The notes under the pieces were generated by a model that was not told the origin of the DNA, made no database searches, and saw nothing but the letters and a program-made list of their open reading frames with translations. A stretch of DNA of 64,000 nucleotides from Candidatus Neomarinimicrobiota bacterium. Its GTDB lineage: Bacteria > Fidelibacterota > Marinisomatia > Marinisomatales > TCS55. Positions within the stretch are counted from its first letter, which is position 1, and every line of letters starts with the position of its first letter. Positions 1 through 64,000 of the stretch are shown one piece after another. A program made the translations under genes and the position numbers. Location of the stretch: positions 1 through 64,000 of the forward strand of contig JABIDL010000037.1 in the NCBI GenBank assembly GCA_018651745.1, written 5' to 3'.

Positions 1-1
1 G

Positions 2-397
2 AGCGAAAGTGTTGGCGCAGGGGGGCTTGAGTCAGGTTTATCTGCGCCAACCACCGGCGCAGTTACCGGATTGATTATTGATGCAAGAGGGCTCGGCGTT
101 CGCCCTGCCATGTCTCCGCAAGTACTGGATCAAAATGGTGGAATTGTGTACGGACCAAATAATTATGACAGGAAATATGCTGTTACTAATGGTGTGGCGG
201 GATATTCCAAAACACCCGAATCTGCTTCAAAGGATCAAAGAGTTATGGGGAATCCGCTGATTGTCAAAGCTGTAGCTACCGCCGGTACGAACAAAACAGA
301 TGTAGTGATCGGAAACTCAGACATTATGAAAATCAAATCGGCAGATTCCAGCTATGGTGTTCTGCGAGACTGTCGCGTTTTGATTATTCTTGATTGA
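2..397 (+). CDS. C-terminal part of an exported protein, possibly LPP20/FlgT-like
   Basis: The frame is open from base 2 with no start codon, so the gene begins upstream of the window and only its last 131 residues are seen. The segment runs from a Gly/Ser/Thr-rich linker into a compact domain with the phrase TGLIIDARGLGVRPAMSP followed by LDQNGGIVYG and a C-terminal VLRDCRVLIIL strand. I associate this pattern with the C-terminal domain of LPP20-like lipoproteins and related flagellar or envelope proteins, but that is from memory and only moderately secure. The TlpA-like gene starts about 20 bases downstream on the same strand, so it is probably the first visible gene of the same transcription unit. 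No catalytic motif can be seen. Confidence 0.5.
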   Translation, partial: SESVGAGGLESGLSAPTTGAVTGLIIDARGLGVRPAMSPQVLDQNGGIVYGPNNYDRKYAVTNGVAGYSKTPESASKDQRVMGNPLIVKAVATAGTNKTDVVIGNSDIMKIKSADSSYGVLRDCRVLIILD

Positions 398-422
398 ACA
401 ATAATACAAAGGGTAAATGAAA

Positions 423-1064
423 ATGAAATTTAGAATTTATGTAACACTTGCAATCTTTGGGTTTATGACCTTGGTGCTCGCCCAGGAAGAAGCCATTAAT
501 GAGGCAATGGAAAAAGATGATTCAAAGGATTTAATGATCGGGCAAATTGCGCCAAAGTGGGCACTTAAAACTAATCCCGATAAGATTAATTTTGAATTCT
601 TAAGAAAATGGACTGTCGGAAAAGATGAACGGCTTTTACGTCCGCAATCCCAACCAAACAGACATGCAGTGTTGATGAGTTTTTTTGCAACTTGGTGCTC
701 ACCCTGTATGAAAGAATTACCCATATTGGAAGAGGTCTATAAAAAATATAAAGATAAACAAATCAAATTTTTTCTGATTGATATTACTGAGGCAACACGC
801 GGGAACCCTGGATACGAAAACATGCCAAAGGCCGGGCCATTCCTTAAAGAAAAAGGTGTTACGATGGAAATTTTATATGATTTACGCGGGAAAGTGATGG
901 AAAATTATAATGCACAAACATTACCCAGATTGTTTATTGTGGACGGTTACCAAACACTTCGCATGACTAGGAAAGGATTTCACGAAGGGGAAGAAGAAAT
1001 ATTTAAGAAAGAATTATCTGAAATTATAGACGAACTTTTGGCTGAATTGCCGGATTCGGAATAA
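423..1064 (+). CDS. TlpA/ResA-like periplasmic thioredoxin
   Basis: A short hydrophobic N-terminus ending LVLAQ-E looks like a signal peptide, so the protein acts in the periplasm. The thioredoxin fold carries FFATWCSPC, with a CSPC redox pair (Cys94 and Cys97 counted from the ATG at 417) and a later TLPRLF cis-proline segment. An AP.W.L phrase before the domain is typical of TlpA/ResA-type thiol-disulfide oxidoreductases. Two in-frame ATG codons occur at 417 and 423. AAAGGG at 408-413 is better spaced for 423, so I chose that one. The substrate is unknown. Cytochrome c maturation is the classic role of the family, but no cytochrome gene is adjacent. Its neighbours are exported proteins. Confidence 0.85.
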   Translation: MKFRIYVTLAIFGFMTLVLAQEEAINEAMEKDDSKDLMIGQIAPKWALKTNPDKINFEFLRKWTVGKDERLLRPQSQPNRHAVLMSFFATWCSPCMKELPILEEVYKKYKDKQIKFFLIDITEATRGNPGYENMPKAGPFLKEKGVTMEILYDLRGKVMENYNAQTLPRLFIVDGYQTLRMTRKGFHEGEEEIFKKELSEIIDELLAELPDSE

Positions 1065-1068
1065 TTAA

Positions 1069-1084
1069 TGTGAACAGCATCACA
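1069..1084. promoter_or_regulatory. CRP/FNR-family-like palindrome TGTGA-N6-TCACA
   Basis: A perfect match to the two CRP half-sites, TGTGA at 1069-1073 and TCACA at 1080-1084 with a 6-base spacer, lies in the 80-base gap between the thioredoxin gene and the LpoB-like gene, 61 bases before the ATG at 1145. The site is seen directly. Its recognition by a CRP homologue is inference, supported by a class III adenylate cyclase gene about 7.6 kb downstream on the same strand. Confidence 0.5.
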
Positions 1085-1144
1085 GTAAATAATGTAAAAA
1101 TTGCGTAAACTGAATCTGAATTGAAACTAAAAAGGAACCATTTC

Positions 1145-1864
1145 ATGAATGCAACTAAATCAATCAATCAATTTTTTCTTCCAGTATTAATGCTAATTAG
1201 CTTTGCTGAGGCACTTGATAAATCTACGGCAGCTGTACTGGATTTTGACGCACGAGGCATTTCTGCGTTGGAAGCCCAAACCCTTACAGATCGGTTTGCC
1301 GGTGAGTTGGTAAATACTGATGCCGTTATTTTGGTGGAACGCAACCAGATGGATGAAATTTTAGATGAGCAAGGATTCCAGCAAAGCGGTTGTACCAGCG
1401 CAGAGTGTGCGGCTGAAATCGGCGCCATGCTGGGTGTGCAAAAAATGATATCCGGGTCTTTCGGGAAACTAGGCAGCTCCTATACTATCGAAGCCAAAAT
1501 GTTTTCCGTAGAAACAGGACAAACTGAAAAAGCTGTCAGCAAAACTTATAAAGGCGAAATTGACGGGTTGTTGGACCAGATTGCGATTGTAGCTTGGGAA
1601 CTAATGGGACTTCAGCCACCGGCTGATTTGTTGGCCCGTGCTGGAATAAAACCACCGGAACCTGAAAAAATTTCCAAAGAAGGTGGCGGTAGTAATTGGC
1701 TTTTATGGACATTGGTCGGTCTGGGTGTAGCTGGTGGCGGCGCTGCGGCAGCACTTGGAGGTGGCGGCGATGACACGGGCGGTGGCGGAGGAACAGATCC
1801 TCCTCCAACCGGCGGAGGTGAACTTCCTGAACCACCAAACCCACCAAACCCACCAAACGGTTAA
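1145..1864 (+). CDS. Exported CsgG/LpoB-like protein with Gly/Pro-rich tail
   Basis: From ATG 1145 (AAAGGA at 1131-1136, 8-base spacing) the protein begins with a signal peptide ending FAEA. A TTG at 1121 would also be in frame but would spoil the signal peptide. The mature part has the CsgG/LpoB-type alpha/beta pattern: AVLDFDARGIS, a helix, then VILVERNQMDEILDEQGFQ, SAECAAEIGAMLGVQKMISG and a closing strand region up to about residue 160. A hydrophobic Gly/Ala-rich stretch (WLLWTLVGLGVAGG) follows and could span a membrane, then a Gly/Asp/Pro tail ending in PPN repeats. The family includes outer-membrane and lipoprotein activators. There is no curli gene nearby, so I do not propose curli secretion. 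It stands just before the giant T9SS protein and the FecR gene. Confidence 0.75.
   Translation: MNATKSINQFFLPVLMLISFAEALDKSTAAVLDFDARGISALEAQTLTDRFAGELVNTDAVILVERNQMDEILDEQGFQQSGCTSAECAAEIGAMLGVQKMISGSFGKLGSSYTIEAKMFSVETGQTEKAVSKTYKGEIDGLLDQIAIVAWELMGLQPPADLLARAGIKPPEPEKISKEGGGSNWLLWTLVGLGVAGGGAAAALGGGGDDTGGGGGTDPPPTGGGELPEPPNPPNPPNG
1832..1858. repeat. Three tandem 9-base units CCACCAAAC
   Basis: Three perfect head-to-tail copies of CCACCAAAC encode the Pro-Pro-Asn repeats at the C-terminus of the LpoB-like protein. Because the unit is a multiple of three, copy-number slippage would lengthen or shorten the tail without a frameshift. Confidence 0.85.
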
Positions 1865-1876
1865 GGTTGGAGAAGA

Positions 1877-4800
1877 ATGATGAAAAAATTATTAGCACTT
1901 AGCACAGTATATAGTCTTTTAAACTTGGCGCCGCTACAAGGACAGTGTTATACATATTACACGCAGCCCACCTGTGAAGCTGCCGGGTGTATATGGGATG
2001 CAAACACCAACGTTTGCGGGGATGGCGGTGGCGGAAATACTTCCGGACTCTTTGAAATCTATATGTACGATAACTATTTCTCTCCCGTCGACCAGTATAT
2101 TAATGTGGGTGATACCGTAAAGTGGATAAATAACGGTAGCAATACTCATACTGCTACTTCCAATGATGGCTCTTTTAATTCCTATGATATTTCTTCCGGG
2201 CAATCATTCACCCATATTTTTTCCACCGAAGGAAATTTTAGCTACTACTGTACCTATCACTCTAACATGACTGGTACGATTAACGTTAGTTCTGGCGGCG
2301 GCACAGATTATATAGATATATCCAATCCTACCGATGCTTCCGTATGGGATGCAGGCAGTTCCTACTCAATTACCTGGAATACCAATCTTGATAGTTGGGA
2401 ATATGTTAGCCTAACTCTATATAAATACAATAGTTACCACTATAATATTGTTCCCAGTACTGAAAACGACGGAAACTACACATTTTATGTACCAGACACG
2501 GTAACGACAAGCGACCATTTTCAGATATACATTGAACATAGTAATAGTGGCACAAGTGACTATAGTGATGAGTTTACCATTAACGGTTCAGGTGGTGGCT
2601 CGAACCTGTGCGAATCCCAGATAGAATATGTTCTAGATGGAGACGGGCTAAACTACATTCAGTGGTCACTGCCGATTGATGACGGCATCTGCGATGATAC
2701 AGGGCACACCGGATACAAAATTTACAGGGAAGACAACCCGGGGAATCCGAATGTTTTTGACCAGACAAATGCAGTTGGTGCTTGGGAAACAGACCTAACC
2801 AACGGAACGACGTATTGTTACTATGTATCTGCTGTGTATGGTGCCGATGAAGCGCCCGCATCGCAAAGTGTGTGTGGAACGCCCACTCCTACTCCAAGCG
2901 TAGATGTCAGCGGATTCATATCGTATCCAGACAATGCCATTAATTTTCCCAGTGGCGGATTAAATGTGGCGGTATTTAAAAATCCGTCATCCTGGCCGCC
3001 GGCTGCATCCGATATTCCGATTGCTACGGATAATATTTCCCCGGTAGATTTTTCATCATCGGTGAGCTATACGGTTGAGGTAATGGATCCTGATTATCCG
3101 GATTGGAATGACACCTATTATTACATCGCTGCAAAGCTGGATGAGGATAGTGACGGCAATAACGATGCCGGCGGGATGTACAGCAATGATGCATTCACGG
3201 ATACGGACAATATTGAAGCTAATTCCTATGATTTTTCTTTGTCTGCTGAGGGAGGGTCCCAAGCAACAGAATTAGTGAATGGAGATACAGTGTCCGGTAT
3301 ATCTATTAGTTCGCAGGAAGAACTGATGTATTACCTTGATGTCCCCACCGGCCAAGACTCCGTCCGGTTTGAAATTTTCGGCGGAACGGGTGACGCAGAC
3401 CTGTATGTAAGACACGGCAGCTACCCGGTTGCGAATGATACCGATTGGGATTGCCGTCCATATGTCGGCGGTAATAATGAAGAATGTGTTTTAACGGCCA
3501 CTGAAGGGACTTGGTACGTAATGATAAAGGCCTATGTAGCTGTTACGGGTTTATCATTAGTCGGAGAATATGGGACGATGGGTGGCGGCGCAACTGAGAT
3601 GATTGAATTTACGGTAACAAGTAATGAAAGTTTATCGGGTGGCGAAACTAGAGTTGGGCTCATAAAACCAGGCGATGATCCAAATTATTGGTCTAACCGA
3701 TCTTGGGATTGGATATTTGGCGCCTATACATACCCGGGGAGTCACCCTACAAGTGTTTGGGATAATGCGATTACCGATGATAACGGGTATCATTTAATGA
3801 TTTTTTATGATCAAAACAATGATTGGCAACTAGATGATGCAACCGAAGCTTATGTAATTTCACCCGCATTTGATATTCAAGGATCCTACGGAAATGCCGG
3901 AACATTAGATATGGTTTATAGTGGTAGCAATGGGCCATTAACTATTTCCGTTACCTCGCCAAGCACGGGAGACAATTGGAGCACTGGTACAGGAGAGTCT
4001 ATAGAATGGATATCAACCACATCTGACGGAAATGGGTATAATGTGGATATTGAATTGTGGCAAAACAATGCATATGATTCAGATATTGTACAGAATTATG
4101 CAAGCGGTTCTACGGGGGGTAGTTTCTGGTGGTCTATTCCATCCTTCGTCACGCCTTCAACAAATTATCAGATAAAAGTTCAACATACTGCTTCCGCCGT
4201 AGAGGGTACGAGTAGCGTTTTTGCAATTAGTACAGGTGGTGGTGGCACCGATGAATATTCACTGGATTTTGGTGTTTCCGGATCTGCAGAAGTAAATAAT
4301 TTTGGCTTCACTTCCGGGGAGATTACCGTTGAAATGTTTTTCAAATTACATTCTACCGATCAGGAATATGAATGGTTCTGGATTGGAGATCACTCTGCTA
4401 GTACTCAGGTAGTAAGATTTGGATATGGGAGTTCGAACATTGAGTTTGAATTGGAAGGCATTGGTCAGCTTAACGCTGGGGTCACACCAACCCCAAATGA
4501 TTGGATCCATGTAGCCGCTGTTTATAATGGTAACGAAATGAGAATTTTTGTAAATGGTACTCAACAACAATCTTCATCGCCTGGTGGGACATTCACCGGG
4601 TTTACGAATCAACAAATGGAAGTTGGTTGGAGTATGAATGGTTTAGGAGATGTAATTCGCGTTAGTGATATTGCCCGCTATGACGGAAATAACTTTGACC
4701 CCTGGACTCAGAACTATAGCCCCGATGCAAGTTCAGTTTTGTTATGGCATTGTAATGAGAACACCGGCAGTGTACTAAATGATGACAGCGGTAACAATTA

Positions 4801-7800
4801 TACCGGGTCATTTACGACGGGAACACCGATATGGAGCTCAGATACTCCGTTCGGCGGTGGCGGAACAGGCGGGAGAATTGGTGGCGGTGTTAGCCTTAAT
4901 GAAAATGTTGGAAACGGTCAGGTGAACATAGGTGTTTGGTTGCCTGGTAGTAACACCATGAATGCACCGGATATTAGCATTCCAAGCTGGGGAGAAAATT
5001 CACCATTCTCGAATATCGGTTTTGATGTACAGGACGATCAGATAACTCCCGGTTGTTGCTATACTGTGGGCGGATTTTTTGACACTAACAATAACTGGAA
5101 TTGGGATGATGGAGAGCCCCAAGGCATGGTGGAAAATATTACTATTGATGCCTCTGGCGAATATTTTGGAGTGGATTTGGTTCTTTCCACCGGTGGCGGT
5201 AATGCGGGTAAAGTTTCCGGACTTCTAACTTTTGATATGAATAAAATTGCCGGTGGTGATGCTATTGTGGGCCTGTTCTGGCCTGGAGAAAATTCAGAAA
5301 ATATCGCAGATTGGGGGAATAATGGCGACATGGTAAATCTTGGTGGCATGTCATCCGGCAACAGCATGAATTATGAGTTTAACAGTTCAGCTATTTATGA
5401 TAATTCAAGTGACAGCTATTCTGTTGCTGCCTTTATTGATTATGATGGCGATGAAACACCGGGAGAACTTGAGCCGTATATTACTACTTCTGATATAATG
5501 GTTAGCGCTGGTATAGGGGACGTTCCCGAAACGCACGTAACGTATAATAACGCCGGGAATTTGTACACCGAAACATCTGATCTGTTTATTACAGCTATAA
5601 CGGGTGAAGTCGTGGATTTGTATTTTGGAATATTGAACGATGGTTCCGGTCCCGCTCTTATTGATAATGTAACGACAGATAATTCTGAATTTTCAGTTCA
5701 ATGGTACCCAATTGGTATTGGTGCTGGAGGTAACGATTTTATCCACTGCCAGCTGGATTTTCCCAATGTTGATAATATAACAGGAAATATTTCCATTGCC
5801 CTCAGGAATAACGGAAATGGGGACGTAACTATTCCCTACGATATTGATGTTTACGATGATGCCGATGCATCGATTACAACAGACACGACAACGGTCAGCT
5901 CGGATGGTACCTACGACTTAGATGCTGCCAATACGAGTTTTGATTTTTCTGGTGTAAGCGGGTCTGGTGGTACCATTACTGCAACATTAGTGGACGGAAT
6001 GTATCCCAGTGATGATTCTACCGGGATGGCCGACCGCTACTGGGAAATTACCGCTGATTTTGATTTTAATTCGGCAACGGTCTGCTTTGATTTGACTCAA
6101 CTTGACGCAGCCGGGATGTTGGATGGGATTACCGACTTTAACAGCTTGGTCATTTATTACCGTCCGAGTTACTCGCAGGAAGATTGGATTCAGATATCAG
6201 GTGGCGATATGACTTACAATGAAAGCGAAGGAACTGTTTGCGCGGACGTTGGTAGTTTCAGCCAGTGGACGGTAGGCGGCGGAGATAATTTTCTACCGAC
6301 TTATACCGTTTCTACAGACTTAGACCAAATGAGTGGATCCGAAGGTCAAGGTGTTGCTGTGACGGCAACGATTTCAGGAATATCATCTCAATATATCACA
6401 GATGTAAAAGTAGTACATTTCAAACCGGGTGATAGCGGGTGGGGCACGACCACTTTAAATGATCCGAGTGGCGCTATGGTCTATGATGGGGAAATTCCCG
6501 ATGGTGAAATAACGGCAGCTGGGTTGGCCGCTACAGTGGTTGTTACCGATTCCTGGAACCGCGTTTCAACATCTGACACGGTAAATATCCCGATATCGTT
6601 TGGTGAATTAACACTAGGATCAACATCTGCAAATACTTACAGAATGATTTCTGTTCCGGGGAATTTGGATGATAAAAGCATAAATGGCGTGGTTGGAGAT
6701 GATCTTGGAGCATATGACAATACCGTTTATCGCGTTTTCCGGTACGATCCACAAGGTGCGACGTATAATGAAAATTCTGGACAGTTCACTCCGACTACAG
6801 CATTTTGGGTCATCACCGCAAGCGGACAAACATTAAAGGCGGGAAGCGGAGTTTCAACGCCACTCGTCAATGTACCGACAGTAACGCTCCAGCCCGGATG
6901 GAACATGGTTGCAACGCCCTATGCGGCAGATACCTATTTAAGTTCATTTGAAATTCAAAGCGGAAATGTTGAAGATAAAGTCTATCGTTATACCGGAAAC
7001 GGCTATACGCAAACAACCCAACTCCAACAGGGGAGCGGATATTGGCTGTTTGTAAATGAAACATCTCAAATTAAGGTAAAATATCCGCGTCCAGGGATTA
7101 GCAAACCGGTAGCAAGAACGGCTGCCGAAATTTCACTCGATTTTGCCGCCAATATAAAGGCATACATCGGAAATGCGCGTGATGATGAAAATCAATTTGG
7201 GCTTTCTATCAACGCCTCTAACGAGTGGGACGAACTTGATTCTCGGGAACCCCCTGTCATCGGGGAATATATTAGTCTTGCATTTGACAATCGGAATTGG
7301 ACACAAAATAACGGACTGTATAACACGGACATCCAACCAACCGGGAACGCAGTAAATGAATGGCCGCTTGTGGTTACAACAAACAAATATGGCGTTGTGA
7401 ATCTCGATTTTGAATGGATGACTTTGCTTGAACCAAGTTGGACGGTTCACCTCGTGGATCTCGATCTTGGTTTAGTTCACGATGTTTCGGTAAACCCGAA
7501 TTATTCTTATGCTTCAACAGGATCCGAAAAAGAAAGATCCTTTGTGATTGTTGCAGGAGATGAAGATGATGTGGAAACGGAAATAGGTAAATATGGGTTG
7601 ATTCCAGATTCATATGCGCTGGGACAGAATATTCCAAATCCGTTTAATCCGGTAACATCTATCCCAATCGTTTTAGGTGAAGATGCTTATGTATCTCTCT
7701 CAGTATATAATATACGCGGTGAAGAAGTGTCTCGCATACTTGATCATCAATCCATGACAAAAGGCCATCATAATCCTTTTTGGATTGGAACCGATTCCAG

Positions 7801-7906
7801 AGGATTGAAAGTGCCAACCGGCGTTTATCTTTATAGGTTGGAAGCGGTTGACAGTTTTGGTCAAATGCTATACCAAAACACCCGTAAAATGATCATGGTG
7901 AAATAA
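1877..7906 (+). CDS. Giant T9SS-exported multidomain protein with cupredoxin domain
   Basis: A 2,009-residue exported protein. After a signal peptide ending LQGQ there is a short four-Cys motif (residues 24-47), then a plastocyanin-like domain (about 57-137) with the full type I copper ligand set His91, Cys125, His128, Met131 (HTAT and CTYHSNM). Next come a Kre9/Knh1-like Ig fold (about 143-237), a fibronectin-III-like domain (242-337), a bacterial pre-peptidase C-terminal domain (about 462-570), a second Kre9-like domain (about 695-790) and a LamG/concanavalin-like domain (about 795-985). Four copies of a module of about 100 residues, with VGLF-WPG and a D-N-D-W acidic loop, begin near 342, 575, 998 and 1111. 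The C-terminus (about 1915-2009) is a T9SS/FlgD-like sorting domain. It probably sits on the cell surface. Its function is unknown; copper or electron transfer and carbohydrate binding are inferences from the domains. Confidence 0.85.
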   Translation: MMKKLLALSTVYSLLNLAPLQGQCYTYYTQPTCEAAGCIWDANTNVCGDGGGGNTSGLFEIYMYDNYFSPVDQYINVGDTVKWINNGSNTHTATSNDGSFNSYDISSGQSFTHIFSTEGNFSYYCTYHSNMTGTINVSSGGGTDYIDISNPTDASVWDAGSSYSITWNTNLDSWEYVSLTLYKYNSYHYNIVPSTENDGNYTFYVPDTVTTSDHFQIYIEHSNSGTSDYSDEFTINGSGGGSNLCESQIEYVLDGDGLNYIQWSLPIDDGICDDTGHTGYKIYREDNPGNPNVFDQTNAVGAWETDLTNGTTYCYYVSAVYGADEAPASQSVCGTPTPTPSVDVSGFISYPDNAINFPSGGLNVAVFKNPSSWPPAASDIPIATDNISPVDFSSSVSYTVEVMDPDYPDWNDTYYYIAAKLDEDSDGNNDAGGMYSNDAFTDTDNIEANSYDFSLSAEGGSQATELVNGDTVSGISISSQEELMYYLDVPTGQDSVRFEIFGGTGDADLYVRHGSYPVANDTDWDCRPYVGGNNEECVLTATEGTWYVMIKAYVAVTGLSLVGEYGTMGGGATEMIEFTVTSNESLSGGETRVGLIKPGDDPNYWSNRSWDWIFGAYTYPGSHPTSVWDNAITDDNGYHLMIFYDQNNDWQLDDATEAYVISPAFDIQGSYGNAGTLDMVYSGSNGPLTISVTSPSTGDNWSTGTGESIEWISTTSDGNGYNVDIELWQNNAYDSDIVQNYASGSTGGSFWWSIPSFVTPSTNYQIKVQHTASAVEGTSSVFAISTGGGGTDEYSLDFGVSGSAEVNNFGFTSGEITVEMFFKLHSTDQEYEWFWIGDHSASTQVVRFGYGSSNIEFELEGIGQLNAGVTPTPNDWIHVAAVYNGNEMRIFVNGTQQQSSSPGGTFTGFTNQQMEVGWSMNGLGDVIRVSDIARYDGNNFDPWTQNYSPDASSVLLWHCNENTGSVLNDDSGNNYTGSFTTGTPIWSSDTPFGGGGTGGRIGGGVSLNENVGNGQVNIGVWLPGSNTMNAPDISIPSWGENSPFSNIGFDVQDDQITPGCCYTVGGFFDTNNNWNWDDGEPQGMVENITIDASGEYFGVDLVLSTGGGNAGKVSGLLTFDMNKIAGGDAIVGLFWPGENSENIADWGNNGDMVNLGGMSSGNSMNYEFNSSAIYDNSSDSYSVAAFIDYDGDETPGELEPYITTSDIMVSAGIGDVPETHVTYNNAGNLYTETSDLFITAITGEVVDLYFGILNDGSGPALIDNVTTDNSEFSVQWYPIGIGAGGNDFIHCQLDFPNVDNITGNISIALRNNGNGDVTIPYDIDVYDDADASITTDTTTVSSDGTYDLDAANTSFDFSGVSGSGGTITATLVDGMYPSDDSTGMADRYWEITADFDFNSATVCFDLTQLDAAGMLDGITDFNSLVIYYRPSYSQEDWIQISGGDMTYNESEGTVCADVGSFSQWTVGGGDNFLPTYTVSTDLDQMSGSEGQGVAVTATISGISSQYITDVKVVHFKPGDSGWGTTTLNDPSGAMVYDGEIPDGEITAAGLAATVVVTDSWNRVSTSDTVNIPISFGELTLGSTSANTYRMISVPGNLDDKSINGVVGDDLGAYDNTVYRVFRYDPQGATYNENSGQFTPTTAFWVITASGQTLKAGSGVSTPLVNVPTVTLQPGWNMVATPYAADTYLSSFEIQSGNVEDKVYRYTGNGYTQTTQLQQGSGYWLFVNETSQIKVKYPRPGISKPVARTAAEISLDFAANIKAYIGNARDDENQFGLSINASNEWDELDSREPPVIGEYISLAFDNRNWTQNNGLYNTDIQPTGNAVNEWPLVVTTNKYGVVNLDFEWMTLLEPSWTVHLVDLDLGLVHDVSVNPNYSYASTGSEKERSFVIVAGDEDDVETEIGKYGLIPDSYALGQNIPNPFNPVTSIPIVLGEDAYVSLSVYNIRGEEVSRILDHQSMTKGHHNPFWIGTDSRGLKVPTGVYLYRLEAVDSFGQMLYQNTRKMIMVK

Positions 7907-7910
7907 CCAC

Positions 7911-8678
7911 TTGATTCGAAAACCCACTTCACAATTGAAATATTTTCAATCGGCTTTATTAACCTATATCATCTTCTCGGCGCAGGTTAATGCTGCTGAA
8001 TTTGGTAAAATCAGTTTACCACTTGGTAAGGTGGAAGTCAAATCCGCCGGATCATCGGATTGGGTGCGTGCCAAACCAAAAATGCCTCTCAACGAAAATG
8101 ATGTTATTCGGACGCTCGCTAAATCCCGCTGTGAAATTACTTTGACTGGAGGTGGTAAGGTACGCATTGGAGAAAATTCGGAACTTGAAATAACAGTAGC
8201 TAGCGTTAAGCCCATGACTAAAGATTTTAGTGCTAACCTGAATAAAGGGAGTGTATGGGTTGCTGCTAAGGCAGCCTTTGGTGAAAAAAAGAGAGTTGCT
8301 GTTCGAACTCCAACCGCGGTTGCGGCTATCCGCGGAACTAAATATCGCGCCACTGCCGGAGAAGATGAAAGCGCAGTATTGGTTTATGAAGGGAAAGTTG
8401 ATGTCAATGCAGCAAAAAACATTAGCGAAAAACGGAAAGAGAAACGCAAAGGATTTACACCCGGAAGTCTCAACCCAAATAAACCAAAATTCACGCTAGG
8501 GCCCGTAACCGAAGTATTAGGACCTTACGAAGTCACGTTAAAAGATTGGATCAGTCTCGTGGAAGGTATGCAAATCAATGTCCGGAAAGACGGCAAATAC
8601 CACATGTTTAAATTTGATCAATCATTAGACGTAGAAAACGACTTTGTTAAGTGGAATCAGGAAATGGATTCCCAATAG
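7911..8678 (+). CDS. Periplasmic FecR-domain protein
   Basis: The start is TTG at 7911, four bases after the preceding stop. It is the only start that gives the signal peptide ending QVNA-AEF; the first in-frame ATG would remove the signal and the start of the domain. The mature protein carries a FecR domain: G.VEVKS...W..AK....L.ENDVIRT, then LTGGGKVRIGENSEL and RTPTAVAAIRGTKYRA. No ECF sigma factor or TonB receptor is adjacent, so it is not the classical iron-signalling FecR. The next gene is a CHASE2 adenylate cyclase, and FecR-domain proteins are often neighbours of such cyclases. I infer that it is a periplasmic partner or ligand-sensing subunit for the CHASE2 domain. The last 80 residues are unassigned. 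Confidence 0.88.
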   Translation: MIRKPTSQLKYFQSALLTYIIFSAQVNAAEFGKISLPLGKVEVKSAGSSDWVRAKPKMPLNENDVIRTLAKSRCEITLTGGGKVRIGENSELEITVASVKPMTKDFSANLNKGSVWVAAKAAFGEKKRVAVRTPTAVAAIRGTKYRATAGEDESAVLVYEGKVDVNAAKNISEKRKEKRKGFTPGSLNPNKPKFTLGPVTEVLGPYEVTLKDWISLVEGMQINVRKDGKYHMFKFDQSLDVENDFVKWNQEMDSQ

Positions 8679-8723
8679 CAGTTTCCGCTTACCTTACGCC
8701 TCACTTTTCCTTATTTTCCAACC

Positions 8724-11030
8724 ATGTCTGATCTCCTAAAGCGCGTAAGCATTGGTGCACTTATTGGGTTTTGTATGGCTCTATTTGTAGGTCTTGGCAC
8801 TCAAAAAATCCCATTTATAAAATCTCTCCTTGACGGATATGAATATCTTTCCTACGATTCTCGTATGAAAGCCAAAGTTTCCGGCGTAGAAGAACAGTCT
8901 ATTGATGATGTTATTATTATAGATATTGATCAGAATTCTGTTGCCGCTCCGGAAGATGGAGGACTTGGGAACTACAAGGATTGGCCTCATGCCCTACATG
9001 GTCAACTTATTGAGTCTGTTGCGATGGGAAATCCAAAAGCGATTTTATTTGACATAATTTTCGATCCGGAAAACACGAATAATTATTTCCTATTTTCGGA
9101 CTTGATTAGTGATCATACTTTTAAAACTCAAGATATGGTAGATCGTGTAAATGAATTCCTTTTCACCCGAGATCCATATGCTTTTATTGACCAAACATCT
9201 GCAACCCAAAAAGCTTATCATGCTCTTGTATTTGAAAAGGAAGACAGCCTCAATTTTTTATACAAGATGGAATCTGAACCGAAAGGGTATCAGTACGAAA
9301 ATCACGTAATTAGCGGCATCCCAAAAGAGATTGCTGAAAAATTGCCGACAGCAGACCGCATCGGGAATACATATGTAGAACTACTTTCTGCATCTGTTGG
9401 ATCTGGAAGTGCAAATTTCCCCCAAGATGAAGATGGCATTATCCGTCGTGCACCGACCGCTATTTATTTTGAAGGTCCGAACCATGTATATCCGAGTTTG
9501 GTAATGTCTGCTGTAATTGATATTCTAGGAATAAAAAAAGACGGTGGCTTTGATTATGATTTTGAAAACCATGTGTTGCGGCTCATCGATACAACAAATA
9601 CAATTGTCAGAGAAATTCCCATTGATGATCACGGTCGCATGTATGTGAATTATTACGGACGCTTTAAAACGTTTTACTATTTGCCGTATAGCTATTGTAT
9701 TGATCCAAACCTTTCCGATTACTTTGAAGACAAAGTTGCTTTTGTTGGAGCTTCCTTGCCTGGTTTAATGGACCTTCGAAACACTCCAGTACAAGAAACG
9801 TTTGCGGGTGTAGAAATTCATACTAATGTGATGCACAGTATTCTGCAAAATCAGTTTATTCTTCCAACGTCATCCGGGACAAATTTGATGGTGATCTTGA
9901 TTGTGGGCACCATCCTTGGAATCCTCGTAAGCATTCCAACCAAACCGCTTTACACACTTCCAGCTCCTTTGGTTGGTATTGTTGCATGGGTTTTATTTAC
10001 ATACACTCAATTTTTATCTAATCTTGTCATGTGGGAAATTGTTCGTCCAGCGATGAGTATGGCAGGGACATACCTCGGGATATTCCTTTATAATTTCCTC
10101 GTTGTTGAAAAAGATAAGCGCTTTTTAAAGAGCACATTTAGTACCTACATCTCTCCTGAGCTTATTGACCAAATGTATGATAATAAGGAAGAGCCTCAGC
10201 TTGGAGGTACGGAAGGTTACCATACGGCATTTTTTACGGACATTCAGAGTTTTTCCGGTTTCTCGGAAAAATTAACCGCATCTGATTTGGTAGAGCTTCT
10301 AAACGAATATTTAACCGAAATGACGGATATTTTATTGGACAACAAGGGAACTTTGGATAAATACATCGGGGACGCAATTGTAGCATTTTACGGGGCGCCT
10401 GCACCGGTAAAAGACCACGAATACTGGGCTTGCCTTACAGCAGTAAAAATGCAAGAACGTCTTGCGGAACTGCGCGTAAAATGGCAATCCGATGGTGACA
10501 GGTGGCCGGAAATTGTCCATAATATGCAAAACAGAATTGGAATTAATACGGGTCCGATGGTTACAGGAAATATGGGATCAACGATGCGCATGAATTATAC
10601 TATGATGGGCGATACGGTCAATCTTGCGGCTCGCCTAGAAGCATCCGCAAAGCAATATGGTGTATATATTCAAGTTGCCGAAGAGTCTTACAAGGCTTGC
10701 ATGGACAAATTTATTTGGCGAGATTTGGATTTTGTTATTGTGATGGGAAAAACTGAACCGGCACAAGTGTTTGAACTTATTGCAGAGAAGGGGCAAATGC
10801 CCAAAGGTTACGATAAATTATTGCCAGCATATCACGAAGCTGTCAAATTGTATCGCAATCAGAATTGGGGGAAAGCAATTGAAGCGTTTAAAGCATCCGA
10901 TGAGCTTGAAGATATGTTCCCTGGACGAAAGACAAATCCGAGTAAAATATATATCCCCCGGTGCGAACATTATCGGGACAATCCTCCCGGTGATGATTGG
11001 GACGGATCTTGGGCTTTAACTAAAAAATAG
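8724..11030 (+). CDS. CHASE2-domain transmembrane adenylate cyclase (class III)
   Basis: Makes cAMP, or possibly cGMP, from nucleoside triphosphate in response to a periplasmic signal. Layout: TM1 (about 9-25), a large periplasmic CHASE2 sensor (about 30-380, with DIDQNS and an FDIIF strand), three TM helices (about 387-404, 409-431, 440-460), then a cytoplasmic class III cyclase domain (about 495-690) and a short C-terminal helical region. Catalytic residues are present: metal Asp506 (FFTDIQ) and Asp550 (DKYIGDAIVAFYG), base-binding Lys546 and Thr626, and transition-state Asn633 and Arg637 (GDTVNLAARLE). It should therefore be active. Lys plus Thr rather than Lys plus Asp suggests class IIIb. 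It follows the FecR gene by 45 bases, probably in the same operon. CRP-like sites at 1069 and 45436 may be outputs. Confidence 0.95.
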   Translation: MSDLLKRVSIGALIGFCMALFVGLGTQKIPFIKSLLDGYEYLSYDSRMKAKVSGVEEQSIDDVIIIDIDQNSVAAPEDGGLGNYKDWPHALHGQLIESVAMGNPKAILFDIIFDPENTNNYFLFSDLISDHTFKTQDMVDRVNEFLFTRDPYAFIDQTSATQKAYHALVFEKEDSLNFLYKMESEPKGYQYENHVISGIPKEIAEKLPTADRIGNTYVELLSASVGSGSANFPQDEDGIIRRAPTAIYFEGPNHVYPSLVMSAVIDILGIKKDGGFDYDFENHVLRLIDTTNTIVREIPIDDHGRMYVNYYGRFKTFYYLPYSYCIDPNLSDYFEDKVAFVGASLPGLMDLRNTPVQETFAGVEIHTNVMHSILQNQFILPTSSGTNLMVILIVGTILGILVSIPTKPLYTLPAPLVGIVAWVLFTYTQFLSNLVMWEIVRPAMSMAGTYLGIFLYNFLVVEKDKRFLKSTFSTYISPELIDQMYDNKEEPQLGGTEGYHTAFFTDIQSFSGFSEKLTASDLVELLNEYLTEMTDILLDNKGTLDKYIGDAIVAFYGAPAPVKDHEYWACLTAVKMQERLAELRVKWQSDGDRWPEIVHNMQNRIGINTGPMVTGNMGSTMRMNYTMMGDTVNLAARLEASAKQYGVYIQVAEESYKACMDKFIWRDLDFVIVMGKTEPAQVFELIAEKGQMPKGYDKLLPAYHEAVKLYRNQNWGKAIEAFKASDELEDMFPGRKTNPSKIYIPRCEHYRDNPPGDDWDGSWALTKK

Positions 11031-11123
11031 ATATTTTTGGTATGTAATTTCCGTTGGTGTGGGAGTGGCTGTTTACTTAATTTCAATGGATTTATCAGAG
11101 ATAATTATAAAGGGAACAAGATT

Positions 11124-12647
11124 ATGAATGATGTAATAGATGAAAAAATACTAAGCCTTTTAAACGAAGCCAATTTTCTGACCTTAGGCACTTCAGTAGG
11201 TGGAAACGCCTCAGCAGCTAATGTGTTTTTTGCTAACGATAGCTTTGATCTTTATTTTTTCACATTTAATCCATCTCGCAAAGCAGAACAAATTCGCGTG
11301 AATCCCAATGTCCAATGCGTCGTCAGACCTGATGGGTGTGAGGGAATTAAGGAACTCCAAATTGAAGGCAGGGCAACTCAGATAAAAGATGAAGCCGAAA
11401 TTGAGAAAGCTTATGGGATGATTTGCAAAGTGACTGAAGCATTTAAGCCATATATGAATGATGAATTTCTCAAAAAAAATAAAGTGATCGGGTATTATAA
11501 AATCAAACCAACTGTAATTAAATATGTGGATTTTTATTCCGAGAAACAGTTTGAATGGAGAGAGTTTCCGGAAAATCGTCTATCATTATCATCTTCTATC
11601 ATTAAAGGCGCTTTAAGCAAAGTCGGGCTATACTTGCGAGCTGTAAGGGCACCGTTTTTTACAGCTACGATTGCTCCGGTTGCATTGGGCGGAGCGGTGG
11701 CTTTCTTTAATTACGGCATGTTTAACTGGAATTTATTTTGGTTATCTCTCTTAGGGGCAATACTTGCCCACGCGGGAACGAATTTAGCTAATGATTATTC
11801 AGATCATATGACCCGCAACGATGAATCTAATAAACTATTCAGTCCTTTTAATGGCGGATCTAGATCAATCCAAGCGGGATTGTTTTCCCCGACGAAAGTA
11901 TTTGTGTTAGCAGTGGGAATGTTTTTGGGCGCTATTACAATTGGTCTAAATCTTAATACAACACTACATGGCGCACCCTTTGCTCTAAGCCCTCTTTTGT
12001 GGTTTGGAATTGCCGGTGTTGCTTTGGGTGTTTTTTACACAGGCGCCCCATTGCGATTGAGTTATAATGGTTTTGGCGATATTGCTGTTATGTTAGGATT
12101 TGGTCCCGTGATGGCTTTGGGAACACATTATGTTCAATATCAATCTTTCCAGACATTTGGCGCGCTCCCCGCATTAGAATGGAATTTTCTTCCCATTTTG
12201 GCAGCTTCAGTTCCAGTTGCGGTAATGGTAGCATTAATTTTATTTATCAATGGTTTTCAAGATTTTAATGCTGATAGAGAAGTTGGTAAACGCACTTGGA
12301 TTGTTCGAACAGCAGACGGAGAACCTGTTGCAAATTATGCTAGACCATTTGCTATCTATAAAGGCGCTCTCTATTTTACTTTTTTATATGTTCTCGCTCT
12401 TGGAATAGCCGGTGCAGTGAATTCTGATTTTTCCACACCATGGATATTGGTTGCAATGTTACCGTTTTTATTAGCGAGAAAAGCCATGACCATGGGCGCA
12501 GATTGGCTCAAGCGCTGGTCGGATGAAAATGCTGATAGAGAAAAACTACCTTATGAATTGTTGATGGTTAATGTTTCTACGATTGGAACTCACTTTAGTG
12601 TCGGAATTTTAATGGTAGTTGGCTATTGGCTAGGGACGATACTTTAA
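11124..12647 (+). CDS. menA: Fusion of PNPOx-like flavin domain with MenA/UbiA prenyltransferase
   Basis: Start ATG 11124 is preceded by AAGGGA at 11110-11115; the frame is open further upstream but that part looks like non-coding sequence. Residues 1-150 resemble a pyridoxamine-phosphate-oxidase/flavin-reductase split-barrel domain (FLTLGTSV, AANVFFANDSFDLYFFT, ELQIEGRA). Residues 165-507 are a polytopic UbiA prenyltransferase with both Asp-rich motifs: NDYSDHMTRND (Asp224, Asp227) and NGFQDFNADRE (Asp380, Asp384). The MenA type attaches the polyprenyl chain to 1,4-dihydroxy-2-naphthoate in menaquinone synthesis, and the menG gene next door supports MenA over other UbiA enzymes. The N-terminal fusion is unusual for MenA. 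Whether it binds FMN, F420 or haem cannot be decided here. Confidence 0.88.
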   Translation: MNDVIDEKILSLLNEANFLTLGTSVGGNASAANVFFANDSFDLYFFTFNPSRKAEQIRVNPNVQCVVRPDGCEGIKELQIEGRATQIKDEAEIEKAYGMICKVTEAFKPYMNDEFLKKNKVIGYYKIKPTVIKYVDFYSEKQFEWREFPENRLSLSSSIIKGALSKVGLYLRAVRAPFFTATIAPVALGGAVAFFNYGMFNWNLFWLSLLGAILAHAGTNLANDYSDHMTRNDESNKLFSPFNGGSRSIQAGLFSPTKVFVLAVGMFLGAITIGLNLNTTLHGAPFALSPLLWFGIAGVALGVFYTGAPLRLSYNGFGDIAVMLGFGPVMALGTHYVQYQSFQTFGALPALEWNFLPILAASVPVAVMVALILFINGFQDFNADREVGKRTWIVRTADGEPVANYARPFAIYKGALYFTFLYVLALGIAGAVNSDFSTPWILVAMLPFLLARKAMTMGADWLKRWSDENADREKLPYELLMVNVSTIGTHFSVGILMVVGYWLGTIL

Positions 12648-12672
12648 TTTTGTCCAACCTGGTGAAATCTTC

Positions 12673-12703
12673 AAAAGAGCCCCATTATCGGGGCTCTTTT
12701 TTT
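12673..12703 (+). terminator. Intrinsic terminator after menA
   Basis: AGAGCCCC at 12676-12683 pairs perfectly with GGGGCTCT at 12690-12697 around a 6-base loop, with flanking AAA/TTT extension and a run of seven T at 12697-12703. This is a textbook rho-independent terminator. It ends only 18 bases before the menG start codon at 12722. Confidence 0.9.
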
Positions 12704-12721
12704 ATCCGCACGAAAACGGAT

Positions 12722-13396
12722 ATGGCAGCTATGTTTAAAGATATCAGTAAACGATACGACTTTCTAAATCATGTATTTAGCCTTGGAGGTGATTTACGAT
12801 GGCGAAAAGCGAGTGTAAAATATCTGAATTATAGTAAGGATGCCCAAATTTTGGATTTTGGTGCTGGCACTGGTGACTTCAGCTTTGCTTTGAGGCAACA
12901 TTCATCTGCGCATGTGACTGCATTAGATTTAGTGCCGGAGATGCTAGATCAAATGAAAATGAAAGCAGGTGCAAATAGCGAAAAGTGGTTAAAGCTGGTT
13001 CAAGGAGACGGAGAAGCGCTTCCATTTAAAGAAAATACGTTTGATGGGGCAGTAGCCGGGTTTGTTGGCCGTAACCTGCTGGATTTACCAAAAGGACTAT
13101 CGGAATTATACCGAGTAATTAAACCTTCGAAGAAATTAGGGTTCCTGGAATTTTGTAAACCGGAAAGTGGTTTTACCCAAAAAGCAACTTGGCTCTATCA
13201 TCGGCTAATCATAGCTCCGGTTGGTAATCTATTAATTCGTGGAAACAAATCGGCTTATCAGTATCTAATTGATTCTATTGAATCGTTTTATACTGCAGCA
13301 GAAATGCGAAATCTGATGAAACAAGCTGGGTTCAGAAATGTAATTAGTATAAGATTTAATTTTGGCACAGTAATTTTGACAGTAGCAACAAAATAA
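12722..13396 (+). CDS. menG: Demethylmenaquinone methyltransferase MenG/UbiE
   Basis: SAM-dependent C-methyltransferase that performs the last step of menaquinone synthesis. The UbiE signature is seen from the N-terminus: FKDISKRYDFLNHVFSLG.DLRWRK, SAM-binding motif I ILDFGAGTGDFSF, a GDGEALPF stretch, then GRNLLDLPKGLSELYRVIKP and LGFLEFCKPE. The frame is open back to 12626, but that extension would translate the menA terminator, so I place the start at ATG 12722; ATG 12731 is also possible. At about 225 residues it is a normal length. It lies directly behind menA, separated by a strong terminator hairpin, so its expression must depend on readthrough or on a promoter inside menA. Confidence 0.93.
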   Translation: MAAMFKDISKRYDFLNHVFSLGGDLRWRKASVKYLNYSKDAQILDFGAGTGDFSFALRQHSSAHVTALDLVPEMLDQMKMKAGANSEKWLKLVQGDGEALPFKENTFDGAVAGFVGRNLLDLPKGLSELYRVIKPSKKLGFLEFCKPESGFTQKATWLYHRLIIAPVGNLLIRGNKSAYQYLIDSIESFYTAAEMRNLMKQAGFRNVISIRFNFGTVILTVATK

Positions 13397-13415
13397 ATAC
13401 TAATGTTTTTTACCC

Positions 13416-14516
13416 ATGAATAAACACATAAAACCAGCAGTATTACTCTTAAAAGATGGGCGAATGTTCCAAGGATTCTCTTTCGGGTCAGAGGGGAAAA
13501 CTATGGGCGAAGTCTGCTTTAACACCGGAATGACAGGATATCAGGAAATTCTGACAGATCCATCCTACCGCCGGCAAATTGTCACTATGACTGTCCCTCA
13601 TATCGGGAATTACGGAGTGAATCCGGAAGATATTGAATCTGATCGTATTCAAGTTGCGGGGTTTGTGGTAAAAGAAGGAACAGAAGTTCCATCGAGCTGG
13701 CGAGCGAACCAGTCTATTGGAGATTATTTAAAAGAACAAGCCATTATCGGAATTCAGGGAATTGACACTAGAGCGCTCACACGGCATATTCGGGACAATG
13801 GAGCTATGAATGGAATTATATCAACTATCGATTTCGAAAAAGATATGCTCTTGAAACAATTACTCAAGACTCCGGATATGTCAGGGTTGGATTTGGCAAA
13901 AGTAGTTTCTGTAGACAAAGAGTTTAAGTGGTCACAAAATGGTGATAAAAAACGATACAGAGTTGCTGCAATTGATTATGGGATAAAATATAATATCCTT
14001 CGGTTATTAGAAGAACAGGATTGCGATATTACCATCTTTCCAGCCGAAACGTCCTCGAAGAAAATATTGGATTTTAATCCAGATGGTGTTTTTCTCAGTA
14101 ATGGCCCGGGTGACCCTTCGGCTGTTACGTATGGAATTGATATGGTGAAGAAATTGCTTGGCAAAAAACCCATTTTTGGAATTTGCCTTGGACACCAAAT
14201 TTTAGCATTAGCCTTAGGCGCAAAAACATTTAAACTGAAATTTGGGCATCGCGGGATGAACCACCCCGTAAAAAATCTTGAAACGAATGGTGTGGAAATT
14301 ACAAGCCAAAATCATGGATTTGCTGTGGATTTGGATTCACTGCCAAACAATGTAATTTCAACCCACATTAATTTGAACGATAATACATCTGAAGGCCTTC
14401 GCTCTAAAGATTATCCAGCATTTTCAGTACAATACCATCCTGAAGCGAGCCCGGGTCCGCATGATAGCAGATATTTATTCCACAAATTTATTAATATGAT
14501 GAAAAATGACGATTGA
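13416..14516 (+). CDS. carA: Carbamoyl-phosphate synthase small subunit
   Basis: Glutaminase subunit that hydrolyses glutamine and passes ammonia to CarB for carbamoyl phosphate, used for pyrimidines and arginine. The N-terminal CarA domain (GEVCFNTGMTGYQEILTDPSY) is followed by a class I glutamine amidotransferase domain with nucleophile Cys257 (GICLGHQ) and His341/Glu343 (QYHPEASPG); the oxyanion-strand phrase FLSNGPGDP is also present. At 366 residues it is full length. The partner carB is not adjacent but 4.4 kb downstream on the same strand, beyond typA, an ABC transporter and a LolA-like gene. Confidence 0.98.
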   Translation: MNKHIKPAVLLLKDGRMFQGFSFGSEGKTMGEVCFNTGMTGYQEILTDPSYRRQIVTMTVPHIGNYGVNPEDIESDRIQVAGFVVKEGTEVPSSWRANQSIGDYLKEQAIIGIQGIDTRALTRHIRDNGAMNGIISTIDFEKDMLLKQLLKTPDMSGLDLAKVVSVDKEFKWSQNGDKKRYRVAAIDYGIKYNILRLLEEQDCDITIFPAETSSKKILDFNPDGVFLSNGPGDPSAVTYGIDMVKKLLGKKPIFGICLGHQILALALGAKTFKLKFGHRGMNHPVKNLETNGVEITSQNHGFAVDLDSLPNNVISTHINLNDNTSEGLRSKDYPAFSVQYHPEASPGPHDSRYLFHKFINMMKNDD

Positions 14517-14551
14517 ATTCATGTGTTTAAAATTAGAAAGAAGTTCATTTT

Positions 14552-16378
14552 ATGAGAAAAAATAATTTCCGCAATATTGCAATTATTGCCCACGTCGATC
14601 ATGGGAAAACAACTCTTGTTGATGGGCTTCTGAAGCAAAGCGGAACCTTTCAGGCCCACGAGCAAGTAGATGAGCGTGTTATGGATTCGATGGATTTGGA
14701 AAAAGAAAGAGGAATTACGATAACTGCAAAAAATACAGCTGTCATTTATAATGATGTAAAAATAAACATCATGGATACACCCGGGCATGCGGATTTCGGT
14801 GGAGAAGTTGAACGAAGCCTGAACTTAGTTGATGGTGCTCTTCTTTTGGTTGATGCCAGTGAAGGCCCGCTACCCCAAACCCGATTTGTTCTCAGGAAAA
14901 CATTGGATAAACAATTACCGGTTATTTTAGTAATTAATAAAATTGATAGAGCGGATGCCCGAATTGAAGAAGTTATTAATGAAGTTTATGATTTATTTAT
15001 TGACTTGGATGCAACAGATGATCAAATAGAATTTCCCATTATTTATACGAATGCAAAGGACGGAATTGCTCATCATAACCTAGACGATGGTTCTACAAAT
15101 CTTAACCCGATATTTGACACCATTATAGAAAAAATAAAAGGCCCCGTGGCAAATGATAATTTTACGCCACAATTTTTAGTTACCAATTTAGATTATGATC
15201 CTTACGTCGGACAGGTCGCAATTGGTCGGCTGAACAATGGCGTTTTAGAAATGAATAAATCGTATTCTCTTTGCGGAATTGATGGCATAAAAAGCAATCA
15301 AAAATTTTCTGCTATATATACTTTTAAAGGGCTTAAAAAAATTCAATCAGAAAGCCTGGAAGCTGGTGATATTATTGCTATTGCCGGGATTGATGGTGTG
15401 ACCATTGGGGATACCATTTCCTCCAATGAAAATCCAATGCCACTTCCTAGAATAATCATCGATGAACCTACGGTATCGATGCTTTTTTATGTAAATAATA
15501 GTCCATTTGCTGGCAAAGAAGGAAAATATCTTACATCCAGAAACATCATTGAGCGGTTAGAAAAAGAAGTTCTAGGGAATGTTGCTCTTCAGGTTCATCC
15601 CACAGATAGAAAAGATATGTTTGAAGTTCGAGGTAGAGGCGAACTACAGATGGCAGTGTTGATTGAAACGATGCGAAGAGAAGAGTTTGAATTTATGGTT
15701 TCGAAACCACATGTAATTACCCATGAAGAAAATGGAAAAACAATGGAACCAATGGAAAAGGTTTTTCTTGATATTCCGGATGATAAAGTTGGTATTGTTA
15801 CAGAAAAACTTTCTGTCCGAAAGGGGAAAATGACAAATTTAGTAAACCATGGCCATGGGAGAGTTTCAATGGAATTTATTATCCCATCTCGTGGGTTAAT
15901 TGGTTTTCGAAGTCAATTCCTCACCGATACTCAAGGCGCCGGAATAATGAATAAATTGTTTGACGGATTTGCTCCATGGTTCGGTCCAATTCCACAACGA
16001 ATAAGCGGGGCTATGGTAGCGGACCGACAAGGAAAAGTAACGACATATGCTTGTTTAGGGATGGTTGATAGAGGCGAGCTTTTTGTAAAAGTAGGAACCG
16101 AAGTTTATGATGGGATGATAATTGGTAAACGAAATCGTTCCATGGATTTAACATTAAATATTACACGGGAAAAGAAATTAACAAATATGCGGGCCGCTGC
16201 TTCAGATTCGACGGTTGTATTGCGACCGCCTAAGCAATTGTCTTTGGATCAATCCATTGAATTCATAGCAGAAGACGAATTGGTTGAAGTAACTCCGCTA
16301 TCAATTCGATTACGTAAGATGGAATTGAATGCAAATAAGCGTTTATCTAAAAGTCGTAAAGAAAAATATGTCGAATAA
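14552..16378 (+). CDS. typA: Ribosome-associated GTPase TypA/BipA
   Basis: Translation-factor GTPase that binds the ribosome and helps large-subunit assembly and growth under stress. G1 AHVDHGKTT, G2 RGITITAKN, G3 DTPGHADFGG and G4 NKIDR are all present in the first 150 residues, followed by EF-G-like domains II, III and V and the BipA-specific C-terminal region (about residues 480-600). The motif GLIGFRSQFLTDTQG is characteristic of BipA. At 608 residues it is full length. It starts 35 bases after carA. Confidence 0.98.
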   Translation: MRKNNFRNIAIIAHVDHGKTTLVDGLLKQSGTFQAHEQVDERVMDSMDLEKERGITITAKNTAVIYNDVKINIMDTPGHADFGGEVERSLNLVDGALLLVDASEGPLPQTRFVLRKTLDKQLPVILVINKIDRADARIEEVINEVYDLFIDLDATDDQIEFPIIYTNAKDGIAHHNLDDGSTNLNPIFDTIIEKIKGPVANDNFTPQFLVTNLDYDPYVGQVAIGRLNNGVLEMNKSYSLCGIDGIKSNQKFSAIYTFKGLKKIQSESLEAGDIIAIAGIDGVTIGDTISSNENPMPLPRIIIDEPTVSMLFYVNNSPFAGKEGKYLTSRNIIERLEKEVLGNVALQVHPTDRKDMFEVRGRGELQMAVLIETMRREEFEFMVSKPHVITHEENGKTMEPMEKVFLDIPDDKVGIVTEKLSVRKGKMTNLVNHGHGRVSMEFIIPSRGLIGFRSQFLTDTQGAGIMNKLFDGFAPWFGPIPQRISGAMVADRQGKVTTYACLGMVDRGELFVKVGTEVYDGMIIGKRNRSMDLTLNITREKKLTNMRAAASDSTVVLRPPKQLSLDQSIEFIAEDELVEVTPLSIRLRKMELNANKRLSKSRKEKYVE

Positions 16379-16413
16379 CTTTTAAAAGTGGTTGAAATTA
16401 TAGAATAATAATA

Positions 16414-17316
16414 ATGATCCTTAAGACAAAAAATCTATCTAAATCATTCGGCTCACGGGAAGCTGTGGATAATTTATCATTAGAAATTCCGGAAAGGTCT
16501 GTTTTTGGTTTCTTGGGACCAAACGGAAGTGGGAAATCAACAACCATTAGGATGATGACAGATTTAATTCGCCCAGATAATGGCGAAGTATTTATTGAAG
16601 GAAAATCTGTCCAAAAAAATCGCCAAAAGGCATTAATCAACGTAGGTGCATTTATTGAGCGTGCGGATTTTTATAAACATCTCTCAGCTCAAACAAATTT
16701 AGAAATGCTGGCACGAATGGATGGTAAAGGGTTTGATAATATACCAATCGTTTTGGAAAGAGTTGGGTTGACTGATAGAGCGAATGATAAAGTGAAACAT
16801 TACTCTCAAGGAATGCGCCAAAGGCTTGGGATTGCACAAGCATTGCTGGCTAAACCCAAATTGTTAATTTTAGATGAACCAACAAATGGACTTGACCCAC
16901 AAGGGATGAAGGAAGTAAGAGATTTAGTGAGGGATCTTAATAGTGAAGGAATCACCATTTTTATTTCTTCTCACTTGCTGGATGAAGTACAAAAAATATG
17001 TTCACATGTAGCGATTATTCATTTGGGGACATTGATTATTTCCGGAACGATGAAAGAATTATTAACTGAATCAGAATTTTTTACAACAGAGTTGCGGATT
17101 CATCCTATAAAGAAAGCTAAAACAATATTAGAATCTCAAGAATGGGTTCATAAGTGCGTTGAAAATAATGGGGTGTTGTTCGTGAACGTATCCACAGGGA
17201 AAATTTCCGATATCGCACCATTGCTTATCCAAAACGGCTGTAAAGTGGATGCGATTATTCCTAAAACTTCATTAGAAGAGTTGTATTTGTCAAAAATGGA
17301 AACCAAAGGATTTTGA
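16414..17316 (+). CDS. ABC exporter ATP-binding subunit (ABC-2 type)
   Basis: Cytoplasmic ATPase of an ABC-2 type exporter. Walker A GPNGSGKST, Q-loop region, signature YSQGMRQRLG, Walker B LLILDEPTNGLDPQG and the switch His in ISSHLLDEV are all present in the first 200 residues. The last 80 residues form the extra domain seen in bacitracin/lantibiotic-type and Nod-type exporters. The next gene, the permease, starts two bases after its stop and is clearly its partner. The transported substrate cannot be told from sequence. Confidence 0.95.
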   Translation: MILKTKNLSKSFGSREAVDNLSLEIPERSVFGFLGPNGSGKSTTIRMMTDLIRPDNGEVFIEGKSVQKNRQKALINVGAFIERADFYKHLSAQTNLEMLARMDGKGFDNIPIVLERVGLTDRANDKVKHYSQGMRQRLGIAQALLAKPKLLILDEPTNGLDPQGMKEVRDLVRDLNSEGITIFISSHLLDEVQKICSHVAIIHLGTLIISGTMKELLTESEFFTTELRIHPIKKAKTILESQEWVHKCVENNGVLFVNVSTGKISDIAPLLIQNGCKVDAIIPKTSLEELYLSKMETKGF

Positions 17317-17317
17317 T

Positions 17318-18154
17318 GTGATAGGGCTTATTCATAACGAATTATTGAAAATTACCGGTCGATGGAGAAGCTATATCGGATTCATTGGGATAGCCATTTT
17401 AATGCCATTAATTCTCTGGGGCTTCTCTTATGGTGGCGGTGAAATTCATGATGAATATGCAAGTGAACTCGGGGATAATTTTATTGTAGTGGGTTCAATA
17501 TTTAATGCGTTTTTAGCCACATATATTGTGATGAACGCATTTTGGATTCATATGCCATTTCTGGTAGCCCTGGCTGCCGGCGATGCGGTAGCAGCAGAAG
17601 GCGCTGCGGGAACGTTTAGAATTATTTTAACTCGTTCAACAAGTAGGTTGAAAATATTATTCGCCAAATTATTTGCTACGTGGATTTATACTGCGCTTCT
17701 CATCTTATTTTTAGCATTCATGAGTCTTGGGATTGGATCTATTTGGTTGGGAGTTGGTGACCTCATCGTATTTGATAAAGGAATTCTCATTTTAGATCAA
17801 AGTGAAGCATGGGTTCGCATGACACTTGCATTTGGATTAGCCATTCTAATTATGTGTGTTGTAGCAACTTTGTGTTTTATGTTTTCGACAATGGTAAATA
17901 ACGGTATTGGCCCAATTATAGGCGCCATTTTCCTCATTGTGATTGGATATATCATTATGGCAATTCCAATCGAATTATTCGAAAAAATGGAACCTTATAT
18001 TTTTGTAACGTATTTTGATGTATGGGTCCAGGCATTCAAAGACCCAATCCCGTGGGATCGAATCATAAAAAGTTTGGGTGTTTTAGCTCTTTATACAGTC
18101 GGATTTATTGGAATCAGCATTGGAGTGTTTATAAATAAAGACATTAAAACATGA
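17318..18154 (+). CDS. ABC-2 type exporter permease
   Basis: Starts at GTG 17318, with AAAGGA seven bases upstream inside the end of the ATPase gene. About six hydrophobic segments are seen: near residues 20-36, 60-85, 105-135, 165-190, 200-225 and 250-272. The layout matches ABC2_membrane permeases, with a long extracytoplasmic loop after TM1 and no binding-protein domain. A phrase AAEGAAGTFRIILTRSTSR after TM2 matches the cytoplasmic coupling region of this class. It is translationally coupled to the next gene by an ATGA overlap. Confidence 0.92.
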   Translation: MIGLIHNELLKITGRWRSYIGFIGIAILMPLILWGFSYGGGEIHDEYASELGDNFIVVGSIFNAFLATYIVMNAFWIHMPFLVALAAGDAVAAEGAAGTFRIILTRSTSRLKILFAKLFATWIYTALLILFLAFMSLGIGSIWLGVGDLIVFDKGILILDQSEAWVRMTLAFGLAILIMCVVATLCFMFSTMVNNGIGPIIGAIFLIVIGYIIMAIPIELFEKMEPYIFVTYFDVWVQAFKDPIPWDRIIKSLGVLALYTVGFIGISIGVFINKDIKT

Positions 18155-18885
18155 TTAAATATTTAATTATACTAACCGGATTTCTTTTCGCTGGGACACC
18201 CTCCGTTGAATCTATACAAGATAGCCTCATTACTAGGTTTAATCAAATTGAAGATTATACTGTAAAAATAAAAGTATCTGTTAAAATGACTGGGTTACGA
18301 ATGCCTCGGAAAAAAATAAAAATTTACTATAAAGCACCTGATAAAATAAAAATAAAATCAACTGGATTTGCTATTGTTCCTAAAACTGGTTTAGGTGGAT
18401 CGCCCGAACAATATCTAAGCATGTTGGATTCTGTATTTGTTTCAAGGAGTGAAGACTTGGATGGGATTAAACATTGGGTATTAGCAGGATTAGTAAATCC
18501 AGATTCCATGGATATTCCTATTCCGGAAGATGATTTCCCTAACATTAAAATGAATCTTTGGGTTGACGCTGAATCTTGGGTGATATCGAAGGCAGAAACA
18601 ATGATTGATTCTCAAAAAGTATTCCATTTGATGTCAGAGTATGAAATGGTGGACGGATTTCTTCTTCCAATAAAAACAACCCTTTCGCTTGGATTTAAAG
18701 GTATGGAACGATGGTCGATGCGAGACCCATTTGGCGGCCCGGCGGCAGACCGACAAGATATAGAAAATCTTACAAAGGATGCTGGGGTTAATCCCAAGGA
18801 AAGCGAATTTGCCGGAACAGTCATCATGGAATTTTCTAAGTATAAAGTAAATCAAGGATTGGATGATTCAATATTTGAAGAATAG
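18151..18885 (+). CDS. Exported LolA-like-fold protein
   Basis: The ATG overlaps the permease stop (ATGA), so the three genes form one unit. A signal peptide (MIKYLIILTGFLFAG) precedes a mature domain whose opening, DSLITRFNQIEDYTVKIKVSV, followed by RKKIKIYYKAPDKIKIKS and VDAESWVISKAE, resembles the half-open barrel of the LolA/LolB and outer-membrane lipoprotein-sorting family. Such proteins bind acyl chains or lipids in the periplasm. With an ABC-2 exporter directly upstream I infer a role in exporting or carrying a lipid or lipidated substrate. It is not LolA itself: the true LolCDE partners are absent and the ABC pair is of another class. Confidence 0.65.
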   Translation: MIKYLIILTGFLFAGTPSVESIQDSLITRFNQIEDYTVKIKVSVKMTGLRMPRKKIKIYYKAPDKIKIKSTGFAIVPKTGLGGSPEQYLSMLDSVFVSRSEDLDGIKHWVLAGLVNPDSMDIPIPEDDFPNIKMNLWVDAESWVISKAETMIDSQKVFHLMSEYEMVDGFLLPIKTTLSLGFKGMERWSMRDPFGGPAADRQDIENLTKDAGVNPKESEFAGTVIMEFSKYKVNQGLDDSIFEE

Positions 18886-18889
18886 CCAT

Positions 18890-18962
18890 AGAGGACACAG
18901 AGTAAAAAATTAATAAAATGATAACAAAAGATTTTATAAAAAAACTTTGTGCTCTCTGTGAC
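18890..18962. repeat. Intergenic dispersed-repeat-like segment before carB
   Basis: The 87-base gap before carB holds AGAGGACACAGAG at its left edge and CTTTGTGCTCTCTGTGAC at 18945-18962. CACAGAG (18896-18902) and CTCTGTG (18954-18960) form an inverted pair 51 bases apart. The right half resembles 23743-23760, also just before a start codon. I recognise this wording as a class of short dispersed intergenic repeats, from memory only. No Shine-Dalgarno sequence is evident for carB. Confidence 0.5.
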
Positions 18963-18972
18963 ATAATAAATA

Positions 18973-21900
18973 ATGCCTAAACGTACTGACATAGAATCCA
19001 TTTTAATCATTGGCGCTGGACCTATTATCATTGGACAGGCCTGCGAATTTGATTATTCAGGAACGCAGGCAACACGCGCGCTCAAAGAAGAAGGATACCG
19101 AGTCATTCTTGTGAATTCAAATCCAGCCACAATTATGACCGACCCAGAGCTTGCCGATGCAACTTACATAGAACCCATTACCCTAGATTATGTGGAAGCA
19201 ATCATTCAAAAGGAAAAACCGGATGCTATTCTTCCGACGGTTGGAGGGCAAACAGCATTAAATCTAGCGATGGAACTGCATCAAAAGGGAATTTTGGGAA
19301 AATACAATGTGCAGTTAATTGGCGCTCAAGTTGACGCGATTGAAAAAGCGGAAGACAGGGAGCAATTCAAAGAAGCAATGGATGCGGTGGGAATTGAAAC
19401 TGCGCGAGGTGGATTTGTTCATTCATGGGAAGAAGCTGAAAGCTTTTTAGAAGAAATACGGTTTCCAATCATTATTCGTCCATCATTCACATTGGGCGGA
19501 ACCGGCGGCTCGGTTGCCTACAATTTTGATGAATTTCAGGAGTTGGTTGAAATTGGCCTTCAGGCAAGCCCAATTACCGAAGTTCTCATTGAAGAATCCC
19601 TCCTTGGATGGAAAGAATTTGAACTTGAAGTGATCCGAGATAAATCGGACAATGTGATCATTGTCTGCTCTATTGAAAATATTGACCCAATGGGAATTCA
19701 TACTGGCGACTCAGCCACGGTTGCTCCGGCGATGACATTAACCGATAAAGAATTTCAGCAGATGAGAAACTGGTCTATTCAGTGTTTACGAACTATTGGT
19801 GTTGAAACGGGCGGGTCAAATGTTCAATTTGCTGTTAATCCAGAAAACGGCAGATGCATTATTATTGAAATGAACCCCAGAGTTAGTAGATCATCAGCAT
19901 TGGCATCTAAAGCCACCGGATTCCCAATTGCGAAAGTGGCAGCTAAACTTGCCGTTGGATTCACACTGGATGAAATTCCCAATGATATTACGGGGGAAAC
20001 TCTAGCCGCCTTCGAGCCCACTATTGATTATATTGTGACAAAAATTCCCCGATTTGATTTTGAAAAATTTCCATCCGCATCGGGACATCTTGGAGTTCAA
20101 ATGCAAAGTGTAGGCGAAGTGATGTCAATTGGAAGAACGTTTCGCGAAAGCTTGCAAAAAGCCTTTCGATCCTTAGAAGTGGGGTTAGATGGTCTCGAAC
20201 CAAAGCCAATAGCAGATGGCGATCAGGATGTGAGTAGGGCGCGTGCATTGGATATGTCCACTTTACGATACGGATCTGCATTTCGATTACTCAAAGTTCG
20301 CCAAGCATTGTTGGAAGGGCAGTCCGTAAAAGATGTTTTTGATGTGACAAAAATAGACCCGTGGTTTTTGCATCAAATTAAACAATTAGTGAATAAGTTT
20401 AACCCCAAAGTAGGGAACGCAAATTTGTGTCCCCTACTGGAATTAAAACAAAACGGATTTTCTGATAATCAGATTGGACGTTTGTACGGAAAAACTGAAT
20501 TGGAAATTCGTGAGATACGAAAGAAGGAAGATATTTTCCCATCATTTAAAGTGGTTGATACATGTGCAGCTGAATTTGTAGCACAAACACCTTATTGCTA
20601 TTCCACTTATGATGAAGAAAATGAAATTGAACCCTTAACCGGGAAAAAGGTCATTATTCTTGGTGGTGGGCCAAACCGGATTGGTCAAGGCATTGAATTT
20701 GATTATTGCTGTGTGCAGGCGGTTTTTGGATTGACAGATCAAGGATTCAAAACTATTATGGTAAACTGCAATCCGGAAACTGTTAGCACCGATTTTGATC
20801 TAGTGGATCGGCTTTACTTCGAACCGGTTACTTTTGAGGATGTTTTAAATATCGTAGAATTTGAAAAGCCGGATGGTGTTCTCGTTCAATTTGGAGGACA
20901 AACACCGTTAAAAATCGCGAATCGTTTAGCCGAAGCTGGAGTGCCAATTATCGGCACTTCTCCCAAAAGCATTGATTTAGCAGAAGACCGTGAAAAGTTT
21001 GGAGGTGTTCTAAAAAAATTGAATATATCCTGTCCTAAATTTGGTACGGGCCGAACACTGGACGAGGTCATTGCAGTTTCAGAAAAGATTGGATTTCCAG
21101 TTCTTGCCCGACCAAGTTATGTGTTGGGAGGACGGGCAATGGAAATTGTGTATTCGAAAGAGCAGCTCATTGATTATGTTGCTCGTTCGGCTGACGTTAC
21201 CGAAGGGCACCCGATTCTTATAGATGAATTTCTTGAAGATGCCTTTGAATTTGATGTAGATGCTCTTTGCGATGGTGAGTCGGTTCATATCGGTGCTGTA
21301 ATGCAGCATATTGAAGAGGCGGGAATTCATTCCGGCGATTCCGCATGCGTGCTACCTCCATATCGTATTACCACAGAAGCAATGGATGAAATTATCAGGA
21401 TTACGACCGAAATGGCGCTCGAATTAAAAGTTATTGGATTAATAAACCTTCAATTTGCGTTTAAAAATGGTAAAGTATTCATACTGGAAGTCAATCCAAG
21501 AGCAAGTAGGACCGTTCCGTTCGTAAGCAAATCTACTGATGTGCCCTTGGCTAGGATTGCGGCTCAATTAGCAGTGGGAGTGAAGCTATTTGCATTTGAA
21601 TTAAAGCAGTGGGATTCTCACAATCACATTGCGGTAAAAGAGGCAGTGCTTCCATTTAATAAATTTCCGGAGGAATCCATATTTTTAAGCCCCGAAATGA
21701 AATCTACCGGAGAAGTCATGGGAATTTCCGAAAGTTTCGGTCAATCATTCCGAAGAGCTTCCATCAGTGCGGGAAACGTTCTTCCTGATACGGGAACGGT
21801 GTTTATTTCTGTGAATGATGCAGACAAATTAAATGTAATCCCCATAGCAAGGGATTTAAAGGAACTTGGTTTTTCCCTTAAAGGAACAACCGGAACAGCA

Positions 21901-22185
21901 ATGGAATTAAATAGAAATGGTTTGAAAACTGATTCGGTTTTTAAAGTTGAAGAAGGACGCCCAAATGTTGTGGACGGAATTAAAAATGGCGAAATAAATT
22001 TAGTGATCAATACGCCGTTAGGCGCTAAATCACGATATGACGAAGAAGCCATTGGGCGCGCATGTATTCAAAAAGGAATAGTAGCAATTACCACCCTATC
22101 CGGAGCGGATGCTGTGGTACGCGCTATTCGCCAATCGCCTAAAGCAATTGAAGTAAAATCGATTCAAGAATATCATTCAACCTAA
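18973..22185 (+). CDS. carB: Carbamoyl-phosphate synthase large subunit
   Basis: Synthesises carbamoyl phosphate from bicarbonate, ammonia and two ATP. Two homologous ATP-grasp halves are seen. The first begins [24 protein letters not shown] and the second, at about residue 555, begins [21 protein letters not shown]. Each contains the [13 protein letters not shown] or [13 protein letters not shown] loop and a late EMNPR or EVNPRAS motif. A C-terminal MGS-like allosteric domain starts near residue 935. At 1,070 residues it is full length. In the oligomerisation region, at residues 479-488, the DNA is a near-perfect palindrome (20409-20438). The glutaminase partner carA is separated by four genes. 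Confidence 0.98.
20409..20438. repeat. 30-base near-perfect palindrome inside carB
   Basis: Left arm AGTAGGGAACGCAAA (20409-20423) pairs with right arm TTTGTGTCCCCTACT (20424-20438), with one true mismatch (20416 with 20431) and one G-T wobble (20419 with 20428). It is read in frame as Val-Gly-Asn-Ala-Asn-Leu-Cys-Pro-Leu. A similar GTAGGG...CTAC palindrome in the same frame occurs at 60383-60410. Confidence 0.85.
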
Positions 22186-22254
22186 CCGGCTTGAGTGTTA
22201 TGGTATTAAAATCCTCATTCCACCTTTACATATGAAGAGTTTAACACATATAAA

Positions 22255-23553
22255 ATGAGCACTTTAGGTAAAAGCGTAGCATTCCACACGTTGGGGTGTA
22301 AACTGAATTATTCTGAAATGTCCACCATTTCCCGAGATTTTATTCAGCACGGATTTGAAAAAGTTAACTACCATGACAAAGCTGACATTTATGTTTTGAA
22401 CACGTGTTCTGTAACAGATAATGCTGACAAAGAGGCACGGAAACTTATTCGTCAGGCTAAAAGGCGGAATCCGGATTGTGCTATTGCTGTTATCGGATGC
22501 TATGCACAATTAAATCCAGATGAAATTGCTGAAATAGACGGAGTGGATTTAGTTTTGGGTTCCGAAGAAAAGTTTAATCTTTTGAACCATTTAGATACGA
22601 TCGATTTAAAGGGAGGAACAACGGTGATTCAATCCCAAATTGATCATGTAAAAACATTTACGCCTTCGTTTTCGCTTGGCGAAAGGACACGCTCTTTTCT
22701 GAAGGTGCAGGATGGATGTGACTACACATGTTCCTTTTGTACTATTCCGCTTGCTCGGGGAAAAAGTCGAAGCGACACGGTTGCTAAAACTATGAAGGCG
22801 GCCGCTGAAGTGGCTGCAACCCCTGCACGCGAGATTGTTTTAACAGGAGTAAATATTGGTGATTACGGAAATGGGACAATAGAAACATTTTTTGATCTTA
22901 TTCAGAGATTAGATCAATTAGATGGAATAGATAGAATCCGAATTTCATCCATAGAACCAAACCTGTTAACGAATGAGATCATAGAATTTTGTGGTGTATC
23001 TGAAAAATTTATGCCCCATTTTCATGTTCCATTGCAGTCTGGATCCGACAAAATATTAAGCGCTATGCGACGAAGATATAAACGTGATTTGTACAAAGAT
23101 CGAGTTTCTAAAATTAAATCATTTATGCCAGATTGTTGTATAGGTGTGGATGTTATTGTTGGATTTCCTGGCGAAAAAGATGAAGATTTTCTTGATACAT
23201 ATCATTTTATCCACGATTTAGATATTTCCTATCTGCATGTTTTTTCCTATTCAGAAAGACCGAATACAGATGCTGTTAAAATGGGAGAAGTAGTAACGAA
23301 AGAGAAACGAACAGAACGAAGCAAAATGTTACATATTTTGTCTGATAAAAAAAGACGTTTTTTCCATAATCAATTTATTGGCAAGAATCGTCAGGTTCTT
23401 TTTGAGACGATGAAAAATGGAAAAATTCAAGGTCACACGGATAATTATATTCAAGTACAAGTTGATGGTAAACTTGAACTTATCAATACGATCCATTCTG
23501 TAAATCTTACCTTAAATCATGGGGTTGTCGTCAATGGAGAAATTTCCGATTAG
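22255..23553 (+). CDS. mtaB: tRNA (t6A37) methylthiotransferase MtaB
   Basis: Radical-SAM enzyme that adds a methylthio group to N6-threonylcarbamoyladenosine 37 of ANN-decoding tRNAs. The N-terminal MTTase domain has Cys15 (FHTLGCKLN), Cys51 (VLNTCSVT) and Cys82 (VIGCYAQ) for one [4Fe-4S] cluster. The radical-SAM domain has Cys155, Cys159 and Cys162 (GCDYTCSFC) for the other. A C-terminal TRAM-like region follows. The TLGCK.N and NTCSVT wording fits MtaB (YqeV) better than MiaB or RimO. Length 432 is normal. Confidence 0.93.
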   Translation: MSTLGKSVAFHTLGCKLNYSEMSTISRDFIQHGFEKVNYHDKADIYVLNTCSVTDNADKEARKLIRQAKRRNPDCAIAVIGCYAQLNPDEIAEIDGVDLVLGSEEKFNLLNHLDTIDLKGGTTVIQSQIDHVKTFTPSFSLGERTRSFLKVQDGCDYTCSFCTIPLARGKSRSDTVAKTMKAAAEVAATPAREIVLTGVNIGDYGNGTIETFFDLIQRLDQLDGIDRIRISSIEPNLLTNEIIEFCGVSEKFMPHFHVPLQSGSDKILSAMRRRYKRDLYKDRVSKIKSFMPDCCIGVDVIVGFPGEKDEDFLDTYHFIHDLDISYLHVFSYSERPNTDAVKMGEVVTKEKRTERSKMLHILSDKKRRFFHNQFIGKNRQVLFETMKNGKIQGHTDNYIQVQVDGKLELINTIHSVNLTLNHGVVVNGEISD

Positions 23554-23610
23554 TCGGTTTGCTTTTTAGTCAATTACATACCTTTACTAAATTGATGAAA
23601 TTAATATTTA

Positions 23611-23722
23611 TTAAACCCCCATTGTCCCCTTGTATAGCCCGGTGACATAGCTTACCCATGAGAATAATTGGTAAAGTCTATATACTTTCCGATGTCATAT
23701 GGAAAGAACAAAGGGGTTTTAA
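23611..23722. promoter_or_regulatory. Structured leader with nested inverted repeats before the ABC-F gene
   Basis: The 223-base gap before the ABC-F gene contains nested complementary pairs: TTAAACCCC (23611-23619) with GGGGTTTTAA (23713-23722), TGACAT (23643-23648) with ATGTCA (23692-23697), TTACC (23652-23656) with GGTAA (23670-23674), and an alternative hairpin CTTTCC (23685-23690) with GGAAAG (23701-23706). Some of these are mutually exclusive. It could be an attenuator-type leader or the remnant of a small mobile element. No function is proven. Confidence 0.35.
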
Positions 23723-23742
23723 TATTTTTGCTCATCAAATTC

Positions 23743-23760
23743 TCTTTGCGCCTTTGTGGC
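23743..23760. repeat. Short repeat CTCTTTGCG-CCTTTGTGGC before the ABC-F start
   Basis: This segment ends 16 bases before the ABC-F ATG. It resembles 18945-18962 before carB (shared pattern CTTTG-Y-GC...TGTG-R-C). The wording matches short dispersed intergenic repeats I remember from several genomes. With only two copies seen, the family assignment is tentative. Confidence 0.4.
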
Positions 23761-23776
23761 TTCGAGTTAAAATCAA

Positions 23777-25648
23777 ATGATCCGCCTTGAAAACCTCGCC
23801 AAATCCTTTCCGGATGGTGACCTATTCAATAATGTAAATGTAACTATTAAACGTGGAATGCGTATCGGGCTTGTGGGACCAAACGGTTCAGGGAAAACCA
23901 CTTTGCTTCGAATAATGTTGGGTAAAGATTCACCAGATTTGGGGAATGTACAAGTTGATAAATCAACAACAATTGGATATCTTGCCCAAGATATTATTGC
24001 TGGGACAGGGCGATCCATTTTGGAAGAAGTACTGATTGCTTACCCTGAAGTACGTGAATTGGAAGGGACAATTCTAGCCTTAACCGAAGCTATTTCCAAA
24101 GATCATGACAATATAGGTTTGGTGAATAAATTGGGGGATGCTCAATATCGTTTTGAAGCTTTGGGGGGTTGGAATCTTGAAGATAAGGCAAAAAAAATAT
24201 TGAGTGGGCTTGGGTTTTCTGATGAAAAATTTACAGAACCCATGGACGTCTTTAGTGGTGGCTGGCGAATGCGTGTTGCCTTGGCATCTATCCTCCTGCA
24301 GGAACCAGATATTTTATTTTTAGACGAACCCACCAACCACTTGGACTTAGAAGCCACCATTTGGTTGGAAAACTTTTTAGCAGATTGGAAAGGCGGTATG
24401 GTTATGATCAGCCATGACCGGTCATTCTTGGATCGGTCCATAAATAATATCCTAGAAATTGATCTTAAAAAAATTACAATGTTTCATGGTAATTATACAA
24501 AATATACCGAAGAAAAGGCGCTACGCATTGAACAGCATAGGAATGCCTTTCAGAATCAGCAAAAGCAGATTAAAGATACGGAACGGTTTATTGAAAGATT
24601 TCGTTCAAAAAATACAAAGGCGACCCAAGTTCAGAGCCGGGTAAAAATGCTGGATAAATTAGAAAAAATTGAAGCACCAACTGAACATAATTATGCTATG
24701 AATTTGAGATTACCTCAGCCGAGTCGATCGCCATTGAATGTTGCATCCTGCCGGAGTGTAACCAAGCATTATGGGGATATTGAAGTGTTTAATAATCTTG
24801 ATATGGAGGTGGAACGTGGACAAAAAATTGGCTTAGTTGGACATAATGGTGCAGGAAAATCAACTCTATTGAAAATGTTTGCAGGTGTGGAATCAGTTAC
24901 GTCCGGCGCAGTCCGTATTGGCCCAAGTGTAGAGAGCGCCTACTATGCTCAACATCAACTGGAAACTTTAGATCTTAATGAGACAGTATTTGAATCGATT
25001 CAAAAGGTGAGCACCGGTTGGAGTGAAAATGAAATGAGAACCTATTTAGGCAGTTTTATGTTTTCTGGAGATGAGATAAATAAATATATAAAGGTGCTTT
25101 CTGGAGGAGAAAAAGCTCGCGTAGCTTTAGCTCGAATGTTAGTAAAACCATCTCACTTACTATTATTGGATGAGCCCACAAATCATTTGGATATGATAAC
25201 ACGGAATGTGGTGGAAAGAGCGCTTATTCAATTTTCTGGATCCATTGTTTGCATCTCCCATGATCGTCATTTTTTGAATAATGTTACCAATCTTACTTGC
25301 GAAGTAGGAAATGGCGGTATCCGATTGTTTAAAGGTAATTATGATTATTACGATTGGAAAAAACAGGAAATAAAAGAAACTAAATCTGATATACCAAAAG
25401 TAAAGACCCAATCAAAAGGGAAACCCAATTATAAAAAGCGCAAGAAAGTACGAAATCGGTTATCTTGGATTGATAAACGGTTTTATACTATTGAAAATGA
25501 ATTAGAAATTCAGCGATCCATTATCCAAGACCCAGAAAATGGACGCGACTTTGAATTGCTTCAAAAGACTTTGGAAAAAATGACAGATTTGGAAAGTGAA
25601 TATTTAGGATTGATGAGCGAGAAAGAAATATTAATGAATAAAAGTTGA
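23777..25648 (+). CDS. ABC-F family ribosome-associated ATPase
   Basis: Two ABC ATPase domains are fused with no membrane segments, which is the ABC-F layout. Domain 1 has Walker A GPNGSGKTT, signature FSGGWRMRVALA and LFLDEPTNHLD. A linker of about 80 charged residues (P-site tRNA interaction motif region, about 245-325) follows. Domain 2 has Walker A GHNGAGKST, signature LSGGEKARVALA and LLLLDEPTNHLD. A Lys-rich and coiled-coil C-terminal extension covers about 530-623. ABC-F proteins act at the ribosomal E site in translation control or antibiotic protection. The C-terminal coiled coil resembles Uup/YheS-type members. A dedicated resistance role cannot be shown. The gene converges with gcvP, only 12 bases away. 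Confidence 0.93.
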   Translation: MIRLENLAKSFPDGDLFNNVNVTIKRGMRIGLVGPNGSGKTTLLRIMLGKDSPDLGNVQVDKSTTIGYLAQDIIAGTGRSILEEVLIAYPEVRELEGTILALTEAISKDHDNIGLVNKLGDAQYRFEALGGWNLEDKAKKILSGLGFSDEKFTEPMDVFSGGWRMRVALASILLQEPDILFLDEPTNHLDLEATIWLENFLADWKGGMVMISHDRSFLDRSINNILEIDLKKITMFHGNYTKYTEEKALRIEQHRNAFQNQQKQIKDTERFIERFRSKNTKATQVQSRVKMLDKLEKIEAPTEHNYAMNLRLPQPSRSPLNVASCRSVTKHYGDIEVFNNLDMEVERGQKIGLVGHNGAGKSTLLKMFAGVESVTSGAVRIGPSVESAYYAQHQLETLDLNETVFESIQKVSTGWSENEMRTYLGSFMFSGDEINKYIKVLSGGEKARVALARMLVKPSHLLLLDEPTNHLDMITRNVVERALIQFSGSIVCISHDRHFLNNVTNLTCEVGNGGIRLFKGNYDYYDWKKQEIKETKSDIPKVKTQSKGKPNYKKRKKVRNRLSWIDKRFYTIENELEIQRSIIQDPENGRDFELLQKTLEKMTDLESEYLGLMSEKEILMNKS

Positions 25649-25660
25649 CAATAATAAACA

Positions 25661-28465
25661 TTAATCTTCATACGCATCAATCGGCGGGCAGGTACACACC
25701 AGATTTCTGTCACCATATGCATTGTCAATTCTACCAACTGAAGGCCAAAATTTGAATTCTTTTTGCCAAGGCGCCGGGTACGCCGCCTTCTCTCTGGAAT
25801 AAGGGTGATCCCATTCATCGGAGCTAATGTGACGGGCAGTATGAGGAGCATTTTTTAATACATTATTGTTTACATCACAGTTACCAGAAGCTATTTCGTT
25901 AATTTCATTTCGTATCAAAATCATAGCTACACAGAAGCGGTCTAATTCATCTTTAGATTCACTTTCAGTAGGTTCTATCATCAGCGTTCCCGGTACGGGG
26001 AAGGACATGGTTGGCGCGTGAAATCCATAATCCATTAATCTTTTTGCAACATCTTCATCTGTTATACCGACATCATTTTTTATCTGTCTCAAATCAATGA
26101 TAAATTCATGACCACAAAATCCGGTTTTCCCACGATATAATATTGGGAAATGTTTCTCTAATCGCTTTGCCATGTAATTCGCATTCAAGATCGCAATTTC
26201 CGATGACTGTTTTAATCCATTATCTCCAAGCAAAGAAATATAAGCCCAGGAAATCGGCAAAATTCCTGCGCTGCCCCAAGGAGCTGCTGAAACGGAATGA
26301 TACGTTTTATTCTTTGTAAGATATGGTAAAAATTCCCCCAATTGTTTTGTAGCGCAAATTGGACCGATTCCCGGACCCCCACCACCATGTGGAATTGCGA
26401 AGGTCTTATGCAGATTTACATGACAAACATCTGCGCCCAAATCTGATAATTTGCAAAGTCCAACCATTGCATTAAGATTTGCTCCATCCAAATACACTTT
26501 GCCGCCGCAATCATGAACAATTCTACAAATGTTCTGTATTTCTTCTTCAAACACCCCGTGGGTGGAAGGGTAGGTAACCATGAGAGCCGCTAGATTTTTA
26601 GAATGTTGCGATGCTTTTTCTTTGAGGTCATTTATGGATATATTTCCGTGTTTATCACACACAACTACAATCACCTTCATTCCAGCTAAAGTGGCGCTGG
26701 CCGGATTTGTCCCATGTGCTGAAGAAGGAATCAGACAAATGTTTCGGTGACCTTCATTCTTTGATTTATGATAATTCCGAATGGTCATGAGTCCTGCAAA
26801 TTCGCCCTGAGCCCCGGAATTTGGTTGCAAAGAAACAGCGGGAAGTCCGGTTATATTTGCCAAAAAATATTTTAAATCTTTAAATAATATTTCATATCCT
26901 TTTGTTTGTCCTTTTGGAACAAAGGGGTGTAGTTCTGAAAATTCCGGCCAAGTGATGGGGACCATTTCGGTAGTAGCGTTTAGTTTCATGGTACAAGATC
27001 CGAGAGGAATCATACTTACATTTAAGGAAAGATCCTTTGTTTCCAATCTATGAATATACCGAAGAATCTCTGTTTCTGAATGGTAGCTGTTGAATACCGG
27101 ATGAGAAAGAAAAGAAGATTTTCTGACTAATCGAACCGGGATCTTTGATTCACCGTTTCCGGTCTGAATGGTAAACCCAAGTATTTTTCCAATATCGCCC
27201 AAGGTTTTTTCAGTTGACGTTTCATCTAAAGAAATTCCGATATATCCATCACCATAATCTCTGAAATTATATTTACTTTCATATGCTTTTTGTAAAATGT
27301 CATTGCTAGCTTTCAATTTAATCGTATCAAAAAAGTGTTGATGAACAAGTGAAACTCCAGAATTTTGAATAGAAAATGCAAGATCACATGTGAGCGAGTG
27401 AATTTTATGAGCGATCTTTTTTAATCCATTTGGTCCATGATAAACAGCATACATACTCGAAATAACAGCCAACAATACTTGAGCTGTGCATATATTAGAA
27501 GTAGCCTTTTCTCTTCGGATATGTTGTTCCCGAGTTTGAAGTGCCATTCGAAATGCTGGGTTTCCGTGGATATCAACAGACACTCCAATGATTCTTCCCG
27601 GAAGGTTTCTTTTGAATTTTTCGGTAGTTGCTATAAATGCTGCATGTGGTCCACCAAATCCCATTGGCACTCCAAATCGCTGTGAATTTCCGATACAAAT
27701 ATCCGCCCCGAATTCACCGGGAGGCTTCAAGAGTGCGAGAGAAAGCAAATCGGTAGCTACAGCAATAAAAACTCCTACATCTTGTGCAGATTTGCATAAT
27801 TCGGAATAATCAGAAATCAGACCGTCTGTGTTCGGGTATTGGACGAGACAGCCGAAGATATTTTCATTGAATAAAAATGAATTTGCATCTTCAATTTGAA
27901 GTTTAATTCCCAGAGGTTCTGCCCTGGTTTGTAGAACATCTAGTGTTTGTGGGTGGCATTTTTTTTCAACTAAAAATATATTTTTATTCTTACTGCTTCG
28001 GAAAAGCATAATCATGGCTTCAGCTGCAGCCGTGGCTTCATCAAGCAATGATGCATTGGCAATCGGCAAACCTGTTAAATCTGAAACCATGGTTTGAAAA
28101 TTTAATAACGCTTCTAATCGGCCTTGGGATATTTCTGCCTGATAAGGCGTGTAAGCAGTATACCAACCGGGGTTTTCAAGTATATTTCTCTGAATAACTG
28201 GAGGTAATATCGTACCATAATATCCCATCCCAATAAATGACTTAAACACATTATTATTTGATGCAATTCGTTTAAGTTTTTCTATTAATTCTACTTCTCT
28301 CAATCCTTCTCCGATTCCCAATGGTTTTGTATCCAAAATAGAAGTTGGAATAGTTTGACCAATAAGATCTTCTATGGATTCAATTCCGAGCAAATCTAGC
28401 ATAGCCTTTTGTTCCTCCGAAGAGGGGCCAATATGTTTAAGCAAAAATTCTTCGTTTGATTTCAT
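25661..28465 (-). CDS. gcvP: Glycine dehydrogenase (decarboxylating), P protein
   Basis: PLP enzyme of the glycine cleavage system; it decarboxylates glycine and passes the aminomethyl group to the lipoyl H protein. At 934 residues it is the full-length single-chain form in which the N- and C-terminal halves (GcvPA and GcvPB in other bacteria) are fused. PLP Lys687 lies in [17 protein letters not shown]. The N-terminus begins with the usual FLLKHIGPS phrase, and the second half has [10 protein letters not shown]. Genes for the T, H and L proteins are not in the window. It follows the small cupin gene by 8 bases on the same strand. Confidence 0.98.
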
Positions 28466-28473
28466 TATTAGTA

Positions 28474-28746
28474 TTAGGTAAAAGAAAAATGTTTTGCGAC
28501 GGGTTTAATTATTTTCCATGTGCATTTTAATCCTGATGGAAAAATGACAAAATCGCCGGGCTTAATATGTACAGTCTCTTGATCAGTTTGTACTTTAATA
28601 TCACCCTCTAAAATAAGACATGATTCTTCCACAGAATATTCCCATGGAAATTCAGATATTTCGCAAGACCAGATTGGCCATTGAAACACTCCGATTTCCG
28701 TGAGCTCTTCTTTTGATGGTTGTGAAATTAAAATGTGGTCTGTCAT
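28474..28746 (-). CDS. Small cupin-fold protein (DUF861-like)
   Basis: A 90-residue single-domain cupin. The barrel signature is seen in [16 protein letters not shown], then [19 protein letters not shown], matching the cupin_3/DUF861 group, which lacks the full set of His metal ligands found in classic cupins. It has no signal peptide. It lies immediately upstream of gcvP and is probably co-transcribed with it, but a functional link to glycine cleavage is not established. The substrate is unknown. Confidence 0.85.
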
Positions 28747-28876
28747 GGTACTTAACTGTTTGAAATTGTAAGTGTAAATCTAAGGGAAAATCCTCAAAAA
28801 TTCCTATTGGATAGCATGGATAAAAATCAGATAGATGTTTTGAAAATTAAGAGATTAAAGTCAAATTAGATTGATT

Positions 28877-30127
28877 ATGAAGCACCCACTTATTCACTTA
28901 GTCAAAGACAAAGAACGATTATCTTCTTTGGCAAAGCAATTTGGAACCCCTCTATATTTATATTCTGGGAAACAATTGCAGGAAAACATATTGAGATTTA
29001 AAACCGCTCTCGATTTATTTTTTCCGAACAACCATCTTTGTTACGCAATCAAAGCCAATAACAATCCTCATTTGGTGAAATATATGAAAAATGTCTTGGA
29101 TACCTTAGGTGGAGATTGTTCAAGCCCTGGTGAATTATATGTAGCCGAAAAATCTGGGATAAATCTGGAAGATTCTATTTATACTGGGAATTATGAATCC
29201 TCGGACGATTTGAAAACGGCATTGGAAAGTGGAGTTTGTATAAACCTAGATGATACTACATCATTTGGTAGGTTAAAAATCATCGGATTACCGTCACGAT
29301 TGTCTTTTAGAATAAATCCGGGATTCGGGAAAGGATCATTTTCCCAAGTTACAACTGGAGGACGAGAAGCGAAATTTGGGATACCTAGGGATAATATAGT
29401 TGAAGCTTATACATTAGCGTTGAATGAAGGTGTGTCTAGGTTTGGTTTGCATTGCATGACAGGATCTGGTGTGCTTGAAGAGGATTATTTCGTAGAAATG
29501 ATGAAATCCTTGTTGATAGATGCCAAGCGAATTGAGGCGGAATTAAACCGACCGTTAGAATTTATATGTATAGGCGGTGGCTTTGGAATCCCATACAAAG
29601 AAAATGAATCTGAGTTAGATATCGAACGTCTTATGAAAAGACTTAGTGTTGAGTTTTTTCACACATATCCAGATAAAGATAAAGCTCCATCGCTTTGGTG
29701 CGAACCCGGTAAATTTCTCGTCGGAGATGCCGGTATATTGTTGGCCAGAGTAACCGGACTTAAGGACGGATATAGGAAATTTATTGGATTGGATGCGGGG
29801 ATGGAAACTCTGATGCGACCAGGGTTGTATGGCGCGTATCATAAAATTTACAAAGTTGGTGATGTTGATGCAGAACACAATCAAGTTGTGGACATTACCG
29901 GGAGAATTTGTGAAAATACAGACAGGCTGGCGGTGGATCGTCCTTTTCCATATGTTGAAGAAGGCGACTTAGTTTGCGTGATGGATGTTGGTGCCTATGG
30001 ATATGCGATGTCGCACCAGTTTAATACACGACCTCGTCCGGCAGAAATATTAATAAGTGATACCGAAAACAAATTGATTAGAAAGAGAGAATCCATTGAG
30101 GACATTTTCCGAAATTGTGATTTTTAA
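28877..30127 (+). CDS. lysA: Diaminopimelate decarboxylase
   Basis: PLP enzyme that converts meso-diaminopimelate to lysine. The alanine-racemase-type barrel carries PLP Lys in CYAIKANNN (residue 59 from ATG 28877), GGDCSSPGE, the ICIGGGFGIPY phosphate-binding Gly loop, CEPGKFLVG and C-terminal DVGAYGYAMSHQFNTRPRPAE. A TTG at 28871 is in frame, but the ATG at 28877 is preferred. The next gene begins inside its 3' end, so lysA heads a run that also encodes a GH18 glycosidase, a NamZ-like muramidase and an M14 peptidase. That suggests DAP from degraded murein could be its substrate, besides the biosynthetic supply. Confidence 0.95.
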   Translation: MKHPLIHLVKDKERLSSLAKQFGTPLYLYSGKQLQENILRFKTALDLFFPNNHLCYAIKANNNPHLVKYMKNVLDTLGGDCSSPGELYVAEKSGINLEDSIYTGNYESSDDLKTALESGVCINLDDTTSFGRLKIIGLPSRLSFRINPGFGKGSFSQVTTGGREAKFGIPRDNIVEAYTLALNEGVSRFGLHCMTGSGVLEEDYFVEMMKSLLIDAKRIEAELNRPLEFICIGGGFGIPYKENESELDIERLMKRLSVEFFHTYPDKDKAPSLWCEPGKFLVGDAGILLARVTGLKDGYRKFIGLDAGMETLMRPGLYGAYHKIYKVGDVDAEHNQVVDITGRICENTDRLAVDRPFPYVEEGDLVCVMDVGAYGYAMSHQFNTRPRPAEILISDTENKLIRKRESIEDIFRNCDF

Positions 30128-32558
30128 ACGTTTTTTACTCATCCTGTTTATTGGGTATGGGTTCAGTCAATCCTTTCAAAGTACTCACCAAACCCAGTTG
30201 GAATATTACAATCAACATTATGCCCAAGAAGAGTATCAAGCAAACTCATCTACAGTAATTCTTGGCAAAAGTGGAAGGCAACGAACGCCGACAAAAGAAA
30301 TTTTTGGGTATCACCCCTATTGGATGGGAACCGCTTGGCAGAATTATAATTACAACCTTTTGACTACCATCGCCTATTTTGGTGCAGAAGCAACCGCAAC
30401 TGGCGATTTGAGCGACCTACATAGTTGGCCCGTAAGTGGATTGATTAACATGGCCCACGCCAACGGAGTGGATGTTGTATTGGTAGTAACTCTATTCAAT
30501 AGTTCATCCCTCACTACACTTCTTTCAAGCAACACCAATCGTCAAAATTTGATAAATAATTTAATCACTCAGGTACAAGCCGGGAATGCAGATGGTGTCA
30601 ATATCGATTTTGAATCTATGCCCTCATCACAAAAACAAAATATGGTCACTTTTATTACTGATCTTACTGCGGCGTTTCATAGTTCAATTCCGGGTTCACA
30701 GGTGACATTGGCGATGCCCGCTGTAGATTGGAGCGATGGCTGGGATTATCTCGCGTTAGCTCAAAATAGTGACGGACTTTTCATTATGGGATATGATTAT
30801 CATTACAGCGGAAGCTCAACCACTGGCGCAAACGCGCCTTTAACTGGTGGCAGTTACAATGTTACAAATACAATTAACACGTATTTGAATGAAACTGGAG
30901 GATTGGCGGAAAAAATAATTTTGGGCTGTCCATATTTTGGTTTTGAATGGCCGGCGACCAGTGGATCCCCCGGAGCCAGCACCACAGGCACAGGATCTGC
31001 TAAATTCTATTCCGCTCAGGAACCGCTGGCACAATCTTACGGAAAGCTTTTGGATACCGGATCCCAAACTCCGTGGTATCGCTACCAAAACCCGGATTGG
31101 TATCAAGGATGGTATGATGACAGCTTATCCTTATCTAAAAAGTACGATTTTGCGCTCCAGAACAATTTAAAAGGTGTAGGCATGTGGGCATTGGGATATG
31201 ATGGAACAAATCCTGAATTATGGGAATCGCTTGCAGATAAGTTTGGTGCCGAATCTGCACCAACCGTCCCAACTGAATTGGCGATGACAAATATCGGCAA
31301 TGGGTCTGTGATGATTGAATTTGGCGGAGCTATCGGATCGGACAGTGTGACCATATTGAGAGGTTATTCAAATGCGTCGAATGTGGATACATTGGGTAGT
31401 TATAGTCAGCGACCAATTGTTTTAACTGATTTGACAATTGATGAGCCTTACTATCTTCGCATCTACGGAATCAACTCTTTTGGATCAAGTCCAACAACAG
31501 AAATGTTGGGAATCGTTCCAACTGCAGAAAATGTAAATGTTTTGGTGGTTAACGGATTTGATCGATTAAACGGAACCAACAATTCACATGATTTTATCCG
31601 TCAGCACGGCTCCGCAATTCATTCTTCGGGATATGCGTTTGAAAGCGCCAGCAATGAAGCTGTGATAGGTGGAAATATCAGTCTAAATGATTATGAAATT
31701 ATCGACTGGATTTTGGGTGAAGAAGGTACCGCAACAAGCACTTTTACTTCAACGGAGCAAACGTTTGTAGCAGATTTCCTCAATAATGGAGGAAGATTAT
31801 TTGTATCCGGTTCTGAGGTTGGGTATGACTTATCCGCTCAAGGGAGTTCAGATGACGTCCAATTCTACAATCAATATCTAAAAGCCCAATATATCAGCGA
31901 TGCTGCCGGCGGTGGACAAGGAGTCTATAGTGGATACGGAGTGAATGGATCAATTTTAGATGGAATAAATTCCATAACTTTTGATGATGGAACCCAAGGA
32001 ACATACGATGTGGATTGGCCGGATGGAATAAAACCATTGACCGGGGCGGCGGTTTGTGCTAAATACAGTGGGGTGGACTATTCTTCTCGAGGAGGAATGG
32101 GCGTTTCCTATGACGGCACATTTAGCATTTCAGGGAGCCACGGCGCTATAGTTTATCTATCAGTCGGATTTGAGGCCATTTATCCGGAAAACTCACGCAA
32201 CCAAATCATGAGCGAAATCCTTAATTATTTTGAGCAAATTCCTACAGCTTCAACCACTACAGAAAATAATATTCCCCGCGCATTTGGAATTGAATCAGTT
32301 TTCCCAAACCCATCTAACTCTACCATAAACATATTACTTTTCTTCCCGCAGAGTCATACCAATTACACTCTATCTATCATTGATTTAGTTGGACGAACTA
32401 TTCTTACAGAAAATATTTTATCCACATCTTCAGGAAAGATTAATTGGACTTGGGGTGGTGAGACTAAAACAGGCGAACCTGCATCTTCTGGCGTATATCT
32501 TGCAGTTCTTTCAAATGGAAAAAAACAGAGTGTTTACAAATTCAGCTTATTAAAATGA
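30096..32558 (+). CDS. T9SS-exported GH18 glycosidase, peptidoglycan-glucosaminidase-like
   Basis: After a signal peptide (LLILFIGYGFSQS) comes a GH18 barrel (about residues 65-390) beginning IFGYHPYWMG. Its active-site strand is DGVNIDFE (Asp166, Asp171, catalytic Glu173), with Asn169 where chitinases have the middle Asp. DGVNIDFE is typical of YaaH/SleL-type enzymes acting on GlcNAc in peptidoglycan, so chitin is less likely. A fibronectin-like linker (about 395-475), a module of about 230 residues shared with the protein at 60207-62837 (about 478-716), and a T9SS sorting domain (about 735-820) follow. Start: TTG 30096, with a purine-rich GAGAGA upstream, or GTG 30117; both lie inside the lysA end and both keep the signal peptide. 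Confidence 0.85.
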   Translation: MRTFSEIVIFKRFLLILFIGYGFSQSFQSTHQTQLEYYNQHYAQEEYQANSSTVILGKSGRQRTPTKEIFGYHPYWMGTAWQNYNYNLLTTIAYFGAEATATGDLSDLHSWPVSGLINMAHANGVDVVLVVTLFNSSSLTTLLSSNTNRQNLINNLITQVQAGNADGVNIDFESMPSSQKQNMVTFITDLTAAFHSSIPGSQVTLAMPAVDWSDGWDYLALAQNSDGLFIMGYDYHYSGSSTTGANAPLTGGSYNVTNTINTYLNETGGLAEKIILGCPYFGFEWPATSGSPGASTTGTGSAKFYSAQEPLAQSYGKLLDTGSQTPWYRYQNPDWYQGWYDDSLSLSKKYDFALQNNLKGVGMWALGYDGTNPELWESLADKFGAESAPTVPTELAMTNIGNGSVMIEFGGAIGSDSVTILRGYSNASNVDTLGSYSQRPIVLTDLTIDEPYYLRIYGINSFGSSPTTEMLGIVPTAENVNVLVVNGFDRLNGTNNSHDFIRQHGSAIHSSGYAFESASNEAVIGGNISLNDYEIIDWILGEEGTATSTFTSTEQTFVADFLNNGGRLFVSGSEVGYDLSAQGSSDDVQFYNQYLKAQYISDAAGGGQGVYSGYGVNGSILDGINSITFDDGTQGTYDVDWPDGIKPLTGAAVCAKYSGVDYSSRGGMGVSYDGTFSISGSHGAIVYLSVGFEAIYPENSRNQIMSEILNYFEQIPTASTTTENNIPRAFGIESVFPNPSNSTINILLFFPQSHTNYTLSIIDLVGRTILTENILSTSSGKINWTWGGETKTGEPASSGVYLAVLSNGKKQSVYKFSLLK

Positions 32559-33850
32559 ATAAAACCATTCATTCATTGTTATTACTTGGATTCATTTCTT
32601 ATTTATCGAGTCAGGACATTTCTATCCATCAGCAACAGTCCGAAGAGTTTAAAAATAAAAATGTACCACCTGCCGATTTTGTAAAGATACAAACCGGATT
32701 TGATATATTATTAGCCGAAAAAAGTGATGTGTTAAAAAACAAAAAGATAGCTCTAGTCACCAATCACACCGGAGTTGATGATAAAGGGATTCCAAATTAT
32801 AAACGACTAATGGAAATAGATGGTGTAGAATTAAAAGTAATATTTTCACCTGAACATGGATTGTTTGGAGAAGCTGCAGCAGGTGAAAAAGTCAATTATG
32901 ACGGTAAAATAATCCATTTGCCTAAAGTGATTAGTTTGTATGGAAAAAACAGGAAGCCAGACCCTGCATTATTGGATGAACTGGATTGGGTGATTTATGA
33001 TATCCAAGATGTTGGTGCTCGATTTTATACTTACATATCTACATTGGGGTTGGTCATGGAATCTGCTGCCAAAGCCGGAGTTCCGGTCATGGTGTTAGAT
33101 CGTCCAAACCCAATCAGAGGAGATAAAGTAGAAGGTCCGGTGCTTAATGTAGAGTTTAAATCGTTTGTAGGTTTCTATCCCATCCCTGTTCGATACGGTT
33201 TAACAGTCGGAGAATTGGCTAAAATGATTGCCGGAGAAAACTGGATTAATTCAATTCCGGAATTGACTGTCGTTTGGATGAAAGGCTGGAAAAGAAGTCT
33301 TTGGTACGATGAAATTACCACAAAATGGAACGCACCATCTCCCAATATTCCGAATTTGGAAACAGCGACAGTGTATTCTGGCACATGCTTAATTGAAGCC
33401 ACAAATGTGAGTGAAGGACGTGGTACAGATAATCCTTTCCTCTGGATTGGCGCGCCATGGATTAATTCATTAAAATTATCACAGGCATTAAATAAGCAAT
33501 CTCTTCCGGGCGTTATTTTTAAGCCAATCACATTTCTTCCAAAGGATATTCCCGGAGCTGCCATAAATCCTAAATATAATGGTCAAGAATGTAAAGGGGT
33601 GGAAATATTCGTAATTGATAGAAACAGTTTTCTACCAATTTTGATGGGTGTTTCTCTTTTAAGTACAATAAAAGAACTATATCCGAACAAGGTGGAGTTA
33701 AAAGAAGCATCCTTGAAACGATTATGGGGAAAGTCTGATCTAAATAAACTCAGAAAGATTTCTATTGATCCTAAAAAATTACTTGAATCATACGAAGATG
33801 AAATAAATAAATTTAAATCGGCATCATCACAATATTTGTTCTATGAATAG
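32555..33850 (+). CDS. namZ: NamZ-type exo-beta-N-acetylmuramidase (DUF1343, GH171)
   Basis: Family DUF1343, shown in Bacillus subtilis to be an exo-lytic N-acetylmuramidase that removes MurNAc from the non-reducing end of peptidoglycan fragments. Recognised by KKIALVTNHTGVD, VIFSPEHGLFGEAAAGE, WVIYDIQDVGARFYTYISTL, VMVLDRPNPIRGD and the later GTCLIEATNVSEGRGTDNPF. A signal peptide (LLLLGFISYLSSQ) places it in the periplasm. There is no T9SS domain, unlike its neighbours. The ATG overlaps the GH18 stop (ATGA), implying coupled translation. At 431 residues it is full length. Confidence 0.92.
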   Translation: MNKTIHSLLLLGFISYLSSQDISIHQQQSEEFKNKNVPPADFVKIQTGFDILLAEKSDVLKNKKIALVTNHTGVDDKGIPNYKRLMEIDGVELKVIFSPEHGLFGEAAAGEKVNYDGKIIHLPKVISLYGKNRKPDPALLDELDWVIYDIQDVGARFYTYISTLGLVMESAAKAGVPVMVLDRPNPIRGDKVEGPVLNVEFKSFVGFYPIPVRYGLTVGELAKMIAGENWINSIPELTVVWMKGWKRSLWYDEITTKWNAPSPNIPNLETATVYSGTCLIEATNVSEGRGTDNPFLWIGAPWINSLKLSQALNKQSLPGVIFKPITFLPKDIPGAAINPKYNGQECKGVEIFVIDRNSFLPILMGVSLLSTIKELYPNKVELKEASLKRLWGKSDLNKLRKISIDPKKLLESYEDEINKFKSASSQYLFYE

Positions 33851-35069
33851 TTCGTTTAAACAAATTCTAGGATTTTCTTTTTTATCATCAGTATTATGCT
33901 GTCAAAATATCCAAGGGGACCAATATAAGTGCGGTTATCAGGATATGCGTAGCAATAAACAATTCAAACAAACATTAAATTGGGGATATGGTTATGACAG
34001 CCTGCTTTTTGATTTAGCAACTTGGGGAACAAGCCCGTATGTGACCATCGATTCATTAGGCGCAACCGTACAAAATAGGGCCATTTGGGAGTTGACCATT
34101 GCAAACAACTCGGAGTCAAACTCAAATCGTCGAGTTTACATTCATGCCCGTACTCATCCAGGAGAAGAAGAATCTTTCTGGGTTACTAACGAAATTATCA
34201 ATATCCTTTTATCAGAAACTCCTTTTGCCACATTTATTAGGTCAAATTGCACTTTTCACATTGTTCCTATGTATAATCCAGATGGTGTTGAATTAGAATA
34301 TGCGCGTGAAAATGCAAACGGCATTGATATCGAAAGTGGATGGGATGATAATCCATTGGAACCTGAAGTGCTTGTGTTAAAAAATAGGTTTATTGAACTA
34401 ATGGCAATGGACAATCCTGTGGAAGTAGCATTAAATATGCATTCTGCCTATTCATGTAAACGCTATTTTGTTTATCATGATGCAGCCGGGACTTCTGACA
34501 GCTATACTAATTTAGAGCAGCAGTTTATTGGTGGTATCCAATCTTACTTCGTAGGTGGAATTGAAAATTGGGATTATTTTGTTAGTTGGACATCCGGCAC
34601 GCCTGATCAATATCCGGAGAGTTGGTGGTGGATGAATCAAGGTGAAAACGTAATGGCGCTAACTTATGAGGACATGAATTGTGTAGAAGCCGGCTCTTAT
34701 GATTCAACAGCCTATGCCATTGTCCGTGGTATTATTGATTATCTTGGTTTGAGTTATACGTGGATTGAAGATGAAAATAATATACTACAGACTGAATTTT
34801 CATTGAGCCAAAATTTCCCCAACCCCTTTAATCCGAGAACAAACATTCGTTATAGTGTTTCGTTAAATGACCATGTAAAAATAACTGTTTTCGATTTAAT
34901 GGGTCACGAGGTTAAGACATTGCTTGATTCAAAAGTAAGTATAGGAAGTGGTTTGGTACAGTGGGATGGCAGAAATTTTAGAGGAGAAATTGTACCTTCT
35001 GGAGTATATATTTATTCCGTTAAAGCCGGTGAATTCAACCAATCCCGGAAAATGATAATACTTAAATAA
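33843..35069 (+). CDS. T9SS-exported M14 zinc carboxypeptidase
   Basis: Zinc metallocarboxypeptidase. A short leader ending CC-QN precedes the M14 domain (about 45-305). Zinc ligands are His105 and Glu108 (HARTHPGEEE) and His200 (ALNMHSAYS); the general base is Glu276 (ALTYEDMN); VPMYNPDGVE is the usual substrate-site strand. The C-terminus (about 318-408) is a T9SS domain starting FSLSQNFPNPFNP. The ATG overlaps the NamZ stop by 8 bases. M14 includes gamma-D-Glu-DAP peptidases acting on murein stem peptides, and the operon context favours that, but ordinary protein carboxypeptidase activity remains possible. It converges with the PorV/Q gene, 4 bases away. Confidence 0.9.
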   Translation: MNSSFKQILGFSFLSSVLCCQNIQGDQYKCGYQDMRSNKQFKQTLNWGYGYDSLLFDLATWGTSPYVTIDSLGATVQNRAIWELTIANNSESNSNRRVYIHARTHPGEEESFWVTNEIINILLSETPFATFIRSNCTFHIVPMYNPDGVELEYARENANGIDIESGWDDNPLEPEVLVLKNRFIELMAMDNPVEVALNMHSAYSCKRYFVYHDAAGTSDSYTNLEQQFIGGIQSYFVGGIENWDYFVSWTSGTPDQYPESWWWMNQGENVMALTYEDMNCVEAGSYDSTAYAIVRGIIDYLGLSYTWIEDENNILQTEFSLSQNFPNPFNPRTNIRYSVSLNDHVKITVFDLMGHEVKTLLDSKVSIGSGLVQWDGRNFRGEIVPSGVYIYSVKAGEFNQSRKMIILK

Positions 35070-35073
35070 TATA

Positions 35074-36126
35074 TTAAAACTTATAGCCGACGGATATTCG
35101 TTGGATCATTCCCAAAGGACCATAATCAGCAGTAGAGTATTCCAATTTGATAATATTTGATGTACGAAATAAGTGGTAATCTAGTCCAGCGCCAATAGTT
35201 AAACCTTCTATGGAGTCTTTTTTCCCCAAGGATGGATATCCTGCGCGCAAGTAAATAGCTTTATAGAATATTAACTCTCCACCTAGGTTGAGATATTCAT
35301 AATTATCATTAGGATGAATTGCGTCTATGGCAAACATAGCACTGATAGTTTTTGTGTTGAGTAAATAGCCACCAATCCCGACTCGAAAAAATAATGGTAA
35401 TGGAAATGCATCGGTTTGGTATTCAGCATTAACAAATTCGACATTCCCCTGATTCACCGGGTCCGGGTCTACGCTAATATTCATGTCTCGCCCCATAAGT
35501 GATAAATCATTCCCAAAATTTGATATGCTGGCACCTAACATTAAATCCCAAATGGGTGTTTTGTATTGAACGCCAATATCCGTTGCTATGGATTGACCAG
35601 TAGAATGCCAAATTCGTTGCCTGATGTTCTTAATACTTGCACCAAGAGCCAATCGATCAGTGAGGTTTCTTGCAATGGTAAACACTATCGCCATATCTTG
35701 GGCATTGAACTTATCTCCGGTCCCTTTTGGTTTATCAACTGTTCTCACTAGATCATATGGAGTGGAAAGCATCGCCAAGGAAAGTGAAAACACTCCTACG
35801 CTAGGCCAGGAAAATCCAACTGCGCCATATTGAAAATCAGTTCCTGCTAACCATTCGTTATTTTCAAAATAAACTTGTATCCCCTGCAAATGAGCTAACC
35901 CTGCGGGATTCCAGTAACTGCTTGAAAGATCCGAGCAAAGGGCTACTATTGCACTTCCCATAGCGGAACCACGCCCTCCTATACCAATTTTTAAAAATTG
36001 GGCGGCAGTAGTTCCCTTTTTAGAGATATCTTGGTCATTTGCTACTTGTCCAAATATTGTTGAACTTATAAGCAACAGATAAAATATTTTCAAAATAAAT
36101 GGTGATGTTTTTGTGTGTTGTTTCAT
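35074..36126 (-). CDS. PorV/PorQ-family outer-membrane protein
   Basis: Signal peptide ending TIFGQ, then the family opening AAQFLKIGIGGRGSAMGSA and YWNPAGLA, followed by alternating amphipathic strands and a terminal aromatic residue (ISVGYKF), as expected of a beta-barrel outer-membrane protein. PorV carries T9SS cargo from the translocon to the attachment complex; PorQ has a related role. The ATG overlaps the stop of the upstream 1,125-residue T9SS cargo gene (ATGA), so the pair is co-translated. Which paralogue it corresponds to is not decidable from sequence alone. Confidence 0.85.
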   Translation of the reverse strand: MKQHTKTSPFILKIFYLLLISSTIFGQVANDQDISKKGTTAAQFLKIGIGGRGSAMGSAIVALCSDLSSSYWNPAGLAHLQGIQVYFENNEWLAGTDFQYGAVGFSWPSVGVFSLSLAMLSTPYDLVRTVDKPKGTGDKFNAQDMAIVFTIARNLTDRLALGASIKNIRQRIWHSTGQSIATDIGVQYKTPIWDLMLGASISNFGNDLSLMGRDMNISVDPDPVNQGNVEFVNAEYQTDAFPLPLFFRVGIGGYLLNTKTISAMFAIDAIHPNDNYEYLNLGGELIFYKAIYLRAGYPSLGKKDSIEGLTIGAGLDYHLFRTSNIIKLEYSTADYGPLGMIQRISVGYKF

Positions 36127-39100
36127 TTGATTAGCGCAAATCTGCCTACTACTTCATTACCGGATTCACTTTCTACGTGAAAAATATACACTCCGAATGC
36201 AACAGGGAAATTGTCAGAAGTAGTTAAGTCCCAATATTCGATTCCATCTTCAATGCTGCTTTCATGTTTTAGGGTGCGTACCAAGTCCCCAGAAATAGTA
36301 TAAATTTTAATAGTACAATTAGATGGAAGATTTGCGAAATAAATTCGTCTCGGGCCTCTGTCCTGTGGATTTTGAAGATCAAGCTGTTCAATCTTATTAG
36401 AGACCACATAAGGGTTTGGGACAACATAAATGTTATCCATATTATCTTTTTCCACCTGAGTATCACCTGAGGAAGCGGTGGTTGAAAATGTGAATATATC
36501 ATCCGTAAAAGACCGATTGGTGTATATAGTAAAGATATCACCTTCTTTTGGTGGTATGGTATCCAAGACCGCAGTTGGTTCATAAAATGTCATTTCCCAT
36601 GAAGCTGAAGAAAGCGTTGAATCTTGAAGGAAAATTATTCGTTCACCAGGATTCCATAGGCTATCTGAAGCGCCAGATTCAACTATCATAAATTCTAATT
36701 GTTTTTCTGTATTTTTTCGAGTGGTTTCCCAAAGTTCAAAGTTCGTTTTTACATATTCAAATCCTGGACGAGAGTTTGAGCTGACGGCAGAGTTAAACCA
36801 ACGTATTTCATAATCAGCTGGATAAAAATTTGTTGAAAGGTTATTAAACGGTTTTACCAACCAAGTCCAATTTGTGTTGCTTGATTCATTCCAATTAATT
36901 TGATCATTATCAAGTTCCAGCTGATTATCTTGAACTGTAAGTGTCATACCGTCAAAAATTGGATTTCCTTCTTCCGAGGCCATTTTTATGCTATTGCGAA
37001 TAGGGAAATATCGGTACATGACAATAATAGTTTCTCCTTCTGTCATAGATCCTGATCCAAGCGCATAAATTTGTCCATCATCAGGTAACAGATTAAAATC
37101 AACATCTTCAGAATAAGCAACTCCATTCAAGGAAGTAACTGAAACAAAGGAAGTATCTAAATTTTTATGAGAAAGTTTAGTGTATTGCCCTAACCGGACT
37201 ACAACACTGTCAGAAACGTCTTTTTGATCTAAAACGCTATATTCAACTTGGCTACCATTATCGGTGAAAATAATCTGATAACTATTATCACTTTCAATTG
37301 CAGTATTATCTATTATATCTACAATGACATCTCCAGTCCCTTTACCATTAATTTGCTCAACCCCCGACTCATTGATACTGGAAGGAACATAGCCTGCTGT
37401 TGGTGCTTTCGGAACGATCGAAACCGTATTTATATCTAACATAATTTCATTTGTTTCGGGATTAACAGTAATATTTTTTGAGCATTCTGCTGGAGCAACA
37501 ATCATGGTAGCATCGCCGTGGTCATAGGAAACAACTGCATAATAATAGTTTTGTCCATTCACCACATTATTTGAATCGACAAATACATGGCGCAGGCCAG
37601 TATTATTACCAAGGTTGTAGCTTATTCCTCTTCCTGTATACGGAATTGAGCTGAGCCCATAATAATCATTATTGAGATCAAATCGAGCAGAGGCGCCATC
37701 CGGTGTTTTAAGCGGTTCAAATAAAAACCTAGATCCATTTGCATCCGTTATTGTTTGTTGATCAAGGAACTGTGGATCTGTGCTTCTGTAAATTACATAG
37801 CCTTCAAAATCGTAGGTTTCGGTAATTGGATCAAAAGAAGATTCAGCACCATCATCCCAGTAAAGTGTAACTTTTTCGTCTCCGGGAACGGTTGTCACAA
37901 TTGGTTTTTTCGGCGGTTTGGCAAACTGGTAGTTTTTTTCATAGATATCTTGGGCTGTTACAGCATTAAGCGTTAAATCATCATAATCTTGTCCAACCAA
38001 TAGAGCAATACTAAATCTTCTTGCATCTCCAGCCGGTAAATTTATTGGGCCACTGCTATAAATAAATATAAAATCACCTGCCTGGACAGAATTGGCTGAA
38101 TCAAAAACGCCCGGGGTAAGATAGTTTTCAAAAATAAACTGATCATTTGATATACGATTTTGACTGGTGAAGGGGGGAGATGAAAATCCGGTCAAACCAA
38201 GCATGTCAGATTCGTCCAAATCTGTCCAATCGATATTGGGTTCTCCCGGTTTTCGTAAATCAAATGGATCGCCAGGAGAGGGAACGCCATCATTTTCACC
38301 TTCATCACCGGTGTTTGGAACCCCATCTATTCCAACATCATGTTTTTCTGAGTCCCAATCGCCATCGTCATCAATCCCATTATCCTGCGATTCGTCAATC
38401 ATACCATCATTGTCGTTATCTATACCATCGTATGGTTGACCTGGGCTTTCTAAAAATTTGTACCCAAAATACCCTGGAGTTTTTCCGCTTACATCACTTA
38501 ATCCATCCTCGTCCCAGCAATAGACCATATTTAAATCTCGATCAAAGTAAGAAAGGTCATCTTGCCAATTGGATGGTCCGCCCACATGGGGATCGCCCCA
38601 CATGCCAAAAGTGACATTTTCGAGGTCTTTTGAACTCTTATTTGTTACTTTGAAGATTAAGAAAATAATATCTTCTGCAAGCGGATTGGCCCACTGATAA
38701 TATCGGGATTCAATTTCTATTCCGAGTCCGCGTCTGGATGAATCTGATAGGAAAGGATAGTACTCAAATTCTTTATTATTGCGGTCATCCACTACGAAAA
38801 ATGACTCCAAATCAGAATTAGATGACCCTTGTCTAAGAGCACCTGGCCAAACGTAGTCCTTGAGGTTTTCATTGTACCATCCAAAAGGCCAACTATCGGG
38901 TTTTCCATCTCCATCTCTGTCTAAATCATTGCTGGTGGGGATATTTTCACTGAGCGGATCTGCATATGGAATGGTTAAATCATCATTCCATCCTAAGGGC
39001 TCCCATCCATAAAATTCCGTTCCATCCGGCGAAACTTCACCGCCTAAAGATGTCAACCCATCGCTGATAACTCTGGCATACCAAGTCGTATCTCCCGCAT

Positions 39101-39500
39101 TATCGATTTTGAAGTATGCATCTTGGTGACTCCCCGGAGAAACTTCAACCTCGGCGCAAATGAAAGGACCAAATTCATAGCCGTAACCCAAGCCTTCCCA
39201 TACAATGTCTGTTACACGATTCCCGGGACTCGATATTGACCCATAGTTCCATATTTCTGTTGTTATTTTATTACCATTTAGGATAGCTTTTTGCCTTCTT
39301 AAAATTTGATCGCCCTGGTGTTCTGCAAACTGTTTTTTGTAGATACCTTCTCGCCAATCATAATACCGATTATAGTCGCGTTGAGTCCATTTTTTTTCTG
39401 GGCCGTTTCGGTACCATTCCAAATCTTTTTTGAAAAACCATTGTGCTTGTATTGAAGACGTTGTAAAAAAAATAGCTAGAATAAAAAATGTACGTTTCAT
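36123..39500 (-). CDS. Large T9SS-exported protein with Asp-rich calcium-type loops
   Basis: 1,125 residues with a signal peptide ending SIQAQ, a Trp/Tyr-rich N-terminal region, a stretch at about 350-415 dense in D-x-D-x-D-G loops resembling thrombospondin-3/EF-hand-like calcium sites, several beta-sandwich-like segments, and a T9SS sorting domain in the last 90 residues (PRRIYFANLPSNCTIKIYTI, ending VVGRFALIK). No catalytic motif was recognised. It lies between a TonB receptor (2-base gap) and the PorV/Q gene (4-base overlap). I infer a surface or secreted cargo working with both. Confidence 0.85.
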   Translation of the reverse strand: MKRTFFILAIFFTTSSIQAQWFFKKDLEWYRNGPEKKWTQRDYNRYYDWREGIYKKQFAEHQGDQILRRQKAILNGNKITTEIWNYGSISSPGNRVTDIVWEGLGYGYEFGPFICAEVEVSPGSHQDAYFKIDNAGDTTWYARVISDGLTSLGGEVSPDGTEFYGWEPLGWNDDLTIPYADPLSENIPTSNDLDRDGDGKPDSWPFGWYNENLKDYVWPGALRQGSSNSDLESFFVVDDRNNKEFEYYPFLSDSSRRGLGIEIESRYYQWANPLAEDIIFLIFKVTNKSSKDLENVTFGMWGDPHVGGPSNWQDDLSYFDRDLNMVYCWDEDGLSDVSGKTPGYFGYKFLESPGQPYDGIDNDNDGMIDESQDNGIDDDGDWDSEKHDVGIDGVPNTGDEGENDGVPSPGDPFDLRKPGEPNIDWTDLDESDMLGLTGFSSPPFTSQNRISNDQFIFENYLTPGVFDSANSVQAGDFIFIYSSGPINLPAGDARRFSIALLVGQDYDDLTLNAVTAQDIYEKNYQFAKPPKKPIVTTVPGDEKVTLYWDDGAESSFDPITETYDFEGYVIYRSTDPQFLDQQTITDANGSRFLFEPLKTPDGASARFDLNNDYYGLSSIPYTGRGISYNLGNNTGLRHVFVDSNNVVNGQNYYYAVVSYDHGDATMIVAPAECSKNITVNPETNEIMLDINTVSIVPKAPTAGYVPSSINESGVEQINGKGTGDVIVDIIDNTAIESDNSYQIIFTDNGSQVEYSVLDQKDVSDSVVVRLGQYTKLSHKNLDTSFVSVTSLNGVAYSEDVDFNLLPDDGQIYALGSGSMTEGETIIVMYRYFPIRNSIKMASEEGNPIFDGMTLTVQDNQLELDNDQINWNESSNTNWTWLVKPFNNLSTNFYPADYEIRWFNSAVSSNSRPGFEYVKTNFELWETTRKNTEKQLEFMIVESGASDSLWNPGERIIFLQDSTLSSASWEMTFYEPTAVLDTIPPKEGDIFTIYTNRSFTDDIFTFSTTASSGDTQVEKDNMDNIYVVPNPYVVSNKIEQLDLQNPQDRGPRRIYFANLPSNCTIKIYTISGDLVRTLKHESSIEDGIEYWDLTTSDNFPVAFGVYIFHVESESGNEVVGRFALIK

Positions 39501-39502
39501 CT

Positions 39503-42157
39503 TTATAAGTCCAAAGAAAAGCCAAATTTAAAAGATCGTGGGGCAGAATAATAGTTTGGGCGAGTTATATACTCATCCCACGTATGGATCCCCGGCTGTC
39601 CATAATGGGAAATGAATTCTGCCGTTTCCTGACTGCTTCGGTTCTCATAGGTGAATTCTGCCGAGCCGGTGTCATCAAATACATATCTTTCATTACGTAT
39701 ATCAAATACATTATAAACTCGAGCGAAGAGAGAAACCTGCTGTTTACCAATTGATATTCTACTTTCGATTTTAAGGTCCAGATTTCGCTGAACTGGTTTC
39801 CGTCCACTATTGGGTTTTGGCACATAATTCGCATAGGGTATGGATGGTGTATAAGGCCATCCGGTTGAAATTTTACCAATGAGTCCCACTGTTGTTTTTG
39901 AGGGATCTCCAATAATGATTGTGGTATTTAACAGGTGCGCCTGATCCCAGGATAACGGAACAATAAGCTTTTCTTCTTCAACGCCGCTTAAAGTACTAAA
40001 ATAAAATGAACCGGATTTAACTGAATTTCCTTCCGATTTCTGATAAGTATAGTCAAGCCAGATGCTTGTTTTGGAAATCGGGTCGTATCGTTTAGTTGCA
40101 GAAAGAGTTAATCCTCTAGACGTGCCGTAATCTTTATTCAAATATATGTCATAATTAGACGGACCGTATTGAGGGCTGTCATAGCGGATATTCTGCAGCG
40201 CTAATAGTTCGCGGATATCTTTGTAGAAGAGATTTAGGTCCATCCCGATCAATTGGCCGAATTGCTGTTGGAAACCGAATTCATAGAGAACTGTTTTTTC
40301 CGGTTTCAAATCAGGATTACCAACAGTTGGTGTAAGTCCTGCACCAAAATAACTTTCACGGTATAAATTTCGCAGGGTAGGCATTTGGTAAAAATGTCCA
40401 TAGGAAAAATGAAAAATTCCAGTATCGGTAATGGGAAGAGAAACACCAATTCGAGGAGAAATCATTGTCTTTTCACTGGCTGCACTTTTTCCTGCCTGCG
40501 GATAAACAAGATCTGCTATAGATGAATCTTTGGGCACAAAAGCATCATATCGCACACCTAAATTCATGATCATGGAACTATATTCCATTTTATCCTGAAT
40601 ATATGCTGAATATTGCAACGCATTCTTTTTGTAATACACATGATAAGGAGATTCATTTTCTGGTAAAACGGTTGGCTGTAGATAATTTTGATTATATTGA
40701 ATAGAAATGTTTCTTTCCTCAAGGTTATCCCTGCGAAAACTAAAACCGGTTTTTAATTCATGCCTTTCTGACACTTGCATAGTAAAATCAAATTTCCCAC
40801 CTAAAGAATTCGAAGTTCTATAAGTATGTCCCATTTGGGTGCCGCCAAATAAAAAGGTGGCCGAGGTTGGCTCTGTATTGATGTAATCAGTAGAAACATA
40901 TCTGCTGTCAGTAGTATCCTCATACAAGTAGTTTTTATAATCTGTATTACTTATAAATACATTAGCTTCGTAAAAGCTTTTCTCAGTCAGGGAATGATTT
41001 ATTTTAATCGAATGATTGTTATTATCCGAAAGCTTTGACCCAACTCCATCCGGATTATATTTATATTCATGAGAATAACTCTTACGTTGTGATTGAGATA
41101 AAATAGATTGAGTAGAAATTTTCAAACGGGGAGAAAGCCGTAATGTAAACTTTGCCAGAGAATTGGTACTTTCACTAGGATTCATGGGTACGAAAGCACT
41201 ATCACCACGCATTTGAATATACCAATTACCGCTTGGCGGGAAATACGCTAAATCATCGGGGTTGTGCTCACGGATTCCAAAGAGATAACCCTCGCTTTCA
41301 CTCCGGCGAATGGAAACATTAAATGTCAAAAAATCACCAAGGAATGGCAGAACCGGTCCTGAAATAAAACCGTCAAAAGTTCGATTTGCTGTCATGCTGA
41401 GATTGTCAATATTGGGGTAAATGTTTGAGGCCTTTGATGCATAGTCACCACTGTAAATTGAAAGACTACCGTCATAATGTTTTCCACCATCTTTAATTTT
41501 TACATCTACTACACCACTCATCGCATTGCCGTATTCTGCATTAAAGGCGCCACTCACCAACTTCATTTCTTCTAATGCTTTGTTACTGATGCTAACAGCC
41601 AGAGAATTGGTAAAAAAGGGATTAGATACAGAAACTCCATCAATAAAATATCCGATCTCATTGCTTCGCCCTCCACGAACGTGCAATGCGCCCCCCGCAC
41701 TACGGTTTACTCCAGCATGGGTGGCGAGGACACCTAAAAATGATTCGACAGGTAAGTCTTGAATGTCATCCGCTGTCGTTACGCGCTGTGACGCTGTTAA
41801 ATCTTTCTGCACCAAGGGTCTTTTCGCAATTACCACGACTTCCTGCCCTTGAACCACCTCTTCGTCCAATTTAAACTCGAGATCAGTAGTTTGGCCGGTT
41901 GTGACTCGAACTTCTTTCATAGTGATTGTTGCAAATCCTATTGCATCTACTCGGACAGTATAAGTCCCGGGAGGAATATTCATGATAGTAAAGCGTCCTG
42001 ATTCATCAGTGGCGGCTCCTAAATATGTATCCACCAAGATTACATTCACACCAACCGCTGGTTCAGCATTCGTTTTTTGTTTAACGACTCCAATGATTTT
42101 ACCATTGGAAGCAAACAAGATTCCCGCGAAATGAAGGATGATTAAAATTTTTTTCAT
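39503..42157 (-). CDS. TonB-dependent receptor with carboxypeptidase-regulatory-like N-domain
   Basis: Outer-membrane active transporter or receptor. After a signal peptide ending LFAS there is a CarboxypepD_reg-like domain (GKIIGVVKQKTNAEPAVGVN..., about 20-105), then a TonB plug (DIQDLPVESFLG, RGGRSNEIGYFIDGVS) and a 22-strand type barrel ending in aromatic residues (KFGFSLDL). The frame extends to a GTG at 42184, but the extension runs through a hairpin; ATG 42157 gives a clean signal peptide. The substrate is unknown. It probably forms a unit with the two downstream genes (T9SS cargo, PorV/Q). Confidence 0.92.
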   Translation of the reverse strand: MKKILIILHFAGILFASNGKIIGVVKQKTNAEPAVGVNVILVDTYLGAATDESGRFTIMNIPPGTYTVRVDAIGFATITMKEVRVTTGQTTDLEFKLDEEVVQGQEVVVIAKRPLVQKDLTASQRVTTADDIQDLPVESFLGVLATHAGVNRSAGGALHVRGGRSNEIGYFIDGVSVSNPFFTNSLAVSISNKALEEMKLVSGAFNAEYGNAMSGVVDVKIKDGGKHYDGSLSIYSGDYASKASNIYPNIDNLSMTANRTFDGFISGPVLPFLGDFLTFNVSIRRSESEGYLFGIREHNPDDLAYFPPSGNWYIQMRGDSAFVPMNPSESTNSLAKFTLRLSPRLKISTQSILSQSQRKSYSHEYKYNPDGVGSKLSDNNNHSIKINHSLTEKSFYEANVFISNTDYKNYLYEDTTDSRYVSTDYINTEPTSATFLFGGTQMGHTYRTSNSLGGKFDFTMQVSERHELKTGFSFRRDNLEERNISIQYNQNYLQPTVLPENESPYHVYYKKNALQYSAYIQDKMEYSSMIMNLGVRYDAFVPKDSSIADLVYPQAGKSAASEKTMISPRIGVSLPITDTGIFHFSYGHFYQMPTLRNLYRESYFGAGLTPTVGNPDLKPEKTVLYEFGFQQQFGQLIGMDLNLFYKDIRELLALQNIRYDSPQYGPSNYDIYLNKDYGTSRGLTLSATKRYDPISKTSIWLDYTYQKSEGNSVKSGSFYFSTLSGVEEEKLIVPLSWDQAHLLNTTIIIGDPSKTTVGLIGKISTGWPYTPSIPYANYVPKPNSGRKPVQRNLDLKIESRISIGKQQVSLFARVYNVFDIRNERYVFDDTGSAEFTYENRSSQETAEFISHYGQPGIHTWDEYITRPNYYSAPRSFKFGFSLDL

Positions 42158-42191
42158 ACGTAAAAGGGGAGTGCAATTTTGCACTCCCCTT
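42158..42191 (-). terminator. Terminator-like hairpin just before the TonB receptor start
   Basis: On the minus strand AAGGGGAGTGCA and TGCACTCCCCTT form a perfect 12-base stem with a 4-base loop, followed by TTTTACG and then the ATG at 42157. The T-run is short, so termination may be partial. It lies 30 bases after the stop of the FG-GAP protein gene and could end that transcript or act as a processing or attenuation element. Confidence 0.6.
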
Positions 42192-42220
42192 AGATTAATT
42201 AACTATGAGGTTTACTCTAT

Positions 42221-45200
42221 TTATTTAAGCAAAGTCATCATCTTGGCTTTTTTCATTCCAGCCCACTCAAGCGTATAGATGTATGCACCTGTTGCGACTT
42301 TTCTACCAAGATCATTTTTCCCATTCCATACAACCTTATGAGAACCAGCAGAGATTAATTCGTTATCTACGAGAGTTCTCACCAACTGTCCGGTTATGTT
42401 ATACACTTTTACCGATACCTCTCGGTTAATGGGTAGAGTGTAATTAATGACTGTGTTGGGGTTAAACGGATTTGGATAATTCTGAGCTAAAATATATTCC
42501 TCAGGTCTGATAAACCTAATAGGATCATCATTCACCCCAAGATGTGCACTTCCATTTTCAATAATAATGAAAGACCATCTTTTAGGATTAACCACGGATG
42601 TAACAACATCATCATAATGTGTTACGCCAATAGCAACGGAATCCATGTTCAAGGTTTTTACCGTAGTCGTAAGACTGTCGTCAACGCTCTGGAACCCGAC
42701 CAGCAACTCTTTTTGCCCGTCGTTATCAAAGTCCAGCAAATCACCACCCCAATTTGTTTCTATTTTTGCAGCGAATCCCCAAGGAGACGAAGCATAAGTA
42801 GTATCGGGCGCATCAGTAGAATCAAGAGTGACAGTGGTATTTACCACATCGTGCTCACCCCAATAGATGATTTTCTTAAAATAGCTGGAAGGTGATAATG
42901 GATCAGTACCAATGTATTCCAAAGCGGTTATATTTGGTACAGTACGACCGACGAAAATGCTTTTTCTCGCACTTCCATCATAACCGTATCCGACGTCACC
43001 AATGAATTGTCCGATATTTGGAGCAATCATTTTTACATGATTTTCATCAACATTTAAGACGCTATCTCCGGGAGAATAGTCCATTGCATATACATCGCCG
43101 GACCCTACACCCCAAGAACCATAGCTTGCAAAATAAGCTTCATCGTTTCCATCAGAATCGATGTCGTGTGCGTACCCACCCCAGATAGAATACTGGTCAT
43201 TAGAAGTTGCTTTATACCAACCAGTACCAGAGTCAGGAGCAGAATAAGAATCTGCTGAATCTGCAGTCAGGTTATAGAAATGGAAGTTATTCCAAGTATG
43301 ATTCACAATCTCATATTTGCCATCTCCATCTAAATCAGCAGGGAGGGCATGCAGAGGTGAACCGCCGCTATAATGGCTTCTATCTACCCAAAATTCTGTA
43401 TTCCAGGTTTCTAAACCTCCACCTGAATTGTGGACAATATCATCGCCAGCATTGAGTGAAATAATTAGAGTCCCTTTTGGGGCGCTATCACGAATATGAG
43501 CCAGGATTTCCTGCTGGCCATCTCCATCAACATCCATTATCTCTATTGCATCATGTCTACCCCTGTAGCCTGAGCCATAGGTGGCAGAGCCCTGCCCATC
43601 ACCGGCACAACAGGTGTCAACTTCAATTTGACAAATGGCAGAAAAAGTTGCGCCATAATTATCACTGCCAACAACCCCGTCCCATTCATAAATATGGTAC
43701 CCGGGTGCAGCAGTTGAAGGAGAGTGAAAAACAATCTCTTGTTTTCCATCCGCATCTAAATCGGCTACTGTAACTGTACGGGGGGCGTATCCATACAAAA
43801 CGTCGCTGGTAGTATCGGATGCCCAAACTTGATCAAATACATTATTTGCAACATCGTATTCAAAAACCACAACTCTAGACCCAGCATATTGAGTGGCAAT
43901 AACTTCTCGCTTTCCATCACCATCCATATCCATTCCACCAATGACTGATCTTGGGTTGGAAGCGGTATTAAACAGTGAATCACCATCTGTTGCTTCAGCG
44001 ATTGCAGAGATGGACCAGTTTGCTGCCAAATGCTCTGGATTATCTCCGCCGGAATCAAAGGAGAATTTGTCATAATCCAGAACCAGAATTTGTGGCTGTG
44101 TTGGATCATTCGCATACAAATTTGTTAAAACGACTTCAAGTTCCCCATCTCCATCCAAATCGTTATCGGATATATCGAGCGGATAATAACGATCTGCCGG
44201 GTCTCCGATACTTTCAAAAATCGTTGTGACTTCATAGTCGTTAGCGTCTGTTGGATCAGATCCGGTAAATTCCATCCGCACAACGGTTTCTTTTGTGCCG
44301 GTTGTGGCAATTATATCGAAATCGCCGTCGCCATCAATATCACCTGAATCACTTCCACGGTTTCTCGAACCAAAAGTTAGAACTTCATGAAAGTGAGATG
44401 CTTTTAAACTATCGACACCACCTACACTATCAGGAACTGATTCCAGATAATATAGTTTTCCATTTGTCATCGGGAACCAAGCCTGAAGTGAACTATCTCC
44501 ATTAATATCATGAAAAGCAAAGCCATTTCTTCGGAAAGAAGCAGGGTCTCCATCCTGAAAAATTTCATTCAAGTCAACAGCAACTTTGTAAGAATCAGCT
44601 TGAACGGCTTCAAAAACAGTCATGCTAAAGTTATTCCAGGTATTTACCCACACTTCCATGTTTCCGTCGCCATCATAATCCACAGCATCCAAGTTATAGA
44701 CACTACCGCCACCTAAGTTTTGCGTGTCCAAGTATTCATTGGTAAAAGTAGAAAGGGATGAGAAGTCGCTACCATCTAATTCATCAATCGAAAGTCTTCT
44801 GACCGCACGATCTACAGTACAAAGTTCCATGTTTCCATCTCCATCAAGATCTGCTATTTCAAACCCGGCAGGGCGAAAATTATCTGAAAATGTCATCCCA
44901 TATTGAAACAACAACGTAGCAGTGGCAGGGAATGTTAAATCTGCTTGTTGTTCAAAAATGTAAGTTCCCCAAGTGTTGTCATTTGAGCCAGATGCAGGTG
45001 GCACTCCAAAATAAATTTCAGAAAGACCGTCAGAATCAATATCGCCATAAAACAAACCCGGCAAACTGTTTCCGGGATCGGGTGTGATGAAATGCCAGAC
45101 ATGATTATACCCGCCGTTGCCATCTGCTTCGTAGAGATAGACACCTAAATAGCCGGGGTCAGGACCACCGGGCGCTAGGGTTTCATCAATGGAAAAAAGA

Positions 45201-45403
45201 ATTTCATATAAACTATCACCATCAAAATCCATTCCAGCCAATACGCTTTGGGCGCCTAAGGCCGTAAAGGTGGAGAAATTTGCATCTCCGTGTGCATTCA
45301 AAGAATAATCCAGGCTAAAATCACCGGCAGCATTGTAGCCACTAGTTGCGAAAGTGGGTTGCAGGGATAAGATCAGTAAGATTGTCATTAACTTATTTAA
45401 CAT
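42221..45403 (-). CDS. T9SS-exported FG-GAP/VCBS beta-propeller protein
   Basis: 1,060 residues with a signal peptide ending TFATSG and many repeats of the form D.DGDG..E (for example DIDSDGLSEIYFG, DLDGDGNMEL, DYDGDGNMEVWV, DMDGDGKREVI), typical of FG-GAP/VCBS integrin-like calcium-binding propeller blades. It ends in a T9SS sorting domain beginning EYILAQNYPNPFNP. It is likely a surface or secreted adhesion or binding protein; no enzymatic motif is seen. GAGG lies 6 bases before the ATG. A CRP-like palindrome is 33-48 bases upstream of the start. Confidence 0.9.
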   Translation of the reverse strand: MLNKLMTILLILSLQPTFATSGYNAAGDFSLDYSLNAHGDANFSTFTALGAQSVLAGMDFDGDSLYEILFSIDETLAPGGPDPGYLGVYLYEADGNGGYNHVWHFITPDPGNSLPGLFYGDIDSDGLSEIYFGVPPASGSNDNTWGTYIFEQQADLTFPATATLLFQYGMTFSDNFRPAGFEIADLDGDGNMELCTVDRAVRRLSIDELDGSDFSSLSTFTNEYLDTQNLGGGSVYNLDAVDYDGDGNMEVWVNTWNNFSMTVFEAVQADSYKVAVDLNEIFQDGDPASFRRNGFAFHDINGDSSLQAWFPMTNGKLYYLESVPDSVGGVDSLKASHFHEVLTFGSRNRGSDSGDIDGDGDFDIIATTGTKETVVRMEFTGSDPTDANDYEVTTIFESIGDPADRYYPLDISDNDLDGDGELEVVLTNLYANDPTQPQILVLDYDKFSFDSGGDNPEHLAANWSISAIAEATDGDSLFNTASNPRSVIGGMDMDGDGKREVIATQYAGSRVVVFEYDVANNVFDQVWASDTTSDVLYGYAPRTVTVADLDADGKQEIVFHSPSTAAPGYHIYEWDGVVGSDNYGATFSAICQIEVDTCCAGDGQGSATYGSGYRGRHDAIEIMDVDGDGQQEILAHIRDSAPKGTLIISLNAGDDIVHNSGGGLETWNTEFWVDRSHYSGGSPLHALPADLDGDGKYEIVNHTWNNFHFYNLTADSADSYSAPDSGTGWYKATSNDQYSIWGGYAHDIDSDGNDEAYFASYGSWGVGSGDVYAMDYSPGDSVLNVDENHVKMIAPNIGQFIGDVGYGYDGSARKSIFVGRTVPNITALEYIGTDPLSPSSYFKKIIYWGEHDVVNTTVTLDSTDAPDTTYASSPWGFAAKIETNWGGDLLDFDNDGQKELLVGFQSVDDSLTTTVKTLNMDSVAIGVTHYDDVVTSVVNPKRWSFIIIENGSAHLGVNDDPIRFIRPEEYILAQNYPNPFNPNTVINYTLPINREVSVKVYNITGQLVRTLVDNELISAGSHKVVWNGKNDLGRKVATGAYIYTLEWAGMKKAKMMTLLK

Positions 45404-45435
45404 GTAGTACCTCGTTTTGTTTTAGGGTTTGTTAC

Positions 45436-45451
45436 TGTGATTTATATCACT
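45436..45451. promoter_or_regulatory. CRP/FNR-family-like palindrome TGTGA-N6-TCACT
   Basis: TGTGA (45436-45440), a 6-base spacer, TCACT (45447-45451): nine of ten half-site bases match the CRP consensus. It lies in the 112-base gap between two minus-strand genes, upstream of the FG-GAP T9SS gene. Position close to the start codon would suit repression or a short leader. Recognition is inferred. Confidence 0.35.
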
Positions 45452-45515
45452 AGCAATGAGCAAGCAATGTAATGGAGTTATGAAAAAAGAGTCAAGCAAA
45501 TAAATTGAGCAAGAT

Positions 45516-47489
45516 TTACCCGCTTAGGCCAACTTTTTGATCGTCGGACTTCAGGATGGAAATTAATGCATCCAGTTCATCCAAAAGTTCTGTTTCACCC
45601 ATGAATCCCAGACTTCTGTAACGGATATTACCGGTTTTATCAACAATAACTTTTGTAGGTAAAAGAGACACACCAAATGATTGGTACACCTCATCCTTGT
45701 CATCCATCAATACGTGGAAAGGGTAATCATTTTCATTCATCAAATCTTTTACGGCTTGAAGTTTGTCCTTTGCTGTTTCTCTGGTATTGACAAATAAGAT
45801 TTTTACTTCGTTCCCTTTCTTGTATTTGGTAAGGGCTTTTTTCATAGCGGGGAAAGATTTGATGCAAGGACCACACCAGGTCGCCCAAAAATCTAAAATA
45901 ACTATTTTCCCTCTGTAGTTAGAAAGTGATATTTCTTTACCATCTGTATCCGTAAGAGTAAAAGCGGGGGCCTTTTCTGTTACGAGTTTTTCCTTTATTT
46001 CAGCTTTTAGATTTCCCATTGCGGAGGTTTTCAAGTTGGAAAAATAAGATAAAAAATCTTCATCTGATCCGTGGGTATCCATAAAAATTTCTTTTAGGAT
46101 TTCTTCCATTTTTGGGGATTGAACACCACCTCCGATACTTTTTTCTAGAGTTTCTTTTGCTCTACCCACAGAACCGTTATTAAACAAAACAGAGGAAAAA
46201 TGCTCATTTATTTGTTTTTGTTTTTTGTTGGTTAAATGATATGCTTCTTCCAAATAGATTAATGCATCAGAATGATTCCCCATTAAATTGGTTGCTACAC
46301 CAAGTGCATCTAGCGCCATGGCGAGTTGTGTTGCTCTGGCTTCCTGCCAAATAGTCGAAATTTTTAATGGCGGTTTTGTAGTGCTTGGCTTTTCATATTC
46401 TTGGCGAGAAGCATCAACAGATTTATTGATTATTTCTACTATTGAATCACCATTGCCGTTTCCTATTTTTTCGATACCATTCACTGCATAAAATACTGGA
46501 CGTTCGCTCCATAACTTATCATTAAGAGATTGAACATATTCAATCGCTGTTTTATAGGATCCCTCTTTTATATATTCTCCGATAATGACTCCTCTCATAT
46601 AACTAAACCCGGAATAGTCAGGGTACTTGGCTTCAAATTCATCTAAAAATACTTTCTTTTCTCCCGAACCTACTTTTTTATAAAACTGACCGGCGTCTTC
46701 TCGTTGTATCCATCGACCCATAGGAAATTTTTCCTGAGATTTTGTCTTATAATAATCTGCCTTTTCCTGATTTTTGACTGCGCCGTACCAAGCGCTCAGG
46801 AAAAACAAGTGTTCCTCTGTCCACAAATCGGGACTAGCCATAGATTCTAGATGTTTTTCAATTTCAACAAATCCATCAGTTCCCAAACTTTTTCTCAATA
46901 CGGAAAAATACGAGAAAGCAAACCCTAACATTTTTTCGGGATTCCGAGAAAATTCATTCTCATAAAAACCCAACAAAGTATCCGCAAAAAGTGTTTTGTC
47001 TAATTGAGCGCCCCATCCCCGCCGTACAAGTGATGCCGCATAGCCAGCTTCTGCCCCCGGCAATATCTGCTGATCGTCGGTATATAACGGTACCCAATAT
47101 CCAAGACCTCCATTAAAATCTGTATCATTTTCATTGTGTAGTGTGACTACAAAACCAACAACCGAATCAGGGGTAGAAATTTGTACTGTCCACCCGTCTC
47201 CCCTTTTTTCCATTTTATATTCTTCTGTATCAACCACATTATTCGGCATAGAAAACATTGAAGCCGGTTGGAAATTTCGTTTTCCGTACGTCCGAACAAT
47301 AGCATATAATTTATCTGTACCGTCCAGAATAGTCCCGTTAGAATTGTACAAGATGGTGACAGATTTGCCAGCCTTTGGGTTTTCCGGAAATGTGGAAAAG
47401 ACGCTGGAAAAATCATAACTACCGCACGATATCATTAAGCAAGATATAAGGAGCAACCCTGTAGATATTTTTGTGAAATTTTTCAACAT
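45516..47489 (-). CDS. TlpA-like thioredoxin lipoprotein with helical N-terminal region
   Basis: 657 residues. The N-terminus is a lipoprotein signal with Cys17 or Cys22 as acylation site (LLISC, MISC), so it is anchored in a membrane facing the periplasm or surface. A beta domain is followed by a long helical, TPR-like region (about 170-490), then an AhpC/TSA-TlpA thioredoxin domain (about 510-650) with APAFTLTDTDGKEISLSNYRGK, CGPC in FWATWCGPC and LLPTKVIVD. This layout resembles Bacteroidota TlpA proteins linked to nutrient uptake loci. AAGGAA precedes the ATG. It lies between a TonB receptor and a T9SS protein. The redox partner is unknown. Confidence 0.88.
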   Translation of the reverse strand: MLKNFTKISTGLLLISCLMISCGSYDFSSVFSTFPENPKAGKSVTILYNSNGTILDGTDKLYAIVRTYGKRNFQPASMFSMPNNVVDTEEYKMEKRGDGWTVQISTPDSVVGFVVTLHNENDTDFNGGLGYWVPLYTDDQQILPGAEAGYAASLVRRGWGAQLDKTLFADTLLGFYENEFSRNPEKMLGFAFSYFSVLRKSLGTDGFVEIEKHLESMASPDLWTEEHLFFLSAWYGAVKNQEKADYYKTKSQEKFPMGRWIQREDAGQFYKKVGSGEKKVFLDEFEAKYPDYSGFSYMRGVIIGEYIKEGSYKTAIEYVQSLNDKLWSERPVFYAVNGIEKIGNGNGDSIVEIINKSVDASRQEYEKPSTTKPPLKISTIWQEARATQLAMALDALGVATNLMGNHSDALIYLEEAYHLTNKKQKQINEHFSSVLFNNGSVGRAKETLEKSIGGGVQSPKMEEILKEIFMDTHGSDEDFLSYFSNLKTSAMGNLKAEIKEKLVTEKAPAFTLTDTDGKEISLSNYRGKIVILDFWATWCGPCIKSFPAMKKALTKYKKGNEVKILFVNTRETAKDKLQAVKDLMNENDYPFHVLMDDKDEVYQSFGVSLLPTKVIVDKTGNIRYRSLGFMGETELLDELDALISILKSDDQKVGLSG

Positions 47490-47525
47490 TTTTTTATTCC
47501 TTTATATTATAGTTATTCAAAAAGA

Positions 47526-49958
47526 CTAAAATTCTAAATCAAATCCCAACACCATTTGCCGCCCAAGAGCTGGTTGCGTTATTCCGCTGGATATATCTTC
47601 ATGCTCGGTTAAGTTCCTGACGTCAAAATAAATATTTATGTTTCTAGTAAACCAATAATTCCAACGCAAACGAACTGTGACATAAGGTTTATAATTGACC
47701 AATAAATCTTTACTATAATAGGAAATATAGTCAACATTCGGGTTGTAGAATCCATCGTATTGCAGTAGCCAATCTCGACCTTTCTTATCCCCGATGTAGT
47801 TAAAATCTAATACCAAAGAACCGCCTTTTTTATTTTTGGAAATAATTGGAGGAATGTTGTAGGTAAGAGAGAGGTTTGCGGTGGATGTCGGAACATCATT
47901 TCTCCTAACACCTTCGTCAAAAAATCCTTCATATTGCAGATCATTCTGGCGGATTGAATCCTGACCCCATCTGCTGTCCAAAATAGAATAGGTTGCATTA
48001 ATACCTAAAGGTCCAAATCTTGTTTTCAACGCAAATTCCCACCCTTTATTAATAATTTCACCAAAATTAATATACCAATATTCCCGCTTAACGGTTTCCG
48101 GATCATCTATGCTGGGGTCATTCTGAATTCCATCTCGAAACAATTGATCAAAATAAGTGACTTCAAGAAAAAAATTATCTCCGAAATAAAAATCACCGCC
48201 GACTTCATATCCTGATTGCCTTTCGGGCTTCAAGTCGGGATTGCCGATATTAATAGAGGTGCTAGATTCGCTGGGAAGCGCCTGCATTGATTGTGGAGGG
48301 CTGATTCCTCCTCCACCCCAAGATCCCCGTAGTTTAGCAATTACACTACCCAACTCTGAAATAAGGGATATCCCCATTTGAGGGCTAAAATGAGTACCGT
48401 AATCTTTTCCAAAATATTCATTTTCTTCCACCCGCCCTCCAAGTGTCAAATACAAATTTTCTCGATAACCCAATACTGTTTCTGCATAATATCCCAAATT
48501 ACTATTGCTTTGATCTACGAGAGAAGCATTGTCAAAATCATCGTAATAATATTGATCTTTTACCTCATCTACTGTTCCGGATAATCTTACATTGCTGCTT
48601 TGGGTTCGTTGGGCGCCAGCTGTGATGTCAAATTCTACCAAATTTTGAAAGTTGCGTTTCAGATGCCAAAAGTAATTTAGTGTGGTTCGGTTCCAATCTT
48701 GTTTTAAATAGCTTCCTCCGCTATCAGTGCCAAACTTTCTATACAAGTATTGTTTGGTATCGTTTCCAATAATTAGAGTATGGTACCAATTGGGTGTAAA
48801 ATTTTGGGTAAAGTTGATACTGAGTCCTGGCTTATAAAATTCTGTAAATCCATCCGATAAAGGATCGTCCCAATGATCCGGTGCGTCCGTCCAGCCTCTT
48901 TCTTCTTTATATTTTAGTAAATGAAATAGATTGCTGATAAACCCTTGTCTGCCCCAACTCTGAAATGTTTTGACATCAACCTTTGCTGTTCCTATCCTTG
49001 CATTGAGTGCACCATGTAGTTTTATTTGTTCAATATTTTTACCATTACTTGGCATCACTTCTTCATCAACCGTTCCATTTACGCCAAAGTTGAAATTTAA
49101 ATCGGATGAGCTTCTTCCACTTAAATTAAAGGAAACTTCTTGCCCCATAGCTTTGTCATTAATAATGGGTGCATCGGTGCTTTTTCTGGCAATTTTTATT
49201 CTATAAGTCGTCTTTCTTGAATTCGAGCCCCTTTTGGTGAATATATGAATAATTCCGCTTTGAGCATTTGATCCATGCAGAGTTGACCCCATAGGTCCTC
49301 GTACTACTTCAATTCTTTCAATGTCACTGGGATCAATAAAATCTGTAATCCCCGGATTGGATTGAACATCAAACCCAAGAAGTTCGACTCCGTCCACATA
49401 AATTTTTACATCGCCTAAGGGTCTTCCGGCGCCACTGGTTCCACCTCTCAAGGTAAACGCATAATTATTTTGACCGGGTCTATGAGGTAGGTTTGCATAT
49501 CCACCAGGGACTTTTCCCAATAAAACTTCATCGATGCTTCGCAATGGAAGCACGCGTAAATCTTCTTCTGAAATAATTGTTACCGGTGACGCCTGAGCCC
49601 GTTTTTGTCGCTCGCTAAAACTCGCCGAAACAACAACTTCGTCTAAATCAATTAAGGACCGTTTCAAAATGAAATCAGCTTTGATTTCTTCTCCATCCTG
49701 CAATTGAACGTCCCGACTTACCGTTCTATGACCGATATACATTGCGGTTAATTGGTAATGTTTCCCAGCTGGAACTTTAGGGATTACATAATTTCCATTT
49801 TTATCGGTTGCTGAGCCCAAAGCTGTATTTTTGAGAAATACATTTGCACCGACCAGTGGATTTCCGCGTTCATTTTTTATAATGCCTGATATACTTCCGC
49901 TTTGGGAAAACAGAACAGATCCTGCCATTAAAAAAAATATCAAGTTTACATTTTTCAA
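47526..49958 (-). CDS. TonB-dependent receptor (second)
   Basis: 810 residues. A signal peptide (LMAGSVLFSQ) precedes a CarboxypepD_reg-like domain (SGSISGIIKNERGNPLVGAN), the TonB-box-like DEVVVSAS, a plug domain (IEVVRGPMGSTLHGSNAQSGIIHIFTKRG) and a barrel ending MVLGFDLEF. The plug wording is close to siderophore- and vitamin-B12-type (CirA/BtuB-like) receptors, but the substrate cannot be assigned. No SusD-like partner is present. The TlpA-like lipoprotein follows on the same strand after 36 bases. Confidence 0.93.
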   Translation of the reverse strand: MKNVNLIFFLMAGSVLFSQSGSISGIIKNERGNPLVGANVFLKNTALGSATDKNGNYVIPKVPAGKHYQLTAMYIGHRTVSRDVQLQDGEEIKADFILKRSLIDLDEVVVSASFSERQKRAQASPVTIISEEDLRVLPLRSIDEVLLGKVPGGYANLPHRPGQNNYAFTLRGGTSGAGRPLGDVKIYVDGVELLGFDVQSNPGITDFIDPSDIERIEVVRGPMGSTLHGSNAQSGIIHIFTKRGSNSRKTTYRIKIARKSTDAPIINDKAMGQEVSFNLSGRSSSDLNFNFGVNGTVDEEVMPSNGKNIEQIKLHGALNARIGTAKVDVKTFQSWGRQGFISNLFHLLKYKEERGWTDAPDHWDDPLSDGFTEFYKPGLSINFTQNFTPNWYHTLIIGNDTKQYLYRKFGTDSGGSYLKQDWNRTTLNYFWHLKRNFQNLVEFDITAGAQRTQSSNVRLSGTVDEVKDQYYYDDFDNASLVDQSNSNLGYYAETVLGYRENLYLTLGGRVEENEYFGKDYGTHFSPQMGISLISELGSVIAKLRGSWGGGGISPPQSMQALPSESSTSINIGNPDLKPERQSGYEVGGDFYFGDNFFLEVTYFDQLFRDGIQNDPSIDDPETVKREYWYINFGEIINKGWEFALKTRFGPLGINATYSILDSRWGQDSIRQNDLQYEGFFDEGVRRNDVPTSTANLSLTYNIPPIISKNKKGGSLVLDFNYIGDKKGRDWLLQYDGFYNPNVDYISYYSKDLLVNYKPYVTVRLRWNYWFTRNINIYFDVRNLTEHEDISSGITQPALGRQMVLGFDLEF

Positions 49959-49999
49959 TTAAGTCTTAATATGTTTTTATCTATAGCTGATGAATATAA

Positions 50000-51505
50000 T
50001 TATTTTAAAAGCATCATTTTGCTGGTGAAGATGCTCTCATTGGATTGTAAACGATAAAGATAAATACCGGAAGGCAGAGGTTGAGCTAAATCATTTGTGC
50101 CATTCCATGAGACAGAATGTTGCCCCGGGGTTACTTTACCCATAAATAAATTTTTTACCACTTTTCCACGAATATCATAAACTGTAATGCTAACATCCGA
50201 AACATTATCCATGGAATAAGAAATGTTGGTTACCGGGTTGAATGGGTTTGGATAATTTCCAATTAATTCAAATCCCTTAGGGTTTGCTTCATCTTCTGTT
50301 GCCAAAGTTCCAACAAGGTATGACTGCTTAGGTGTGGTAGAGATATTTTCCTCCACATCTTCTGCAGAAACCCACCAATATATGGTGGTTCCGTTTGTAT
50401 AGCCTTGAATGTCGGCCGTATAAACATATTCCTGTATTACAAGATTATAAAGCATTGTCATTGCTTCAGACGTTGTACTGGCTGTAAGGGAATTAACCTG
50501 CCAATTAAGAATAGCAATTTCAACGCCATCGGATCCACCGGAGGGATTTTGATCATTTACGGTTGCAAATACTTTAATTTCTGTCCAGGATGGAATTGGA
50601 TCTGGCAATCCGTCTGTGCTTGTAACTCCCACATGATATATTTCAATTTCAGGAGGTATATCTCCGAAAATATCAACCACATATTGAAATTTCCAAGCGT
50701 TAGGCATGATATGCCATCCATTTTCACCACTCGGGCCGCTACAGTCACTTGCGTAATATGTAAGCCCAGGTGAGGGATAAAAGTAGGATGCATCGGAGGC
50801 GTTTAAAATAATCTTGGTTGCATCGTTTGCCGGATCACCTGCATCGTCTGGAAGGTAGGTTACCACAACGGCAATTAATTCATCTTTTACAAACTGGGCT
50901 CCTCCGTCAGACGTAAAATCAACAAAATAAACTCCTGCGGATCCATCGGATGGCCTTTGGATTGTTACATCTGTTGGGCTAACCGGTAACACTTTGGTCC
51001 CCAAAACTGGTTGCCCATCTGCTATTTCCAGTTCTGCGGAACAGATACCAATCCCAGTACTGAAATTATTCCAAACCAAGTTTGTCGCAGAACTAGTATC
51101 TGGATAAGCGATTGAATCATTATCTGCAGTATGAGCGTATCCAATCCATCCATTTTGAGTGGTATCTCCAATGCTATACATGGATCCGGTTGATGTAAAT
51201 GGATAACCCCCACTCCCGGGCCTGTAAACTTCAACCTTTAAATTTGGGGATGTTCCATCTGTATTCCATCCAAGCACATTCACGCCAATTCCATTTAAGG
51301 TTAAATCGCCTGGAGCATTGAAAACCTCCATCATGATGTCACCGGGGGAAAATCCTATACTTACTGTATCATTTAGACCGATGTTTAAGGTATCAACCAC
51401 ATTCCGTGAAAGGACATTTTCTGAATTAGATGCACCTTCTTGATTACCAATTAATGGTCTAAGCATAAAAACGCTAAATAACAAATAAGGTGTTATTTTT
51501 TTCAT
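50000..51505 (-). CDS. T9SS-exported protein of unknown function
   Basis: 501 residues with a signal peptide ending PLIGNQ, beta-rich segments containing Asp/Gly-rich loops (about 30-390), and a T9SS sorting domain from about residue 412 (GNYPNPFNP..., ending SKMMLLK). GAGGA lies 8 bases before the ATG. I recognise no enzymatic family. It precedes the second TonB receptor on the same strand (41-base gap), so it may be its extracellular partner. Confidence 0.85.
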   Translation of the reverse strand: MKKITPYLLFSVFMLRPLIGNQEGASNSENVLSRNVVDTLNIGLNDTVSIGFSPGDIMMEVFNAPGDLTLNGIGVNVLGWNTDGTSPNLKVEVYRPGSGGYPFTSTGSMYSIGDTTQNGWIGYAHTADNDSIAYPDTSSATNLVWNNFSTGIGICSAELEIADGQPVLGTKVLPVSPTDVTIQRPSDGSAGVYFVDFTSDGGAQFVKDELIAVVVTYLPDDAGDPANDATKIILNASDASYFYPSPGLTYYASDCSGPSGENGWHIMPNAWKFQYVVDIFGDIPPEIEIYHVGVTSTDGLPDPIPSWTEIKVFATVNDQNPSGGSDGVEIAILNWQVNSLTASTTSEAMTMLYNLVIQEYVYTADIQGYTNGTTIYWWVSAEDVEENISTTPKQSYLVGTLATEDEANPKGFELIGNYPNPFNPVTNISYSMDNVSDVSITVYDIRGKVVKNLFMGKVTPGQHSVSWNGTNDLAQPLPSGIYLYRLQSNESIFTSKMMLLK

Positions 51506-51665
51506 CAGAAGAATCCTCGTTGGTTAACTTAATTATTGAAATTCTTAAAACGAATATAGGTTTTTAATTTCATCCTAAAAAGAGAACATTTCCATTTTGG
51601 ACCTTCTTTGATTAATTTTAATTAATGTCTCGGCTCGCTAAAGATAATTATAGAAAATTAAGAAA

Positions 51666-52757
51666 ATGTTAAGTCGTCGCTCTATTTCTACCGCTATAAC
51701 ATCCTTAATCATTTTTTTATTCTCTTGCGATGATAGTAAAGTGAAGGCAGAGGATGAATTGGACAGAGTTGCGATTGATTTATTGCTTTCCGAATATGAT
51801 TTAGTAAATGGACCGGGTGCGGCACTTTTAATCATTAAGGAAGGGGATATTCTATATTCAAATGAATATGGGATGGCCAACTTGGAGGAAGATACCCCAA
51901 TCACATTTGCAACAAATTTCAGGTTGGCTTCTGTGACAAAACAATTCACAGCAATGTGCATTATGATTTTAAAGAGTCGAGGTCAGTTAGATTATGAACA
52001 AACGATTACAGATATTTTCCCAGATTTCCCCGATTACGGAAATAACATTACCATTACACATCTCCTGCATCATACTTCAGGACTTATAGAGTACTTTTCT
52101 CTGATAACGGAGCAGGTAAAGGATCGGGATGTTTTGAATCTTATGATGCAGCAATCCTGGACTTATTTCCCACCAGGGACGGATTACCGTTATAATAATT
52201 CGGGGTATGCAATATTGGCAATGATAGTGGAGGAAGTGTCTGGCTTAAGTTTTGCTAATTTTTTAGAACAAAATATTTTTTTACCGCTCGGAATGTCAAA
52301 CAGCATTGCTTTCGAGGATGGGATTTCAATTGTTAACAATAGAGCATATGGATATTCTGTTAATACTATTTTAGAAGGCCCTGAATATTTTCGAGATGAT
52401 CAAAGTCTTGCAAGCGCCGTACTTGGCGATGGTGGAATTTATACTTCTGCAGAAGACATGTTAAAATGGGATCAAAGTCTGTACACGAATACATTGGTTC
52501 CATATGCGATTCTGAATAAAGCTTTTACCAGTGGGAAATTATCCAGCGGTGAAGAAACAGGGTATGGTTTTGGTTGGGTGTTAGATACTTATTATTACCG
52601 GGAAAGAGTTTCTCACACCGGTAGTACTCGCGGATTTCGGAATGTTTTTATGCGGTTCCCTAACGAAAGAATAAGTATTATAATTCTTACTAATCGAAAT
52701 TCTGGCACCCCAAAAGACATTGCGAATCAAATTGCAGATTTATTATTTGATCCATAA
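51666..52757 (+). CDS. Class-C beta-lactamase-family serine hydrolase lipoprotein
   Basis: 363 residues with a lipobox FLFSC (Cys21). The serine beta-lactamase/DD-peptidase fold is shown by Ser89-V-T-Lys92 (RLASVTKQFTA), Tyr176-Asn-Asn178 (YRYNNSGYAIL) and a late HTG (VSHTGSTRGF) replacing KTG. These motifs fit the family of AmpC, EstB esterases and D-aminopeptidases. True antibiotic hydrolysis cannot be assumed; many such lipoproteins are esterases or peptidases. It converges with the ASPIC/FG-GAP gene (12-base gap). Its gene is transcribed away from the T9SS gene at 51505. Confidence 0.9.
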   Translation: MLSRRSISTAITSLIIFLFSCDDSKVKAEDELDRVAIDLLLSEYDLVNGPGAALLIIKEGDILYSNEYGMANLEEDTPITFATNFRLASVTKQFTAMCIMILKSRGQLDYEQTITDIFPDFPDYGNNITITHLLHHTSGLIEYFSLITEQVKDRDVLNLMMQQSWTYFPPGTDYRYNNSGYAILAMIVEEVSGLSFANFLEQNIFLPLGMSNSIAFEDGISIVNNRAYGYSVNTILEGPEYFRDDQSLASAVLGDGGIYTSAEDMLKWDQSLYTNTLVPYAILNKAFTSGKLSSGEETGYGFGWVLDTYYYRERVSHTGSTRGFRNVFMRFPNERISIIILTNRNSGTPKDIANQIADLLFDP

Positions 52758-52769
52758 AAAACCTAAGAG

Positions 52770-55700
52770 CTAATGGAGTTCATTCATTTTGAATTCTTTC
52801 AAAAAACCATCGGACCAACGGATTCGAATTCTATCCACCTTCCTTTGATTATTATTACCCCCAATAAATACAATCGGCGCTGATTGAGATAAATAACCTC
52901 CACCGGCTGAAATTTCATGAAGTTGAATTGTTTCATCAGAAAAATCCACCCAAATTTTTGCTCCAACATAATTATGGTTTTCTGATAATTCTGTTAAATG
53001 AATAGCAGTCATTTTTGAATGCGTTAGGTTTATAAAAACTTTTACTACTGCATTGTTCACCCCGGCAATGAAATCAGGTTTTCCGTCACGATTGATATCG
53101 TTAATTGTCAAGCTGGTCCCATCTTTTGGAAGCAGGAGTCCGCTTATATCTGGTGTAATACTCTGAAAATTCCCCGATCCATCACCAAGAAGCAACAAGC
53201 TCACGCCTCCATCCATGTAGCCGGTTTCTCGTTGGGGTCCATAGAAATTTTGCACCACATAAAGATCTAAATTCCCATCACCATTTATATCGCAAATAGC
53301 AGAACCGAAAATTGGACTCGCTTGGGCTATTTGAGGTAAAGGGTGAAACTCGAATTGAGTATTTCCTTGAGTATCGGTTTCATTAATGAGGATTCCTGAT
53401 GCTAAACTGTTAACCTCGAATTTTTCAGCGATCTCAAGCCGAGTTTCTGTATAAATGTCTTTTAGGGATGTAATCGCAAAATCATGATAGGATGGCAATT
53501 TTTGTTTTACCATTGGCATCGCATCACTTGAGCACCCTAACCCACGGCGCGGTAGGCAAATCCCATTTTCGTATTTTGCCTCGATAATACGCTTGATACC
53601 GTTTCCTTCAAAGTCTCCGTAATATAATATTTCCGGTTTTGTGTTTGAAGCTTTGTACTTTGTATTAAAACCAAAATTGCCAACTAAATAATCTGTGTCA
53701 CCATCATTGTCGATATCGCCTCCGCTGATACTATTGTACCAACCCATACGGGTTGCCAAGCCAACTTTAGAAGTGCGCTCAACGAGTCGACCATTTTCAT
53801 TGTGAAAAAATCGTACCGGCCCCCATTCGTAAGTAACCAACAAATCGGGATGATGATCTGCATCTACATCTGTAAACAGTGCACTTGTGACCATTCCTGC
53901 GTGCTTGATTCCCGGGGCAATCGTATTTGTTATATCTTCATATTTTGTCCCGGTAAAGCGTAACACTGTTGAATTGGGTGATTCCGGATAATTCCCAGGA
54001 ATTATCCTTCCACCAATAAACAACTCTAAAGATTTATCGCCATCAATATCAGCCGCAATAATTACGCTACCACTATTCCGAATATCAGGTAGCAGATCTG
54101 ATTTTGTAAAAGAACCCTCACCATCGTTGGTATAAAGACGATCCCGTAAAACATCATCACCCGGCTCACATTCTACGCCACCACTTACTACATACAAATC
54201 GAGGTCTCCATCGTGATCAAAATCAATGAATAGCGATCCCATATCCTCTGATCTGATATCATCGTTGAAACTTATTTGCGACGTTTTAAGAAATGTTCCG
54301 TCTCCTTGATTGCGATGAATCGATCCAATAAAACCAGAAGACCCTCCAATGAAAAGATCGTCGTATCCATCTCCATCAATGTCACCCCATGCCAACCCCG
54401 GACCAAGTTGTGAAGATTTATTAGGTAGCAACTTTTGTCGTTCAAAATCATCGTATATTTTTTCCATGTGAATTGCGCTTGACAACACATTTTGGTTTTG
54501 CGAAAACATTGTCATTTTTATCGGTTTTGTATTTTCTTGTTTTATGTCCTCAACTACTGTTTTGGGCTCAATAATTGTATATAAATATCCAGTGGGAAGA
54601 TCTTGCAAAATTTGTTGTTTACCTGTCGGCCAATAAATTGTTATTGTATCTGCTTTTTCTGTTTTAGCCAAACCAAAGTGTACAATGGATTCACTTGATG
54701 ACATGAACCCTCTTGATGTTGCGATATATCGTGTTTGTTTGGTATCACCATCTGCCTTCAAAACAATTTTTGATCCTACGCCATTATAATTACTTGATCT
54801 GCCTTTGAGTTTGATACGAAGCGACCTTCCGGAAGAAACATCATTGCGATAAACACGGACAGGCTCATTAAATCCATTCACGACAAGGTCGAGATCTCCA
54901 TCTCCATCCAAATCACCCATTGCAGATCCGGTACTAATACCAAGATGGTCTAATCCCCACTGTTTACTGAGATTTGTAAATTGCAAGTCGCCCCGATTTT
55001 TATACACTTGGTTCTTCAATTTGTATGGTTTTTGCTGCTCCCACCATTCTAATTCTTTTTCTGCAAAAGAATCATCCTTAGCTGCAATGTGTTGTGATTT
55101 GTCTTTTAAGTCTCCATTGAAAAAATCGCGAGACATTCCATTTGTGAAATATACATCTTCAAATCCATCATTGTCTAAATCGCCAAATTTTACAGTCCAA
55201 GTCCAATCTGTTTTCGCCAACCCCGTAAGGTAGGCAACTTCCATAAACCGATCGGTGCCGGTATTTAGATAAAGTGCATTTCTCATGTATTGCGGCGGGT
55301 TTGGGAAATTCAAAAACCAAGCATCACTATTTGGCCCGCTCATAGAACCCATAGATAATTTATCTCGATAGTGGTTACTCCCAGCCATGTCAGAAGCAAG
55401 ATAATCTATCCAGCCATCATTATTGATATCTGAATAATCTGAACCCATAGAAAACCAGGGAGTGTGTGGAAATGCTTCGTTTGCAACATCAGTAAATGAA
55501 ATGAATCCATTAGCGTCTGGACCATTATTACGATATAGATGATCAGGACCCATGTAGTCATTTGCAACATACAAATCAGGCCAACTATCATCGTTATAAT
55601 CCCACCAAGTTGCAGACAGCCCATAATATGGCAGCTTTCCAATTCCCGATTCAACCGAAACATCAACAAATGTGCCGTTGTCATTTCTATATAAATGATC

Positions 55701-56504
55701 AAATTGACCCGCCGGCACTAACATTTGCATACGATTGGGAGGTTTTACGATATAGGCAAGTTCGCGGGAATCAGGATGTATAAGAATTCTTCTATTTTCC
55801 TGACGAATTATTTTTACGTTTTTAATATCAGAACTTGGCTGCAATCGATTGGTAAGCAGATAACCATCCAAATCTCCATCCCGATCATAATCGGCAAAGG
55901 ACATTGTAACGCTTGCCCCGTTAAAATCGAGACCGTATTTACTTGCTTCCTCAGTGAATTTTCCCTGCTGATTAATATAAAGCCTGTTAGGGCAGTCAAA
56001 ACCTGACACAAATAAATCAAGCCAACCATCATTGTTTAAATCCGCAAAGGTTGCACCGGTGCTCCACATTCCAGCCGGATTCATGCCCACTTTTTCCGTA
56101 ACATCTTCAAATTGAAACCCACCAAGGTTTTGATACAATCGTCCTCCATCCATTTGTCGTGTTAAGAATATATCAGCTAAGCCATCCCGATTGTAGTCTC
56201 CAATTGCTACTCCTGAGGCAATAAATGAATTGCGAATTTGATCACGGTGTTTTTGGCTCGGATTCCAAGTATTGTGAAAGTCGATATCTGTCTCTCCGGA
56301 TTTTAATAAAACGAATTGGTGGTTTGAATTTGTTGAATTATTAAAAGGTGTCGCAGATAAATCCGGATTTTTTTCTCCCAATTCCTGCACACGAAGTAAT
56401 GATTGGGATGAAATCATCCAATTTTCATTCGCATCGATTTGCTTACTCTCTCCGCAACCGAAAAAATAAAATGAAAGAACCGATAAAATAATTTTATTAA
56501 TCAT
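52770..56504 (-). CDS. Large FG-GAP/ASPIC-UnbV lipoprotein (CRTAC1-like)
   Basis: 1,244 residues with lipobox YFFGC (Cys17), so it is anchored rather than T9SS-exported. Two long blocks of FG-GAP/VCBS blades (GVAIGDYNRDGLADIFLT, DLDGDGDLDLVVNGF, WGDIDGDGYDDLFIGG) are each followed by an ASPIC/UnbV domain. The first is near residues 570-640 (LRIKLKGRSSNYNGVGSKI) and the second at the C-terminus (NYVGAKIWV, RIRIRWSDG). This CRTAC1/UnbV arrangement is found in surface proteins of marine bacteria. The role is unknown; calcium-dependent adhesion is the usual suggestion. The duplicated blade-plus-ASPIC unit implies internal duplication. Confidence 0.9.
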   Translation of the reverse strand: MINKIILSVLSFYFFGCGESKQIDANENWMISSQSLLRVQELGEKNPDLSATPFNNSTNSNHQFVLLKSGETDIDFHNTWNPSQKHRDQIRNSFIASGVAIGDYNRDGLADIFLTRQMDGGRLYQNLGGFQFEDVTEKVGMNPAGMWSTGATFADLNNDGWLDLFVSGFDCPNRLYINQQGKFTEEASKYGLDFNGASVTMSFADYDRDGDLDGYLLTNRLQPSSDIKNVKIIRQENRRILIHPDSRELAYIVKPPNRMQMLVPAGQFDHLYRNDNGTFVDVSVESGIGKLPYYGLSATWWDYNDDSWPDLYVANDYMGPDHLYRNNGPDANGFISFTDVANEAFPHTPWFSMGSDYSDINNDGWIDYLASDMAGSNHYRDKLSMGSMSGPNSDAWFLNFPNPPQYMRNALYLNTGTDRFMEVAYLTGLAKTDWTWTVKFGDLDNDGFEDVYFTNGMSRDFFNGDLKDKSQHIAAKDDSFAEKELEWWEQQKPYKLKNQVYKNRGDLQFTNLSKQWGLDHLGISTGSAMGDLDGDGDLDLVVNGFNEPVRVYRNDVSSGRSLRIKLKGRSSNYNGVGSKIVLKADGDTKQTRYIATSRGFMSSSESIVHFGLAKTEKADTITIYWPTGKQQILQDLPTGYLYTIIEPKTVVEDIKQENTKPIKMTMFSQNQNVLSSAIHMEKIYDDFERQKLLPNKSSQLGPGLAWGDIDGDGYDDLFIGGSSGFIGSIHRNQGDGTFLKTSQISFNDDIRSEDMGSLFIDFDHDGDLDLYVVSGGVECEPGDDVLRDRLYTNDGEGSFTKSDLLPDIRNSGSVIIAADIDGDKSLELFIGGRIIPGNYPESPNSTVLRFTGTKYEDITNTIAPGIKHAGMVTSALFTDVDADHHPDLLVTYEWGPVRFFHNENGRLVERTSKVGLATRMGWYNSISGGDIDNDGDTDYLVGNFGFNTKYKASNTKPEILYYGDFEGNGIKRIIEAKYENGICLPRRGLGCSSDAMPMVKQKLPSYHDFAITSLKDIYTETRLEIAEKFEVNSLASGILINETDTQGNTQFEFHPLPQIAQASPIFGSAICDINGDGNLDLYVVQNFYGPQRETGYMDGGVSLLLLGDGSGNFQSITPDISGLLLPKDGTSLTINDINRDGKPDFIAGVNNAVVKVFINLTHSKMTAIHLTELSENHNYVGAKIWVDFSDETIQLHEISAGGGYLSQSAPIVFIGGNNNQRKVDRIRIRWSDGFLKEFKMNELH

Positions 56505-56703
56505 TTATTTTGTGCAAATCTTAAAATGAAAAGAATGTATCGAGATACTATTATTTTGGCAACGTAGCTATTTTTAGTATTTTTTCCCGCCCATCCTAAA
56601 TCTGCAATGGTGAGATTTTGGCTAATAATTTTGTTCATGTATTGTAGTAAATTAACTATTAAATAATTATCTGGCTAAAAACTATGTATGTTATTTTTAA
56701 CTT

Positions 56704-58125
56704 ATGAAGAGCAATTATCCAAAGCGATTAATACCAATGTATCTACCAATACTTTTGGGGTTTTGGGCGATATCCTGCTCTCATCACAAATCCCTATTTA
56801 GTAATACCGGCAAATTGGTTTTTAAAAAAAATATAAATGAATTGATTATGGATTCCGGGCTAAATGCAAATATGGGGATCAAAATTAAATCGTTGTCAAC
56901 CGGAGAAACGTTATACGCTCTTAATAGCGAAAAATTATTACTTCCGGCCAGCAATAATAAGCTATACACTTGTGCAACAGCACTGGGAGTTCTTGGATCG
57001 GACTTTGTGTTTGAAACTTCTATTTATGTTGAAAAAAACAATCTTTACCTAAAAGGCGGCGGTGATCCAGATTTTTCTATTGAGCAATTAGATTCACTCG
57101 CTCAAATTGTTTCGTCTTCACTCAATTCAATTGATACGATTTTTGTTGATGAAAGTTTAATGGATACACTTCATTACGGTGAAGGATGGATGTGGGATGA
57201 AGGATATTGGTGGTACGCAGCTCCAGTGAGCGCCTTATCTATGAACGATAATTGCGTGGATTTTTATTTCCATCCCGGGAAATTAGGAGAGCCGGCTGAC
57301 ATCACTGTTCATCCGCCAACACAATATATTCAAGTTAAGAACCAATCCGTTACTGTGAACGACACGATAGAATTCAAAAAGTTTAAAATTGAACGAGATT
57401 GGGTCGGGGAAACAAATCAGTTTATCATTTCCGGCGAATTACTGGATACCACGCCTAAAGATACTTTAATCCGAAATATTGTTCACCCTCCGCTGTTTGC
57501 CGGAACGGTCATGAAGGAAATGCTCGCAGAAAGAGGTATATCTGTTCTTGCGGTTTCTATTGGAACTCTACCAAAGAATGCTTCAAAACTTGTTTCTCAT
57601 CGCTCCGATTCGCTGCTTTATTCTACCTCAAACCTGATGAATGAAAGTGACAATCTTACAGCTGAATTATTGATAAAAACTTTAGGAATTACTGAAGAAA
57701 ACCCCGGGAATTGGGACGATGGAATAACTAGGGTTAAAACATTTTTAGCTGATTCTGCCGGAATTGATACTGGCACTATCCGAATGGCAGATGGATCCGG
57801 TGTTTCCCGATATAATCTCACCAGCGCAGATCATTTTATTCAATTGCTTTCCTATATGTATCAAAGCCCATACTCAGATGATTTTTTATACGTATTAGCA
57901 AATGGCGGGTCTAAAGGAACTTTAAACAACCGGCTCACAAAAAATGGACATAAAATAAAAGCAAAAACGGGGCATCTTTCCGGTGTGAGTTGTTTTTCCG
58001 GCTATGCTTTTTCTCCGCGTTTTGGACCGCTGGCTTTTTCTTTTATGATGAATGGTTATATTGGCTCAGCAAAAGATTATCAACGATTGCAGGACAATAT
58101 TTTAGAAATGTTAGTTCATGATTAA
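56704..58125 (+). CDS. dacB: PBP4-type D-alanyl-D-alanine carboxypeptidase/endopeptidase
   Basis: 473 residues, family S13 low-molecular-weight penicillin-binding protein that trims or splits peptidoglycan cross-links in the periplasm. Active-site motifs: Ser83-N-N-Lys86 (LLPASNNKL), S-D-N in NLMNESDNLTAE, and Lys421-Thr-Gly (KAKTGHLSG). A probable lipobox WAISC (Cys25) suggests membrane anchoring, which is unusual for DacB. It overlaps ldcA by 8 bases and heads a four-gene unit with ldcA, spmA and spmB. The 199 bases upstream show no clear regulatory palindrome. Confidence 0.95.
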   Translation: MKSNYPKRLIPMYLPILLGFWAISCSHHKSLFSNTGKLVFKKNINELIMDSGLNANMGIKIKSLSTGETLYALNSEKLLLPASNNKLYTCATALGVLGSDFVFETSIYVEKNNLYLKGGGDPDFSIEQLDSLAQIVSSSLNSIDTIFVDESLMDTLHYGEGWMWDEGYWWYAAPVSALSMNDNCVDFYFHPGKLGEPADITVHPPTQYIQVKNQSVTVNDTIEFKKFKIERDWVGETNQFIISGELLDTTPKDTLIRNIVHPPLFAGTVMKEMLAERGISVLAVSIGTLPKNASKLVSHRSDSLLYSTSNLMNESDNLTAELLIKTLGITEENPGNWDDGITRVKTFLADSAGIDTGTIRMADGSGVSRYNLTSADHFIQLLSYMYQSPYSDDFLYVLANGGSKGTLNNRLTKNGHKIKAKTGHLSGVSCFSGYAFSPRFGPLAFSFMMNGYIGSAKDYQRLQDNILEMLVHD

Positions 58126-59047
58126 ACCGCCGGTACTTAATCCAAACGCAACCATTGGAATTGTGAGCCCATCATCTTGGATGAAGGAATCTGACTTAAA
58201 AACCAGCGTTTTTGTTTTTGAGAATAAAGGATATAAACTGGTTTTAGGGAAAAGTGTATTTTTGAAAGATAACACTTATGCGGGGACACCCCAAGAAAGA
58301 GCAGATGATATCAATGGCATGTTTGCAAATCCGGATATTGATGCCATTATTTGTGCACGCGGCGGATATGGCGCCAACCGAGTTTTACCCCTTCTGGATT
58401 ATGACCTCATCAAATCGAATCCGAAAATATTTATAGGTTACAGCGATATAACTGCTTTTCTAACATCCATTACCCAAACTACCGGACTTGTTACCTTTCA
58501 TGGTCCCATGCTGTCTAGCTTTAATAAAGGGATGGTGGAATATAATTTTGATCTCATGGAAAAAACGCTATTTGGAAATGAATCTGTAACCATCTCGCCT
58601 CCACCAGAATTGCAAGCTCGTGTTTTAAAACCCGGTAAAGCAGAAGGCCCCATTTGGGGTGGAAATATGTGTCTTTTGATCAATCGATTGGGGACTGAAG
58701 ATCAACTTGATACAGATGGTGCCATTCTATTTATTGAAGACGTTGATGAATATTTGTACGCATTCGATCGTATGCTCGTCCACATGAAAGAAGCCGGTAT
58801 GTTTGACAATATTAAAGCACTCATTATAGGTGAATTGCTTGACATGAAAGATTATGATGATCCATTTGGAAAATCCACAGATGAAATAGTTATAGATGTG
58901 TGTGGTGATTTGAATATTCCCATTATTTCTAATTTTCCCTGCGGACATGGCATTTTTCAAGCAACAATCCCCATTTCAGTTCCAGTTCAATTGGATGCGA
59001 AAACTGATATACCATCCTTAACGTTATTAGAATCGCCGGTTAAATAA
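58118..59047 (+). CDS. ldcA: Cytoplasmic LD-carboxypeptidase
   Basis: Family S66 serine peptidase that removes the terminal D-Ala from L,D-linked murein tetrapeptides during recycling. Catalytic triad: Ser109 (IGYSDITAF), Glu207 (LFIEDVDEYLYAFDR), His277 (NFPCGHG). The ARGGYGANR phrase is typical. There is no signal peptide, so it works in the cytoplasm as E. coli LdcA does. The ATG lies inside the end of dacB (8-base overlap). A second, exported paralogue is at 62941-63972. Confidence 0.95.
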   Translation: MIKPPVLNPNATIGIVSPSSWMKESDLKTSVFVFENKGYKLVLGKSVFLKDNTYAGTPQERADDINGMFANPDIDAIICARGGYGANRVLPLLDYDLIKSNPKIFIGYSDITAFLTSITQTTGLVTFHGPMLSSFNKGMVEYNFDLMEKTLFGNESVTISPPPELQARVLKPGKAEGPIWGGNMCLLINRLGTEDQLDTDGAILFIEDVDEYLYAFDRMLVHMKEAGMFDNIKALIIGELLDMKDYDDPFGKSTDEIVIDVCGDLNIPIISNFPCGHGIFQATIPISVPVQLDAKTDIPSLTLLESPVK

Positions 59048-59058
59048 GGAAAAAATAA

Positions 59059-59655
59059 ATGCTGAATTACATTTGGTTTGGAATGATGCTAATCGCTGTT
59101 GTAATTGGCGCGTTCACAGGGAATATTGATGCAGTCACAGAAGCGGCAGTCAATATGGCAAAAGTGGCCGTGGAGTTGGCGATTGGATTGATTGGTATTA
59201 TGGCGCTTTGGCTGGGTATCATGAAAATTGCAGAAGAATCTGGACTCATTCGTCTCATTGCCAAAGGATTGCGCCCCATCACCATTCGACTTTTCCCTGA
59301 TGTGCCGGAAGATCATCCTGCGATTGGATCGATTGTATTAAATATGTCTGCCAATATTCTTGGGTTGGGAAATGCTGCCACGCCACTTGGTTTAAAAGCA
59401 ATGGAAGAACTCCAAGAATTAAATCCAAACAAAGAAACCGCCACCAACGCAATGTGTATGTTTTTAGCCGTGAATACGTCCAGCGTTCAACTCATTTTAC
59501 CGGCAACGGTAGTGGCGCTGATGGGTGCACAATCCAGTCAGATATTTATCACCACCATTATTGCAACAAGTATGTCCACCGTTGCGGCTATTGTTTCTAT
59601 CAAATTTTTAGAGAAAAGAAAAAGATTTTCTTTTGAGCAAGGAAACGAACTATGA
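59059..59655 (+). CDS. spmA: SpmA-like nucleoside-recognition-domain membrane protein
   Basis: 198 residues with several membrane helices and a Gate/nucleoside-recognition domain: GLIGIMALWLGIMKIAEESGLI and the conserved NMSANILGLGNAATPLGLKAM. AAGGAA lies 7 bases before the ATG. In Bacillus subtilis spmA and spmB are in the dacB operon and are needed for spore core dehydration and cortex structure. Here they sit with another D,D-peptidase gene in what looks like a non-sporulating Gram-negative. The biochemical role is unknown; a transporter-like function is plausible. Confidence 0.92.
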   Translation: MLNYIWFGMMLIAVVIGAFTGNIDAVTEAAVNMAKVAVELAIGLIGIMALWLGIMKIAEESGLIRLIAKGLRPITIRLFPDVPEDHPAIGSIVLNMSANILGLGNAATPLGLKAMEELQELNPNKETATNAMCMFLAVNTSSVQLILPATVVALMGAQSSQIFITTIIATSMSTVAAIVSIKFLEKRKRFSFEQGNEL

Positions 59656-60200
59656 TTGATTCATTTGTAAACGGCGTAAACGAAATTTCAAAATACATTA
59701 TTCCTTTTTTACTCGTAGGAATTCCGTTTTATGGTCTGGCAATTAAAAAGGTAAAAGTGTATGAATCTTTTGTAGAAGGCGCAAAGGACGGATTTACAAT
59801 TGCTGTTAGAATTATTCCTTACCTTGTAGCAATTCTGGTTGCAATCGGAATGTTCCGAGCGTCCGGCGCACTGGATGTTTTACTAAATTTTCTAACGCCT
59901 GTTTTAACATTCATTGGTTTTCCACCTGAGAATCTTCCATTGGCATTAATGCGGCCTTTATCCGGAAGTGGATCATTGGGTCTTTTGACAGATTTGATTC
60001 ATCAGCATGGCGCGGATTCTCTGATTGCAAAAATTGGCGCCACTATGTTTGGCTCTACTGAAACCACCTTTTATGTTTTGGCTGTTTATTTTGGATCTGT
60101 TGGTATTCGAAAAACGCGACATGCTTTGATTGCAGGACTCATTGCAGATGCGGTTGGTGTTTTAAGTGCCGTTTATGTGTGCAGATTCTTTTTTAGTTAA
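59652..60200 (+). CDS. spmB: SpmB-like nucleoside-recognition-domain membrane protein
   Basis: 182 residues and polytopic, with the SpmB phrases YIIPFLLVGIPFYGL, VRIIPYLVAILVAIGMFRASG, LMRPLSGSGSLG and GSTETTFYVLAVYFGSVG. The ATG overlaps the spmA stop (ATGA), so the two subunits are probably made together, as in other bacteria where SpmA and SpmB are fused or adjacent. It converges with the NlpC/P60 gene 7 bases away. No sporulation gene is visible. Confidence 0.93.
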   Translation: MIDSFVNGVNEISKYIIPFLLVGIPFYGLAIKKVKVYESFVEGAKDGFTIAVRIIPYLVAILVAIGMFRASGALDVLLNFLTPVLTFIGFPPENLPLALMRPLSGSGSLGLLTDLIHQHGADSLIAKIGATMFGSTETTFYVLAVYFGSVGIRKTRHALIAGLIADAVGVLSAVYVCRFFFS

Positions 60201-60206
60201 GGCAAT

Positions 60207-62837
60207 TTACTTCAGTAACATCATTTTTTGCACCACACGAAATGAGCCACTAACCATTTCAACAAAATATACCCCACTGGCTTGCTTAGAACCGTTCCAT
60301 TGGATCTCATGGATTCCAGGATTAAGCCACCCATCCACCAATGTTGCAACCAAACGACCGGCAATATCGTAAATGTTCAATTGTAGAGGCGAGTCATGTC
60401 TCGCCCCTACAGGAATATCAAATCGAATCGTGGTGGTTGGATTGAATGGGTTTGGAAAATTCGGATAAAGAGAGAACTGTTTTGGCTGCATGTTTGGTGT
60501 ATCATTAGTTAACTGAACGTTAAATCCAAAGAAGCTCAAAATCCGCCCTGCCAAATTAATTTTTTCCTGATCATTATATATTGTTTCAAATGGAAAACCC
60601 ATTAAAACCACACGTGCATTTTCCTGGCTCCCTGGGACAGGTCCGATAAACTGGGTTGCCGCAATCAATCCATTTGCATAAAGCAATGCAGATTCTGACC
60701 CTCCCATTAATGAAAAAGCATCCGGATAATTTTCAGGATACACGCCATAATTTCCATTATCATAATGAAGGGTTAGTCCATTAAAAACGGTACTTTCAGC
60801 GCCATGAACGGTATATGAATTGGCATCATCTACATTGTAATCAGTTTTTAGATAATCATGAATGAAACTGCGATCTGAGGACGAGCCCTGTTCATCCAAA
60901 TCCCAAGCTACTTCCGAACCTGAAATAAAAATCTGCCCACCTTGAGATAAATAATCTTTCACTTTATTTTGTTCAACAGCATTAAATGTTTCATGCTCCG
61001 TACTTTCATCACCCAAAAGCCAAAAAACTGCAGTATAATTATTCAAATTAACTGAGTCCGAAATGATGGCATCATTATCTGCAGTGTCGAAAGAATATCC
61101 CCAGGGTTGGATCGCCAAACCCATCCGTTTAGAAAAATTGTGATACGGAAGTGCATAACTGCCATTCGTTCGGTCAAACCCGTCCACTATTAATATATTG
61201 CCCGATTCGCCAGATTGAAATGTGCCATAGATATCTGAAGAAAAACTTTCAGTTATACTATCATTTGCTGAAACGCTAGTTATTTTATAAAAAGCTGGAA
61301 CCTCATTTTCATTGGAAAGAGTTAAATATGATTTATCTGAGCTCATTTCATTGAGAATATTCCACAAATCTCCGCCATTTTGAGTATAAATATGAAACCC
61401 GAAAATTGATTCCGGGTCTTGAATATTCCATTGCAATGCAATGCTATCTGTCCAAACGACTGAATGAATATCAGTTCGTGGAATTGTCGCCGGGTTGCCC
61501 TCCATGCCTACATAATATCTTGGTGTATAAGCTGTCAATTGACTCAAATTATAGGTTCGGTAGCTAACTTTCCAATCCGCTGCAGATGCCTCCACAGTTA
61601 AATAAGTCCCGTCTGTATTTCGCAAAATGACCATTCTGACATGCCCAACTTTATGGATGGCATCGCCCGGACCCAAATCGTTCCAATTGGTATAAGCGAT
61701 CGTTATGCCATCGTCCATCATAGCTGTAGAATAATGCGATGACAAATTCCAACATCGTGAAACAAAACCGGAGCAATCCACTCCAACAGCATAATCGCTA
61801 ACACAATAATTCACAGAACAACTTGTTGCGTTGTCTCCTGCATATTTTCCATTACTTATTCCATTATTAAATCCGTCCAATGTATAAAACCCGCCCCATT
61901 GATAAGGCGCATGATAATTGGTACCAACTTGTATCCAGCTCGGCGTTTCTACTGTTACGCCATTTGGATCGGTAATAGGACCACCGGTAATGTTCTCTGC
62001 GACAGCATCCCAGCTATAACTCACATAAGCATCCGCCATTGCCAATGCTTCCGTCGGTGTTACTTGCGGATAAATAATAGACTCTCTATCATCTTCTTGA
62101 GGCGGTTCAGGCTCCGGGAACAGATTTGGCGATTTATTATAATGAATCCCTTCCCATAAATAATCCGGGAATGAATAAATAGGGATATTTTCATATTCCT
62201 TCCCGTTTTGAATCCATCCATTGATGGTTACGCCAGATTCTCTTGTATTCATTATAAAAAGATTACCGGCACTGTCAATGTAAAATGGATTTTCAATGTG
62301 AGTAAAATCTACGTTTGGAATTTCAAAAATAGCGTGCGCCACTCCGTGAGAATTGTACAAGCCAATGGATCTTTTTACGTCTAATGGAATTTGTTTTGTG
62401 ATGGTTTCTACGTAAATATAATGGAAACCTTCTGCATTTTTACCAAGATAGTTTCCCGATCCAATGACGCTAGATTGAATAATCGAAAAAGAAAAATCTT
62501 TTCCTGTAATTTGGAGGGTATGATCATTATTTCTGACAACCGTTCCTTGAGCATCTTTTTCAGGTGGTTGGAGAATTCGTGATTGTTTGAGCGGTTCGGT
62601 TTTAACAAGTTTAGTGTGTTTGAATATTTTTTGAATTTTGGCAATAGGATCTATTATTGTAACGTCTTGACCAACTACAGAAAAGGATGTTGGCCCCATT
62701 CTAAACCCAGGTATATCCTTGATTTGAATTGTTGAATCTTCAATCCCCCAAGGGACAAACAAGATTTCATCATAAGCATATTGGGCAATGATGGGGCTGG
62801 TGGCAACTGCCGTTATAAAAATAAGATTTTTCAACAT
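60207..62837 (-). CDS. T9SS-exported NlpC/P60-like cysteine peptidase or amidase
   Basis: 876 residues with a signal peptide ending SPIIAQ, an uncharacterised N-terminal region (about 20-260), then an NlpC/P60-like papain-fold domain (about 265-440) with Cys355 (VDCSGFVSRCW), His399 (KVGHVRMV) and a possible third residue Glu416 (VEASA). NlpC/P60 enzymes cut murein stem peptides. A fibronectin-like linker is followed by a module of about 230 residues (about 545-770, starting ILIVDGFDRTNG) shared with the GH18 protein, and a T9SS sorting domain (about 785-876). A palindromic repeat lies in frame within the sorting domain (60383-60410). The catalytic domain family is likely but less certain than the rest. 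Confidence 0.82.
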   Translation of the reverse strand: MLKNLIFITAVATSPIIAQYAYDEILFVPWGIEDSTIQIKDIPGFRMGPTSFSVVGQDVTIIDPIAKIQKIFKHTKLVKTEPLKQSRILQPPEKDAQGTVVRNNDHTLQITGKDFSFSIIQSSVIGSGNYLGKNAEGFHYIYVETITKQIPLDVKRSIGLYNSHGVAHAIFEIPNVDFTHIENPFYIDSAGNLFIMNTRESGVTINGWIQNGKEYENIPIYSFPDYLWEGIHYNKSPNLFPEPEPPQEDDRESIIYPQVTPTEALAMADAYVSYSWDAVAENITGGPITDPNGVTVETPSWIQVGTNYHAPYQWGGFYTLDGFNNGISNGKYAGDNATSCSVNYCVSDYAVGVDCSGFVSRCWNLSSHYSTAMMDDGITIAYTNWNDLGPGDAIHKVGHVRMVILRNTDGTYLTVEASAADWKVSYRTYNLSQLTAYTPRYYVGMEGNPATIPRTDIHSVVWTDSIALQWNIQDPESIFGFHIYTQNGGDLWNILNEMSSDKSYLTLSNENEVPAFYKITSVSANDSITESFSSDIYGTFQSGESGNILIVDGFDRTNGSYALPYHNFSKRMGLAIQPWGYSFDTADNDAIISDSVNLNNYTAVFWLLGDESTEHETFNAVEQNKVKDYLSQGGQIFISGSEVAWDLDEQGSSSDRSFIHDYLKTDYNVDDANSYTVHGAESTVFNGLTLHYDNGNYGVYPENYPDAFSLMGGSESALLYANGLIAATQFIGPVPGSQENARVVLMGFPFETIYNDQEKINLAGRILSFFGFNVQLTNDTPNMQPKQFSLYPNFPNPFNPTTTIRFDIPVGARHDSPLQLNIYDIAGRLVATLVDGWLNPGIHEIQWNGSKQASGVYFVEMVSGSFRVVQKMMLLK
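60383..60410. repeat. 28-base palindrome in coding sequence of the T9SS domain
   Basis: GTAGAGGCGAG (60383-60393) and CTCGCCCCTAC (60400-60410) pair around a 6-base loop. The single non-Watson-Crick position becomes a G-U pair in the minus-strand mRNA. On the coding strand it reads Val-Gly-Ala-Arg-His-Asp-Ser-Pro-Leu. Compared with the other T9SS sorting domains in the window the loop is about four residues longer here. Confidence 0.85.
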
Positions 62838-62940
62838 AACAGAAATGTACGAACTTTATTTGACCGAAATCCATATCATAATCATTTATTATACCTATTA
62901 TTCATCTGTTTTGATTGAGGATTATTTATTAAAATCACCT

Positions 62941-63972
62941 GTGCGGAATAATTTCTTAATTCTCAGTAAATATAAAGTAACTCTTGTTTTCCTTTTCTTA
63001 TTTTGTTGTCTATTTGCAGAAGAAATTCCCAATCGACTAACTCCCGGGGATACAATTATCTTCGTTGCTCCTTCTGGGGGATTAGATAATAAACGAATTT
63101 CGCGGGCAAAGCGAAGATTGGAAAAGCGTGGATATATTGTTTTGTATGCAGATGATTTATTGCGTTCTCATGGATATTTAGGTGGGACCGATGATCGTCG
63201 TGTAGAAGAATTTATGGACGCTTGGAAGAATCCGAATGTAAAAGCAATTTTCCCCGGCACAGGAGGGTATGGGACAACTCGGATTTTAGATAAAATTGAT
63301 TTTAATATGATCAAAGAAAATCCAAAAATCTTGGTCGGATTTAGTGACATTACCGGGCTGCATTTAGCGATTAACAAAATGGCAGAACTGATTACATTTC
63401 ATACACCAAGTCCGATGTATGGTTTAGGGAGCATTGGAAACCTTTCACCGGTTTCAGATCATTATTTCTGGAAAGCTATTGAACAGGATAATCCAAATGG
63501 ATACATAATCGATGTAAAACCATTTGATCTTGATGAATCCATTATCACACTTCACGGCGGGAAAGGAAGGGGAGAGCTTATTGGTGGGAATTTATCATTG
63601 ATCAATACTTTAATGGGAACACCGTATGAAATTGAAACCGATGGAAAAATTCTATTTATCGAAGATGTGGGCGAAGCGCCGTATCGCATCGACAGGTATC
63701 TTTCTCAATTAAGATTAGCAGGAAAACTTGACAATCTTAAAGGAGTTATCTTGGGGAAATTTACTAGAAGGGCAGATGAACCACCCGATGATAAAAATAG
63801 TTTTAGTATGATGGAAGTATTAGAACAATATTTTTCACATCTTGGAGTGCCGGTTCTTGCCAACTTCCCCATCGGGCATCATAAATACAATATTTCCCTA
63901 CCGATAGGTATTCTGGCCGAACTTGATGCAGATAAACAAATAATTCAAATTTTACATAATCCCACCAAATAA
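62941..63972 (+). CDS. Exported LD-carboxypeptidase paralogue
   Basis: Family S66 peptidase with Ser135 (counted from GTG 62941; VGFSDITG), Glu in LFIEDVGEAPYRIDR and His in NFPIGHH. The frame is open back to 62788, but the upstream part overlaps the divergent gene. GTG 62941 yields a clean signal peptide ending FCCLFA-EE, so I place the start there, with moderate certainty; no good Shine-Dalgarno sequence is seen. Unlike the cytoplasmic paralogue at 58118 it should act in the periplasm, perhaps on released or exogenous murein peptides. It is divergent from the NlpC/P60 gene, so they may share a promoter region. Confidence 0.88.
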   Translation: MRNNFLILSKYKVTLVFLFLFCCLFAEEIPNRLTPGDTIIFVAPSGGLDNKRISRAKRRLEKRGYIVLYADDLLRSHGYLGGTDDRRVEEFMDAWKNPNVKAIFPGTGGYGTTRILDKIDFNMIKENPKILVGFSDITGLHLAINKMAELITFHTPSPMYGLGSIGNLSPVSDHYFWKAIEQDNPNGYIIDVKPFDLDESIITLHGGKGRGELIGGNLSLINTLMGTPYEIETDGKILFIEDVGEAPYRIDRYLSQLRLAGKLDNLKGVILGKFTRRADEPPDDKNSFSMMEVLEQYFSHLGVPVLANFPIGHHKYNISLPIGILAELDADKQIIQILHNPTK

Positions 63973-64000
63973 TTCCAGGTAATTAGTAAACCATTACCAA

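Follow-up and report, generated by a model that had tools for sequence, protein, structure and literature searches.

A conserved lysA–GH18–NamZ gene order in the Marinisomatales and its probable role in supplying lysine from foreign peptidoglycan

Introduction

Muropeptide rescue in Bacillus subtilis uses NagZ, AmiE and NamZ. The locus described here resembles that system in having a NamZ-family exo-muramidase for murein sugars, but differs from it in combining this enzyme with a GH18 glycosidase, lysA and T9SS signals. The spore cortex enzymes SleL, YaaH and YdhD share the GH18 fold with our glycosidase and are among its sequence relatives, whereas the latter has a T9SS tail, other C-terminal domains and no LysM match. 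Tannerella forsythia, which uses periplasmic N-acetylmuramidases (NamZ1 and NamZ2) to scavenge MurNAc, resembles the presumed scavenger studied here in being Gram-negative and in having two NamZ paralogues; it is, however, auxotrophic for MurNAc rather than DAP, and the available part of its description mentions no link to lysA (PMC10465942).

Another close system is that of Fidelibacter multiformis IA91. According to the portion of the published account available to us, this organism needs muropeptides for its wall, carbon and energy and can make neither DAP nor lysine, and its authors place the origin of muropeptide dependence in the ancestors of the phylum (PMC11652737). The genome analyzed here belongs to the same phylum, likewise lacks recognizable DAP and lysine synthesis and would also use foreign muropeptides, but the class of Fidelibacter is described as being without wall-synthesis genes, whereas our genome has a MurE with the motif DNPR. 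That portion of the account describes no lysA–GH18–NamZ operon for Fidelibacter (PMC11652737), and, judged against it, the salvage proposed below is a variation on a muropeptide dependence already known in the phylum. The open-licence literature yielded no report of the operon, its conservation, the order-wide absence of DAP genes with LysA kept, or the protein tag described below.

The lysA–GH18–NamZ locus

The window is a 64,000-nucleotide stretch from a genome of 1.86 Mb (43 contigs, 95.8% complete) assigned to the GTDB order Marinisomatales (phylum Marinimicrobia/Fidelibacterota), which is the order meant in all counts below. Among named genomes, close matches to its NamZ come from Candidatus Neomarinimicrobiota. 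The initial annotation had reported four overlapping plus-strand genes, lysA, GH18, NamZ and M14, at 28877–35069, and recomputed coordinates and family matches bore this out (Table 1). On the profile evidence, LysA, GH18 and NamZ are firmly assigned to their families; for M14 the assignment is adequate. LysA scored 358.6 bits against TIGR01048 (cut-off 297.9) and has the Lys-PLP and CEN motifs. NamZ scored 259.2 bits for NamZ_N and 149.8 bits for NamZ_C, and its PEHG acid motif is invariant, along with other columns, across 11 aligned orthologues. The best start of GH18 is the GTG at 30117: translation from it begins with a clean signal peptide, and the gene then overlaps lysA by 11 bases. A TTG at 30096 is a possible alternative. 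GH18 and NamZ meet in an ATGA overlap, and NamZ and M14 overlap by 8 bases.

Table 1. Features of the lysA–GH18–NamZ–M14 region, in window coordinates.
Feature	Position	Strand	Basis
lysA, meso-DAP decarboxylase, predicted cytoplasmic, only copy in genome	28877..30127	+	TIGR01048
GH18 glycosidase, predicted T9SS-exported, proposed murein endo-N-acetylglucosaminidase	30117..32558	+	PF00704
GH18 N-terminal tag STHQTQLEYY, immediately past signal peptide	30180..30209	+	profile and regex tests
DGVNIDFE, GH18 active-site motif	30591..30614	+	sequence
GH18 T9SS C-terminal sorting domain	32298..32543	+	PF18962 and TIGR04183
NamZ, exo-beta-N-acetylmuramidase family, signal peptide, without T9SS tail	32555..33850	+	PF07075 and PF20732
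NamZ N-terminal tag SIHQQQSEEF, motif common to GH18	32621..32650	+	sequence, motif tests
M14 metallocarboxypeptidase, predicted T9SS-exported, apparent lineage-specific addition	33843..35069	+	PF00246
M14 T9SS C-terminal sorting domain	34815..35060	+	TIGR04183, 37.1 bits

The T9SS signals noted earlier on GH18 and M14 were confirmed by TIGR04183 matches and are compatible with the suggested breakdown of foreign murein outside the cell. NamZ had no such match; with its signal peptide, it is probably periplasmic. A scan for promoters and terminators gave no clear excess over shuffled sequence.

Several features surround the locus. A small cupin-like ORF lies on the minus strand between gcvP and lysA (28480–28746). 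Convergent to the unit, at 35074–42184 on the minus strand, are a PorV-family gene, a gene for a 1125-aa protein and a TonB-dependent receptor gene. This set recurs in more than a dozen relatives, where a T9SS Amidase_2 gene often adjoins porV, and it is possible that it serves outer-membrane uptake of muropeptides. Farther off (52770–56504, minus strand) is an FG-GAP/ASPIC repeat protein with a weak match, just below threshold, to the lysozyme inhibitor family PliI. The genome also encodes a second NamZ (G000:C40:11788-13062, locus L032), 35% identical to the first, which adjoins a sodium:solute symporter and has no SIHQ tag.

Conservation of the gene order

NamZ orthologues were located in a set of 130 genomes of the order; we retrieved 74 stretches and read their gene content. 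The order lysA–GH18–NamZ was found in many genera and several families, mostly with overlapping ends, a recurrence that argues against a chance arrangement. Counting one row per genome, the gene directly downstream of lysA on the same strand belongs to the unit at 49 of the order's 59 lysA loci: it is GH18 at 40, a remnant or C-terminal piece of GH18 at 3 and NamZ at 6. These and our other counts come from related MAGs and so are not independent events. The full four-gene order proposed in the initial annotation fared differently from its first three genes: with M14 it was present in no fetched locus.

The murein context and its link to lysA, by comparison, are kept through the order. Loci of relatives have near the unit a PBP4-type Peptidase_S13 (27 loci), an AmiA-like PF07313 protein (19), a GH3-beta-lactamase fusion named by eye from sequence (20), a NagZ GH3 (11), a GH20 (11), a T9SS Amidase_2 (9) and an S66 LD-carboxypeptidase (8), as well as SpoIID, a ROK-like kinase and a Na+ symporter. 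Where lysA is separated from NamZ, its neighbors are mostly still GH18, amidases, LdcA/DacB or NagB. No NagZ or amidase gene stands beside NamZ in the window, and GH18 and M14 had been thought to take the places of these two enzymes; since relatives encode GH3/NagZ and amidases in the same neighborhoods, we do not retain that idea.

In families f10 and f11, lysA lies beside thrC/thrB or homoserine dehydrogenase, and a GH18 remnant still adjoins it in one genome of each (G041 and G048, respectively). This setting points to lysine supply rather than breakdown. Thus, the murein-to-lysine link of the proposed "catabolic" operon stands, but "salvage" describes it better. Five f10 genomes have lysA without a murein neighbor within the stretch examined, which counts against salvage; in the four of these exceptions that were read, lysA adjoins threonine-pathway genes (named by eye).

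Similar couplings exist elsewhere in the phylum. The sister family f20 couples GH18 and an LD-carboxypeptidase (LdcA) to a LysA that belongs to a distinct clade with good support, and in G150 lysA is flanked by a symporter and NamZ, with a GH3 adjoining. These arrangements suggest that LysA came to be linked with murein salvage, or that the link was rebuilt, on more than one occasion. In contrast, the deep-branching G191, which has dapB, shows lysA followed by dapD- and dapA-like genes (both named by eye from translations); dapB lies some 2 kb off. NamZ loci outside the phylum often include GH3, and none showed a lysA orthologue.

LysA without DAP synthesis

Searches with curated cut-offs, in which positive controls matched, found dapA and dapB in none of the 130 genomes of the order and dapF in two. 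None of the three was found in the window genome, in which LysA hence has no recognizable DAP pathway to complete. Sub-threshold DapA-like proteins occur in 28 genomes, the window genome not among them; of 220 genomes across the phylum, 13 encode the DapB C-terminal domain, and all 13 lie outside this order; LysX, which marks another lysine route, exceeds its cut-off in 7 of 130, again not in the window genome. In lacking both the dap genes and LysX, the window genome shows the same absence of DAP and lysine synthesis as Fidelibacter. Imported DAP would therefore be the natural substrate of its sole LysA, and this argument makes the case for salvage much stronger than it was from the window sequence alone. 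Among 45 well-assembled genomes of the order, 29 have both lysA and NamZ, none lysA only, seven NamZ only and nine neither (lysA over cut-off, orthologous NamZ, coded by hand; Fisher p ~1e-5, relatedness ignored). At residues 275–285 the window LysA reads EPGK in place of EPGR, as do the LysA proteins of the order that were read; EPGR is kept in the LysA of f20 and of the dap operon.

MurE is present almost everywhere in the order and carries DNPR, a motif associated with DAP-adding MurE enzymes, so that the wall also seems to need DAP; this second demand counts against the salvage reading. Re-use of tripeptides through Mpl was considered and rejected, as no Mpl exceeded its cut-off in the 130 genomes. 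The streamlined family f9 (G013–G036; MurE loci L170–L175) has the DNPR-type MurE, yet none of dapA, dapB, dapF, lysA or NamZ over cut-off, indicating that another route to DAP or uptake of free DAP may exist.

Exported enzymes and the shared tag

The window GH18 matches PF00704 and has the terminal-Glu motif expected of a GH18 catalytic domain, and of 30 catalytic frames scanned at related loci, 29 have DG(V/I)N(I/V)DFE. Its nearest solved sequence relatives are a Desulfitobacterium GH18 and B. subtilis YdhD, and its best sequence matches include the spore murein enzymes YdhD and YaaH/SleL. The LysM domain characteristic of the YaaH/SleL cortex-lytic type was not detected in a Pfam scan. A fold search with the structure model matched chitinases and SleL/YdhD alike and did not separate the substrates. 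At two loci, L060 (G081) and L066 (G080), the catalytic domain is lost and the C-terminal region kept in the same operon place, and this region may accordingly have a role of its own. Comparison of the GH18 C-terminal region with the T9SS Amidase_3 protein revealed no kinship.

GH18 and NamZ, although from unrelated families, carry a common tag, SIH(Q/E)xQ(L/S)EYY, directly after the signal peptide. A profile built only from 30 GH18 N-termini ranked 42 of 75 NamZ proteins above all 774 other ORFs of the loci, and a looser pattern run over 5259 open stretches recovered, besides two chance matches, only GH18, NamZ and a single GH18 remnant. In 63 loci coded by hand, ambiguous and cut-off ones being excluded, NamZ never bore the tag unless its GH18 partner was known to bear it too (37/10/0/16); a possible exception is L083, whose short contig carries a tagged NamZ but no GH18. 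G080 and G081 have lost the GH18 catalytic domain and both tags together. The tag probably gives GH18 and NamZ a common partner or place, through docking or targeting.

M14 appears to be an optional extra to the lysA–GH18–NamZ unit. Its integral membership was rejected: the congener G058 is without it, NamZ being followed directly by porV, and an orthologue near GH18–NamZ (64% identical) was seen in G086 only. The window protein reads HPGEE, NMHSA and TYED, and H105, E108, H200 and E276 are conserved with the G086 orthologue; we take the first three to be the zinc ligands (HxxE plus a later His) and E276 the catalytic Glu. The solved proteins nearest to it in sequence are other M14 carboxypeptidases; its predicted structure, made from too shallow an alignment, had a pLDDT of 38 and was set aside. 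Residues 159–167 include IESGW where related M14 enzymes have NREW, and specificity may be unusual.

Proposed pathway and alternatives

The initial interpretation as a whole is thus partly supported, and we think it likely that lysA–GH18–NamZ is an operon that salvages peptidoglycan to supply lysine, not to degrade it. The T9SS-exported GH18 would cleave chains of foreign murein after GlcNAc and yield fragments with MurNAc at their non-reducing ends, from which periplasmic NamZ would remove it. An endo-N-acetylglucosaminidase leaves MurNAc at precisely the end where NamZ-family enzymes act, and the two enzymes would therefore work in sequence. Stem peptide and meso-DAP would be freed by amidases and LD/DD-carboxypeptidases of the kinds encoded near the unit in relatives, with M14 perhaps acting on peptides where present. 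DAP would then be imported and converted by LysA to L-lysine, and LysA would thereby end a salvage route, not a biosynthetic one, in a cell that appears unable to make DAP.

LysA could instead be an ordinary biosynthetic enzyme fed by an unrecognized or diverged DAP pathway, its murein neighbors being a frozen accident or serving recycling of the cell's own wall. The DNPR-type MurE found throughout the order, including f9 genomes without the salvage genes, and the threonine-pathway genes adjoining lysA in f10 and f11 would fit this. Against it, dapA, dapB and dapF are missing over cut-off although controls matched, good genomes without an orthologous NamZ are also without lysA, and a second LysA lineage is independently tied to GH18 and LdcA. 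After the searches for these genes and LysX, we regard a simply biosynthetic LysA as unlikely.

A function in general amino-sugar scavenging, with GH18 a chitinase-type enzyme for environmental chitin and lysA incidental, strikes us as distinctly improbable. The fold search does return chitinases and GH20 adjoins the unit in some relatives, but in the orthologues read the Asp of the canonical chitinase motif is replaced by Asn, the spore murein enzymes are among the best sequence matches, and the NamZ, S13, S66, amidase and NagZ neighbors act on murein, not chitin. We give slightly less credence still to an operon that serves the wall more than lysine, in which imported DAP and sugars would enter the cell's own peptidoglycan and LysA would mainly trim excess DAP or supply a lysine-containing wall. 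The murein of Fidelibacter, as reported in the part of the account available, contains lysine and is made from imported muropeptides (PMC11652737). The MurE of the window genome nevertheless has the DAP-type motif, and it is retained here, in contrast to the wall-synthesis loss reported for class AB16.

Returning to salvage, a wider claim may be made tentatively, and we hold it with less confidence than we would need to favor it: that the whole order keeps a DAP-type wall without DAP synthesis and takes both wall DAP and lysine from foreign peptidoglycan, that LysA has been recruited to salvage on two or more occasions, and that GH18 and NamZ are joined by a previously undescribed N-terminal docking tag.

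Implications

A LysA without a DAP pathway calls for caution in automated claims of lysine prototrophy, and the tag common to GH18 and NamZ poses a concrete puzzle in protein targeting. The Marinimicrobia (SAR406), an abundant group in the ocean, are for the most part uncultured. If they do obtain DAP and lysine from foreign murein, this would link marine peptidoglycan turnover to amino-acid supply, would explain an obligate dependence on other bacteria, and would suggest muropeptides or DAP as a feed for bringing members of this phylum into culture.
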